IMG/VR virus record: IMGVR_UViG_3300031227_000416
Coordinates: 1 to 24,334 of that record
Reading direction: 5' to 3' (one strand)
DNA: 24,334 nucleotides
Source of the DNA: a virus
How positions within the stretch are numbered: position 1 is the first letter of the stretch; the number at the start of each line of letters is the position of its first letter. The notes under the pieces are model-generated. The model was not told where the DNA came from and did no database searches. It was given only the letters and a program-made list of their open reading frames with translations. Positions 1 to 24,334 of the stretch are shown here, in pieces. Position numbers and translations under genes: made by a program.

Positions 1-1269
1 GGCCACCTGCTGGGGTGTTACAGCTTGCCCCGCTTGCTCCTGGATAAACCGGCTGCTGGAGGTCTCCATCCCCAGCGTGCCCTTCACCGTCTCCCACCAG
101 CCACCCTTAGGGGCCTCCTTGCCGAGCGAAGCTGCCAGACTATTTGCCGAATCCTCCATACCCTTAAATGCTTCTTCGGCTTTGATAGCCTCCTTCCAGG
201 TGCGGTTCACACTCCACGCGGCTACAGCAGCAGCGGCGGCCACAGCCAGCAGGGGAAGGGCGACAGCAGCCAATCCTGCCAATGCGGTGCCCAGTCCGGC
301 CACGGCAGTACCGGCCCCTGCAATAGCAGTCCCCGCTCCGCCAGCGGCGCCGGCCACGCCTGCCAGACCACCGGCCCCCGATACAGCGGTCAGGATAGGA
401 GCCAGTTGCGCCAGAAGTATGAGCAGCCCGCCACCGACCATTAGCAGACTGCCGAGTGCAACTGCGGCCATAACCGCACCCTTAGCTAATATTGGGTGAG
501 CATCGGCAAACTGGTTGAACTTGCCTATCGCATTGGCGACCGTCTCAGCCAACTGAGCAATTACGGGAAGCAGATGCTGCCCTGCTTGGATGGCCGCGCC
601 TTTGAGCGAATCCTTCACGTCAGCCAGGGCATCATTGAATCGCTCTGCCGCCTTCGCCGTGTCCTCGTCCATCACCAGGCCCAATTCTTTGGCCCGCTCC
701 ATCAACTTCTTGATGCCCTCGCCGCCCGCATTGAAGAGCGGTATTAGCTTCGCGCCAGAACGCCCGAAGATGTCCATAGCCAACGCGGTCTGCTCCTGCG
801 ATCCGCGCAGCTTTGATAGGGCCTCTGCCGTCTCCAGGAACAACTGCTCGCTGGTCTTGAGTGTGCCCTGGCCATCCTTGACGCTAATCCCCAGCCGGTC
901 GTAGGCATCCTTGTAAGTGGCTACACCATCCGCTGCCTCACGTGCCGCCCGGGACTGCCGCGCCAGCGCCATTGTCAATTCCTCGAAGCCTACTCCTGCA
1001 CGGTCGGCGGCATAGCGCAACCCACTAAGAGCCTCAACGGATGTGTTAGTCTGTTGGGCGGCCTTCGCGATCTCGTCTCCATACTTGGCCGTCTCTCGGA
1101 TCATCAACGCGAGTGCGCCCAGGATAGCAGCCCCCGCCGCCGCCGCTGCCATGCCCATCCGTCGAAGCTGGACACTATTCGCCTGAATACCCTTGCCCAG
1201 CTTGCCGGTCATCTGGAGGACATTCTTGTCAACAGCGCTAAATAGAAAGTTTAGGCTAACTTGTGCCAT
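1..1269 (-). CDS. Tail tape measure protein, 3' end beyond window
   Basis: The frame stays open from the ATG at 1269 to the window edge (423 codons), so only the N-terminal part is visible. Tape measure proteins set tail length and occupy the tail lumen. The translation reads MAQVSLNFLFSAVDKNV at the start. Around residues 164-179 it carries AMDIFGRSGAKLIPLF, a stretch typical of the TP901-type tape measure core. Residues about 261-345 are very hydrophobic and Gly/Ala rich, with low-complexity GAG-type repeats, as expected for the membrane-active region. An AGGAG lies 8 nt upstream of the ATG. The start overlaps the stop of the frameshifted tail chaperone product (TAG at 1258-1256), and that order (chaperones then tape measure) is the classical siphovirus one. 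Identification is firm; full length is unknown. Confidence 0.93.
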   Translation of the reverse strand, partial: MAQVSLNFLFSAVDKNVLQMTGKLGKGIQANSVQLRRMGMAAAAAGAAILGALALMIRETAKYGDEIAKAAQQTNTSVEALSGLRYAADRAGVGFEELTMALARQSRAAREAADGVATYKDAYDRLGISVKDGQGTLKTSEQLFLETAEALSKLRGSQEQTALAMDIFGRSGAKLIPLFNAGGEGIKKLMERAKELGLVMDEDTAKAAERFNDALADVKDSLKGAAIQAGQHLLPVIAQLAETVANAIGKFNQFADAHPILAKGAVMAAVALGSLLMVGGGLLILLAQLAPILTAVSGAGGLAGVAGAAGGAGTAIAGAGTAVAGLGTALAGLAAVALPLLAVAAAAAVAAWSVNRTWKEAIKAEEAFKGMEDSANSLAASLGKEAPKGGWWETVKGTLGMETSSSRFIQEQAGQAVTPQQVA

Positions 1270-1866
1270 TCTGTTTGCTCCTGTGTGTCCAGATGCCTAG
1301 TTCTTTCCCATCCCGCCAGGCCAGATGCAGCATAGCCGTCTCATAGTCTATGTCGGCAAGCTCCAGGGGCGTCAGGCCGAGCACGTCCGCCACATAGTAG
1401 GGTAAAGCCGCCGGATCAATCTTCTGCGCTCCAGCGGCTTTCTCGGCTCGTTGGCGGGCACTCTGGTATGGCTCTATGCCCCAGGTTCCGGCAAACTGCT
1501 TTCGCTTGGCGTAGAGTCGGTAGGCGGCTCGCTCAATGCCCCTTTTTTTACGCTAATCTCCTGGAGCTTCACCAGATACCCGTTGACTACTGCGATTTTG
1601 TCCTGGGTGGGGATCGCCCGCCGGTGCTCTTCGGTGCAGGGTAGCGGTTCGCCATCCGCCGCTTCGACGCCATCCCAGTGCCGGACGCCCTCAATGAACA
1701 TATCGGGCATTAACTCCAACATACTCTCCGGCACATCATCAGTATCAAACTCACTGATGCCTTCGGCGCGGGCCGCCAGTTTCGCCAGCGCATTGTCCGG
1801 CGGCTGGAAATAGAAAACCGCGCCCAGTGCCTCGACGCGGACTGATAGGACTGGCTTGTATGCCAT
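1256..1866 (-). CDS. Tail assembly chaperone, -1 frameshift fusion (lambda GT-like)
   Basis: Translation of 1866-1543 (108 codons) followed by a -1 slip, re-reading base 1543, gives a 203-aa fusion. The added 95 residues begin RGIERAAYRLYAKRKQF, continue through PYYVADVLGLTPLELADIDY, and end at the TAG at 1258-1256, overlapping the tape measure start. This extension has no start codon or RBS of its own and fills the otherwise gene-less stretch 1270-1473, which supports a programmed frameshift. In lambda and most siphoviruses the long form (GT) is a minor product needed with G for tail assembly. The T-domain part contains a plausible helical region; no known motif is claimed. Confidence 0.85.
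1474..1866 (-). CDS. Tail assembly chaperone, short form (lambda G-like)
   Basis: 130 aa. ATG at 1866 is preceded by AAGGAG at good spacing. It lies directly after the major tail protein and before the tape measure, the fixed position of the lambda G/GT-type chaperones that coat the tape measure during tail assembly. No sequence motif is diagnostic; the call rests on position, size and the frameshift. After codon 108 the zero frame continues for only 22 residues, rich in Pro, Ser and Glu, and stops. That looks like an out-of-frame tail after the slippery site, whereas the -1 frame gives a long sensible extension. Functional family is inferred from synteny. Confidence 0.85.
   Translation of the reverse strand: MAYKPVLSVRVEALGAVFYFQPPDNALAKLAARAEGISEFDTDDVPESMLELMPDMFIEGVRHWDGVEAADGEPLPCTEEHRRAIPTQDKIAVVNGYLVKLQEISVKKGALSEPPTDSTPSESSLPEPGA
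1539..1550 (-). other. Programmed -1 ribosomal frameshift site
   Basis: The minus strand reads GTA AAA AAA GGG GCA in the chaperone frame, so A AAA AAA occupies 1549-1543 in exact X XXY YYZ phase. Slippage by -1 joins the short form to the downstream frame that ends at 1256. Both A-site and P-site tRNAs can re-pair on A. The GGGG that follows could also support slippage. No clear downstream stem-loop was worked out. Confidence 0.85.
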
Positions 1867-1875
1867 GTCAACTCC

Positions 1876-2772
1876 TTAGGCAAGCGTCACGCGGTTGTAT
1901 ATCGCAGCGGCGGTTGGGGTGCCAGCGGGTGCAAAGCTGTGAGCAAAGCCGACCAGGGACTCACCCTCAAAAGGCATATTCAGCGTTTCGGGTATGAACT
2001 CGTCCAGGGTGATAGTGATGTCCTGCGCAGTCGTCCCATTGTCCAGGGCGATCACAATATCCTCAGCGGTCCACGTGTCGCCGACGATGGTTGCCGACGC
2101 CCACTTAACCGGGTCGGCAGTGACCATCTCCAGCCTCGGGTTCTGCGTGGTCACCACGTAGCCGGTCGGTAGAGTTAGACTACCAGCCGATTTCGTGTCC
2201 ATCGGGTTGTACATCTCCACGCCGAGGTCGTTGCTCAGGCTCCAACTCAGGCAGTTGATATCGGATGTCACCAGTTGGACAGTTGTGTCATTGATCGTAT
2301 GCCCGAGGAAGCCGTTGTAGGTGGGTGCAAGGGTGCCGACCGCTGCCTGTTGGGGGACGCCCTTGATCACCATAGCATAGGTAACTTCCGCATCAGGCTC
2401 GGCGCCGCAGGCGATAGTGATGCTCCCCGGCTGGCAGGAACTAAGCATATACTCCTTACCATCGGTAGCATCGTCTACCTCCACCAGAAACCCCGTGCTG
2501 GTGTCCGGGAAGGTGACCTGCGTGGTAGCCGCCGTCGGGAAGAACAGGGCTATGTCAACCAATGCCACGCCGACCGCAGTTGCATTGAGGGTACATTCGA
2601 GCGAACCCTTGCGTGTGTGCAGTTGGCCGCCGACGCCCACCTTCCTGACATTGTGAAAGTCAAAGTCTATACCCCCGCCTTCCACCACCCGGCAGAAGGA
2701 CTGCACGGTATCCGGGGTGCCGTCTGTCCATTTAGCTAAACCTACGACTTGACCACTTAGCGGGACTGCCAT
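1876..2772 (-). CDS. Major tail (tube) protein
   Basis: 298 aa, ATG at 2772 with AGGAGGAG 8 nt upstream. It is placed between the tail completion protein and the frameshifted tail chaperones, which is where the major tail tube subunit lies in siphoviruses. The sequence is rich in beta-type residues, Thr, Val and Gly, with few charged stretches and a C-terminal segment AHSFAPAGTPTAAAIYNRV. This composition is usual for tube proteins. It polymerises as hexameric rings around the tape measure. No motif specific to one family was recognised, so the call rests on synteny and size. Confidence 0.75.
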   Translation of the reverse strand: MAVPLSGQVVGLAKWTDGTPDTVQSFCRVVEGGGIDFDFHNVRKVGVGGQLHTRKGSLECTLNATAVGVALVDIALFFPTAATTQVTFPDTSTGFLVEVDDATDGKEYMLSSCQPGSITIACGAEPDAEVTYAMVIKGVPQQAAVGTLAPTYNGFLGHTINDTTVQLVTSDINCLSWSLSNDLGVEMYNPMDTKSAGSLTLPTGYVVTTQNPRLEMVTADPVKWASATIVGDTWTAEDIVIALDNGTTAQDITITLDEFIPETLNMPFEGESLVGFAHSFAPAGTPTAAAIYNRVTLA

Positions 2773-2773
2773 G

Positions 2774-3424
2774 TTACTCTCCTCCTGTACGGATCATTAC
2801 GAGCATGTCGCAGGCTATCGCCCACAGCGGCGCGGGTAGCCGGCGGATTATCTGCACGTCGGGAATACTGTTGGGATTGCCAATGTCGTGGCCCAGGTCC
2901 CAGCCATTCCAGACCACATTGTAAAGCTGGGCACCGGCGCTGTCCGAGCAGGTCAATGAGACCTCAGTCCTGGTAGTGGCTGCTGCTATGGTGGCGAGCT
3001 TCTTGTGGGGATCATTGAACAGTGCCTTATTGATGGTCTTAGCATAGCGTTCCCGGGCCTTCGTCATATTCCGCTCTATGCCACCGGACGAGTTTCGGCA
3101 CTGGTTGTAGCGCCGGATGTGTACGACGCGGACGACCTCTTCGGTGCCCAAGGTACCGCCACTACCCGCCCGCCCTGTCGGTTGCGGCCCCAAGCCACGC
3201 ACGATGATGGCAGGTAGCAGATTGTGCATAAAGTCCTCATCATCAGCAGGATAGTCGGCCAGGTCGCCGTGCTCCAGAAGCTCCAGCGGCACTTCATCGG
3301 CGTCGTCGGCATCCTCAAACCAGTCAGCCGGTAAGCCGCCGGTGTGGGTTGCCCCATCATCGCCCTTGAGGACGGCGATCACCGCGTCAACAACCTCTTC
3401 GGTATGCACAAAGTCAATCGCCAT
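2774..3424 (-). CDS. Probable tail completion or tail terminator protein
   Basis: 216 aa; ATG at 3424, overlapping the upstream gene by 11 nt, and ending 1 base before the major tail start region. Proteins that finish the tail end facing the head (tail completion or terminator) normally sit just upstream of the major tail gene. The N-terminus (MAIDFVHTEEVVDAVIAVLKGD) is an amphipathic helix typical of small tail-joining proteins. The middle is very acidic (residues about 30-65). An IIVRGLGPQPTGRAGSGG segment is followed by an alpha/beta region. At 216 aa it is longer than most tail terminators. Function is inferred from position only. Confidence 0.5.
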   Translation of the reverse strand: MAIDFVHTEEVVDAVIAVLKGDDGATHTGGLPADWFEDADDADEVPLELLEHGDLADYPADDEDFMHNLLPAIIVRGLGPQPTGRAGSGGTLGTEEVVRVVHIRRYNQCRNSSGGIERNMTKARERYAKTINKALFNDPHKKLATIAAATTRTEVSLTCSDSAGAQLYNVVWNGWDLGHDIGNPNSIPDVQIIRRLPAPLWAIACDMLVMIRTGGE

Positions 3425-3827
3425 TGGCCTTACCCTTCTGTTGCTCTATAAGAAGCCCGTCTATCATCCGATCTAACCGCAGCACCGTCCGCTCGTCAAT
3501 GTCCTCCCACATATCTTCGGCAAGCGCCCGCGCCTGGGGCCCGAGGTGGGCCATTAGGCCTATAACAAAGTCCCACATATCATTTAGCGTGAGATGCAAT
3601 AATTCGTGCCGAATGTCCCCGGCCAGTTCGTCGTCGGGCCGTTTGACGGCCAGCGACATAGTGGCTGCCATAGAGCCACGCGAAGTAGTAAGCTGTGCCG
3701 CTAAGTCGGCATCGCCTCTTTCGCCCACTATGTCATTTGCTATCGCCTCATAGCCGACTTCCCACTCTTGAAGCCCCAACTGCCTCTGCCAGCGCCAGAT
3801 ATAGCTTTCTATCTGCTTATTGGTCAT
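3414..3827 (-). CDS. Zincin-like protein with HELLH motif
   Basis: 137 aa; ATG at 3827 overlaps the preceding stop as ATGA. Residues 74-78 are HELLH in the context DIRHELLHLTLNDM, the HExxH zinc-binding and catalytic signature of metallopeptidases. The N-terminal pattern (WRWQRQLGLQEWEV, then a conserved-looking hydrophobic strand before the motif) resembles the small zincin-like proteins seen in many phages. A third zinc ligand is not obvious; an Asp or Glu in the downstream helix could serve. It is inserted with a DUF2188-like gene between neck and tail completion genes. It could act on a head or tail protein or on a host target; substrate and activity are unknown. Confidence 0.6.
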   Translation of the reverse strand: MTNKQIESYIWRWQRQLGLQEWEVGYEAIANDIVGERGDADLAAQLTTSRGSMAATMSLAVKRPDDELAGDIRHELLHLTLNDMWDFVIGLMAHLGPQARALAEDMWEDIDERTVLRLDRMIDGLLIEQQKGKANGD

Positions 3828-4051
3828 ATGCGCTCAACCCCCCGGCCACGCCGTCCGTAGTGGTCTCGTTGTCTAATGCGTCCATCCCGATCCCACACAA
3901 TCCGTTCTGTTTTCATAGATTTGGCTCTCTGGTCAGCCACCCGACAAGCCTCGCTCTGAGTGGGGAAGTTGCCTATCAGAAATCGCTGAAAGCCGGAAAG
4001 AACATCCCATCCGCCCCTCTTGTCCAGCACCACTCGCTGTATTCCGTTCAT
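3824..4051 (-). CDS. Small DUF2188-like protein
   Basis: 75 aa; the start ATG at 4051 overlaps the preceding stop as TAATG. The pattern of a GGWDV block (residues 13-17), TQSEACRVADQRAK in the middle, and a C-terminal VWDRDGRIRQRDHYG matches the general layout of DUF2188 proteins (GW core, T..eA...A..AK, dGrI...YG). The function of that family is not known. It is followed by the HELLH protein with a 4-nt overlap, so the two are likely co-translated. Family assignment is by eye and needs a profile search. Confidence 0.5.
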   Translation of the reverse strand: MNGIQRVVLDKRGGWDVLSGFQRFLIGNFPTQSEACRVADQRAKSMKTERIVWDRDGRIRQRDHYGRRGRGVERI

Positions 4052-4368
4052 TACACCCTTTCCACACTCAGTAGTTTGTAGAAGCCAAGGTCACCCACGC
4101 GCCGGACGGTATAATCCCGCCAGTCCTCGCCATCCTTGCGGATCTTCAGCCGCCAGTCGGCGGCCACCGGCAGGGCCGTCTGCAACCGGCACGAGTAGCT
4201 GTTGAGTGACAGGGCCCCCAACACTGTGGCCTCACTGCTTCGTGTGGTCTGCCGCAGGCTACACCGCTGCTCGGCATGGGTAGTCTCGTTGTGGTCACGC
4301 TGCAGGTAGTCATCCTGGCTATCCTGCTGCACCGGCTCGATTATCCTGCACGTCGCGTTGAATATCAT
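4051..4368 (-). CDS. Probable head closure (head-tail joining) protein
   Basis: 105 aa from the ATG at 4368, chosen because it forms an ATGA overlap with the upstream gene and follows a GGGG; a GTG at 4386 would add 6 residues. It begins MIFNATCRIIEP and ends with a beta-rich DWRDYTVRRVGDLGFYKLLSVERV. This is like small head closure or adaptor proteins whose C-terminal strand pair follows a G/D-rich turn. It lies in the neck gene block after the connector. Such proteins form a ring between connector and tail and close the filled head. Assignment is by position and overall look. Confidence 0.5.
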   Translation of the reverse strand: MIFNATCRIIEPVQQDSQDDYLQRDHNETTHAEQRCSLRQTTRSSEATVLGALSLNSYSCRLQTALPVAADWRLKIRKDGEDWRDYTVRRVGDLGFYKLLSVERV

Positions 4369-4793
4369 ATCTGCCCCTGTAGCCACTTATCGGCCAGGCG
4401 GCCCGCCTCCGCATCCAGGATTTTGACTATGTCGGGCATAGCTTCTTCGGCGGCGCTGTCAGGTGCCCCAAACAAGTAATGCGCCTGCCCGCCCTTGGGA
4501 TGCACAAAGTCCTCGCGCTCGTGCTGCACCGATGCGTAATCGGCGGCCTGCCCGCCGAAGGTCACCGTGGCCTGGGCTTTAGTGCCAGTAAGTTGCACAT
4601 TGCTCTTAGCACTGCCTCTCAGCGTCCCCTCTTCGACCGGGGCCTTCTGGGTGGCGATATTCTGTAGCTGAGCTACGGCCGCCTTGATCTCCGTCTTTAG
4701 CACTACCGCGAACTGGTTGCCAGTAGCCAGCTTATTGCAAGCCTGTAATGCCCGTTGCAGGTTCTCTTGGCCCTGTAGTTTTCCGCTAATCAT
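4365..4793 (-). CDS. Neck or minor head protein, HK97 gp10-like
   Basis: 142 aa; the ATG at 4793 forms TAATG with the upstream stop, and a GGAG lies about 7 nt upstream. The N-terminal helical part is followed by APVEEGTLRGSAKS (about residues 51-64), a TVTFGG strand, then YASVQHEREDFVHPKGG and AHYLFGA. This layout (AP.d.G.L..S, VQHE, H..G....YL) is characteristic of the HK97 gp10-like family of neck proteins found between connector and tail completion. It is expected at the head-tail joint of the assembled particle. Confidence 0.75.
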   Translation of the reverse strand: MISGKLQGQENLQRALQACNKLATGNQFAVVLKTEIKAAVAQLQNIATQKAPVEEGTLRGSAKSNVQLTGTKAQATVTFGGQAADYASVQHEREDFVHPKGGQAHYLFGAPDSAAEEAMPDIVKILDAEAGRLADKWLQGQI

Positions 4794-5545
4794 TAGTCTG
4801 GCTCCGCTATCGGACTGGGCTTGATATGGCCGCCGCCGTCACCGCGCGGGCTGATGTGGGCGGTGCGGTTGATATACGGCTCCATTAGCTGACGCGCTCC
4901 CGGCCCCAGCACTTGCCGACGCTGCCCACTGTAACTCTCCGAGTGCCCGTCTATGCCGATACTGGTAACGCCCTGCTCCTGGAGGGCTTCCCGGTCCAGC
5001 AACGTCCCTGAATCGCGCTTCTGTAGCAGCCACAAAGCCTGTTCGCACTGAGCAGCCTCAACAGCCTTGGGCGTCCCCCAACAGTCATAGGTGATTTGAT
5101 ACCCAGTGGCGTCATCCATACTGCCAGTGGACAGGACAGTAACGGTCCCGGCGGTATGCTGCATCGTGTAATCGGTGTCTTTGGTGTACTCCGTGGCTTC
5201 ATCGGTGGTCTCTACTGTTTCGCTACCGGAGACAATCTCTGCCCTGTCCAGGCTGACAGCCACGCCATAGTCGGAGGTGAAGGCCTCGTCAATCACTTGC
5301 CGGTATTCTTCACCGGCCCGGGGAAAGTGAAGAGCCTGCGGCGTCGAGCGATCATACTTTTCGCCATACAACCGCAGGCTCTCTATTTGGACACATGCCT
5401 CGATTAGCGCACGTTGCTTGTCGGCATCGTCATAGCCCTCCCACACTGCTTCGCGCAGAGTATCATTGAAATACTCATCGGCGAGTGCCAGCGTGAGATA
5501 GCTATTGGCGTTACCGTCTTTTGGCGTGGCCACAATCGTAGGCAT
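4793..5545 (-). CDS. Head-tail connector with DnaT-like/gp6-like N-terminus
   Basis: 250 aa; ATG at 5545 with AGGAGA 6-7 nt upstream. The N-terminus NANSYLTLALADEYFNDT followed by KQRALIEACVQIESLRLYGEKYD and ALHFPRAGE matches the phage family often labelled DnaT-like, which acts as a head-tail connector or adaptor. The C-terminal half contains a strand-rich insertion (about residues 95-165) and then YINRTAHISPRGDGGG. It is longer than the 150-200 aa usual for the family because of the insertion. Position just after the capsid genes fits the adaptor that docks to the portal. Confidence 0.65.
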   Translation of the reverse strand: MPTIVATPKDGNANSYLTLALADEYFNDTLREAVWEGYDDADKQRALIEACVQIESLRLYGEKYDRSTPQALHFPRAGEEYRQVIDEAFTSDYGVAVSLDRAEIVSGSETVETTDEATEYTKDTDYTMQHTAGTVTVLSTGSMDDATGYQITYDCWGTPKAVEAAQCEQALWLLQKRDSGTLLDREALQEQGVTSIGIDGHSESYSGQRRQVLGPGARQLMEPYINRTAHISPRGDGGGHIKPSPIAEPD

Positions 5546-5574
5546 GTCTGTCTCCTATTCAGTTGTTTTCGTGC

Positions 5575-6009
5575 TTAGTTGCCAACACCCGTACCAGGTA
5601 CGTAGTGAATGGCGACGTAGGCTTCCGCGAGGTCGCCGCTTGTGGCGGTTCCGGCCTCGGTGGCCGCGAATTGCAGGCTCTCGCCCTCGTCAACCTCCAG
5701 AGAGGCAACAGTGGTGCTCAGTGTCATTGCCTCGGCCTTGTCAGCGGCCAGGGCATTGACATCAGCCTCGCCGGTCTTGGTCGACAGAGAAGCAACCTCA
5801 GTCGTACCACTGCCGGTAGTGCCCTTGTTCTGGATGTTGTAGTCGCCATAGTTGGCGGAACCTATCGCTTTCGTAGCGGAGCAAACAATGTCTGCCCCAA
5901 CTATCACGCACCGGCAGGGTGCGATGAAAACGGTTGCATACGCAGGGCCCGATGCGTCCACTGTGCCGATGTAAGTACCTTCTGTGCGCTTACGTAGCTC
6001 GTTGGCCAT
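5575..6009 (-). CDS. Probable capsid decoration or accessory head protein
   Basis: 144 aa. The ATG at 6009 (MANELRKRTEG) is preferred over that at 6015 because AGGAGG lies 8 nt before it. The gene follows the major capsid gene within 15 bases. The protein is rich in Ala, Thr and Gly, with beta-type segments (YIGTVDASGPAYATVFIAP; then AYVAIHYVPGTGVGN at the C-terminus) and no membrane segment. Small beta-rich proteins at this location often decorate the capsid surface. No family was recognised; the role is inferred from position and composition. Confidence 0.45.
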   Translation of the reverse strand: MANELRKRTEGTYIGTVDASGPAYATVFIAPCRCVIVGADIVCSATKAIGSANYGDYNIQNKGTTGSGTTEVASLSTKTGEADVNALAADKAEAMTLSTTVASLEVDEGESLQFAATEAGTATSGDLAEAYVAIHYVPGTGVGN

Positions 6010-6023
6010 CTTCATAGCCTCCT

Positions 6024-6893
6024 TTAGGCGTCAAAGCGGAGATACCCGCCCTGGTCGGATTCGATGACGCCGACGGCCCACTCAGCTACAGACGAAATCT
6101 GAGTGCTACGCCGTTTGTCATAGTGCTCTGTGGTAACTGTCGGGAGTTTCTTGATGACCGCACCAAGAGCGCGAGCGTTGATGATGCAACCGTAGTCATC
6201 CGTGGCGTCCGTATAGGTGTTGTCCGTGATGAACCACGTAACACCCAGGAACTTGCGAATGGTATAGGTTGACCACAACTCTGCGCCAAGGTCACCTGAT
6301 TTGGAGGCGTCGGCAAGTGCGGAACTGGCCTCACTTACAAGGCAAGCCCACATCTGGTCCGACATCCAGCCAAGCCACGGGCCAGCGGCAGGATTGTCGC
6401 CGATTGCCCCCATCGCGGTGACAATATCTGCCACCACAATATCATTCCCAGTATCCGTGGCACCAATGCCCATCGAAGCTGCAAGGTCACAAACGGCCTT
6501 GTCAAACTTCGTGGAATGAGCGTCTATCATCGCCTGGGCTATGTCAGCGGCGTATGCCCGCTGGTCATTCGGCGACCCGATTGCACCTGCGGCAGGATCG
6601 CTTTCCCAAACGATGACTTGATGCTCAGTCGCACTGACATTGACGCTTGTTGGCGTCATTTGCTGGACCTGCGCGAACTCCTCGCCCTCGTCCACGTCGT
6701 AGGCAGTCAGACCCGAATACACATTGAAGTCATGACTGACACCGGGCTTGCTGGTCAAGTCGGCCACGCGCAAGAAAGAATACGCAGGGCCGCCCGGCCA
6801 GAAGATCGGCACGACGCGGGGGGCCATTAGAGCTTTGCCCATTTCCTCCTGAATCAAGTCAGTGAGGTCAGCGGCTGTAGTAACTCCAGCCAT
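6024..6893 (-). CDS. Major capsid protein (HK97 fold likely)
   Basis: 289 aa from the ATG at 6893 (MAGVTTAADLTDLIQEEMG); a GTG at 6902 would add three residues, but its AGGAG is only 2 nt away versus 10 for the ATG. Position after a scaffold-like gene and before the decoration and connector genes, and the length, fit the major capsid subunit. Features include an N-terminal helical arm, an E-loop-like stretch (VYSGLTAYDVDEGEEF), the long spine-type helix AYAADIAQAMIDAHSTKFDK, and a beta-rich C-terminus AEWAVGVIESDQGGYLRFDA. No prohead protease domain is visible here or next to it. Confidence 0.85.
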   Translation of the reverse strand: MAGVTTAADLTDLIQEEMGKALMAPRVVPIFWPGGPAYSFLRVADLTSKPGVSHDFNVYSGLTAYDVDEGEEFAQVQQMTPTSVNVSATEHQVIVWESDPAAGAIGSPNDQRAYAADIAQAMIDAHSTKFDKAVCDLAASMGIGATDTGNDIVVADIVTAMGAIGDNPAAGPWLGWMSDQMWACLVSEASSALADASKSGDLGAELWSTYTIRKFLGVTWFITDNTYTDATDDYGCIINARALGAVIKKLPTVTTEHYDKRRSTQISSVAEWAVGVIESDQGGYLRFDA

Positions 6894-6911
6894 ACTGATC
6901 ACGTCTCCTTG

Positions 6912-7481
6912 TTATGTGCCCGATTCGCTACTCGCTACTACTTGTTGAAGCGGGCTTAGTGTTTGATCCGGCGACGTTTCGCCGGGTGGCTGTTTCTCTT
7001 CACCAGGGGAGCTGGCCCCGATGCTGGGCTTCTGACCAGTCTGCGCCTCGAAGTCCTCTGCGTACTGCTCGATGGCAGTAGCCAGAGATTTCTGCAGCGC
7101 CTCCTCGTCGTCGCCAGTGATCAACAGCCGGTATGCCGTGGGCAGTTTCGGCGGCGCTTTGGTGGCAATCCATTGGAGCCGGGCTGTCTGCTTTCGCAGA
7201 CCGTCGGCCTCGGCCTTCGCGGATTGTTCCCCCAACTGCGCCTTCTCCAAGTCGGCTTTCATGTTATCCAACTCAGATCGCGCCTGCCGCTCTCGCTCTT
7301 CCTCAGCCTGTTCGTACCCGCTGAGTTTCTCCTGCAGTTCGGAAGTGGTCTGGCCCTGCTTGTCATGCTCGCGCTTAAGCCGGTCGGAAATGATGGCATT
7401 AAGCTCGTCCTGGGTGAATGTCTTCGGCTCCTGAGTGTCAGTACCAGTGTCCTGAGTTTCAGTGGTCTCTTCTTCGGGCAT
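6912..7481 (-). CDS. Capsid scaffolding protein
   Basis: 189 aa, ATG at 7481 with GGAGG about 8 nt upstream. The N-terminus is acidic (MPEEETTETQDTGTD), followed by FTQDELNAIISDRLKREHDK. That motif is typical of phage scaffolds of the DUF4355 type that lie just upstream of the major capsid gene. Residues about 45-100 are a strongly predicted coiled coil rich in Glu, Lys, Gln and Ala, and the C-terminus is flexible (Pro, Ser, Gly). Scaffolds direct procapsid assembly and are then released. With no protease gene nearby, release without cleavage (as in P22 or SPP1) is plausible. Confidence 0.85.
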   Translation of the reverse strand: MPEEETTETQDTGTDTQEPKTFTQDELNAIISDRLKREHDKQGQTTSELQEKLSGYEQAEEERERQARSELDNMKADLEKAQLGEQSAKAEADGLRKQTARLQWIATKAPPKLPTAYRLLITGDDEEALQKSLATAIEQYAEDFEAQTGQKPSIGASSPGEEKQPPGETSPDQTLSPLQQVVASSESGT

Positions 7482-7516
7482 TTGTGTTACCTCCGTTTAG
7501 CCAGCGTCCTGTAATG

Positions 7517-7541
7517 AAAAAGCCCCGCGTCGCCGCGAGGC
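7517..7541 (-). terminator. Rho-independent terminator (minus strand)
   Basis: The minus strand reads GCCTCGCG, loop GCGA, CGCGGGGC, then TTTTT: an 8-bp stem (one GU pair) with a GNRA tetraloop followed directly by a U run. It lies just after the glycosyltransferase-like gene and before the scaffold gene, inside the late operon. No promoter is seen between it and the scaffold, so capsid gene expression would need read-through or antitermination. Confidence 0.85.
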
Positions 7542-7576
7542 TCTGGTGTGCTAATGAGTCAGTTGTCAAACTTGGA

Positions 7577-8647
7577 CTATATGTCGCCTTTCAGCATCTC
7601 CACGAACCGCTTGTGGTCATCGGCGGGAAACTGTAGCTCGTGGATGATGTAGTCTAACTGCTCCTCTGCCGATGCTACTGGCAACTGCATATAGAAGGGT
7701 TTGCCATATACGCTAACGGGCACCTCGTACATCGGCCCCTCCAGCCCCACGTTGCTCGTCAGGATAAGCCCCTGGTCACAGTCTGGCAGTATAGCGTGGA
7801 TATTCGCCTGTTGTGGCAGCGCCCTGAGGCCCGCAGGCGCGTTGGTTTCCTGGGTGAAGGGGTGTGGCTTATACCAGGCGCCCTTCTCGCGTGCAGCGGC
7901 CTCTAATTCGGCCTCAGCGCCATTCGTGAGCCAATAGGTAGCCGCATCCCCATAGAGCTGCCCGAACCACACAATCCGCTCGTCGGCTTGTTCCCACTCC
8001 GCTGGCAACTGTACGGCCTCGTCAATCAGAAGCTCGTGCCGGGAAGTCCCGCTGTACTTCGTCTGCCTATTAACCAACCACCATTCGCGGTATGTCTCAA
8101 AGCGCTTCTCGTCAAACTCAAAGTCGGCGAAGCGGTCAAACCAATACTGTGGCGGGCGCTCGTAGTAAGCCCTATCCGGCGTCACTGTGAAGGTGCGCGT
8201 GCTATACTCCCCGTTGCGCCACCGGAACCAGCCATCCTCAATGACCGACACCTTCAGCCCCAGATCCTCGGCGGCGAAGATAGCGGCCCGATTGCCCAGT
8301 AAGCTGCTACCCCAGACAACCAGGCGGTCAATGCCAAAGCGCTTGATATAGGTCTCAAAGGTCAGTACGTAGTGGGCATACCAGTGCAGCCCGTTCTCGC
8401 GTATCTCGTTATCGGTAGTGCCGTACCGTGTGCAGCGGAACTTCTCTGACTGCGCGTGATAGCGGAATATCTCAAAGCCTGCTATGCCGTCGGGATCGCG
8501 CTCGCAGTGCTGGAGCACATAGCGGGAAGGCTCCGGTTCCTCGGGCTGCTGCACGAGCATCGCCGGTTCCCCTGCCCGCATTGCTAGGCCGGTGAACAGC
8601 TTCATACCCGGCGTGTTGTCGCGCTGCTCGCTGAGGAAGAGTATCAT
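7577..8647 (-). CDS. KpsC/KpsS-like capsule polysaccharide glycosyltransferase
   Basis: 356 aa; ATG at 8647 forms ATGA with the stop of the minor head gene. Motifs match the Capsule_synth (KpsC/KpsS, beta-Kdo transferase) family: VIEDGWFR at 135-142 (family: EDGF.R), a following TFTVTPDRAYY, KPHP at 260-263, and LTSNVGLEGPMYEVPVSVYG at 296-315 with KPFY after it (family: .S.vGlEal..gkPV..yG..fY). Members transfer Kdo or related sugars to lipid acceptors at the cytoplasmic side of the membrane. In this phage the gene is embedded in the head operon between minor head and scaffold genes and is followed by its own terminator, like a moron. It might modify host surface glycans or virion proteins; the acceptor is unknown. 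Confidence 0.7.
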   Translation of the reverse strand: MILFLSEQRDNTPGMKLFTGLAMRAGEPAMLVQQPEEPEPSRYVLQHCERDPDGIAGFEIFRYHAQSEKFRCTRYGTTDNEIRENGLHWYAHYVLTFETYIKRFGIDRLVVWGSSLLGNRAAIFAAEDLGLKVSVIEDGWFRWRNGEYSTRTFTVTPDRAYYERPPQYWFDRFADFEFDEKRFETYREWWLVNRQTKYSGTSRHELLIDEAVQLPAEWEQADERIVWFGQLYGDAATYWLTNGAEAELEAAAREKGAWYKPHPFTQETNAPAGLRALPQQANIHAILPDCDQGLILTSNVGLEGPMYEVPVSVYGKPFYMQLPVASAEEQLDYIIHELQFPADDHKRFVEMLKGDI

Positions 8648-9447
8648 GCTGCCCCCGCGTATCTCTCGCTATAGGGCATCGCCACATGCAGACAATTCGG
8701 GTGGAAAAGCCCCGCTGCTTCGGCGTTGCCCAAGCTGTCGTACTTGTCAGAGTTACCGCTTATGCTCAGTATCTGCCCTTCCCACGGCTCACAGAGCGGG
8801 CAGGCCCCGCCGTGGCTGCTAATCTCCACCAGGTCCTCGCCGAGCTCGGCTTGCCGGTTGACAGTCCCCTGAGTCTGCGCTTCACGGCTGGTTGTCCGCG
8901 CTACCATCTCCGAGTAGCGCCCCAGTGACCACTGAGTGCCGCGCTTGTCAACGAATGCTGTCACTCCCTGGTCAAGCAACTCCTGCACCATCTGCTTTGT
9001 CGCCTGCCGCCGCGTTTCCCCCAGAATGGTGGCCTGCTGAAGCGAGTTCAATGCCGCCTGCCGGAACACATCATCTACCTGCCGACCCACCACGCTAAGC
9101 CCGTCATCCATACGCACCGCCAGGTTTTCCCCAACCAGCTTAATGCTTTCGGTGTGCAGGGCGGCAAGCTCCTCGGGTGGTGCCTTCTTAAAGACATCAT
9201 TGGCCACATCCATACCCGCTTGGTACAGCCCAGGTAGGTGTATCTGCCCCCACTCAACGGTGGCTTCGCCCATCTCATCCAGGGCATCGCGAATCAATAG
9301 AAGCTGCTGTTGCGCCCGCGCCTGCTGCCAGACGGTTAGCTCGGCGGCTTGAATCCGGCGCAGGATTTCCTTCTCACCCTCGTGATACGCAGTACCTAAC
9401 TGGCTGGCTATCTCCGTGAGTTGGGCCTTGCTGTAGAGATTAGCCAC
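8644..9447 (-). CDS. Minor capsid / head morphogenesis protein (MuF-like, minor capsid protein 2 type)
   Basis: 267 aa from the GTG at 9447 (GGGAG 7-8 nt upstream), which overlaps the portal stop by 8 nt; a TTG at 9471 is less likely. The C-terminal half has the family hallmarks: ARTTSREAQTQGTVNRQAE, then HGGACPLCEPWEGQILSISG, and GLFHPNCLH near the end. These match phage minor capsid protein 2 and the Mu gpF-like head morphogenesis group. The Cys pair (CPLC) and HPNC residues may bind metal. Such proteins bind the portal inside the head in a few copies and some are injected with DNA. The position right after the portal gene is the usual one. Confidence 0.85.
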   Translation of the reverse strand: MANLYSKAQLTEIASQLGTAYHEGEKEILRRIQAAELTVWQQARAQQQLLLIRDALDEMGEATVEWGQIHLPGLYQAGMDVANDVFKKAPPEELAALHTESIKLVGENLAVRMDDGLSVVGRQVDDVFRQAALNSLQQATILGETRRQATKQMVQELLDQGVTAFVDKRGTQWSLGRYSEMVARTTSREAQTQGTVNRQAELGEDLVEISSHGGACPLCEPWEGQILSISGNSDKYDSLGNAEAAGLFHPNCLHVAMPYSERYAGAA

Positions 9448-10972
9448 CTTCGACTCCCTGCTCTGGAGCAACCGGCGTCATCTCCGGCCCGAATCCAACG
9501 CGCCGCTGCCCCTGTCGGCGCTCGTCATTGATACGAGCCAATTCAGCCTCGGCCTGTTCGTCGGTCAAATCGTACAAGCGTTTCAGTGCCCCAAACTTGC
9601 TTGTCAGGCCCGCTTGTGTTGCCATCGTCTCCTGCTCGACAAGCTGATAAGTGTCATTGGGCAGGCCGTCGTGCCACTCCAGGCGCACGTCCTCCGGCTC
9701 CAGTGGCGTAACATCGCCTACATCGGGCGTCCAGGTGTCGCCAATCTCTTTGCTGTTGTGGAGCTTAGTGGCCAGGCTAACAGCCCGCCGAATGGCCGGC
9801 CCATACTCCTTCTGCCGCCGGCGCACTGCACTGGCTGTCCGGTGCTCACGTAGACGCAACGCCCGGCCACTCTCCGGCCCGCCCCCTTCCGTCTCCTGGA
9901 GCGAAGCAGGGCTAATGCCAGCAACCAAGCAGATGTCACGCTTCAGTTCCCGTATCTCATTTTCCGTCGGCCCCAACTGGGCATCCCAGGTGACGTACTG
10001 TGGAATCTGGCTTTCGCTATCCACTTGGATATAGTCGTCCAGCGTGGCAACGTTACCACCCTCGTCTATAAACAGACGCGGCCCCGCCATACGTGGGTAG
10101 GCGTGCTTGTCCAGCACCTCCGACCGCTGCGTCTCGCGATTGTTTAGCTCTCCCTGGAGACCGTCAATATCAGTATAGTCGCTGCGGCCCCATATCCGGT
10201 TGCCACCGCCTAGCGCCACGTGCACCAGCAGAATATCATCAACGCCGGTAGGCTGCTCATCCGGCAGCCCCTGCAATTCAGGAATCAAGCTCAATTCGCG
10301 CCGGTCCTTCACCGCGTCAAAACCCATCTTGCCGTCAAGCAATGAGCCATGTAGCTCAAAGAGCCTGTTCTCAATGCGCCCCGGAAAGTGGATCTCCTGG
10401 CGCAGATACGGCTTAGAGTCATGCCATATCATCCAGGCAATCATCTGCTCTTCGCCGTCTACAAAGTAGGTGCTCGGCGGCGCCTGCTCAATAAGAACCT
10501 CCTCTGTCTCCGCGTCATACCGGACCTTCAGTACCCCATCACCACGCGGGCTTGTATCGGTTAGCCAATTGACCCAGAATTGCTCGAAGTCGCACTCGGC
10601 GCCCAAATGGTCAATGAACTCCTGCGTGGGATCGTCTTCACCGGGGGCATAAATGTTGATGGCTTCGCCTGCCAGCCGGTCGGTCAGCAGGTTGGTGATC
10701 TCACCGCAGAGATTGACAGTCAGGTATTCGCGCTGCTCGTCATACTTGTACTTGCCGTGCCTGACGAATACCTCCTCGTGCTCACCCTCGTAAATCTGCC
10801 GAAAGCGTTGATAGCTTGCAAGCCGTGGCCTGTCCTGCGGCGGTGGCCAGGGGTTGCTGTACTGTGGGCTGCCCAGGCCAAATGATGCCAGCGATACACC
10901 GCCCAAAGCATTGGTGACCCGTTCGCGGATGCCAGCGAGTGTGTATTGAATAGCCTGCCAGAAGTTGCTCAT
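9440..10972 (-). CDS. Portal protein
   Basis: 510 aa; ATG at 10972 directly follows the terminase stop. Size and position (after TerL, before the MuF-like protein) are those of the portal, the dodecameric ring through which DNA enters and leaves the head. Visible features typical of SPP1 gp6-type portals are YQRFRQIYEGEHEEVF near residues 54-69, and NLCGEITNLLTDRLAGEAI. There is also a central beta-rich wing and a late helical segment (ESGRALRLREHRTASAVRRR) that resembles the stem and crown helices. The last 30 residues are Arg, Gly and Pro rich and probably disordered. Confidence 0.9.
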   Translation of the reverse strand: MSNFWQAIQYTLAGIRERVTNALGGVSLASFGLGSPQYSNPWPPPQDRPRLASYQRFRQIYEGEHEEVFVRHGKYKYDEQREYLTVNLCGEITNLLTDRLAGEAINIYAPGEDDPTQEFIDHLGAECDFEQFWVNWLTDTSPRGDGVLKVRYDAETEEVLIEQAPPSTYFVDGEEQMIAWMIWHDSKPYLRQEIHFPGRIENRLFELHGSLLDGKMGFDAVKDRRELSLIPELQGLPDEQPTGVDDILLVHVALGGGNRIWGRSDYTDIDGLQGELNNRETQRSEVLDKHAYPRMAGPRLFIDEGGNVATLDDYIQVDSESQIPQYVTWDAQLGPTENEIRELKRDICLVAGISPASLQETEGGGPESGRALRLREHRTASAVRRRQKEYGPAIRRAVSLATKLHNSKEIGDTWTPDVGDVTPLEPEDVRLEWHDGLPNDTYQLVEQETMATQAGLTSKFGALKRLYDLTDEQAEAELARINDERRQGQRRVGFGPEMTPVAPEQGVEGG

Positions 10973-12214
10973 TTACATTCCCGTCGGACGCTTTGTCAGA
11001 CGCACTTGCGGTTGATGTTGGTCAAAGCCGCTATAGATTGCATAGCGTAGCCCGTCAGCGCAGTGGTCATCCTGCTTCTGGGGCTTGTCCTGCGCGAATG
11101 TTCCATCTGCCTTCTGCTGCCAGCAGTAGGACTCCGCGAGTAAGTGCGGGCAGTCAACTACTCTCATACCATCGGCTATCGCCCTGTCTACTGCTGCGAT
11201 CCCCGGCAGTACAGCGTTCTCAGCCTTCTGTGCGTTCAGTCCCTTAGCGCGGAACGTGGCAATGTTCCCCGGCTCGGACGGGTCGCAGTACCAGGTGTCA
11301 ACAGGGTACTGCTCCTGCAACTTCACGGCGGCGTCGGCCATAGCCTCCGGGTGGCGCATGGTTTCCCAGTCCTCGCCGAATGTCCAGGGCCGACCATCTA
11401 AGTCTTCTCCAACAAGCAGTAGCACCGATGGATTTGTCCAACCCCAGTCTACGCCGCCGACTATCCGTTTCCACTTCGCCGGTAAGTCCCCGCCATAATC
11501 GCAGCCTATAAGCCCGCCCCAAATCAGCCCCTCGAACTCCTGCGGGACCCCCTCGATGTACTGCAACGCCCACTTGCCGGTATAGCGGCTGGCCAGTGAG
11601 TCAATGTAGTCTTGGCTCGTTACCGGGTTGTCCCGACTCGATATACGGAACAGCTCGGAATTGGCCAGGCCCGCGTCCTCAAAGTAGTCGCACCACCAGC
11701 CCTTCCCATAGGGCGTATAGGTAGCCCAGCACTTATGCTCAAAGCCCGGCTGCCGGAGCCGGTCAAGCATATTGTCAAAGGCCCTCTTCTTCCAGAGGGC
11801 TATCTCGTCACCGCCAAACCAGGCCAGGTCAGTGCCATAGAGACTATCCGGCTCGTTGGCCGTGCCAAACCAGATCACGCTGCCATTGACAAACTGGAGG
11901 CGCATCTCCGAGCGGTTGAAGTTTGACACTATGTCCTGGCCGACAGCATTAGTGACGAGCCGTGACCAGTGATCCCACTCTACGAGCAGGCTCCTGCCTA
12001 AGAGCTTGTAGGTAGCCGACACCCACATCCCGCGGCTGCCTGGGTTCTCCAGCGCGTATGCTAAGCCCTGCACCACGTTGCAGGTTGTTTTGCCAGACCC
12101 GAACCCGCCGGACAGCGCCTTGTGCCGGGCAGTGCAATTCAGAAACTCCTGTTGCTTGTTGGATGCCTCAAACTGCTCAATCGTCACCTGCCGGGGCTTC
12201 TGCTCCGTTAGCAC
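10973..12214 (-). CDS. terL: Terminase large subunit
   Basis: 413 aa from a GTG at 12214 (AGGTGA upstream), overlapping TerS by 38 nt. ATPase domain: Walker A GGFGSGKT at residues 36-43; Walker B LAWFGGDE with D136 and E137. Nuclease domain: GVDWGWTNP with D256; WYCDPSEPGN with D311; and a C-terminal KQDDHCADGLRYAIYS that supplies the third acidic site. All catalytic elements of the packaging motor (ATP-driven translocation and headful or cos cleavage) are present. Length is within the usual 400-550 aa. Confidence 0.95.
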   Translation of the reverse strand: MLTEQKPRQVTIEQFEASNKQQEFLNCTARHKALSGGFGSGKTTCNVVQGLAYALENPGSRGMWVSATYKLLGRSLLVEWDHWSRLVTNAVGQDIVSNFNRSEMRLQFVNGSVIWFGTANEPDSLYGTDLAWFGGDEIALWKKRAFDNMLDRLRQPGFEHKCWATYTPYGKGWWCDYFEDAGLANSELFRISSRDNPVTSQDYIDSLASRYTGKWALQYIEGVPQEFEGLIWGGLIGCDYGGDLPAKWKRIVGGVDWGWTNPSVLLLVGEDLDGRPWTFGEDWETMRHPEAMADAAVKLQEQYPVDTWYCDPSEPGNIATFRAKGLNAQKAENAVLPGIAAVDRAIADGMRVVDCPHLLAESYCWQQKADGTFAQDKPQKQDDHCADGLRYAIYSGFDQHQPQVRLTKRPTGM

Positions 12215-12641
12215 CGAATATCACCTGTAAGGATAGTGGCTTACCGCCAGCGCCCCCGAACTCGTGCTGCTGAGGAGACTGCTGTCCCAACTCTTCACGC
12301 AACTCGCCCATCCATTCCCGCATTTCGCGTCCGAGGTTGCCCCACTGCGACAACGCCGCCTCATCAAGTGCTTCGTCCAGCTTATCCAGCTTCTTGCAGA
12401 TAGCTGCCACTCGGCGCGACCGGCGACCCCACCCCTGGCGCTTAGCTGTTTCGACTGCGTGAGCCTCAGCTTCGTCAATCTGCTCGGCCCACTTAGTGCG
12501 GTAAGAGCTAAGCTGCTGGTAGCTAAGCGTGAGGTCATAATTCTGCATTAGCTGCTCATTGACTTCTGAATCGGTCAAGCCCTGGCACAGCCACCCACAG
12601 AGTACAAGCTTCCGATTGTCGTCAAGCTTATTTGCAGACAT
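12177..12641 (-). CDS. terS: Terminase small subunit
   Basis: 154 aa; ATG at 12641 with only a weak SD. It lies directly upstream of TerL with a 38-nt overlap, the standard TerS position. The N-terminal 55 residues (LCGWLCQGLTDSEVNEQLMQ and then LSYQQLSSYRTKW) look like a helix-turn-helix. The middle is helical and charged (TAKRQGWGRRSRRVAAICKK to REWMGELREELGQ), suited to oligomerisation, and the end is Gly/Ala rich. TerS recognises the packaging site and stimulates TerL. The family is too diverse to assign by motif, so position carries much of the weight. Confidence 0.75.
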   Translation of the reverse strand: MSANKLDDNRKLVLCGWLCQGLTDSEVNEQLMQNYDLTLSYQQLSSYRTKWAEQIDEAEAHAVETAKRQGWGRRSRRVAAICKKLDKLDEALDEAALSQWGNLGREMREWMGELREELGQQSPQQHEFGGAGGKPLSLQVIFGANGAEAPAGDD

Positions 12642-12657
12642 TGCTTCAATGCTCTTT

Positions 12658-12855
12658 CTATGCTACCACGCCTGTGTTCGTCTCCATCATCTGCCGGTAG
12701 TATTCAAACTTCTCGTCGGGATCCTCCGGCTCCGGCATCTCGCCCAGAGATTGTACCGGCACAGGTGGAATCACAGTAAGCGGCCCGAACAGGTTCTCCA
12801 GGTAGGCAATCTCCTCTTCGGTTATTAGCTCGATTATGAGAGGCATCGGAATCAT
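12658..12855 (-). CDS. Small acidic protein of unknown function
   Basis: 65 aa from the ATG at 12855 (MIPMPLIIELITEEEIAYL); another ATG lies at 12846. The frame stays open upstream to a GTG at 12945 and an ATG at 12927 (preceded by GGGGA). A longer 89-aa product would have the terminator hairpin at 12865-12892 inside its coding sequence. No good SD precedes 12855, so the start is uncertain. The protein is acidic and Pro rich. It is the first gene after the late promoter and the leader terminator, just before TerS. No family recognised. Confidence 0.55.
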   Translation of the reverse strand: MIPMPLIIELITEEEIAYLENLFGPLTVIPPVPVQSLGEMPEPEDPDEKFEYYRQMMETNTGVVA

Positions 12856-12864
12856 CCAGACATC

Positions 12865-12892
12865 AAAAAAGCCCCCGCGATTAAACGGAGGC
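12865..12892 (-). terminator. Rho-independent terminator in the late-operon leader
   Basis: The minus strand reads GCCTCCG, an 8-nt loop TTTAATCG, CGGGGGC, then TTTTTT: a 7-bp GC-rich stem (one GU) and a run of six U. It lies about 100-130 nt downstream of the promoter at 13001-13029, ahead of the packaging genes. Any transcript from that promoter or from upstream genes must pass it. Confidence 0.85.
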
Positions 12893-12961
12893 TGCTGTTC
12901 CGTGGCCAGGGAAAGTACGCTAATCATGTTGGTTCCCCGGCCCACTATTCAGTTATTATCA

Positions 12962-12986
12962 GAAAGGAGAGACTATGCTCCCTTCC
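12962..12986 (-). promoter_or_regulatory. Leader hairpin upstream of the terminator
   Basis: In minus-strand RNA, GGAAGGGAG (12986-12978) can pair with CTCTCCTTTC (12971-12962) around the loop CATAGT, about 9 bp with one bulged C and some GU pairs. Together with the terminator at 12865-12892 it makes a two-hairpin leader. A role in antitermination or attenuation is inference. Confidence 0.45.
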
Positions 12987-13000
12987 AATATTATGCCTAC

Positions 13001-13029
13001 ATCATATCACATCTCGGAATCTTTGTCAA
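13001..13029 (-). promoter_or_regulatory. Strong sigma70-type promoter for the late genes
   Basis: Minus strand: -35 TTGACA at 13029-13024 (perfect consensus), a 17-bp spacer, -10 TATGAT at 13006-13001 (5 of 6). Transcription would begin near 12994. It lies in the gap right after the gene ending at 13040 and ahead of the leader, TerS and TerL. Confidence 0.85.
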
Positions 13030-13039
13030 GGCCCACTCG

Positions 13040-13363
13040 TTAGTTGCGATTCTCAAGCTGTGACTCGCGTATAAGCAGAAGCGGATCGTCCGGTAGATCA
13101 TTAGAGTTGAGCAGTTGCTCAGTATACTCCGCCAGCCGGCTAATTCGATTACTCATATCCACGAGTTTGATAACCAGCCCGTTAAGCGGGATTTCCAGGT
13201 CGTCAGGTTCGGCAAGGGGATTGTGAATAGGCTCACTGTCCGGTGAAAGCAGCCCCTTTCGCACTAACTCCATCCGCCACATCTTCAACACCAAAGCTCG
13301 CAGTGGCTTCATCTCCAGCGGGGGCAAGTCTTTGCTACCAGTCCACGGTGATACTTTAGCCAT
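13040..13363 (-). CDS. Hypothetical protein
   Basis: 107 aa; ATG at 13363 with AGGAGA 8 nt upstream, 11 bases after the radical SAM gene. It is mainly helical: LRALVLKMWRMELVRKGLL in the middle and NGLVIKLVDMSNRISRLAEY later, the latter a likely short coiled coil. The product is soluble, with no membrane segment or motif. It is the last gene before the late promoter. Function unknown; a regulatory or packaging-accessory role is possible only by location. Confidence 0.7.
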   Translation of the reverse strand: MAKVSPWTGSKDLPPLEMKPLRALVLKMWRMELVRKGLLSPDSEPIHNPLAEPDDLEIPLNGLVIKLVDMSNRISRLAEYTEQLLNSNDLPDDPLLLIRESQLENRN

Positions 13364-13374
13364 CGGCGTTTCTC

Positions 13375-14211
13375 CTATGTGTGCTGTGATTGTGTGCTAT
13401 AGCTCTGCGGCGAGCCGGGCGGCAGGTAGGCATACAGGTCGTCTTTGATATACCAGTCGCAGCCGCTCTCCTGGAGGGCTGCCAGTGCGTCCAGTGCGAA
13501 GGCTGCCCAGTCTATCCGTCTCAGTTCTGCCTTTGTCTCTTCGTCGTCAGTGTTGACACTGCCAATATAATTCAGCTTGCCAACTCTGAACTCGTCGATA
13601 GTGTATAAGCGCGTCCAGTGCGATAGCCAAGTAATAACCTGAAGTGCTTGACCCGTCATAACGACAGGTTCAATGCTTATCCAGGTGCGGATACCTCGGC
13701 TGCGCGCCTCGACAATTGCCTGTTCACGGTCATAGACAGAAGCACCATTCGGTTCCCAAGCCTGGCGGTATAGGTCATCTGTGAAACAAAGCGTTGTGCC
13801 AAAATGCCCAGCACCATTAGCATAAAGGTCAAAGTCCCGTACCGCCCGCATCCCGCCCTTCGTCAATACTGAGAAGGGCACATCGTACTCGACCAGCATC
13901 TCCAGGGCCTCCCGTGTAGTGCCGTCCTCGTGCGGCTGATAAGCATCCGATATGAAACTGAGGAGAACACGTCTATCTCCACCACAGAACTCTGGCCGCT
14001 CCTTCTCGACGTCCCTATCCAGTTGCTTACGCAGAGCCTCCAATACACCCTCCCGCGGCGGCCCCACTACGTGGAAGTCCTCGGGCTTCTTGTGAAGCAG
14101 CTTTGGCACGTAGCAATACTTGCACCCGTGAGAACACGTGTCCCAGAGATTAAGTGCCAGCGGTGCGTACTCCCGTGCACGACCCTTCGGCTCATAGATC
14201 GGTGGTCTCAT
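13375..14211 (-). CDS. Radical SAM protein, spore photoproduct lyase-like
   Basis: 278 aa from the ATG at 14211, chosen for its GGAGGA 6-7 nt upstream; earlier starts add an unrelated-looking 24 residues. The N-terminus reads PIYEPKGRAREYAPLALNLW and then CSHGCKYC, with C26, C30 and C33 as the CX3CX2C cluster that binds a 4Fe-4S and S-adenosylmethionine. The YEPKG.A.EYA...N context is that of SPL-like radical SAM proteins. A later LSFISDAYQPHE, VLTKGGMRA and SIEPVV fit the TIM-barrel strands. Homologues are common in phages without assigned substrates; DNA repair is one idea, nucleic acid modification another. Confidence 0.85.
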   Translation of the reverse strand: MRPPIYEPKGRAREYAPLALNLWDTCSHGCKYCYVPKLLHKKPEDFHVVGPPREGVLEALRKQLDRDVEKERPEFCGGDRRVLLSFISDAYQPHEDGTTREALEMLVEYDVPFSVLTKGGMRAVRDFDLYANGAGHFGTTLCFTDDLYRQAWEPNGASVYDREQAIVEARSRGIRTWISIEPVVMTGQALQVITWLSHWTRLYTIDEFRVGKLNYIGSVNTDDEETKAELRRIDWAAFALDALAALQESGCDWYIKDDLYAYLPPGSPQSYSTQSQHT

Positions 14212-14401
14212 CACAGTCCTCCAATAGTTTCTCGATTTGGGCTTCGATGATAACGAATTCGTGGTCAGTGCTCCAGTGTGCAATCCTGCACTTGCCGGCC
14301 CAGTTACCGTTCGGCTTGATCAGCGTGATGTGAACGCTCTCGGCCCGAATGTAGATATTGACGCTCATATCCCGGGCGGCGAGCTCAGCGGCTATGTCCA
14401 T
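14192..14401 (-). CDS. Hypothetical protein
   Basis: 69 aa; ATG at 14401 overlaps the upstream stop as TGATG, and its end overlaps the radical SAM start by 20 nt. Sequence is an alpha/beta mix (MSVNIYIRAESVHITLIKPNG, then HEFVIIEAQIEKLLEDCDE). No motif or membrane segment recognised. Tight coupling on both sides supports that it is translated. Confidence 0.65.
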   Translation of the reverse strand: MDIAAELAARDMSVNIYIRAESVHITLIKPNGNWAGKCRIAHWSTDHEFVIIEAQIEKLLEDCDETTDL

Positions 14402-14613
14402 CAGATAAACAGACTCCCTTGTGCTGTGACTTCGATGAGATCGTACAGGATATTGTCCTGGCGCCTGACCAGGAATGGCCGGTCCTGCTTGGCACTGAAC
14501 CGATTGGCCGCACTCATAGCTTCTTCTTCCGTGTCATAGCAACTCCAGTGGCCGCCGGTCTCAGTGAAGACCTCCCAGATTGTCACGGTTTCGACGGCAG
14601 TCCCCGCTGTCAT
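14401..14613 (-). CDS. Hypothetical protein
   Basis: 70 aa; ATG at 14613 overlaps the helicase-loader stop as ATGA. It begins MTAGTAVETVTIWEVFTETG and has a GGHWSCYDTEEEAMSAANRF block that resembles small phage proteins in which a strand pair is followed by an A-rich helix. It may be a distant relative of the DUF2188-type fold, but this is a guess. Function unknown. Confidence 0.65.
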   Translation of the reverse strand: MTAGTAVETVTIWEVFTETGGHWSCYDTEEEAMSAANRFSAKQDRPFLVRRQDNILYDLIEVTAQGSLFI

Positions 14614-15311
14614 TGGCTCCCCCTCATCGATTTCTTACCTGCTGAGATGCTCTCGCACATTTCCTTCCAGCGGTCATAGACGCGTCGCCACGCATTGCTC
14701 TTCGACAATTCCTCGCGGCTTGCATTGGTCGTGACGCACATCGCCTTCCCGTGAGCATAGCGGTATTCAACCAGCGCATCAAACCGCGTCACTGTCCAGT
14801 CAATGGCATATTGCACCCCAAAGTCATCCAGCAACAGCAAATCGCAGTGACGGGCCTGGGCTATTGCCTCCTGGTCATCACGGTGCAGCCGGTCAAATAA
14901 TTCACCGGCATACCAGTACGCAACCGAATGCCCCGCGCTGGCCGCTGCGTAGGCCACCAGCGCAAGGATGGAGGTCTTGCCCGTACCTACATCGCCTTGA
15001 ATATACAAGCCCCTGCCGGCCACTACCGACTCAGCTATTGAATCCAGATAGCCACGGACAATAGCGCGCACATCATCGCTGCCATCGGCTGGCTTCTCGT
15101 CTGTAACGCGGTCTAACTCGGCGGCCTGATAGCGCCGGCCGATCCCCAGCGGCCCCAGTAGGCGCTGCTTATGAAACGGGCAATCGGGGCCGTCCAGTGG
15201 GCAGGGTTCCCAGTAAGGAGGCATAGCCGGGTCTGGCAGGTATATGCCATCGCATAGCTTGCCCCGGCAAGTTTCAGGCACCTCACATTTTGATTCTACC
15301 GGGTTCGCCAT
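14610..15311 (-). CDS. DnaC-like helicase loader ATPase
   Basis: 233 aa from the ATG at 15311 (AGGAG about 9 nt upstream); the ATG at 15320 is too close to the same SD. AAA+ features: Walker A GDVGTGKT (106-113), Walker B LLLLDDFG (158-165, D162 and D163), and sensor-like TTNAS. The family (DnaC, IstB, lambda P-like loaders) places the replicative helicase at the origin. The first 50 residues hold five cysteines (C9, C15, C20, C37, C44) in a possible metal-binding module, as in the zinc-binding N-termini of some DnaC-like proteins. It overlaps the O-like initiator by 29 nt, matching the O-P pairing of lambda. Confidence 0.88.
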   Translation of the reverse strand: MANPVESKCEVPETCRGKLCDGIYLPDPAMPPYWEPCPLDGPDCPFHKQRLLGPLGIGRRYQAAELDRVTDEKPADGSDDVRAIVRGYLDSIAESVVAGRGLYIQGDVGTGKTSILALVAYAAASAGHSVAYWYAGELFDRLHRDDQEAIAQARHCDLLLLDDFGVQYAIDWTVTRFDALVEYRYAHGKAMCVTTNASREELSKSNAWRRVYDRWKEMCESISAGKKSMRGSQ

Positions 15312-16134
15312 AATCCACATCTCCTCTCGCGGGGATCGTCTTGCCGGACTGCTTGACCTCGGGCTTCCACTTCCATTGCTGGTTCATTGCATTGCGGAAT
15401 TGCTTGTTGAACCACGTCTGGCGTTTAGCTCCTTCTGGTAGCTGTGGCGGTGACCGCCTAATGAACGCAGCGTATTCTTCAACTATCGGAAGGCCATGCT
15501 CCTGGACAAGCTGGATGAGGCCGGAGTATCCTCGGCCACCAGGCTTACCGTCAAAGCCGAACGCCTCCCATAAAGTCTCAATGGCTTTTTGTTGTGGCGT
15601 CAGTTCCTTCTCTTTCTTCGGGGCCGCGTCGGAATCGGCGCGTGCCTTACCTTTCTTTAAAGTGTCTTTAGCCTTTTGTCTTTCTATGGTCAAGGACGTA
15701 CTTGACGTGGGTTGTAAAGGACGTACTTGACTACCTACTGAAGTATGTTCTTCACGTAAAGGACGTTCTTGACGTAAAGGACGTACTTGATATGTCCATT
15801 TAGCTTTAGTCTGGTATTCCATCCAGTCAATATAGTCCTTCTGGATACGGTACTTTGCACTCTCGCCAGGCGATCCTTCGTGGAACTCTATGAGGTTGAA
15901 TTGGGCAGCCTGCTTACGGAGTTGGTAGACTCGTTGGCGAGAGACTTGCAGCACATCCTGGAATGTCTGAACCGCTATCTGTCGCCAGGTCTCATTGTAC
16001 CCCCAGGTATAGCGGGCCACGAGAAGGACAAAGCCCTTTAGGGTGCCCGGTGCCGGGTACTGGACGAACGCCTCCAGCCACTCGTTAGCGATCCTGGTAT
16101 AGCCGTTCTCAAGCTGTGGGCTATGCTCTGACAC
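15283..16134 (-). CDS. Replication initiator, lambda O-like
   Basis: 283 aa from a GTG at 16134 (GGAGG 6 nt upstream); a GTG at 16140 abuts the SD. Residues about 10-85 (NGYTRIANEWLEAFVQY ... LLVARYTWGYNETWRQIAV ... VSRQRVYQLRKQAAQFNL) match the winged-helix replication protein O N-terminal domain, which binds origin iterons. A low-complexity linker (residues about 118-185) is encoded by the iterons themselves. The C-terminal part (KAIETLWEAFGFDGKPGG ... EYAAFIRRSPPQLPEGAKR) likely contacts the helicase loader or helicase. The gene sits just upstream of the loader gene, as O precedes P in lambda. Confidence 0.88.
   Translation of the reverse strand: MSEHSPQLENGYTRIANEWLEAFVQYPAPGTLKGFVLLVARYTWGYNETWRQIAVQTFQDVLQVSRQRVYQLRKQAAQFNLIEFHEGSPGESAKYRIQKDYIDWMEYQTKAKWTYQVRPLRQERPLREEHTSVGSQVRPLQPTSSTSLTIERQKAKDTLKKGKARADSDAAPKKEKELTPQQKAIETLWEAFGFDGKPGGRGYSGLIQLVQEHGLPIVEEYAAFIRRSPPQLPEGAKRQTWFNKQFRNAMNQQWKWKPEVKQSGKTIPARGDVDYGEPGRIKM
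15690..15791 (-). repeat. Five 17-bp dyad iterons inside the O-like gene: probable replication origin
   Basis: Copies on the plus strand start at 15690, 15715, 15739, 15757 and 15775, with spacings 25, 24, 18 and 18. Consensus TaAAGGACGTACTTGAc; the first copy is a dyad with arms TCAAG and CTTGA, and the third is the most diverged (TGAAGTATGTTCTTCAC). They encode the repetitive QVRPL/QERPL segments of the O-like protein. An AT-rich, strand-biased stretch follows at about 15645-15690. The layout is that of lambda ori. Confidence 0.85.
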
Positions 16135-16183
16135 GTACACCCTCCAGTTGGTCTATTAATCGCTGCGCGGTGATCTCGCCCAT
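16121..16183 (-). CDS. Possible 20-codon ORF linking endonuclease and initiator genes
   Basis: Minus strand ATG at 16183 overlaps the endonuclease stop as TAATG and has GAGGGG 7 nt upstream. It encodes MGEITAQRLIDQLEGVRVRA and stops at 16123-16121, 14 nt inside the initiator gene. It contains the GGAGG used by the initiator. It may be a coupling leader peptide or the leftover end of a gene displaced by the endonuclease. No family can be assigned at this size. Confidence 0.35.
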   Translation of the reverse strand: MGEITAQRLIDQLEGVRVRA

Positions 16184-16881
16184 TAGTCACCCCTCGTCAA
16201 GAGCCAATGTTTGCGCGGGATGGGGCAGTCCTCGGGATGGTGCTCGCAGTGCTTGTGGCAGCCGTTCCCACCGTGATTCTCGCAGAGGCAGATTAAGTTG
16301 GACAGAGTGTTGTCTTTGGACTCGCGGAAGGGCCGAATATGGTGAACCGAAAGCTCGTGCCCCAGTTCTTCTTCGGTTACACCACACCGCTGGCAGGTAT
16401 AGTTGTCGCGGTTGCGAGCACGGGCGCGTTGGATTGACCACAGGGAACCGTAGGGGAATGGGCCGCCTTTCCAATTCCAATGCTTAGGCCCCTGCCTCCC
16501 CTCTGATATCTTCCGCCGCGTCTCGGCAGAATGGTGTTTGCCTTGGTGTACCTCCGACATCTTTCGCCGTGCCTCGGCAGAATGGTGCTTGCCATAGAAG
16601 GGATGATTGGCACCGCGCTGCGCCTCCGACATTTTTCGCCGCGTCTCGGCAGAATGCTTCCTGCCGCGCTGCGCCTTCGACAACTTCCGCCTTGTCTTAG
16701 CACTAGGATTATGTTTCGCCTCTGACATCTTCCGCCGCGTCTCTGGGGAATGATGCTTGCCAGAGAAGGGATTATTCTTACCCTGATGGTGACGGTTTTT
16801 TCCACACCAACTCAGATGACCCGAAAGAGCATTTTGGCTTCCGAACTCTCGTCCACATCTTGGGCATTTCAGTTCGGCCAT
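16183..16881 (-). CDS. HNH homing-type endonuclease with zinc finger and NUMOD3 repeats
   Basis: 232 aa from the ATG at 16881 (TAGGA 9 nt upstream); an ATG at 16890 abuts the SD. Order of parts: a zinc finger (C6, C9, H22, C26 in CPRCGREFGSQNALSGHLSW then C); five NUMOD3-type DNA-binding repeats at about 42-130 (GKHHSPETRRKMSEA and variants); and an HNH nuclease at about 155-215. The nuclease part has C163 and C166 (YTCQRCG), H180-H181 (SVHHIRPF), and CLCENH. Such free-standing enzymes cut intronless alleles and spread their own gene. It lies just before the initiator and origin, with its own promoter. Confidence 0.9.
   Translation of the reverse strand: MAELKCPRCGREFGSQNALSGHLSWCGKNRHHQGKNNPFSGKHHSPETRRKMSEAKHNPSAKTRRKLSKAQRGRKHSAETRRKMSEAQRGANHPFYGKHHSAEARRKMSEVHQGKHHSAETRRKISEGRQGPKHWNWKGGPFPYGSLWSIQRARARNRDNYTCQRCGVTEEELGHELSVHHIRPFRESKDNTLSNLICLCENHGGNGCHKHCEHHPEDCPIPRKHWLLTRGD
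16502..16756 (-). repeat. Five degenerate repeats encoding NUMOD3 modules
   Basis: Plus-strand copies of a unit with core CTTCCGCCGCGTCTCGGCAG start near 16502, 16551, 16622, 16673 and 16719. Spacings vary (about 46-71 nt) because the linkers differ. They encode the ETRRKMSEA modules of the endonuclease. They are protein repeats under coding constraint, not an independent element. Confidence 0.8.
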
Positions 16882-16891
16882 TGTGTTCATT

Positions 16892-16980
16892 CCTATCACA
16901 ACAACAAGCCGCCCCACCCGGAGGGTAATCCACCACAGAATGCAGAGGTCTCCTGGAGGACGGCTTGTTTTTAAGATAGG
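16892..16980 (-). promoter_or_regulatory. Long hairpin covering the endonuclease ribosome binding site
   Basis: Arms 16892-16911 and 16961-16980 are inverted repeats: 18 of 20 positions pair in minus-strand RNA, including the perfect 9-bp AACAAGCCG/CGGCTTGTT and CCTATC/GATAGG. The loop is 49 nt. The GATAGGA that serves as the SD of the endonuclease ATG at 16881 lies in the 3' arm, so the folded RNA would block translation. SD sequestration is known for phage homing endonucleases such as I-TevI; applying it here is inference. Confidence 0.65.
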
Positions 16981-17015
16981 CAAATTGCATCTGCTCATAG
17001 TGAATTACCACTTAT

Positions 17016-17044
17016 AATATAACTGATTACTGGTCACTTGTCAA
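17016..17044 (-). promoter_or_regulatory. Strong sigma70-type promoter for the endonuclease and replication genes
   Basis: Minus strand: -35 TTGACA at 17044-17039 (perfect), 17-bp spacer, -10 TATATT at 17021-17016 (5 of 6). Start near 17009. The -35 overlaps the end of the ERCC4-like gene. The transcript begins with the hairpin leader at 16892-16980. Confidence 0.8.
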
Positions 17045-17705
17045 ACATAATCTTCCGCGCAGTGGCAGGACCTAGTAGTGGCACAGCGGCAAGTTCTTCA
17101 ATCGTACAGGTCAATTTTAGTGGAAAACCGATAGTATCTAAAATAGCTTCGGCGCGTTTGCGACCAACGCCCGGCCAGCCCATCAGTATGTGCAACTGCT
17201 CTTCGCGCTCTTTGTTGGCGGGGCGAACTGCCCGTGGCATCCGGGGCCGTGTCAGCAAACTATCATGATGCTCAGAACTCCAATACGTCCATTGTTCGGC
17301 AATCCATAGCGCGGTGTCGCCCACACAGGTGGTGTATTGCACCCAGACGCCCTCTCGCCGGACGCTGGTAAGCAGCTTGCGTAGCGCTGCCACCGAAAAG
17401 CCCCGCTCTTGCAACACCCGGTCGGTTTCCTCCCAGTTGCCCTCTACGACAAGCCAGGGAATGGCGGCGAAGCGCACCTTGCTAATCTCGCGCCCCAGTA
17501 TGTCGGAGGCCGTCAGTGACGCTATCAGGTCGGCTATGGCCTTCCGCTGCATAGCCCAGGTGCCTGCTAATGTCTCAGCCAAGTAGTCGGCACCGAACTT
17601 GTCTTCTATGCCCTGGTCGTGCGCCCAGCCAACGCCAATGCGGTCCAGGTGGTCTTCTATGCCCGACCGGGTTTCACTGGGGCTAATGTGCAGCCGTGTG
17701 TCCAA
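17034..17705 (-). CDS. ERCC4/XPF-like nuclease with helix-hairpin-helix motifs
   Basis: 223 aa from a TTG at 17705, chosen for GGAGG about 10 nt upstream; a TTG at 17726 is also possible and no ATG is suitable. Residues about 42-90 (ADYLAETLAGTWAMQRKAIADLIASL ending at PWLVVEG, shown in part) follow the ERCC4 nuclease pattern ERKxxxD ... EG. The usual ERK is QRK here (Q53 R54 K55, D59). The C-terminus carries two HhH elements: GWPGVGRKRAEAIL and VPLLGPATARKI. Relatives cleave branched or flap DNA in repair and recombination, fitting the neighbouring ERF, SSB and SMC-like genes. Confidence 0.8.
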   Translation of the reverse strand: MDTRLHISPSETRSGIEDHLDRIGVGWAHDQGIEDKFGADYLAETLAGTWAMQRKAIADLIASLTASDILGREISKVRFAAIPWLVVEGNWEETDRVLQERGFSVAALRKLLTSVRREGVWVQYTTCVGDTALWIAEQWTYWSSEHHDSLLTRPRMPRAVRPANKEREEQLHILMGWPGVGRKRAEAILDTIGFPLKLTCTIEELAAVPLLGPATARKIMFDK

Positions 17706-17880
17706 GCTCTGCAATCCTCCAGTCAATATGCTGGCCCCGGTGCCGCTTGCGGACAGCCAGGTACTCTTCGGCCTCTGCCAAGCGCTGCTCGGCCACCTGC
17801 GGGTCGCCGGTGACGCCGCCCCAGCGGACGGACGAGGCGTTCTCGCCAGTGAATTGTCCGACTACCTGGTAGCGTGGCAT
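17683..17880 (-). CDS. Hypothetical protein
   Basis: 65 aa; ATG at 17880 with AAGGA about 9 nt upstream. It begins MPRYQVVGQFTGENASSV and contains a charged helix (AEQRLAEAEEYLAVRKRH). Its end overlaps the nuclease start by 23 nt, suggesting coupling. It is the first gene after the structured RNA element at 17898-18008. Function unknown. Confidence 0.6.
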   Translation of the reverse strand: MPRYQVVGQFTGENASSVRWGGVTGDPQVAEQRLAEAEEYLAVRKRHRGQHIDWRIAELGHTAAH

Positions 17881-17897
17881 TCTCCGTTTCCTTTCTG

Positions 17898-18008
17898 ACC
17901 GGCGCGGCCCGAGGGACGTGTCCCTTAAGCAACTGGGGAAGCGCGAACACTTCGGGTTTTCAAGGCTCGTCAGCCGTTGCCCAGTTTCCCGCCCCAGGCC
18001 ACGCCGGT
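17898..18008 (-). ncRNA. Structured intergenic RNA element of unknown class
   Basis: In minus-strand RNA the ends 18008-17992 and 17914-17898 pair over 17 bp, three of them GU. Inside, 17986-17980 pairs with 17937-17931 (AACTGGG/CCCAGTT, 7 bp). That stem encloses hairpins at 17975-17964 (GGCT, loop GACG, AGCC) and 17953-17938 (GAAGTG, loop TTCG, CGCTTC, one GU). A further hairpin at 17925-17912 (AGGGA, loop CACG, TCCCT) competes with the inner end of the long stem. The GU pairs become CA mismatches on the plus strand, so the fold belongs to the minus-strand RNA. It fills the gap between two genes. It could be a processed small RNA, a cis-regulator or a ribozyme; none is proven. Confidence 0.6.
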
Positions 18009-18015
18009 TGTCAAG

Positions 18016-18243
18016 CTACTCGTCGCTGTCAGTATCAGCTATTGCATCTGGGTCTGCCGCATCATAGCGGTCGCGCATAATGTCTACGCCCTTCGCTATT
18101 ACACCGGTGGCTTCGGTTGCCTGGACCTTCATAGCCGCAGCGCACAAAAGCGCAATATCCAGATTGTCCGCTACAAGCCTGGTCTCCACGATAACCCTGT
18201 TATTGACACTGACCAAAAGGACTATCTCGTGTTTCTCTTGCAT
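18016..18243 (-). CDS. Hypothetical protein
   Basis: 75 aa; ATG at 18243 with AAAGGAG 7 nt upstream. It begins MQEKHEIVLLVSVNNRVIVE and ends with an acidic tail (DPDAIADTDSDE). The alpha/beta pattern is compact, without membrane segment or motif. It lies just upstream of the structured RNA element. Function unknown. Confidence 0.65.
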   Translation of the reverse strand: MQEKHEIVLLVSVNNRVIVETRLVADNLDIALLCAAAMKVQATEATGVIAKGVDIMRDRYDAADPDAIADTDSDE

Positions 18244-18272
18244 GGCCGGCTCCTTTCGCTACCGTGCGTCGG

Positions 18273-18518
18273 CTATTCTGGCTTAAATCCTGCGCCCTTC
18301 AGTTTGAACAGTAGTCTACTAAACCATCTATGGAGGCGCCCACAAAGCTCGTTTGGTGGCGGCATTTCATCATCGCCCCAAGGAAAACATAGTGTCTCAT
18401 CAATAGTGAGTTCGCGATAACAACACTCTGTTCGTGTAGTCTTATCCGCCCACCAATCATTCGGGATGCTATGCCATTTCTTACCATGCTTTGATTTGCC
18501 CAAGACTATATTCATCAT
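18273..18518 (-). CDS. Hypothetical protein
   Basis: 81 aa from ATG at 18518; an adjacent ATG at 18515 has better SD spacing (AGGAG 6 nt). It is rich in Trp, Cys and basic residues (KKWHSIPNDWWADKTTRTECC, shown in part), with CFPWGDDEMPPPNELC in the middle. Several Cys could bind metal but no recognised pattern is present. It directly follows the remnant of a 3D-domain gene end. Confidence 0.6.
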   Translation of the reverse strand: MMNIVLGKSKHGKKWHSIPNDWWADKTTRTECCYRELTIDETLCFPWGDDEMPPPNELCGRLHRWFSRLLFKLKGAGFKPE

Positions 18519-18527
18519 CGGCTCCTC

Positions 18528-18584
18528 TCAGAATATGAATATCGGTCTCACCCACGACTGGTTGCGCCCGTTCTTCAGCGTCCG
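18528..18584 (-). pseudogene. Fossil C-terminal fragment of a second 3D-domain gene
   Basis: The minus strand at 18584-18528 reads RTLKNGRNQSWVRPIFIF and stop. The end of the intact 3D-domain gene (18921-18865) reads RTLKEKHNQSWVRPIFIF and stop. The nucleotide identity is patchy in the middle (about half) but near perfect at both ends, so the fragment is a diverged paralogue, not a recent copy. It overlaps the last 10 bases of the upstream 91-aa gene in another frame. Confidence 0.7.
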
Positions 18585-18850
18585 CTGTTGAAGACCTCTC
18601 CCCACGTCAGCCCAACATTCCGCAGTGCCTGCTCTATCGCTGCGGCGAAGGCGTGCTGTACTCGTAGCCATCTTGTGCTTTCCGACTCTATGGACTCCTG
18701 CCAGTAATCAATTATCTTCTGGGCTTCCTCTGCGCTTACCACTTCCGCGCAGTCCTTCCCTTCTGGATTGGGGCCGCCCCAACTTACCAGCCACATTGTG
18801 CTACCATCTGCACGGGCATCCTGTATCTCAACCATTATCGGCTTGTTCAT
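18575..18850 (-). CDS. Hypothetical protein
   Basis: 91 aa; ATG at 18850 with AAGGAGGT at good spacing. Begins MNKPIMVEIQDARADGSTMW; later VVSAEEAQKIIDYWQESIES and a helical C-terminus AAAIEQALRNVGLTWGEVF. No family recognised. It is flanked on both sides by versions of the 3D-domain gene end (18865-18921 and 18528-18584), so it may have arrived or been rearranged by recombination in that sequence. Confidence 0.7.
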   Translation of the reverse strand: MNKPIMVEIQDARADGSTMWLVSWGGPNPEGKDCAEVVSAEEAQKIIDYWQESIESESTRWLRVQHAFAAAIEQALRNVGLTWGEVFNSGR

Positions 18851-18864
18851 AGCTCTACCTCCTT

Positions 18865-19443
18865 TCAGAATATGAATATCGGTCTGACCCAGCTTTGATT
18901 ATGCTTTTCCTTCAGCGTCCGCATCGCGGCTGGCGAGTAGTACAAATCTATCCAAGTCTGTGCAGGCGGGCGTTTGCTGCCGCACTTCTCTGGGTTCTGC
19001 GCTCGCCAGATATTCCGCCTGCTTCCCGTGTCCATAACCTGCCGAAGCTGGTAGCCTTCGGGCAAATCCACCAGCACCCAAGTTGCCCAGGGCTGGTCAA
19101 TCATCGCGGCGACACGGTGACTGACTCGCCGACCCGAAGCGGTGGTGAAGTTGCAGCCCGGGCAGTCCTCATTATAGACAGTTATCCAAGCCAGCTTCTC
19201 TATCGGCGTCACGCGCAGCAGCTTCTCGTAGCCCTGGCGCTGCCAGAGTTCCAAATCCCAGGCCTCAAGCACAACAGCCTTATAAGCTACCCGCTGCACC
19301 GGATTGCTCGGCAACTCGGCAGGATAGGCATTGCTTACGAGAAGCCCTAGGCAAAAGCCGGACAGCAGCCAGGGAGCTATGCCCCAAATGATAAACTCCC
19401 AGACTGGCAAATCAATTCTAAGCCGTCGTCGTAGCACTATCAT
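18865..19443 (-). CDS. Membrane-anchored 3D-domain protein (muralytic type)
   Basis: 192 aa from the ATG at 19443 (GGGAG close upstream); a GTG at 19437 has better spacing. Residues about 13-40 form a single hydrophobic segment (WEFIIWGIAPWLLSGFCLGL) after a basic RRRLRID, so it is a signal anchor. The rest matches the 3D (Asp-Asp-Asp) double-psi beta-barrel: WITVYN, AAMID with D116, VMDTGS with D138, and TWIDLYY with D166. All three hallmark aspartates are kept. Related domains are lytic transglycosylases of peptidoglycan. Its place among early genes is unusual for a lysin; a role in host envelope change or early lysis control is possible. Confidence 0.75.
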   Translation of the reverse strand: MIVLRRRLRIDLPVWEFIIWGIAPWLLSGFCLGLLVSNAYPAELPSNPVQRVAYKAVVLEAWDLELWQRQGYEKLLRVTPIEKLAWITVYNEDCPGCNFTTASGRRVSHRVAAMIDQPWATWVLVDLPEGYQLRQVMDTGSRRNIWRAQNPEKCGSKRPPAQTWIDLYYSPAAMRTLKEKHNQSWVRPIFIF

Positions 19444-19702
19444 CGCTCCCTTCGGCGGCATTCTCATCTGTTTGTGCAAAGTAATTCGGATAGTCCCCTA
19501 CCGTCTGCTTCGCTTCAACAATGTAATCTGCCCGTTCCCGTCCTGCATCCCGACACAGTTTATCAAGGGCAACGCTTACTACATCGTTACTGTGGCGAAA
19601 TGTAGCCAGCTTCTTCTCCAACTCGGCGACCTCCGCAATTATCTGGTGTGCAGTCTCATCGTCAGGCAGGGCCGCTCCCAATTGGTCAATCAGTTGGCTC
19701 AC
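19418..19702 (-). CDS. Hypothetical protein
   Basis: 94 aa from a GTG at 19702 with GGAGG 8 nt upstream. The N-terminal half is helical and probably coiled coil (HQIIAEVAELEKKLATFRHS); the C-terminus is acidic and Thr rich (DENAAEGSDDSATTTA). The start shares the extended sequence seen before the genes at 20478 and 20738. It overlaps the next gene by 26 nt. Function unknown. Confidence 0.65.
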   Translation of the reverse strand: MSQLIDQLGAALPDDETAHQIIAEVAELEKKLATFRHSNDVVSVALDKLCRDAGRERADYIVEAKQTVGDYPNYFAQTDENAAEGSDDSATTTA

Positions 19703-19713
19703 GCTCGGCCTCC
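19694..19713 (-). repeat. Start-associated repeat, diverged copy
   Basis: Minus strand GGAGGCCGAGCGTGAGCCAA. It includes the SD and GTG start of the gene at 19702 and matches the copies at 20471-20490 and 20731-20750 apart from small indels. Confidence 0.5.
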
Positions 19714-19720
19714 TCCCGGG

Positions 19721-20107
19721 CTATTCGTCGCCAAAGATGTCTTCGTCTTCTGGTATGTCGGCGAACTCGTCATCGGCGGCCTGTGGCTTGGGCTTCTTCT
19801 CCTCGGCGGGCTTGTCCAGGAACTCCACTCGCCACGCGTTGATCTCTACCCGCGACCGCTTGTCACCGGACTTCGTAGTCCACGAGTTCTCCTGTAGCCG
19901 CCCTTCGAGCACCACCTGCGAACCCTTGTGCAGATACTGAGCACAATTCTCGGCGGTGGCTTTCCAGGCGACGATGCTAAACCAGTCGGTGGTCTCCTTG
20001 TCACGCTGGACGGCCAGCCGGAACTTGCAGAGGGCGTTACCCGCTGGCGTGTAGGCGAGTTCGGGATCTGCGCCGAGTCTGCCGAGTAGGACACAGTGAT
20101 TTATCAT
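19721..20107 (-). CDS. ssb: Single-stranded DNA-binding protein
   Basis: 128 aa; ATG at 20107 with GGAGG upstream. OB-fold pattern is clear: MINHCVLLGRLGADPELAYT, FRLAVQR, DWFSIVAWKATAENCAQYL, KGSQVVLEGRLQENSW, then VEINAWRVEFLDKP. It coats single-stranded DNA in replication and recombination beside the ERF and O-like proteins. The acidic tail ends DEDIFGDE, not the usual DDDIPF tip that binds partner proteins. The tip is thus displaced or lost. Shorter than bacterial SSB (about 170 aa), usual for phage. Confidence 0.93.
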   Translation of the reverse strand: MINHCVLLGRLGADPELAYTPAGNALCKFRLAVQRDKETTDWFSIVAWKATAENCAQYLHKGSQVVLEGRLQENSWTTKSGDKRSRVEINAWRVEFLDKPAEEKKPKPQAADDEFADIPEDEDIFGDE

Positions 20108-20478
20108 TCTGGGGCCTCCTCTGGTCTCTCGACTACGTGGAAGTGATTACACCACATTGTCTCGGGGACTTTGCCGTAGAAGTGCTCTAATAAAGCTTGG
20201 AGATTCTGTGCAGGAGAAGCCCCGTCGGTAGCAGCAATTCCGTCTGCCAATGCAAAGACGTCGGTCAGGAACTCGTCCCGAGTCATCTCAACGTGCTTGT
20301 GAAACCGGAGGACAATTCCAGTGCGCCCCTTCCCCTTCGCGGTTATCTCCTTGTCCCCGTGGTGGCGGCATTTGCGCAGGGTATGCTTTTTATTGCCCCG
20401 CTCTATCGCTCCCACAGGGTCTACGTAGCCGTGCTTGAGGCTTTCCCCCATTGCTATTGTCGGTAGCTGCTTGCTCAC
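20104..20478 (-). CDS. Hypothetical protein
   Basis: 124 aa from a GTG at 20478 with AAGGAGG 8 nt upstream, forming GTGA with the preceding stop; the longer open frame upstream overlaps a real gene. Contains TLRKCRHHGDKEITAKGKGR (about 33-52), a strand-rich IVLRFHKHVEM, and a helical segment before a C-terminal CNHFHVVERP. The mix of Cys and His could bind metal. It overlaps SSB by 4 nt. Function unknown; position suggests DNA metabolism. Confidence 0.7.
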   Translation of the reverse strand: MSKQLPTIAMGESLKHGYVDPVGAIERGNKKHTLRKCRHHGDKEITAKGKGRTGIVLRFHKHVEMTRDEFLTDVFALADGIAATDGASPAQNLQALLEHFYGKVPETMWCNHFHVVERPEEAPE

Positions 20479-20490
20479 GCTGGGGCCTCC
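20471..20490 (-). repeat. Start-associated repeat
   Basis: Minus strand GGAGGCCCCAGCGTGAGCAA, spanning SD and GTG start of the gene at 20478. It differs at two positions from the copy at 20731-20750. The SSB start shares GGAGGCCCCAG. Confidence 0.65.
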
Positions 20491-20738
20491 TTCTGCGCTC
20501 TCCGGAGTGCGGCCAGGCAGCGCTGGCACGGGCGACGGACGCCGCTGATATCCGGCTCTTTGAACGCCGTAACTGCTCCCGTAATAGGCCATTGTGGGTG
20601 CAGACGTTTGCAGCGCGAAGGGTAACGGCAAGTGCCAGGCTGAAAAGCGTAGCCGTGATAAACCTCTGAGCCGTATTGGCTTGCGAAAATCAATGGGAAC
20701 CTCCCCAGGTACAAGTCAGTCATCGGTGTGTTGCTCAC
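20475..20738 (-). CDS. Hypothetical Cys-rich protein
   Basis: 87 aa from a GTG at 20738 with AGGAGGTG upstream, forming GTGA with the ERF stop. Four Cys in two pairs (CRYPSRC in the first half and CQRC near residues 71-74) suggest a zinc-binding fold. Otherwise no motif. It sits between the ERF-type protein and another small unknown in the recombination cluster. Confidence 0.65.
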   Translation of the reverse strand: MSNTPMTDLYLGRFPLIFASQYGSEVYHGYAFQPGTCRYPSRCKRLHPQWPITGAVTAFKEPDISGVRRPCQRCLAALRRAQKEAPA

Positions 20739-20750
20739 GCTGGCACCTCC
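20731..20750 (-). repeat. Start-associated repeat
   Basis: Minus strand GGAGGTGCCAGCGTGAGCAA, spanning the SD and GTG of the gene at 20738; near-identical to 20471-20490. A shorter relative (GGAGGTGCCCTAATG) precedes the gene at 23919. Confidence 0.65.
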
Positions 20751-21577
20751 TGAGATTTACGCACTTTGGCAATCTCTTCAGCCAATGCTTCAACAGTGGT
20801 CAGCCCCTCGGTAGGGATGCCCAGGCCCTCGGCTTCCTTGCGCAGGGCGAAGAATATCTCCGCCTGCTCGCCCTCGCTCACAGACTGGGGCGTGGCATCC
20901 TTGGCCTTGGCCTTGGCCCAGTTCTCAAGGTCCTGCTTTTTCAGGTATGGCAGGGCCTTCAGAGACTCCACGCGGAAGCCCTTGAGGAATGTCGGTAGCT
21001 GGCTACGGAGAAACGCCTGTGTCTCTGCTGGATGTTTGGCAAGCAGCCGGTCAAACCACTCCACGCCCTTGTCACCGAAGGTCTTGCCGTTGCCGGAGAC
21101 CGGTTGCGCTTCACGGGGGCCCGTGGCCGCAGCCGGTCGTGCAGCTTGGTCTTGACCATTGCCATGGTCGGGATCGTCCTCGTCGGTGCTGATGTGGAAG
21201 AACTTCAGCAGGAAGTATTTCTCGGCGTAGGTAAGGGCTTTGCCGACGGCCTGCTCACCGGTATCTACGCCCTGACCATACCAGGGGCAAATCAGCCGCT
21301 CATCAGGATTCTCCCCATTGACCCAAGTGAATAGCAGGTCAAGCTCGGTCAAGTTGGCCTTCTTTGACTGAGCCACGCCCAGGTGCAGGCGGGAATCAGT
21401 AACCGCCACCACCAGCAGCAGGCCCTGTTTGTCCATCTCCGTCCGAATATGTCGCAGCACGTTGCTACTACTGACGTATTCGTATTTATGGTGGGGATTA
21501 GTGGCGTCCTTAGCCAGTCCGGTAGCGGCCTGCTGCACCTCAAGTAGCTTCTGGTATAGCGTCTTCGTCGCCATCAT
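20735..21577 (-). CDS. ERF-family single-strand annealing recombinase
   Basis: 280 aa from the ATG at 21577 (AGGAGG 6 nt upstream). The N-terminal 140 residues match the ERF family: YEYVSSSNVLRHIRTEMDKQ, LLFTWVNGENPDE, then GQGVDTGEQAVGKALTYAEK and YFLLKFFHISTDEDDPD. Such proteins anneal complementary strands in phage recombination. A linker rich in Ala, Pro and Gly follows, then a C-terminal part with QLPTFLKGFRVESLKALPYL and a charged helical end. It is downstream of the SMC-like ATPase, overlapping by 38 nt, and near SSB. Confidence 0.9.
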   Translation of the reverse strand: MMATKTLYQKLLEVQQAATGLAKDATNPHHKYEYVSSSNVLRHIRTEMDKQGLLLVVAVTDSRLHLGVAQSKKANLTELDLLFTWVNGENPDERLICPWYGQGVDTGEQAVGKALTYAEKYFLLKFFHISTDEDDPDHGNGQDQAARPAAATGPREAQPVSGNGKTFGDKGVEWFDRLLAKHPAETQAFLRSQLPTFLKGFRVESLKALPYLKKQDLENWAKAKAKDATPQSVSEGEQAEIFFALRKEAEGLGIPTEGLTTVEALAEEIAKVRKSQEVPA

Positions 21578-22913
21578 CTTCACCCTCCTCGGGTATCTCG
21601 ATATCCCTTTCTGCCCACTCCTCGATCACGAGTTCGCCCTTGCTCACCTTGGTCACTATGCACTGACAATCACTGGCAATGAGCTTCTCGCGCAGTTGTG
21701 CTTCGGACTCCGGATCAAGTGCTTCCAGCCCGTTCACCAACAGCAGGGGTAATTCGCCCGCATAGCGCAGAGCGATCTCCATCGCCAGGTCCAGGCTCTC
21801 GCCGTCGCTGAGGCTAGCGATCGGCACTCCGTTTATGGTGACGCCATACTCGGCATCAACCCCCATGCCTTCCACTGGCAGGTCATCCAGGGCCGCGAGC
21901 AATTCGCCGGGCTTATCCCGAGCGGCTTCAATTAGGTTGGTGAGCTGCTCGGAGGTGCTTGACAGTTGGGTGACAGCATCCTCGGTGGTCTTCGCGCCAT
22001 CGTAGATGCGCAGTAGATCCTGCCGCTCCTGGAAGTCGTGTATCTGCTGGTCGAGGGCAGCAGTGTCTATCTCGGCGTTCTCCTCGAGCCACTTGCTCTG
22101 TATGATCTCCTGTTCCTCTAAAACTTCGCGCTCCTGCTTAGCAAGCTCAATCTGTTTTCGCAAGCTTTCCAACTCATTGCGAGTTTCCTCCACGTCTTTG
22201 TTCTGCTGTCGTGCTGCCGTCTGCTTGTCAACCAGGTCGCCGAGCGTAGCCTCCCGCACAGCCTCAGCATCGAAGTCATCGGGAATACTTTCCAGGGCTT
22301 CCGCAGCAGCGCCACGCTTCTGCTTCCCATCTCGGTTGACCACGGTCCGCTCGTCAAACAGGGCCTTCGCTATGTCGGCCAGCACGACCAGGGGGTGCTG
22401 CGTATAGTCCACATCCTGAAGCATTGCACCATCGCTCAACTCGGCATATTCGTTTTCGGTCATACTTATGTCTGTCAGCGCGAGGAGTTCGGCTTCCTGC
22501 TCCTTGGCCGAGAGGTTGAAGAAGTCAACCGGATTGGATGCGTGCGCCCCCAGCAGTGCGTCAATATAGCTCTGGGGTTTGGCCGGCTTCATGCCATCCT
22601 TTTCGACGGAGAGCGACGCTGTTTTGCTGGGTGGTTTCAGTGTGCGCTTAACGGTCGTAACAGTCGTTCCGTCGTCCAACTCGAGCAACAGCACGGCCTT
22701 GTCTTTGCCGATCTCGACCAGGTAGGGCCGCAGGCCCTTACCCGTCAGTATGCCGCGTATCATCTCGAGCACCGAGGTCTTGCCCGCGCCCTTTGCTCCA
22801 GTCAACAACGTGTGCTTGCCGAGCTTGATGTCCATCTCCTGTAGTCCACCAAAGTTACTGGCTTTAAGACGGGTAATGCGTTTTGGTTTTGGCATATTCT
22901 CTGGCTTGTCCAT
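21540..22913 (-). CDS. SMC/Rad50-like AAA ATPase
   Basis: 457 aa; ATG at 22913 with AGGA 8-9 nt upstream. Walker A GAKGAGKT (39-46) follows the N-terminal ITRLKASNFGGLQEMDI pattern of SMC and RecF-type ATPases. A coiled coil at about 225-300 replaces a long arm, with no CxxC zinc hook. The ABC signature is LSDGESLDLAMEIALRY (368 on). The Walker B position reads LPLLLVNGLEALD (388-400), with N394 where Asp is expected. It is small for the class but usual for phage recombination ATPases. Likely works with ERF and SSB in recombination; ATP hydrolysis may be altered. Confidence 0.82.
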   Translation of the reverse strand: MDKPENMPKPKRITRLKASNFGGLQEMDIKLGKHTLLTGAKGAGKTSVLEMIRGILTGKGLRPYLVEIGKDKAVLLLELDDGTTVTTVKRTLKPPSKTASLSVEKDGMKPAKPQSYIDALLGAHASNPVDFFNLSAKEQEAELLALTDISMTENEYAELSDGAMLQDVDYTQHPLVVLADIAKALFDERTVVNRDGKQKRGAAAEALESIPDDFDAEAVREATLGDLVDKQTAARQQNKDVEETRNELESLRKQIELAKQEREVLEEQEIIQSKWLEENAEIDTAALDQQIHDFQERQDLLRIYDGAKTTEDAVTQLSSTSEQLTNLIEAARDKPGELLAALDDLPVEGMGVDAEYGVTINGVPIASLSDGESLDLAMEIALRYAGELPLLLVNGLEALDPESEAQLREKLIASDCQCIVTKVSKGELVIEEWAERDIEIPEEGEDDGDEDAIPEAT

Positions 22914-23085
22914 CTAACTTTTCCTCCCGTTCGGCTAATTCACGCTCAGCCATCTCGCTTTCCATTTGCGCCAGGCGATGCAGACTACGGTCTATTCCCA
23001 CCCGAGGCAGGCCAGCATAGATAGCCTCCAGGTGGTCGTACTCAATCATCTGCGAATCGCGCAGTGTGCTGTCTCCATTACTCAT
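22864..23085 (-). CDS. Hypothetical protein
   Basis: 73 aa; ATG at 23085 with GGAGG 9 nt upstream. Mostly helical, with a coiled-coil-like stretch (LAQMESEMAERELAEREEKL). It overlaps the upstream stop by 8 nt and the SMC-like start by 50 nt, so translation is probably coupled. Function unknown. Confidence 0.65.
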   Translation of the reverse strand: MSNGDSTLRDSQMIEYDHLEAIYAGLPRVGIDRSLHRLAQMESEMAERELAEREEKLDGQAREYAKTKTHYPS

Positions 23086-23263
23086 CTCGCAGCGCCTCCA
23101 TTATGCTGCCATGGCTCATCCGCGCCCGCAGCCGGGCGTTCTCCCGGCCGGACTGGCGCAACGACCGCGAAAGCTGGCTGCTGAGAATGCAGCCACTGAC
23201 TGCCAATACCCCCAGGATGACGAATGCGATTCCGGCGATCCAAATTATCTGTGTGATGCTCAT
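23078..23263 (-). CDS. Small single-span membrane protein
   Basis: 61 aa from the ATG at 23263, which overlaps the preceding stop as ATGA. Residues about 4-25 are a hydrophobic helix (ITQIIWIAGIAFVILGVLAV) followed by a basic, helical tail (LSRSLRQSGRENARLRARM). This suggests a short N-terminus outside and the tail in the cytoplasm. Could be an envelope-acting or holin-like early protein, but no family was recognised. Confidence 0.7.
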   Translation of the reverse strand: MSITQIIWIAGIAFVILGVLAVSGCILSSQLSRSLRQSGRENARLRARMSHGSIMEALRDE

Positions 23264-23652
23264 TTGCTGCCCTCCTTGCGGGCTTCGTTGTATAGGCATT
23301 GCTTAATCTCGTCGGCTATGAACGGATGCCCCAGTTCCCGCATGATGCGGACAGCCAGGTCGTAGTACCGGCAACGAGTCTGTTGGTTCAGGGCGCGGAG
23401 ATCAGCCACGAGCATCTCAACTTCTTCGGATAAGCTCCGGTCTTCTGCTGCGTGTATGTCCACCTCTGCGTCCCCGTTCCCATCTTCCAGCGACAGGTCG
23501 TCGATGGTCAGCCTGAGCACCCGGCGGGCATCACGGAGCTTGTGTTCGCCCCTTATCTGGCTATGGGTGGGGTGGTCTACCTCCACAAGCAAACTATCTG
23601 TCCTCTTCAGCATCCCGTCTACCTGCTCCAGCCTGTCAATGTGTGCCTGCAT
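23260..23652 (-). CDS. Hypothetical protein
   Basis: 130 aa; ATG at 23652 directly follows the upstream TAG. Helical N-terminus (HIDRLEQVDGMLKRTDSLLV), an acidic middle (EDGNGDAEVDIHAAEDRSLS) and a helical C-terminus (YDLAVRIMRELGHPFIADEI). No motif recognised. Member of the tight early operon. Confidence 0.65.
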   Translation of the reverse strand: MQAHIDRLEQVDGMLKRTDSLLVEVDHPTHSQIRGEHKLRDARRVLRLTIDDLSLEDGNGDAEVDIHAAEDRSLSEEVEMLVADLRALNQQTRCRYYDLAVRIMRELGHPFIADEIKQCLYNEARKEGSK

Positions 23653-23919
23653 CTACGCCGCCTCCTGCCAGTCAAAAGTGGTCTGCGTTCCGTCCTTCTC
23701 CGGCTCCCCGTATACCAGCAACTCCGCCAGCCCGCCGTGCATGTATGCAAGCCGCTGTAGCACTTGCCCCACACCGTCCAGCGCATAGCAATCATGACAG
23801 CGTAGCTGCATCCACTGGTATGTCCCGCCGAGCCGGAATAGCATGGGCAGAACATAGTCCTCCAGCTTCTCCAGTATCCGGCGGCCTTCGTCTTCACTGA
23901 CTCGTGGGTCTCGTGGCAT
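23653..23919 (-). CDS. Hypothetical protein
   Basis: 88 aa; the ATG at 23919 overlaps the upstream stop as TAATG and has GGAGGTG before it. Mostly helical: DEGRRILEKLEDYVLPMLFR, then RCHDCYALDGVGQVLQRLA. The CHDC pair could bind metal but no partner pair is seen. Function unknown. Confidence 0.65.
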   Translation of the reverse strand: MPRDPRVSEDEGRRILEKLEDYVLPMLFRLGGTYQWMQLRCHDCYALDGVGQVLQRLAYMHGGLAELLVYGEPEKDGTQTTFDWQEAA

Positions 23920-24143
23920 TAGGGCACCTCCACTTCATCGGTTGTTAGAATGCCCAGGAGGTAGGCCATTGCGCCGGCCTTGGTATGCTGCCACTTTTGC
24001 TGCTTCGTGAGCTTCGGATTATCCAGCGAAGAATCAGCCCCACAACCCTGGGCGCAGACCGGTGAAGTGCGCGGAGTATCGCTACTCTTCCCAAGATTGT
24101 GAGGCTTTAGCTCGTGGACTTTGGCTTCTGTTGTAGGGTTCAT
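23919..24143 (-). CDS. Hypothetical protein
   Basis: 74 aa from the ATG at 24143 (a GTG lies just before it; AAAGG about 11 nt upstream). N-terminal half is polar and likely flexible with CAQGC; the C-terminal half is helical (KLTKQQKWQHTKAGAMAYLL). No family recognised. Confidence 0.55.
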   Translation of the reverse strand: MNPTTEAKVHELKPHNLGKSSDTPRTSPVCAQGCGADSSLDNPKLTKQQKWQHTKAGAMAYLLGILTTDEVEVP

Positions 24144-24160
24144 CACCGGTCCGCCTTTGC

Positions 24161-24334
24161 TTATACTGTCGCCGCCGCTGGCTCGCGGAGACTGTGCGTT
24201 TCTGGCATATGCTCTTTCAGCGCAATCATCTCTTGCGCTGCAAGGATTTGTTGGTGCCGCTTGTCGTATAGCCCAAATATGGCCTTCACAATCGCAGCGT
24301 ATCGTTCATCGGTAAGAGGTCGTTCGCCGGTCTC
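24161..24334 (-). CDS. Hypothetical protein, 5' end beyond window
   Basis: The frame is open from the window edge to TAA at 24163-24161 (57 residues visible). It reads ETGERPLTDERYAAIVKAIF and on through a helical KRHQQILAAQEMIALKEHM. It fits the tight operon spacing (17 nt to the next start). The start lies outside the window; no function can be given. Confidence 0.6.
   Translation of the reverse strand, partial: ETGERPLTDERYAAIVKAIFGLYDKRHQQILAAQEMIALKEHMPETHSLREPAAATV

Follow-up and report, generated by a model that had tools for sequence, protein, structure and literature searches.

Structured spacers in phage and bacterial messages

In Aeromonas phage 25, a very stable hairpin lies just 5' of the ribosome-binding site of seg43 without covering it, and in phage 44RR an intercistronic untranslated sequence (IC-UTS) splits gene 43 (PMC2988022). 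Duplexes within messages are also the substrates of RNase III, which has targets in the messages of lambda, T7 and T3; the E. coli enzyme is reported to need a duplex of about 22 nt (PMC5371410), and the B. subtilis sites comprise duplexes of 10-36 bp whose arms stand up to 505 nt apart (PMC11780869). The put RNAs of phage HK022 are shorter, of about 70 nt, and consist of two adjacent stem-loops located downstream of early promoters (PMC9378689).

The spacer described here is a 111-nt folded element lying between two small genes of a phage genome, and on anatomical grounds its nearest parallels appear to be the phage 25 hairpin, the 44RR IC-UTS and the RNase III sites. With the first it shares a stable non-coding intercistronic structure that leaves the ribosome-binding site free below the base of the stem, and with the second its place as an untranslated spacer between two cistrons. 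However, phages 25 and 44RR are T4-type Aeromonas phages with a split polymerase and show no sequence relation to the present locus, where the flanking genes encode unknown proteins and the element is branched. As in the RNase III sites of lambda, T7, T3 and B. subtilis (PMC11780869), a long intramolecular duplex lies within the message; it differs from them in being nearly all GC and, in its contiguous form, shorter than the roughly 22 nt given for E. coli. The element also resembles HK022 put in being a structured early phage RNA with neither protein-coding content nor a U-tract, but it is 111 nt long and sits mid-operon with no promoter nearby, and in place of two adjacent stem-loops behind an early promoter it has one long closing stem with nested hairpins.

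The virus record and its genes

The window, that is, the whole stretch of DNA that was analysed, is a linear IMG/VR record of 24,334 bases taken in full, which is probably a fragment rather than a complete genome. Nearly all of its genes lie on the minus strand, including those for the head, the terminase, a RepO-like replication protein and an HNH homing endonuclease, with small genes and genes for SSB, an ERF annealing protein and an SbcC-like ATPase upstream. Non-coding sequence amounts to 842 of the 24,334 bases (3.5%). The closest relatives of the terminase reach 35-38% identity and lack the spacer element, the portal protein is 26-27% identical to those of Paenibacillus and Terrisporobacter phages, and ERF is about 30-40% identical to proteins of various phages. 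The phage is thus far an orphan with remote relatives only, and its host is likely a member of the Bacillota.

The folded spacer sits mid-operon among the genes of the replication and recombination module (ERF, SSB, RepO), and every annotated gene in its vicinity is likewise on the minus strand. No relatives were found for either of the two flanking genes, which have a reading frame in common. Behind the downstream one stands a gene for an HhH-nuclease, whose protein gave a single distant match, to a bacterial, non-phage ERCC4-like protein. The features of the locus are as follows.

18016..18243, minus strand: upstream gene encoding 75 aa, assigned to no family; its coding score of 0.216 resembles that of true genes
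17898..18008, minus strand: the complete folded RNA, 111 nt and non-coding; minimum free energy (MFE) -59.0 kcal/mol, z -3.56; Rfam negative
17995..18008, minus strand: 5' arm of P1, 14 nt, pairing with 17898-17911; the contiguous 17-bp version reaches 17992
17931..17986, minus strand: P2, a 7-bp stem (AACUGGG 17986-17980 with CCCAGUU 17937-17931) that would carry P3 and P4
17961..17979, minus strand: P3 hairpin, loop GACG, with a CAA/UUG extension and one bulged C
17938..17953, minus strand: P4 hairpin, GAAGUG-UUCG-CGCUUC
17912..17925, minus strand: P5 hairpin, AGGGA-CACG-UCCCU
17898..17911, minus strand: 3' arm of P1; the contiguous 17-bp version reaches 17914
17889..17893, minus strand: Shine-Dalgarno sequence AAGGA of the 65-aa gene, from sequence, 8 nt before the AUG and 4 nt after the base of P1
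17683..17880, minus strand: downstream gene, 65 aa, no family; coding score 0.177

Anatomy of the spacer element

The spacer is closed, between the upstream stop codon and the next Shine-Dalgarno sequence, by a GC-rich 14-bp helix that can lengthen to 17 contiguous pairs, or to 19 if a bulge is allowed. In its 17-bp form this helix, P1, joins 18008-17992 to 17914-17898 through 13 GC, 3 GU and 1 AU pairs. A length of 17 bp is what the original prediction had, and the coordinates, sequence and minus strand given there for the inverted-repeat RNA were also borne out. The first 12-13 pairs have a probability near 1, except for the terminal A-U (0.72), and in the MFE structure the closing stem comprises 19-21 pairs with a 2-nt bulge. 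The two tetraloop hairpins already described inside it are also well founded, with pair probabilities of about 0.9 for P4 and for the four GC-rich pairs of P3. The 7-bp stem said to carry them competes with a GGGCAAC:GUUGCUU pairing and attains a probability of only about 0.5. A third hairpin, with the loop CACG, is possible in itself; however, P5 and the 17-bp stem both use 17914-17912 and are thus mutually exclusive, and P5 has a probability of about 0.1 because the inward extension of P1 beyond 14 bp competes with it. The bases on the CACG side mostly lengthen the closing stem in the MFE structure. In these models the closing stem and two hairpins stand firm, the pairing between them is variable, and the multi-branched core is predicted to be one among several nearly isoenergetic inner folds.

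The upstream UAG (18018-18016) lies 7 nt before the start of P1. The element had been thought to fill the whole intergenic gap; it takes up 111 of the 135 nt, with 7 nt remaining before it and 17 nt after it, the latter including the Shine-Dalgarno sequence. A stable fold therefore stands between stop codon and ribosome-binding site, with the site outside the stem. Codon scores in all six frames of the gap resemble those of out-of-frame sequence, in agreement with the view that it codes for nothing evident. The frame common to the 75-aa and 65-aa genes does stay open across the gap, but a run of 45 open codons has a 26% chance and the codon usage there is not coding-like, so that readthrough of the UAG from one gene into the other was rejected.

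No promoter is listed at the element by the promoter scan, and the sole -35-like hexamer, TTGACA at 18014-18009, lacks a correctly spaced -10. The P1 stem is followed by CAGAAAGGAAAC, without the immediate U-tract of an intrinsic terminator, and the terminator scan lists none at the element; ordinary terminators with a GC stem and a U-tract occur elsewhere in the phage, for example at 7517-7543 and 12865-12892.

Folding statistics and strand

The minus strand of the element folds with a z of -3.56 and the plus strand, at -50.3 kcal/mol, with a z of -2.14. With 3000 shuffles the minus-strand z is -3.58, and 4 of the 3000 shuffled sequences fold equally well. A comparison across the window (RNALfold-style z-scores) found 94 local structures with a lower z, mostly within genes, and because these are more extreme, folding energy alone was dropped as evidence. 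The closing helix is a different matter. In 1000 dinucleotide shuffles the sequence of the 135-nt gap never reaches 17 contiguous pairs (maximum 15), and P1 has the most GC pairs among the long helices found in the window; in shuffles of the whole window, one strand being considered, only 2 of 30 contain any helix that reaches 14 bp and includes 11 or more GC pairs. By these counts P1 exceeds what chance would give in the gap, whereas the stability of the segment as a whole is unexceptional in this genome. The case for the helix is strengthened by its position, since it falls in a spacer although non-coding bases are few in this genome.

Four GU pairs were located in the minus-strand RNA (U8-G104, U13-G99, G15-U97 and U60-G67 in RNA numbering), all of which become CA mismatches in plus-strand RNA, as had been pointed out. 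That all four favour one strand has a p of 0.125 by chance. A covariance model of the minus-strand sequence gives that strand 137.8 bits and the plus strand 18.1, a difference that is partly there by construction. The further claim, of a fold maintained for the sake of a minus-strand RNA, is unsupported, since the GU bias lacks significance and the collections searched yielded no homologue; it can stand as a suggestion at most.

Search for known families and homologues

The fold had been said to fit no known class, and covariance searches agree. Rfam 15 gave no match at the gathering threshold in the window and none at E <= 5 in the 341 bases around the element; with 131 bases the sole match was a fragment of Chloroflexi-1 (12.2 of 80 bits, E = 3.8). 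Words like those of hammerhead and HDV ribozyme cores are present (CUGACGA, CUGGGCAAC/UAAGGG-like), but the required topology is absent and the Rfam ribozyme models gave no match. CUGACGA, which resembles part of the hammerhead core, is enclosed here in the P3 hairpin, and the remaining pieces of that core are missing.

No homologue of the element was found among phages by blastn with queries of 901 and 141 nt, nor in IMG/VR scans with the 65-aa, 75-aa and 230-aa neighbour proteins, nor in GTDB contigs and IMG/VR with sequence patterns of the core and of the P5 side; plasmids gave only fragments of 20-36 nt at E >= 1. The record itself holds no second copy. Some pattern matches (L005, L008-L024) gave no score with the covariance model and look like chance, and the 37 IMG/VR loci found with a terminal-repeat pattern have unrelated interiors and were judged to be chance or coding sequence. 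The single-sequence covariance model gave no hit in two sets of Bacillota genomes that partly overlap, one of 398 and one of 73 from a single class (about 470); such a model detects fairly close relatives only, and it was run without a positive-control genome.

A group of IMG/VR contigs met in these scans (L033, L034, L039, L045-L047, L051, L053, L054, L057, L062, L065) has in common an apparently coding 104-bp segment. It is bounded by CCGGCGYGGCC / GGCCRCGCCGG inverted repeats and is unrelated to the spacer element.

Possible function of the spacer

What might such a structure do? Our preferred reading, held tentatively and at somewhat less than an even chance, is that the spacer is a cis-acting intercistronic structure in the mRNA of a minus-strand, multi-gene phage message. 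The element would then probably be a processing or stability site, with the helix, once transcribed, acting as the point of processing or stabilization, and some weak coupling of translation may accompany it. It is possible that host RNase III-type enzymes cut the helix, which would place the upstream and downstream genes on separate messages. Alternatively, the uncut helix may serve as a barrier to exonucleases and protect the upstream message. Cleavage at P1 by RNase III-type enzymes is in itself rather unlikely. The 14-17 contiguous pairs fall within the 10-36 bp range of the B. subtilis sites, but they are slightly fewer than the roughly 22 nt reported for the E. coli enzyme, to which the MFE closing stem comes closer. 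In either case the inner hairpins would probably be stable filler. By folding 111 nt away, P1 would leave about 11 unpaired nt between the stop codon and the ribosome-binding site after it, so that re-initiation on the downstream gene would still be possible. Small RNA, processing signal and ribozyme had all been proposed for the element, and among these the processing signal fits the anatomy, since the element lies mid-operon with a long GC-rich basal duplex, without promoter or U-tract and with the Shine-Dalgarno sequence outside the stem; the other two do not. Counting against a cis-acting structure, genes of this phage hold local folds that are as strong or stronger, another 17-bp helix (24036-24106) lies within a gene, and no homologue was found in the collections searched. 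If it is the right reading, the spacer would be a further example of a phage dividing a long message by stable spacer structures into parts under separate control, here in a lineage for which hardly any relatives are known.

The main rival, which we consider rather unlikely, is that a GC-rich inverted repeat happens to lie in the spacer and folds well with nothing selected. The many local structures of lower z in these 24 kb, the GU bias that chance may explain, the nearly isoenergetic inner folds and the lack of conservation evidence are all compatible with such neutrality, but it would have to account for a 17-bp helix with 13 GC pairs that no shuffle of the gap reproduced, positioned precisely at one of the genome's few spacers. 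An unlikely reading is that the spacer switches translation of the 65-aa gene and of the HhH-nuclease gene behind it. In the folded context the bases of AAGGA are unpaired with probabilities of 0.61, 0.36, 0.22, 0.62 and 0.94, and the CUU beside the upstream stop is unpaired at only 0.12-0.14 (about 0.87 paired) and pairs weakly with the AAG of the Shine-Dalgarno sequence; this pairing could give modest translational coupling. A switch might thus consist of the AAG masked by CUU and stacked on P1, with a ribosome terminating at UAG covering both CUU and the foot of P1 and so freeing the site, or of a ligand or protein that shifts the competing inner folds, of which P2 and its alternative are a case. 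Terminating ribosomes can indeed prevent inhibitory structures in coupled gene pairs, but a spacing of 135 nt is far beyond the usual coupling range, in Firmicutes especially (PMC12548453). The Shine-Dalgarno sequence, moreover, is touched by three pairs only, the downstream genes encode unknown proteins, and no Rfam riboswitch matches.

Readings in which the element acts as an RNA in its own right fare less well. That it is a trans-acting small RNA, a self-cleaving ribozyme or another new structured RNA class, released or embedded, appears quite improbable: its compactness, defined ends, stable tetraloop hairpins and lack of an Rfam match would suit such an RNA, but it has neither promoter nor terminator of its own, no Rfam ribozyme model recognizes it, parts of the hammerhead core are missing and no copy was found anywhere searched. 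There is a slight chance that the repeat acts as DNA, either as a short mobile inverted-repeat insertion or as a palindromic protein-binding site. Terminal inverted repeats of 14 bp, nearly perfect and flanked by CA on each side, point in this direction, as do the length, a multiple of 3, and the ordinary short spacer that remains once the 111 nt are taken out. Yet a 2-bp flank repeat arises by chance in 1 of 16 cases, and in place of the several copies and target-site duplications of a miniature inverted-repeat mobile element there are only the CA/CA flanks and a single copy in the record, with none in phages or plasmids; viral contigs with terminal repeats at an equal distance have interiors unrelated to that of the element. 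Faintest is the chance that the spacer represents a new class of phage RNA, compact and branched, which an unsampled lineage has conserved and which serves the early operon as a regulatory switch, a ribozyme or a signal for antitermination, a reading for which the fold itself is the sole support; the element would become a candidate new RNA family if covarying homologues turn up.

Other structured and repeated segments of the record

Several further segments of the window merit mention. On the minus strand, a second 17-bp helix (24036-24106) lies within the coding sequence of a 75-aa ORF, and the most extreme local folding (5320-5548, z about -6) is found inside a 250-aa gene. The spacer before the NUMOD3-HNH homing endonuclease (16894-17044, minus strand) holds a promoter, TTGACA-17-TATATT at 17044-17016 (11/12 match), and a long imperfect hairpin with a z of about -3, which recalls the hairpin control of phage homing endonucleases. 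Ahead of the terminase operon (12865-13029, minus strand), a strong promoter, TTGACA-17-TATGAT at 13029-13001, is followed by a structured leader and by a terminator-like GC hairpin with a U-tract at 12892-12865, a possible attenuator.

Two repeats were also observed. A 64-nt direct repeat, 80% identical between its copies (18522-18585 and 18859-18922), lies directly 5' of two consecutive small genes; it also encodes NQSWVRPIFIF, a C-terminal peptide common to two overlapping ORFs, and is a candidate repeated leader. The RepO-like gene (15283-16140) contains, at 15689-15791 on the plus strand, four direct repeats of 18 bp, GTMAAGGACGTACTTGAC, that resemble the iterons of a lambda-type origin.
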